The notes beneath the pieces are model-generated. The model had not been told where the DNA came from. It was given only the letters and a program-made list of their open reading frames with translations, and did not search any database. This document shows, in pieces, positions 1 to 13,058 of a DNA stretch of 13,058 bases. The DNA is from Bacteroidales bacterium UBA3663. GTDB taxonomy: Bacteria; Bacteroidota; Bacteroidia; Bacteroidales; UBA3663. Position numbers and translations under genes: made by a program. The stretch covers positions 1-13,058 of the forward strand of contig DFJU01000075.1 in the NCBI GenBank assembly GCA_002373755.1. The letters are read 5' to 3'. Position 1 is the first letter of the stretch; the number at the start of each line of letters is the position of its first letter.

Positions 1-2422
1 TCTGCGTCAGGTCGTTGGTGCCGAACGAGAAATATTCGGCATGGGCGGCAACTGCATCGGCCGTCAACGCAGCACGTGGAATCTCAATCATCGTACCGAC
101 CTTGAATTCGATAGGCTCGACACCCTCCTTGGCGAAGAGTTCAGCCGCCGTCTTGCGGATGATTTCCTCCTGCTGCTCAAACTCGGTGTGCTTGCCGACC
201 AGCGGAACCATGATTTCGGGATGCGGGTCGAAGCCCTCCTTGCGCAGCTGGATGGCGGCTCCGATGATGGCGCGCGTCTGCATCTCGGTGATTTCCGGAT
301 AGGTGTTGCCCAAGCGGCATCCGCGATGTCCGAGCATCGGGTTGTTTTCGCTGAGCGACTCGACGCGGGCTGCGATGTATTCGAGCGTGACGCCCATCGC
401 ATCGGCCATCTCCTGCTGTCCCTTCAGGTCGTGCGGAACGAACTCGTGCAACGGCGGGTCGAGCAGGCGGATGTTGACTGGCAGGCCGTCCATGGCCTTG
501 AGGATGCCGTAGAAATCCTTGGTCTGGTAGGGCAAGAGCTTGGCCAATGCCTTTTCGCGGCCCTCCTTGTTTTCGGCCAATATCATCTCGCGCATGGCCT
601 TGATCTTCTCGCCCTCGAAGAACATGTGTTCCGTGCGGCACAGGCCGACGCCGACGGCTCCGAACTGACGGGCCACGGTTGCGTCGTGTGGCGTGTCGGC
701 ATTGGTGCGGACGACAAGTTTCGTGTATTTGTCGCACAACGACATCAACTCGGCGAAGTCGCCCGAAATCTCGGCGGCCTTGGTCTCAACCTCGCCCAAC
801 AGCACCTGTCCGGTCGAGCCGTTGATTGAAATGTAGTCGCCCTCCTTGAGCGTGACGTCCTCAATCTTGACCGTCTTCTTGACGTAATCGACCTGCAATG
901 CGCCGGCGCCCGACACGCAGCACTTGCCCATGCCACGGGCCACGACGGCTGCGTGCGATGTCATACCGCCTCGGCAGGTGAGGATACCCTCGGCAGCGGC
1001 CATACCGGCCAAATCTTCGGGCGAGGTCTCGATGCGCACCATCACGACCTGATGCCCCTTCTTGTGCCAAGCCTCAGCATCGTCGGCATTGAACACAATC
1101 TGACCGCAAGCGGCGCCTGGCGATGCCGGCAGTCCGGTGGTGAGCACACGCGCCTTCTTCAACGCGTCCTTATCGAACACAGGGTGGAGCAATTCGTCCA
1201 ATTTCTGCGGTTCGCAACGCTCCAAAGCGGTTTTCTCGTCGATGAGACCCTCGTGCATCAAGTCCATCGCAATCTTGACCATCGCCGTGCCGGTGCGCTT
1301 TCCGTTGCGCGTCTGGAGGAACCAGAGTTTGCCCTCCTGCACGGTGAATTCCATGTCCTGCATGTCGTGGTAGTGGTTCTCAAGCTTCGTCTGGAGTTCG
1401 TCCAACTGCTTGTATATCTCCGGCATGGCCTCCTCCATCGACGGATATTTTGCCAAACGCTCCTCCTCGCTGATTTCTGCGCGACGAGCCCAACGCTGCG
1501 AGCCCTCCTTGGTAATCTGCTGCGGTGTGCGGATACCGGCCACGACGTCCTCGCCCTGTGCATTGACGAGCCATTCGCCGTTGAAGATGTTCTCGCCCGT
1601 AGCTGCATCGCGGCTGAAGCATACACCCGTGGCCGAAGTGTTGCCCATGTTGCCGAACACCATTGCCATGACGCTCACTGCGGTGCCCCATTCGGCCGGA
1701 ATGCCCTCCATCTTTCGGTAGAGGATGGCGCGCTCGTTCATCCACGAGTCGAACACGGCGCAGATGGCGCCCCAAAGCTGCTCATAGACGTCGGTCGGGA
1801 ACGGTTTGCCGGTGCGCTCCTTGATCATCGACTTGAATTTCTTGACCAATTCCTGCAGGCCCTCCACCGGAATATCCTTGTCGAGCACCACGTCGTATTG
1901 TTTCTTGACCTCCTCGATGATGGCCTCAAACGGGTCGATGTCGGTCTTGTTCACCGGCTTCAGTCCCATCACCACGTCGCCATACATCTGGACGAAGCGG
2001 CGGTAAGAGTCCCATGCGAAACGCGGGTTGTTGGTCTTCTTGGCCAATCCCTCGACCACCGTGTCGTTGAGTCCGAGGTTCAGAATCGTATCCATCATAC
2101 CCGGCATCGATGCGCGTGCTCCCGAACGGACGCTGACCAGCAGCGGGTTGGCGGCATCGCCGAAGGTGGAGTTCATCAGTGTTTCAATGTGTTTCACGGC
2201 CGATAAGACGTCGTCGTGCAACAATGCAACGGTCTTCTCCTTGCCCACCTGATAGTATTCGTTGCAGACGTCAGTTGTAATGGTGAAACCAGGGGGGACA
2301 GGCACGCCAATCAGATTCATTTCGGCGCAGTTTGCACCTTTGCCACCCAGTTCGTTTCTCATCTGTGCGTTACCCTCAGCCTTTCCGTTGCCGAAGCGGT
2401 AAACGCGTTTCTTGTTATCCAT
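1..2422 (-). CDS. ppdK: Pyruvate phosphate dikinase, C-terminus cut by window edge
   Basis: The enzyme interconverts pyruvate + ATP + phosphate and PEP + AMP + pyrophosphate in the cytosol, linking glycolysis and gluconeogenesis. Starting from the ATG at 2420-2422 (protein begins MDNKKRVYRFG), 807 codons are present with no stop. Visible landmarks are the N-terminal nucleotide-binding segment (NELGGKGANCAEM, then VPVPPGFTITTE), the phospho-histidine swivel motif GGMTSHAAVVARGMGK with His490 (codon at 953-955), and the PEP/pyruvate-binding barrel with GTNDLTQ at the very edge. Compared with the well-studied clostridial enzyme, about 100 C-terminal residues are missing, including the catalytic Cys region, so full length would be about 910 residues. 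The frame is uninterrupted. It has its own promoter and is separated from the upstream protease gene by a terminator, so it is probably monocistronic at its 5' side. Identification is secure. Confidence 0.97.
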   Translation of the reverse strand, partial: MDNKKRVYRFGNGKAEGNAQMRNELGGKGANCAEMNLIGVPVPPGFTITTDVCNEYYQVGKEKTVALLHDDVLSAVKHIETLMNSTFGDAANPLLVSVRSGARASMPGMMDTILNLGLNDTVVEGLAKKTNNPRFAWDSYRRFVQMYGDVVMGLKPVNKTDIDPFEAIIEEVKKQYDVVLDKDIPVEGLQELVKKFKSMIKERTGKPFPTDVYEQLWGAICAVFDSWMNERAILYRKMEGIPAEWGTAVSVMAMVFGNMGNTSATGVCFSRDAATGENIFNGEWLVNAQGEDVVAGIRTPQQITKEGSQRWARRAEISEEERLAKYPSMEEAMPEIYKQLDELQTKLENHYHDMQDMEFTVQEGKLWFLQTRNGKRTGTAMVKIAMDLMHEGLIDEKTALERCEPQKLDELLHPVFDKDALKKARVLTTGLPASPGAACGQIVFNADDAEAWHKKGHQVVMVRIETSPEDLAGMAAAEGILTCRGGMTSHAAVVARGMGKCCVSGAGALQVDYVKKTVKIEDVTLKEGDYISINGSTGQVLLGEVETKAAEISGDFAELMSLCDKYTKLVVRTNADTPHDATVARQFGAVGVGLCRTEHMFFEGEKIKAMREMILAENKEGREKALAKLLPYQTKDFYGILKAMDGLPVNIRLLDPPLHEFVPHDLKGQQEMADAMGVTLEYIAARVESLSENNPMLGHRGCRLGNTYPEITEMQTRAIIGAAIQLRKEGFDPHPEIMVPLVGKHTEFEQQEEIIRKTAAELFAKEGVEPIEFKVGTMIEIPRAALTADAVAAHAEYFSFGTNDLTQ

Positions 2423-2475
2423 AAATTAGATTTAGAATGATTAATGTGTAAGTTTCATGTGATTTTTCACAAGCG

Positions 2476-2507
2476 CAAAGATACAATCATTTCGCGCAAC
2501 AGACAAA
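2476..2507 (-). promoter_or_regulatory. Bacteroidota-type promoter of ppdK
   Basis: Read on the minus strand, the sequence has TTTG (2504-2507), exactly 20 bases, then TATCTTTG (2476-2483). This is a perfect match to the known -33 TTTG / -7 TAnnTTTG consensus with 19-21 spacing. Transcription should start near 2470, giving a leader of about 48 bases that opens with a small hairpin (TGTGA/TCACA, 2458-2471). Confidence 0.85.
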
Positions 2508-2549
2508 CATTCGCACAATCATTCTTCGCGACATTGCACAATAAAATCG

Positions 2550-2559
2550 GTTGCGCAAC
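2550..2559. promoter_or_regulatory. Possible operator palindrome upstream of ppdK promoter
   Basis: GTTGCGCAAC is a perfect 10-bp palindrome about 45 bp upstream of the ppdK -33 box. A related word (TTCGCGCAAC, 2491-2500) lies inside the promoter spacer, and the two halves of the region share ACAATCATT followed by TCGCG. Such spacing would suit an activator site, but no binding protein can be named from the sequence. The rest of the 262-bp gap holds only the promoter and the terminator of the neighbouring gene. Confidence 0.25.
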
Positions 2560-2638
2560 ATTAAAACATGTTCTACAGCACATCAAATTCGTGGTCAACG
2601 GCTCTCTTCCGCACCTTTCAGCGTCATTGCCAACGGAC

Positions 2639-2680
2639 AAAAATCGCGTAGCAGGCCATAATCGGGAAACTGCTACGCGA
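2639..2680 (-). terminator. Intrinsic terminator of the C10 protease gene
   Basis: Perfect 11-bp arms (TCGCGTAGCAG at 2644-2654, CTGCTACGCGA at 2670-2680) enclose a 15-base loop. On the minus strand a run of five T (2643-2639) follows directly. It lies 4 bp beyond the protease stop codon. The plus-strand side reads CTTTTC, so weaker activity in the other direction is possible. Confidence 0.88.
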
Positions 2681-2684
2681 CTTT

Positions 2685-4781
2685 TCATTTGTAAACTTTT
2701 GTCTTCAGTCCGGGCGAACAGTTTTCGAACAATGCGCCCGAGGTGCGCGCACTCTGGGGATACGACAAATCGCGCAACGATGCGCAACCCATGAACGGCA
2801 CCTTTCCGAACCCTGTCACCTTCGATGGCACGACAATCGTCTCAATCGACTGGCAGCCCATAAAGGCATAATCGTCGATGCGGCGCGTGCTTTCGGGCAG
2901 GTAAAATTCGCGTAGCGACGAGCATCCGGCAAACATCCGACTGCCAATCACGTTAGCCCGGGCGTTGCAGTGAATCAAATATGTGCCGTCGGCTGAACGC
3001 GAGAAACTGACACCTTCAAGTTTTGCGCCGACCTCACTCTGGAAGCGCGTCCACGTCGCATCGTCCATATTGTCGAAGTCGTAGTTTACGGTCTCGACCA
3101 ACACGCCGCCCACGCCCGAAGTCTTCGTCTGCTGCCAGATGCCGGTCGCCCGTTCGGTGAGGTAAGGCTTGGAATCGTCAACGAAATGCGCCTTCGACAT
3201 GTCGAGCTGTTGCAACGAGCCCCACGGATACTGCACACGCTGGTTGAGGTCGGTCGCACCCGCCATCTGGCGCAACAACTTGATGTCGTCGCTGCCGATC
3301 GGGCCGTCGAGGATGAGCGACGTGACACGCTGCAAGGTCTCGGTCGGCATAAGGTTGCGCAACGTGTTCGGACGCGCCAATGTCAGCTTCTTTTTCACCG
3401 CATCGCGCTGTGGTTCAATACCATAGACAATATCGTCGAACACCGCCACGTTGTCATCTGCACGGCCGACATTGAGCAGATAGTATCCGTTGCAATAGCC
3501 CTCCCAGCCCAGATTGCAATGGAAATAGTCGCCGTTGACGCCATCGCACACAAACGCATGATTGCCGCGCGACACGATGCACGGACGGCCGCCGGCAAGT
3601 TCTGCGCGCAAAAGGGCTTTCACATCGGCCGCAGTCGCATCGGAAAAATTGCCGTATGCCACGCTGCCCGAATACTTCAGATTGTTGACCAGAATATGCT
3701 TGATGGAGCTCAGGCAGACGCCTTTGCTGATCGACAGGCCGCACGACACGGCGCAAAGCGAAAGCACGCTCAACGTCTTGGCCAACGGCTGCGCGGCGGC
3801 CACCTCGTCTTTTCCGTACGACGGCCGGTAGTCGCGCCACAACGGAATGAAAGTCATGAATTTGTAGCTCGAAATCTGTCCGTTTTTGCCCGACACGAGA
3901 ATCTCCGACACGCCTTTGTCGGGCCAGCTGTGACGCTTCATCACCATGCCCATCGCCAACGGCACGCAGCCGAGCAACGAATTTTTGTCGCCCACGCGCG
4001 GGAGCATCGAATTGTACGGTTCGGCCTGTCCCCAACGCAAATTGCCGAGCAGCGGAGCGACTTTCTGATCGGACGAGGCAGCGGCGCGCGCCGGCACATC
4101 GGACCTGCGGACGGCCTCAATCTGCTGCGTGTAGAGCGACATCAGCACACGGTCAACAGTTTCGTCCGACGGCTCAATCGGGCTTTCCACGCCGTAGGCC
4201 AGCACCGGATGGCTCAGACGGTCCCAGTCGTCGGCATGTGCCATCAGGCAGAAGCATCCCGTCCGCACATCGCTGAACGCCATCACCGCGCGGTTGTCCG
4301 ACTCGAGCGTCAGACAGAGCGAATCGGCATTGACCCCATTGCGCACCAGCCAGTTGTGCGCGGCAGTCATCTCCTTGCCGTAGGTCGGGTTCGGACGCAC
4401 ATAGACCATGCGTGTGGCCGATGTCGCGGTCTTGTCGCCGATGGGCACCGTCATGGCCGGCAACTCAACACGGCCGATGCGCGACGTGACATATTCTGCC
4501 CGCGTAGTGAGCACGGAATAGAGCCGGTCGCTCGCCTTTTCGGTGTTGTAGTGGACGCGCTGCAACGCCACCGACTTGCCTTCGGGGGCAGAACCTCTGC
4601 CCCACTGGTTGGCGGTGAGCACGTAAGTCACCTGAAACGGCACGCCCTGCGTCACCGTGTCCGGCGCAGAAATGGTGAAACTCTTCACGGAGCTCGGCTT
4701 TGTGTCCGATGGATTCTGCGCTGCGGCCGACGTAGTTGCAAAAGCCGTCGCAGCGAAAATCAAAAAGGTTGGAAATTTCAT
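2685..4781 (-). CDS. Secreted C10 (streptopain-like) cysteine protease with C-terminal BspA-type leucine-rich repeats
   Basis: The 698-residue protein begins MKFPTFLIF with a signal peptide and a likely cut after AAA21. Residues about 30-128 form a beta-rich segment resembling the BatD-type N-domain. Residues about 140-225 look like the inhibitory propeptide of C10 proteases (CFCLMAHADDWDRLSHPVLAYG). The catalytic domain, about 240-455, has nucleophile Cys272 in SLLGCVPLAMGMVMKRH and His408 in GNHAFVCDGVNGDYFHCN, followed by LGWEGYCNGYY, the counterpart of the family's NWGWGG. Residues about 605-690 carry degenerate LRR_5 repeats (MFAGCSSLREFYLPES, YAFMGCQSIETIVVPS). No type IX sorting domain is evident, so the final location is uncertain. 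An in-frame ATG at 4874 would add 31 residues before the signal peptide and was rejected. Known relatives are interpain and streptopain, which degrade host proteins; the substrate here is unknown. The gene is monocistronic with its own terminator. Confidence 0.88.
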   Translation of the reverse strand: MKFPTFLIFAATAFATTSAAAQNPSDTKPSSVKSFTISAPDTVTQGVPFQVTYVLTANQWGRGSAPEGKSVALQRVHYNTEKASDRLYSVLTTRAEYVTSRIGRVELPAMTVPIGDKTATSATRMVYVRPNPTYGKEMTAAHNWLVRNGVNADSLCLTLESDNRAVMAFSDVRTGCFCLMAHADDWDRLSHPVLAYGVESPIEPSDETVDRVLMSLYTQQIEAVRRSDVPARAAASSDQKVAPLLGNLRWGQAEPYNSMLPRVGDKNSLLGCVPLAMGMVMKRHSWPDKGVSEILVSGKNGQISSYKFMTFIPLWRDYRPSYGKDEVAAAQPLAKTLSVLSLCAVSCGLSISKGVCLSSIKHILVNNLKYSGSVAYGNFSDATAADVKALLRAELAGGRPCIVSRGNHAFVCDGVNGDYFHCNLGWEGYCNGYYLLNVGRADDNVAVFDDIVYGIEPQRDAVKKKLTLARPNTLRNLMPTETLQRVTSLILDGPIGSDDIKLLRQMAGATDLNQRVQYPWGSLQQLDMSKAHFVDDSKPYLTERATGIWQQTKTSGVGGVLVETVNYDFDNMDDATWTRFQSEVGAKLEGVSFSRSADGTYLIHCNARANVIGSRMFAGCSSLREFYLPESTRRIDDYAFMGCQSIETIVVPSKVTGFGKVPFMGCASLRDLSYPQSARTSGALFENCSPGLKTKVYK

Positions 4782-4884
4782 TTCAGCTACTTGTGTTTTA
4801 GGTAATTGCGCATAAAAAGACTGACAGATTCCGATCTGTTGTTGACCGATGGCCGATGCAAAGGCCGCAACCATTTGGTATGCG

Positions 4885-4892
4885 CGAAGATA
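4885..4892 (-). promoter_or_regulatory. Candidate -7 element for the C10 protease gene
   Basis: The minus strand reads TATCTTCG, one base from the TAnnTTTG consensus, about 100 bases ahead of the start codon. No good TTTG -33 box lies 19-21 bases upstream. The same 11-mer TATCTTCGCGC is found in the clpC promoter facing the other way, which supports a real element. The leader would be about 97 bases. Confidence 0.4.
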
Positions 4893-4977
4893 GTAAGAAA
4901 TTCGGCATAAACACCTGTCAGTCGTTCATTTTCGCCGATGCAGAACAAAAATGCCGGCATTTCCTGCCCCGAACACC

Positions 4978-5080
4978 CGCGTAGCAAGTCGTTTTTATGT
5001 CCGATGCCCATCGGCCGCAACATGAACGGATGCAAAATGGCGCAGAATCGGCATCGGACATAGCCGCTACGCGACTTTTT
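4978..5080 (+). repeat. Long inverted repeat with terminator-like 3' end
   Basis: There are two nested perfect arm pairs: CGCGTAGC (4978-4985) with GCTACGCG (5066-5073), and TATGTCCGATGCC (4996-5008) with GGCATCGGACATA (5050-5062). On the plus strand the outer arm is followed by ACTTTTT, like an intrinsic terminator, yet no plus-strand gene lies upstream. GCTACGCGACTTTT (5066-5079) is repeated exactly at 2672-2685 in the protease terminator. It may insulate the two divergent genes, end a short RNA, or be one of a repeat family. Confidence 0.6.
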
Positions 5081-5140
5081 GGCAAATCAGACTGCCATTT
5101 GAGCGCGCCGCAATGAGCATCGGACAACGAAAAAAACATT

Positions 5141-5174
5141 TTTGCACGTCGCTCCGCATTTTTTCTTATCTTCG
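5141..5174 (+). promoter_or_regulatory. Candidate clpC promoter
   Basis: TTTG (5141-5144) is followed after 22 bases by TATCTTCG (5167-5174). Both boxes are near the Bacteroidota consensus, with one -7 mismatch and a spacer one base longer than usual. Transcription would start near 5181, giving a leader of about 120 bases. No CIRCE-like or CtsR-like operator was recognised in the leader. Confidence 0.5.
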
Positions 5175-5301
5175 CGCGCAACGCATCTTCGGAAAGGCGA
5201 ATCGGCCGCAAAAGCATCGGCCAAGACCTATCAAGCCGCAACTCACTGAAATGCAAGCATATACATAGAAAAGAATCAACCCAAATGATTTACTGAGTGA
5301 A

Positions 5302-7926
<2,625 letters not shown>

Positions 7927-7966
7927 AAAAAGGTGGTTGTTCGGGAAATCCGGGCAACCACTTTTA
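7927..7966 (+). terminator. Intrinsic terminator of clpC
   Basis: A 12-bp stem (7933-7944 with 7950-7961, two G-U pairs) encloses the five-base loop GAAAT and is followed by TTTT (7962-7965). A run of A precedes the stem. It starts just after the clpC stop codon. Confidence 0.9.
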
Positions 7967-7994
7967 GCTAACAAGTATGGCAATCTAGTTAGCT
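7966..7994. repeat. Short inverted repeat after the clpC terminator
   Basis: Perfect 7-bp arms AGCTAAC (7966-7972) and GTTAGCT (7988-7994) are separated by 15 bases, ahead of the TonB-domain gene. They could be an operator or chance; no recognisable -33/-7 promoter lies near. Confidence 0.3.
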
Positions 7995-8037
7995 CAGAGA
8001 GGCGTTATTCAGATGAAAGACATTGAACTATAAAACC

Positions 8038-8964
8038 ATGAGAATAAAAGTTACGTTCATCCTCTTTTGCTTTTTTATGACATTTGGCATCGCATGGTGT
8101 CAAACGCTTTCATGGGAAGAGATTCGCTACCCTGGACAAAAAGGACTAAATCCTATTGACCTGATTGCGAAGGTTAACAATACGCTAAACGAGCCATGTT
8201 TCATAATGATTTCACAACGTCATTATGTCGATACCGATTCCTTGCATAAAAGCCTTCACCGCAAAATATATGGCACTAAAATCGGACAAACAACATTAGG
8301 ATTTTTTATCCATGACCAATATATTCTTCAAAATCCTATCCCCTGCCATATTCCAGAAACATTTGTTAAAAAATTGGCCATCGGCGAAGAGTTCAAATTT
8401 ATTCTATCGACCCATTCCGACAAAGGAGAAGAAGTTCAAAATGATTTTTCAAAAAGGCTGCTGATTGTACCTGCATCCATTACAGAATCTATTTTTGAAC
8501 AGAAAATGAGTGAATTAGGCTTTCTATACGAACCCAGCCAAGTGTCCGTACTTTGGGAAGACTTGTCAAGCAGATTTCAAGACGAAAAGAATAATTGCGA
8601 TACTAACATGATAGTAGCGCAAGAGCATTTGCCCGATGACATCATTGTTTATGCATTAGATTGTGACTCTATGCCAGTCTTCCCTGGCGGAGATTATGAA
8701 TTTGCACGATACATTACCAAAAACTACCACTATCCAATGGACGTTGCCCAACAAGGCATCATCGGCAAAGTTATCGGTGAATTTGTCATAGAAAAAGACG
8801 GCTCGATTTCGAACATTACGGTCACCCAATCTCCACATGAAAAAATAAGTGCAGAGTATATCCATCTCATCCAATCCATGCCGAAATGGAAACCTGCCTA
8901 TTTCAGAGGCAAGACAACACGCTGTAAATTTGTCTTTCTGCTCAATGCGCCTCGCCTCCGGTGA
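8038..8964 (+). CDS. Secreted protein with C-terminal TonB domain (orphan TonB-like)
   Basis: The 308-residue protein starts MRIKVTFILFCFF, a signal peptide or N-terminal anchor ending near AWCQ. I chose the ATG at 8038 because the in-frame TTG at 8023 only adds MNYKT before the hydrophobic segment. Residues about 22-205 match nothing I know. Residues 213-306 are a clear TonB C-terminal domain: PVFPGGDYEFARYI (213-226), GIIGKVIGEFVIEKDGSI (240-257) and MPKWKPA (281-287) followed by RGK. In Bacteroidota this domain is often fused to unrelated periplasmic sequences and not always tied to ExbBD. There is no proline-rich spacer of classical TonB and no exbB/exbD here, so an energy-transducing role is doubtful. 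The gene is visibly more AT-rich than clpC, suggesting transfer or different age. It has no clear promoter of its own, and the clpC terminator lies upstream. Confidence 0.82.
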   Translation: MRIKVTFILFCFFMTFGIAWCQTLSWEEIRYPGQKGLNPIDLIAKVNNTLNEPCFIMISQRHYVDTDSLHKSLHRKIYGTKIGQTTLGFFIHDQYILQNPIPCHIPETFVKKLAIGEEFKFILSTHSDKGEEVQNDFSKRLLIVPASITESIFEQKMSELGFLYEPSQVSVLWEDLSSRFQDEKNNCDTNMIVAQEHLPDDIIVYALDCDSMPVFPGGDYEFARYITKNYHYPMDVAQQGIIGKVIGEFVIEKDGSISNITVTQSPHEKISAEYIHLIQSMPKWKPAYFRGKTTRCKFVFLLNAPRLR

Positions 8965-8992
8965 ATGTCGCATAACAGCTTCAAATTAAACC

Positions 8993-9016
8993 ATTATTGG
9001 CGTTTTTAGCCATAAT
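8993..9016 (+). terminator. Weak hairpin after the TonB-domain gene
   Basis: ATTAT plus GGC (8993-9001, one bulged T) pairs with GCC plus ATAAT (9009-9016) around a T-rich loop. There is no T-run after the stem, so intrinsic termination is doubtful. The rest of the 213-bp gap is AT-rich and holds only the promoter of the next module. Confidence 0.25.
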
Positions 9017-9141
9017 AGTTCAAAATAGAGCCATTACGAAATTGACCAAACAGGGGAAAACAATTAAAACACACAAATGGCCTTTCATACGGTTTATGCA
9101 AAAATCACAAAACAGTCATGCGAAAATTGAAAGAATTTGTA

Positions 9142-9149
9142 TACCTTTG
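9142..9149 (+). promoter_or_regulatory. -7 element of the toxin-antitoxin operon
   Basis: TACCTTTG fits the TAnnTTTG consensus; the -33 region has no good TTTG at the right distance. It overlaps the small palindrome TTTGCAAA (9146-9153), a possible autoregulatory site. Transcription would begin near 9155, about 23 bases ahead of the antitoxin ATG, which rules out the earlier ATG at 9118. Confidence 0.55.
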
Positions 9150-9177
9150 CAAAAGAAACTCAAAAAATGTCAAGCGT

Positions 9178-9396
9178 ATGAGCTACACACAAATGGCACA
9201 ACTGGAACTGATGAACGCAGCGGCCAATGTCACCACACAAGCCGATCTTGACGCATTGCGTCTCACCCTCTCACTTTTTTTTGCACAGCGGGCACAGCAA
9301 GCTATCGACAAAATGTGGGATGAGGGGACTTTTGACCAAAAGAAATTGGACGAGTTGCGCAGCCTGCATCTACGCACTCCATACAAGACACTTTGA
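9178..9396 (+). CDS. Small antitoxin partner of the PIN toxin
   Basis: The 72-residue protein (MSYTQMAQLELMNAAANV...) is largely helical and ends RTPYKTL. From memory it resembles the short proteins that regularly precede COG1569-type PIN toxins in Bacteroidota, which share a core like FFAQRAQQAIDKMWDEG (here residues 34-50) and a terminal RTPY. The expected role is to bind and block the toxin, and perhaps repress the operon, but no recognisable DNA-binding fold is visible. The start at 9178 is preferred because the -7 element at 9142-9149 lies downstream of the alternative ATG at 9118. The stop codon is 2 bp before the toxin ATG, so the two are translationally coupled. The functional call rests mainly on gene order and family resemblance. 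Confidence 0.72.
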   Translation: MSYTQMAQLELMNAAANVTTQADLDALRLTLSLFFAQRAQQAIDKMWDEGTFDQKKLDELRSLHLRTPYKTL

Positions 9397-9398
9397 AA

Positions 9399-9809
9399 AT
9401 GCGATACATAGTTCTCGACACCAACGCGCTCATTCAAGCTCTTCCTTCACGGAGTCAGTACCATCAAATTTGGACTGATTTTCTGGAAGGGAGATATTGT
9501 TTATGCGTCAGCAACGAAATTCTGTCGGAATATGAGGAAATTCTTGCGATGCACGCCACCCCCGAAATAGCACACAATGTTGTGGAAGCCATCGCCCGTC
9601 ATCCAAAGACTCTCTACCGAGAATCTTACTATCATTTCCACTTGCTTAGCGATGTTGACAAGGATGATGACAAATTTGTAGATTGCGCTATTACGGCAGA
9701 TGCAGATTATATTGTTACCGAGGATAGTCACTTTGATTTACTCAAAAGGATTCCATTTCCCAAACTCAATATTCTTACCCTCGACGAATTCAATGAATCA
9801 CTCAAATAA
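9399..9809 (+). CDS. PIN-domain toxin (putative ribonuclease), COG1569/TIGR00305 type
   Basis: The 136-residue protein is a single PIN domain across its whole length. The four acidic positions expected for a metal-dependent RNase are all visible: Asp7 in VLDTNALIQAL, Glu44 in NEILSEYEEIL, Asp89/Asp90 in DVDKDDDKFVDCAI, and Asp109 in ADYIVTEDSHF. It ends LNILTLDEFNESL, matching the family's usual end. The ATG at 9399 is preferred over the TTG at 9393, which overlaps the antitoxin stop and adds only MK. Known PIN toxins cleave RNA, often tRNA, and are held in check by the upstream-encoded partner; the target here is unknown. The active site looks intact, so the module may be functional. The gene is AT-richer than clpC and lies convergent to the ATPase gene. 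Confidence 0.87.
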   Translation: MRYIVLDTNALIQALPSRSQYHQIWTDFLEGRYCLCVSNEILSEYEEILAMHATPEIAHNVVEAIARHPKTLYRESYYHFHLLSDVDKDDDKFVDCAITADADYIVTEDSHFDLLKRIPFPKLNILTLDEFNESLK

Positions 9810-9845
9810 AACGCCAAGCGAGTTTTCTTTATAGAATGAATATCA

Positions 9846-9891
9846 AATCCTCCCAATGCCGGACTTTCGTCCAACTTTGGGAGGATTCATT
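9846..9891. terminator. Duplicated rpiB terminator, probably bidirectional
   Basis: Perfect 10-bp arms AATCCTCCCA (9846-9855) and TGGGAGGATT (9878-9887) enclose a smaller hairpin GGAC/GTCC around TTTC. On the plus strand CATTTT follows, so it can end the PIN toxin transcript. On the minus strand an AT-rich tract follows, ending the ATPase transcript after it crosses the rpiB remnant. Confidence 0.75.
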
Positions 9892-9908
9892 TTGCTGCGA
9901 TAAGGAAA

Positions 9909-10022
9909 TCACTTCTTCACAGGAATTGCCTCGATGCGCTGCTGGTGGCGGCCACCGGCGAACTCCGTTGCAAAGAACTCGTCAAGGCACTTGCGGCAAG
10001 TCTCCTCGTCGATGAAACGGCC
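9909..10022 (-). pseudogene. Headless rpiB remnant (last 37 codons and stop)
   Basis: Read on the minus strand it encodes GRFIDEETCRKCLDEFF and on to EAIPVKK with a TGA stop. It equals the end of the intact RpiB except for one Asp-to-Glu change. Five of six nucleotide differences are synonymous, which is unlike free decay. There is no start codon or upstream rpiB sequence, and an in-frame TAA lies three codons before the break. It is best seen as part of the duplicated repeat that flanks the ATPase gene. Confidence 0.93.
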
Positions 10023-10039
10023 AGTTACTTATCCGAACC

Positions 10040-11308
10040 TTAAATTGAGTTTGGCACATTCCACTTAATCAAAAAGTGGAACAAACCCATAAAGGTGATG
10101 CCATGTTCGTCAATGTAGGGAGCAATGTCATCGCCGACGATGACAATCTTACGGAAACTGTCGTCAATCTTCAGGAGCGATTTAAGCTCCTGCTCACGCT
10201 TCTCTTCAGAGTCTAAACGATAGGCCGACTGGATATAGTAGCGGTCAATGCCATTGGTGGCAATAAAATCCACTTCATATTGAGACTGCACTTGTCGGTT
10301 GTCAATCATCTCACGGTTTTCCACTACGCCGACATCGACCAGAAAACCCTTGATGCGCAACTCATTGTAGATGACATTTTCCATGATGTGCGGAATTTCC
10401 TGCTGACGGAAATTCAGACGGGCATTTCGCAGTCCGACATCCACGGAATAGTACTTCTTGATCGATTCAAAGTACCGACGCCCTTTGATGTTGTAGCGTT
10501 TCACCCCATCGAACAGGTAGGCATCAGTCAAATAATCCAAGTAATTGGTTACCGTGTCGCTCGTGATTTTGCAATGCTGTACACTTTGCATCGTGTTGGC
10601 CAACCTCGATGGATTGTTGAGCGAACCGATAGAAGAACAGAGTACGTCTGCAAGAGTCTCGATGGCTTCCCTGTTACGGATTTTGTTACGGTCAATGACA
10701 TCGGTCATATAGACTTTCTGCCAAAGGTGTTGCAGGTAGTTGATCTTCTGTTCTGCAGTACGTTGCAATAAGAGCCCTGGCATACCACCATACGTGTAAT
10801 ATTCCTTCCACAATTCGTTAATACTCTCCGTGCGCCCTTCAATGAACTCTTTGAACGAGAATGGCCAGACTCGGATTTCGTCGCCCCGACCACGGAAGAG
10901 TGTGTTGATGTCGCTGCTCAGATAGTGGCTGTTGCTTCCCGTGACATAGACATCGACATTGTTTTTTGCCGCCAATCCATTCACTATTCTTTCGAAACCA
11001 TCTACTTCCTGCACCTCATCGAGCATAACATAATACTGCTTGCTTTCGTCCGTGATGCGTGCATACAAATATTCCTTGAGGACAGCAGGTTGCAGCAAAT
11101 CGGTTTGGTTGTTATCATCGTCCATGTCGAACGAGATATGGATAATCTGCGACTCGTCCACGCCGATGCTTATCAGATATTGCGTGAAAATCTGTCTCAA
11201 CAACCAAGACTTGCCCGAACGGCGAGGACCAGTGATGATTTTGACCAATCCGTTGTGCATCCTTTGCTTGATTCTCTCCAAGTAGAGGTCTCTCTTAACA
11301 ATGTACAT
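10040..11308 (-). CDS. Stand-alone AAA_14/DUF4143 ATPase
   Basis: The 422-residue protein has an N-terminal P-loop domain: Walker A GPRRSGKS (27-34), Walker B YVMLDE (93-98), a sensor-like VTGSNSHYL (122-130), and RGRGDEIRVWPFSFKEF (139-155), typical of AAA_14. Residues about 200-365 match DUF4143, whose C-terminal half has a restriction-nuclease-like core. Here that core reads YEVDFI (344-349) and YYIQSAY (357-363), so the Glu-x-Lys of active nucleases is replaced and catalysis is doubtful. Such proteins are common and multicopy in Bacteroidota, and their function is unknown. I chose the ATG at 11308 because the promoter predicts a start of transcription near 11336; the in-frame ATG at 11335 would be leaderless. 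Its stop is 15 bp from the rpiB remnant, so it has no terminator of its own. It is AT-richer than clpC, consistent with acquisition. Confidence 0.9.
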   Translation of the reverse strand: MYIVKRDLYLERIKQRMHNGLVKIITGPRRSGKSWLLRQIFTQYLISIGVDESQIIHISFDMDDDNNQTDLLQPAVLKEYLYARITDESKQYYVMLDEVQEVDGFERIVNGLAAKNNVDVYVTGSNSHYLSSDINTLFRGRGDEIRVWPFSFKEFIEGRTESINELWKEYYTYGGMPGLLLQRTAEQKINYLQHLWQKVYMTDVIDRNKIRNREAIETLADVLCSSIGSLNNPSRLANTMQSVQHCKITSDTVTNYLDYLTDAYLFDGVKRYNIKGRRYFESIKKYYSVDVGLRNARLNFRQQEIPHIMENVIYNELRIKGFLVDVGVVENREMIDNRQVQSQYEVDFIATNGIDRYYIQSAYRLDSEEKREQELKSLLKIDDSFRKIVIVGDDIAPYIDEHGITFMGLFHFLIKWNVPNSI

Positions 11309-11342
11309 GTCGTTACTAGCTATGCATGAGAGCATTGCGCTG

Positions 11343-11374
11343 CAAAGTTACGCTTTTTATACTTACTTTCCAAA
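11343..11374 (-). promoter_or_regulatory. Bacteroidota-type promoter of the ATPase gene
   Basis: On the minus strand TTTG (11371-11374) is followed after exactly 20 bases by TAACTTTG (11343-11350), a perfect consensus match. Transcription should start near 11336, giving a leader of about 28 bases before the ATG at 11308. The ATPase therefore does not depend on rpiB transcription. Confidence 0.87.
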
Positions 11375-11390
11375 TTCCTATTCGGAATTT
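11372..11390. promoter_or_regulatory. Palindrome overlapping the ATPase -33 box, possible operator
   Basis: AAATTCC (11372-11378) and GGAATTT (11384-11390) are perfect 7-bp arms around five bases, and the left arm overlaps the -33 TTTG. A protein bound here would be expected to hinder RNA polymerase. No regulator gene is encoded beside it; self-regulation by the ATPase is only a guess. Confidence 0.45.
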
Positions 11391-11467
11391 AATGCAAGTT
11401 TGCAGTAAATTTCGACCACTCGCTATATTCTATTCTGAATTTAGTGCAAGTTTGCAGTGAATTTCGA
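11378..11467. repeat. Pair of 38-bp direct repeats upstream of the ATPase gene
   Basis: Copies at 11378-11415 and 11430-11467 differ at only three positions and are 14 bp apart. Each contains the dyad TGCAAGTTTGCA (11393-11404 and 11445-11456). The block is bounded by inverted CTATTCG (11378-11384) and CGAATAG (11465-11471). It lies exactly between the ATPase promoter and the true rpiB terminator, so it could be a cassette end or a regulator-binding array. Confidence 0.85.
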
Positions 11468-11652
11468 ATAGAGAATCCTCCCCAAGCCAGACTTTCGTCC
11501 AACTTTGGGAGGATTCATTTTGCTGCGATAAGGAAATCACTTCTTCACCGGAATCGCCTCGATGCGCTGCTGGTGGCGGCCTCCGGCAAACTCCGTTGCA
11601 AAGAACTCGTCAAGGCACTTGCGGCAAGTATCCTCGTCGATGAAGCGGCCAG
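11466..11652. repeat. Direct repeat copy A: native rpiB 3' end and terminator
   Basis: This partner of the repeat at 9838-10024 forms the real end of rpiB plus its hairpin. The repeat period is 1628 bp. Recombination between the two copies would remove the ATPase gene and leave rpiB and a terminator intact. Confidence 0.97.
11473..11516 (-). terminator. Hairpin terminator downstream of rpiB
   Basis: Arms GAATCCTCCC (11473-11482) and GGGAGGATTC (11507-11516) are perfect over 10 bp, with additional AAG/CTT pairing inside. It starts about 20 bp after the rpiB stop. On the minus strand the following bases are CTCTATTC, a poor T-tract, so termination may be leaky toward the ATPase. Confidence 0.7.
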
Positions 11653-11980
11653 GGAAGACGATGACATTGGCATCGTTATGCTCGCGGATGAGGTGGGCAA
11701 TTTCGGGCTGCCAGACAAGGCCGGCGCGGATGCTCTGATGCTTGTTGAGCGTCATCGAGATGCCTTCGCCCGAGCCGCACATGGCAATGCCGGGATAGAC
11801 CTCGCCACGCTCAATTCCCTCGGCCAAAGCATGGCCAAAAGTCGCGTAGTTGCACGACTCTTCGGTCAGCGTGCCGTAGTCCTTGAACTGCATACCTTTC
11901 TCTTCAAGATACTTCTTTACAAACTGCTTCAATGGAAAGGCGGCGTGGTCGCTGGCCAATCCTACAATCTTAACATTCAT
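11537..11980 (-). CDS. rpiB: Ribose 5-phosphate isomerase B
   Basis: The 147-residue cytosolic enzyme interconverts ribose 5-phosphate and ribulose 5-phosphate in the pentose phosphate pathway. It shows the RpiB/LacA fold signature: SDHAAFPLK with Asp11-His12 near the N-terminus, the phosphate/active-site loop AMCGSGEGISMTLNKH with Cys68 as the expected base, then IRAGLVW, and HNDANVIVFPGR (101-112), with basic residues near the C-terminus (GGRHQQR). The loop reads CGSGEG rather than the CGTGIG of the E. coli enzyme. The ATG at 11980 gives the usual length. It is 62 bp from the lipoprotein gene, with a terminator-like hairpin between them and little room for a separate promoter. Its final 37 codons are duplicated at 9909-10022. 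Confidence 0.95.
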   Translation of the reverse strand: MNVKIVGLASDHAAFPLKQFVKKYLEEKGMQFKDYGTLTEESCNYATFGHALAEGIERGEVYPGIAMCGSGEGISMTLNKHQSIRAGLVWQPEIAHLIREHNDANVIVFPGRFIDEDTCRKCLDEFFATEFAGGRHQQRIEAIPVKK

Positions 11981-11994
11981 TTTCTATAAGAATC

Positions 11995-12025
11995 AAAAAT
12001 TTGCCCTCCCAACTTGGGGAGGGCA
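11995..12025 (-). terminator. Intrinsic terminator between the lipoprotein gene and rpiB
   Basis: Perfect 9-bp GC-rich arms TGCCCTCCC (12002-12010) and GGGAGGGCA (12017-12025) enclose a six-base loop. On the minus strand AA then TTTTTG (11999-11995) follows. It lies 17 bp after the lipoprotein stop and about 15-20 bp before the rpiB ATG, so it could attenuate rpiB rather than simply separate the genes. Confidence 0.85.
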
Positions 12026-12042
12026 TTGTTGTTTGGTGTCGT

Positions 12043-12879
12043 TTAGAGCTGGATGATGAGGTATGGAGAACCGTTCCAGAACTTGGTTACATCGGTGATA
12101 GTCAACGTAGTTGTGCCATCGCCATTAGCCTTCAAGGTGTAGCTGTCGGCTGGCTTGACGGTGATGAGTTTCGGGCTGCGGCTCTGGATGGTTACGTTGG
12201 TGAACTCGCGGATGTCAACCTTCTCGAAGAGCGATGCGTCGAGGTTCTGATACTTGGCCTTCTTCTTGAATACGCCTTCAATCAGACCAGCGGCCTTCAG
12301 TGCCTTCTTGGTGTCGGCACGGTAGTAGCCGGTGTTGAGTGCAATGTCCTGATTCTTGGCGACCTCAACGTAGTGGTCGCGGTCGGCCTCAACAGCCTCC
12401 TTGGCAACGGTGATTTCGCGCACCTTGTTCTTCAAGTCCTCGATGCTTGCATTCTTCTGCGAGAGCTCCTCCTGAAGTTCTGCAATCTGAGCATCCTTGG
12501 CCTCAATCTGTGCGTTCAGTTCGTCGATGAGCTTCTTCAAGTTGGCTGCATATCCACGGCTGCCGCTCAACTGCTTCTTCATTTTCTCAAGCTCCTCACG
12601 CTGCTGAGCCATGTGGTCGCGGAAAGTCTGCATACGGGTCAGGACAGCCTGCTTGTCCTTCAAATCCTTGCCATTGTCGTCAACGAAGATAAGTCCCTCA
12701 TCGACAGCCATTTCGTTCATTGTGCTGTTGATGGTGCCCAACATATCATTCATCTGGGCATTGGCAGCCTCAATCGAGTCCTTCTGAGCCTTCAAAGCGT
12801 CATACTCTGCCTGTGGCACTTTCGGTGTGCAAGCGGCCAACAATGCGACACAGCTTGCCAAAAATAAGATTTTTTTCAT
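12043..12879 (-). CDS. Coiled-coil lipoprotein, Cbp1 collagen-binding adhesin family (probable)
   Basis: The 278-residue protein begins MKKILFLASCVALLAACTPK, a lipoprotein signal with lipobox LAAC and Cys17 as the lipidated residue. Residues about 25-180 are a long charged heptad-rich coiled coil (EELEKMKKQL, KDAQIAELQEELSQKN). The C-terminal 90 residues form a small domain: NTGYYRADTKKALKAAG, then FEKVDIREFTNVTI, RSPKLITVKPADSYTL and the end FWNGSPYLIIQL. From memory this closely follows the Bacteroides family named after the B. fragilis collagen-binding protein Cbp1; most members are untested, and adhesion here is only a family-based suggestion. A structural envelope role is an alternative. 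It sits between the probable transketolase gene and rpiB on the same strand and is followed by its own terminator. The A-rich stretch before the ATG is typical of this phylum. Confidence 0.8.
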   Translation of the reverse strand: MKKILFLASCVALLAACTPKVPQAEYDALKAQKDSIEAANAQMNDMLGTINSTMNEMAVDEGLIFVDDNGKDLKDKQAVLTRMQTFRDHMAQQREELEKMKKQLSGSRGYAANLKKLIDELNAQIEAKDAQIAELQEELSQKNASIEDLKNKVREITVAKEAVEADRDHYVEVAKNQDIALNTGYYRADTKKALKAAGLIEGVFKKKAKYQNLDASLFEKVDIREFTNVTIQSRSPKLITVKPADSYTLKANGDGTTTLTITDVTKFWNGSPYLIIQL

Positions 12880-12987
12880 CGTTTTTTGTTGTTTTAATGG
12901 TTAAAAAATAAAGGGTGTGAATTATCTGCAATAATAGCTGTGTGGCCGACATTGCCCATCGGACAACGCCAGCCACATCGGCATATT

Positions 12988-13058
12988 TTACTTCTTCAGC
13001 ATCTTCTTGACCTGGTTATAGACGTTCTCGCCCGTGAAGCCGAGTTTCTCGTCGAGCA
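12988..13058 (-). CDS. C-terminal end of probable transketolase, cut by window edge
   Basis: The last 22 codons and a TAA stop read LDEKLGFTGENVYNQVKKML followed by KK. The pattern of GFT, ENV and a final basic amphipathic helix matches the end of transketolase (E. coli ends with FGFTVENVVAKAKALL-like sequence). A transketolase gene next to rpiB is a frequent arrangement in Bacteroidales, which supports the call. The piece is too short to exclude another enzyme. A 108-bp gap separates it from the lipoprotein gene; it contains a weak inverted repeat TGTGGC/GCCACA (12941-12977) without a T-run and no convincing promoter. Confidence 0.6.
   Translation of the reverse strand, partial: LDEKLGFTGENVYNQVKKMLKK

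Follow-up and report, generated by a model that had tools for sequence, protein, structure and literature searches.

Integrative elements that restore the 3′ end of the gene they enter are known at tRNA genes, guaA and the like. Another family of possibly mobile genes is that of the AAA_14/DUF4143 ATPases, which we take to be the same family as COG1373. Nineteen COG1373 genes ("Predicted ATPase, AAA+ superfamily") are listed among near-identical transfers between gut genera in the accessible part of one study (PMC10782964). According to the accessible parts of two further publications, the PDC-S01 single-gene defence candidates (PADLOC) consist of an ATPase fused to a PD-(D/E)XK member (PMC12988326, PMC13356809). 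PDC-S01 is reported there as the commonest individual defence locus in cattle rumen genomes, with 10,358 occurrences (PMC13356809), and as the fourth most common across prokaryotes (PMC12988326); those parts do not state by which route it spreads (PMC13356809, PMC12988326).

Two kinds of recombination footprint are also relevant, both cited here from excerpts of the publications. Insertion with long target duplication is known for restriction-modification genes (Nobusato et al., 2000, in Helicobacter; PMC1643837, PMC3031569). Homology-facilitated illegitimate recombination, which leaves displaced "orphan" modules, has been proposed for Vibrio T6SS effector-immunity arrays and for rhs loci (PMC5361080, PMC3240628). 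In the literature covered, with most subscription journals outside it, we found no publication on flanking duplications of DUF4143 genes.

We analyzed a stretch of 13,058 nt from Bacteroidales bacterium UBA3663 (the window, meaning the whole of this stretch), in which a gene of the PDC-S01 class stands between two copies of the 3′ end of rpiB. The finding is of fair interest because PDC-S01 is a very common, little-tested defence candidate. Our results suggest that this ATPase and similar single genes spread by recombination that carries a spare gene end along. Genomes and loci are referred to below by G and L numbers.

The duplicated rpiB end and the gene between its copies

The features of the locus are listed in Table 1. 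As a preliminary description had claimed, the ATPase gene is flanked by a direct repeat, made up of the final ~38 codons of rpiB together with the hairpin terminator of the gene. The two copies, T and R, are 187 nt long, differ at 12 positions (94% identity) and are spaced by 1,628 nt. The nine differences over 179 bp reported before refer to the inner part (positions 9846-10024 of R). The short distance between the ATPase stop codon and R was confirmed. This was the sole direct repeat at E ≤ 1e-3 when the whole window was compared with itself by BLAST (E 4e-78), and a chance origin is therefore excluded.

Table 1. Features of the window around the duplicated rpiB end
Feature	Position	Strand	Remarks
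clpC-like gene, conserved far-side border of the variable pocket	5302..7926	+	Named from its translation; also at the border of the pocket, as relatives, in G009 and G010
PIN_3 toxin-like gene	9393..9809	+	PF13470 E 7e-18, TIGR00305; closely preceded by a small ORF (9118-9396)
Copy R: headless second rpiB 3′ end and terminator; probably the displaced resident end	9838..10024	-	6/179 differences from G009
Junction of 15 nt, from ATPase stop codon to copy R	10025..10039		Presumed non-homologous join
AAA_14-DUF4143 ATPase gene (PDC-S01 class)	10040..11335	-	431 aa; AAA_14 E 6e-33, DUF4143 E 8e-17
First imperfect palindrome, upstream of the ATPase	11378..11415		Homologues have a conserved upstream motif of this kind
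Second palindrome, 52 nt from the first, abutting copy T	11430..11467		Boundary of homology with the G014 unit at 11472
Copy T: intact rpiB 3′ end and hairpin terminator	11466..11652	-	9/179 differences from G009
rpiB (ribose-5-phosphate isomerase B), intact	11537..11980	-	PF02502 E 1.6e-49; last conserved gene before the variable pocket

The rpiB end was searched for in 60 genomes (the window's own and 59 others). Matches were present in 12 of the 14 other genomes of the genus, one in each, versus two in the window's own genome. That genome is fragmented (161 contigs, 69.8% complete), which would speak for an assembly chimera of two co-existing strains. We find such a chimera barely credible: joining through shared k-mers is not expected, on reasoning, to fuse a cut rpiB end to the end of an ATPase gene, and flanking repeats occur in many assemblies from different makers.

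The Pfam scan covered positions 8,023 to 12,879, and neither an integrase nor a transposase was present among the six ORFs scanned. Between positions 9000 and 13058 only four pairs of inverted repeats were detected, all of them within hairpin terminators or of 16-27 nt at 70-88% identity. The earlier remark that integrase, transposase and terminal inverted repeats are lacking is correct for these ORFs and this region, where we recognized neither a transposon or insertion sequence (transposase plus terminal inverted repeats) nor, the six ORFs lacking an integrase, an integrase-type island at a gene 3′ end.

Comparison with G014, which has the nearest homologue within the genus (protein 84% identical), suggests that translation of the ATPase gene may begin ~27 nt inside the ORF, at an internal ATG; no flank duplication was found within 9,000 nt at that homologue. 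Residues 9-424 of the window protein align with positions 5-408 of the 412 positions of the PADLOC PDC-S01 model (E 2.4e-116), and the cargo has a putative defence function. A structure model built on an alignment of 44 sequences (mean pLDDT 88.5) can be read as an AAA part, helices ordered as in a winged helix, and, at the C terminus, strands and helices that would be nuclease-like by their order. The best match among solved structures was the archaeal AAA+ ATPase 2fna (E 6e-9, TM 0.44), and the structures listed were mostly AAA, STAND, or ORC-type ATPases.

Two 38-nt imperfect palindromes lie between the ATPase start and the intact rpiB end. Close homologues have upstream palindromes of about the same length, in one to three copies and often 51-52 nt apart. 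With a limit of at least 13 of 17 pairs, the 210 nt upstream contained a palindrome in 47 of 74 cases, versus 18 of 74 downstream and none of 74 shuffled sequences. The window-type motif was detected in 2 of 295 genomes of the order, one of them the window's own; on this count the idea that it is a general dispersed repeat was dropped, the pattern searched being one that misses branches with other arms.

Probably allelic differences and the pocket between rpiB and clpC

Six of the 12 differences between R and T are coding. All six fall on third codon positions, five being silent and one exchanging Glu and Asp. The chance of six out of six is 0.0014, or ~0.025 if half of the changes arose on a constrained gene. 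By this pattern, the window copies look like two alleles rather than a single duplicated target, and a decaying remnant is argued against, because decay should also hit first and second positions. The donor fragment that had been proposed as an alternative agrees better with differences confined to third positions than does an element that copies its target.

A plain duplication of the target, or an unequal exchange inside a single genome, with the spare copy decaying afterwards, would leave direct repeats as its footprint, and it fits two other loci, L313 and L150 (see below). For the window this explanation is very improbable, since the coding differences are all confined to third positions and R is closer to a different species, the sister species G009, than it is to T. 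Lone departures over the 179 inner positions number six in T, three in R and three in G009, and the remainder of rpiB differs from G009 at 9 of 328 positions; the sites are few, the three-way comparison alone is not significant and the excess of T over the rest of rpiB is slight. These small numbers suggest that R is the resident end and T the newcomer, with roles that could be swapped.

The gene pair rpiB and clpC is convergent across a variable stretch. In G009 this pocket holds a HipB-like gene and HipA next to a single rpiB end, and the ATPase is absent there, AAA_14-type ATPases being present elsewhere in the genome; the adjacency of the contigs is inferred because HipA is split over two contig ends. 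A relative with a single rpiB end and no ATPase at that place, which the preliminary description had called for, is available in G009, but it provides no clean empty site because its other flank differs (HipBA). Among the 15 genomes of the genus searched, the PIN pair stands beside rpiB only in the window, and a clean empty site was not found; G008 has a piece related to the PIN pair on a different contig from its rpiB. In G010 a single contig of 3,252 bp carries the rpiB end, an HNH gene, an EcoRII-C gene, and the end of a clpC relative with AAA_2 and ClpB_D2-small matches. G012 has a DNA methylase gene after rpiB, with rpiB and clpC on separate contigs. The contents of G009, G010, and G012 indicate that the spot taken by the ATPase collects toxin-antitoxin and restriction genes.

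The explanation that we favour, with a probability of roughly 0.55, is host recombination anchored in rpiB together with a non-homologous join by the ATPase stop codon, by which the resident rpiB end would have been displaced. The transferable piece would be a single-gene unit of ~1.4 kb, comprising the ATPase gene and its two upstream palindromes, and its entry site would be the variable pocket between the convergent genes. It would have arrived on DNA of a related strain in which the ATPase was already placed behind rpiB. On one side, host recombinases, the probable agents, would have acted through the shared rpiB sequence, and a crossover there would explain why the living rpiB carries the incoming allele, T, at its end. 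At the far end of the unit, with no sequence shared, the end of the ATPase gene would presumably have been fused non-homologously into the resident rpiB end, and the headless remnant R would have been left behind.

Flanking repeats of related ATPases and other single genes

A scan of genome contigs from 84,980 species kept 80 of 108 confirmed ATPase homologues, most of which, judged by their titles, come from Bacteroidales of the rumen and gut. The first flank test (repeats of at least 28 nt, ≤400 nt upstream and ≤300 nt downstream) was positive for 19 of 74 ATPases and, among 234 other ORFs in those loci, for 5, one of these five (L139) being itself an AAA_14-type ATPase. In the wider test (at least 30 nt, E ≤ 1e-4, 400 nt each side, restricted to ORFs with at least 400 nt of flank both upstream and downstream), ATPases were classed by iterated BLASTP and Fic-type genes by a motif expression. 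Repeats were present at 37 of 156 ATPase family members, 7 of 44 Fic-type genes, and 17 of 560 other ORFs, counts in which near-identical units (e.g., L085 and L095) are non-independent. The excess over other ORFs was significant for both the ATPases (P 1.5e-14) and the Fic-type genes (P 9e-4). The 37 flanked ATPases, a list that excludes the window's own gene, have a non-palindromic repeat in 32 cases. The remaining 119 members lacked a flanking repeat in the wider test, and none was found at the G014 homologue, both of which speak against the preliminary reading.

Ten of the 17 flanked other ORFs were scanned against Pfam. Two are DUF1016 genes (L275, L291), L261 is a Fic gene, and L031 encodes a PF09820 ATPase; one of the other six had no match (L155), and five matched WYL, TonB, HTH, aconitase, or LytTR models. 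At 47 ATPase loci a repeat was present when up to 1,500 nt was considered, and its placement, taken from automatic ORF calls, was recorded: 14 at a gene 3′ end, one at a 5′ end, 6 inside an ORF, and 26 in ORF-free sequence (no ORF of 110 aa). That other DUF4143 ATPases occur beside duplicated 3′ ends of different genes, as had been predicted, is seen with RtcB (L131), a RadA-like gene (L341), a YifB-like Mg-chelatase (L150), an ABC transporter (L056), and others; RadA-like and YifB-like are names given from Pfam patterns, and at L150 and L056 the repeat is >400 nt away on one side of the ATPase.

Since Fic-type genes are also flanked, the repeats mark transferred single genes and do not prove the ATPase's own doing; as a driver, the ATPase is unsupported because repeats surround Fic-type and some other single genes as well. 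The gene-rebuilding cassette of the preliminary description is partly supported by these results: it is right in outcome for the window, where a restored end is an apt description and T seems to be incoming, and unproven in agent. One-sided homologous recombination with a non-homologous far join is the simplest account for both the ATPases and the Fic-type genes.

The third-position share of the repeat differences varied among loci. A bias was found in L139 (20/25, and 5/6 in a second repeat), L068 (9/10), L341 (4/5), and L131 (2/2), and none in L150 (6/13), L056 (1/5), L117 (1/3), L313 (0/1), L052 (1/5), L085 (5/8), L095 (4/8), L092 (4/10), or the Fic-type locus L269 (2/6). The biased loci support the explanation by host recombination. 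The repeat of L313 is 99.7% identical over 294 nt, as expected of plain target duplication. Where it was doubtful that the ORF is coding (L044, L046, L096, L104, L142, L179, L324, L347, L351, and others), the repeat was left out of the test; these repeats had no consistent bias. The repeats are therefore of mixed origin. The many loci without codon bias, the near identity in L313, and the remnant-free loci L147 and L149 count against the explanation by host recombination.

The extent of the transferred unit can be read from near-identical ATPases in differing surroundings. It runs from -195 to the stop codon in L137/L138, from about -205 to +12 in L100/L107, from -178 to +39 in L085/L086, from -275 to +48 in L087/L124, and from -510 to +86 in L080/L082. 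Longer units reach about +140 and +155 (L085/L095, L081/L095) or span -1,363 to +454 (L142/L143). In 8 of 11 near-identical pairs, the right end lies 0 to +86 nt past the ATPase stop codon. The window and G014 have the palindromes and the gene in common, and no BLAST homology outside them. Unit ends so near the ATPase stop codon are tighter than expected of random donor fragments, which also counts against host recombination as the best explanation.

At L147/L149, orthologous upstream genes ~84% identical are followed by 33 identical nt up to the gene stop codon, a run with a chance of 0.003 at the 84% background. Beyond this stop codon there are 4 differences in 1,469 nt, and identity ends 6 nt past the ATPase stop codon. 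The gene end seems, from this alignment, to have travelled along with the ATPase, and a gene-end remnant behind the ATPase was found in neither locus. In G008, the sequence left of the L056 insertion resembles G005 (96%), and that to its right resembles G003 (92%). Both of these genomes have a contiguous, single-copy empty site, which likewise favours the earlier reading. The identity pattern of L147/L149 and the two unlike sides of L056 also count in favour of host recombination. The ATPase of L068 is common to G003, G004, and G011, and copy R occurs only in G004, where it seems to be younger than the insertion, a mixed case. The flanks of L131 had only distant matches in relatives of its genome.

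A self-acting unit is the first of two active routes. The ATPase, with AAA, winged-helix, and nuclease-like domains as modelled, would bind the palindromes or the target and insert, in a homing-like manner, behind gene 3′ ends with a gene end carried along. The enrichment of palindromes upstream of close homologues, the rarity of the window-type motif, the tight unit boundaries, and the near-identical unit at the same site in two species (L147/L149) are consistent with this. We nevertheless consider it unlikely. The flanking rate of Fic-type genes is indistinguishable from that of the ATPases (P 0.31), and the palindromes are placed as an operator would be. Fic-type genes are not known to include a nuclease. 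In the ATPase family, the PD-(D/E)XK catalytic lysine is apparently replaced by a nearly invariant glutamine, by our presumptive reading of the motif. It is a doubtful and speculative idea, and quite unlikely, that an AAA_14/DUF4143 gene with paired palindromes is the smallest self-moving defence unit, one of 1.4-1.8 kb that would recognize its own palindromes, cross species, and settle behind gene 3′ ends, keeping the host gene whole by a donor-made end.

The other active route is a circular intermediate. The repeats would recombine, the ATPase and one gene end would be excised as a circle, and a single crossover would insert it into the gene end of another strain, which would account for the allele-like divergence. 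What is downstream of the ATPase in L085, L095, and L081 is found upstream of it in L086 (77-82%), and the upstream sequence of L138 recurs on the downstream side in L137 (96%), with nt 48-133 of the L138/L137 sequence matching only beside ATPases in both genomes, apart from pieces of 23-27 nt. Tandem insertions explain these permuted arrangements equally, and no circle of the predicted kind was found in the assembled sequences; we regard the circle as improbable. A Prevotella nigrescens circle of 2,630 bp was rejected as an excised form: it is a contiguous stretch between two direct 16-nt GACCCTCAAAAGAGGG sites near an Mpi-family recombinase gene, which is another process.

The permuted neighbours in L086 and L137/L138 are a hint of circular or tandem intermediates. 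Together with the palindromes and the tight ends at the ATPase stop codon, they speak against a purely passive account.

Comparison with described systems

Flanking repeats still present in 37 of 156 members offer a handle on the spread of PDC-S01, and codon positions in duplicated gene ends can separate donor-borne ends from plain target duplications. The observation made with restriction-modification genes is widened to other single-gene cargo (PDC-S01 and Fic-type genes), and host-driven one-sided recombination becomes a testable general route for small defence genes.

As in integrative elements at 3′ ends, a gene end is duplicated and rebuilt in the window; unlike them, the ORFs scanned here are without an integrase, and the length and place of the repeat vary by family member. 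The window ATPase matches PDC-S01, and the accessible parts of the PDC-S01 accounts treat abundance and inter-domain transfer rather than an insertion footprint. Likewise, the flanking structure described here is not described in the accessible part of the study that lists COG1373 genes.

Insertion with long target duplication, as far as the excerpts go, shares with this locus a gene or small gene set between long, variable direct target repeats and a defence-like cargo. It differs in that the cargo here is an AAA_14/DUF4143 ATPase in rumen Bacteroidales, with no restriction-modification system, and in that the copies at several of our loci resemble diverged alleles and not one target. The T6SS and rhs modules, on the same basis, share with the explanation favoured here the homology anchor on one side, the non-homologous join on the other, and a resident piece displaced downstream. 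In those systems the displaced piece is of the newcomer's kind, whereas in the window a housekeeping gene unrelated to the newcomer would have had its end displaced.

Palindromes beside the ATPase genes

The palindromes upstream of the window's AAA_14/DUF4143 ATPase gene occur as a pair, as they do at locus L069, and the spacing within these pairs is 51-52 nt (coordinates are collected in the table). Their outer arms vary by ATPase branch and the two arms co-vary (ATTCGGAA..TTCCGAAT, AACCGTTATTT..AAATACGGAT and TCGCC..GCGA), a pattern as expected of a putative cognate binding site. Some homologues have a palindrome at either side (L128, 39 nt, 97%; L144, 36 nt, 100%), and in genome G278 two sites at a distance of 1,340 nt enclose an ATPase (60% identical). 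A solitary palindrome-like site was also seen at L036; no ATPase homologue was found within the surrounding 3 kb.

Features and their locations
Feature	Locus or genome	Position or accession
Palindrome pair 5' of ATPase	window	11378-11467
Palindrome pair 5' of ATPase	L069	3204-3298
ATPase between two sites	G278	C23:23002-24379
Solitary palindrome-like site	L036	G005:C120:18821-18851
86-nt stretch	L374/L376	G358:C80
86-nt stretch	L137, L138	
Pocket: PIN pair and ATPase	window	8000-11500
92-aa ORF and PIN_3 gene	window	9118-9809
Pocket: HipBA	G009 (sister species)	
Pocket: HNH and EcoRII-C genes	G010	
Prevotella nigrescens records	L378, L379	NZ_CP133466.1, NZ_CP082843.1

Surroundings of the proposed transferable units

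An 86-nt stretch flanks ATPases from two branches in one genome (45% and 61% identical to the window ATPase) and one ATPase in another, and the longer matches of it adjoin ATPases in both genomes. The ATPase units of L085, L092, L095, L147 and L149 are located at gene 3' ends, and the neighbouring genes have C-termini that we take to resemble T9SS sorting tails. Such recurring gene ends could offer ready homology for unit moves between sites.

Toxin-antitoxin and restriction-type genes accumulate in the variable pocket between rpiB and the clpC-like gene, as the window and two related genomes show. Immediately 5' of the window's PIN_3 gene is an ORF of 92 aa with no match in Pfam; the two look like an antitoxin-toxin pair.

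A circular record in Prevotella nigrescens

The Prevotella nigrescens circular record of 2,630 bp carries an AAA_14/DUF4143-family ATPase (46% identical) and a methylase piece. It equals one contiguous stretch of the large replicon, where direct 16-nt sites bound it near an Mpi-family recombinase gene. This circle has probably been excised from a methylase shufflon.
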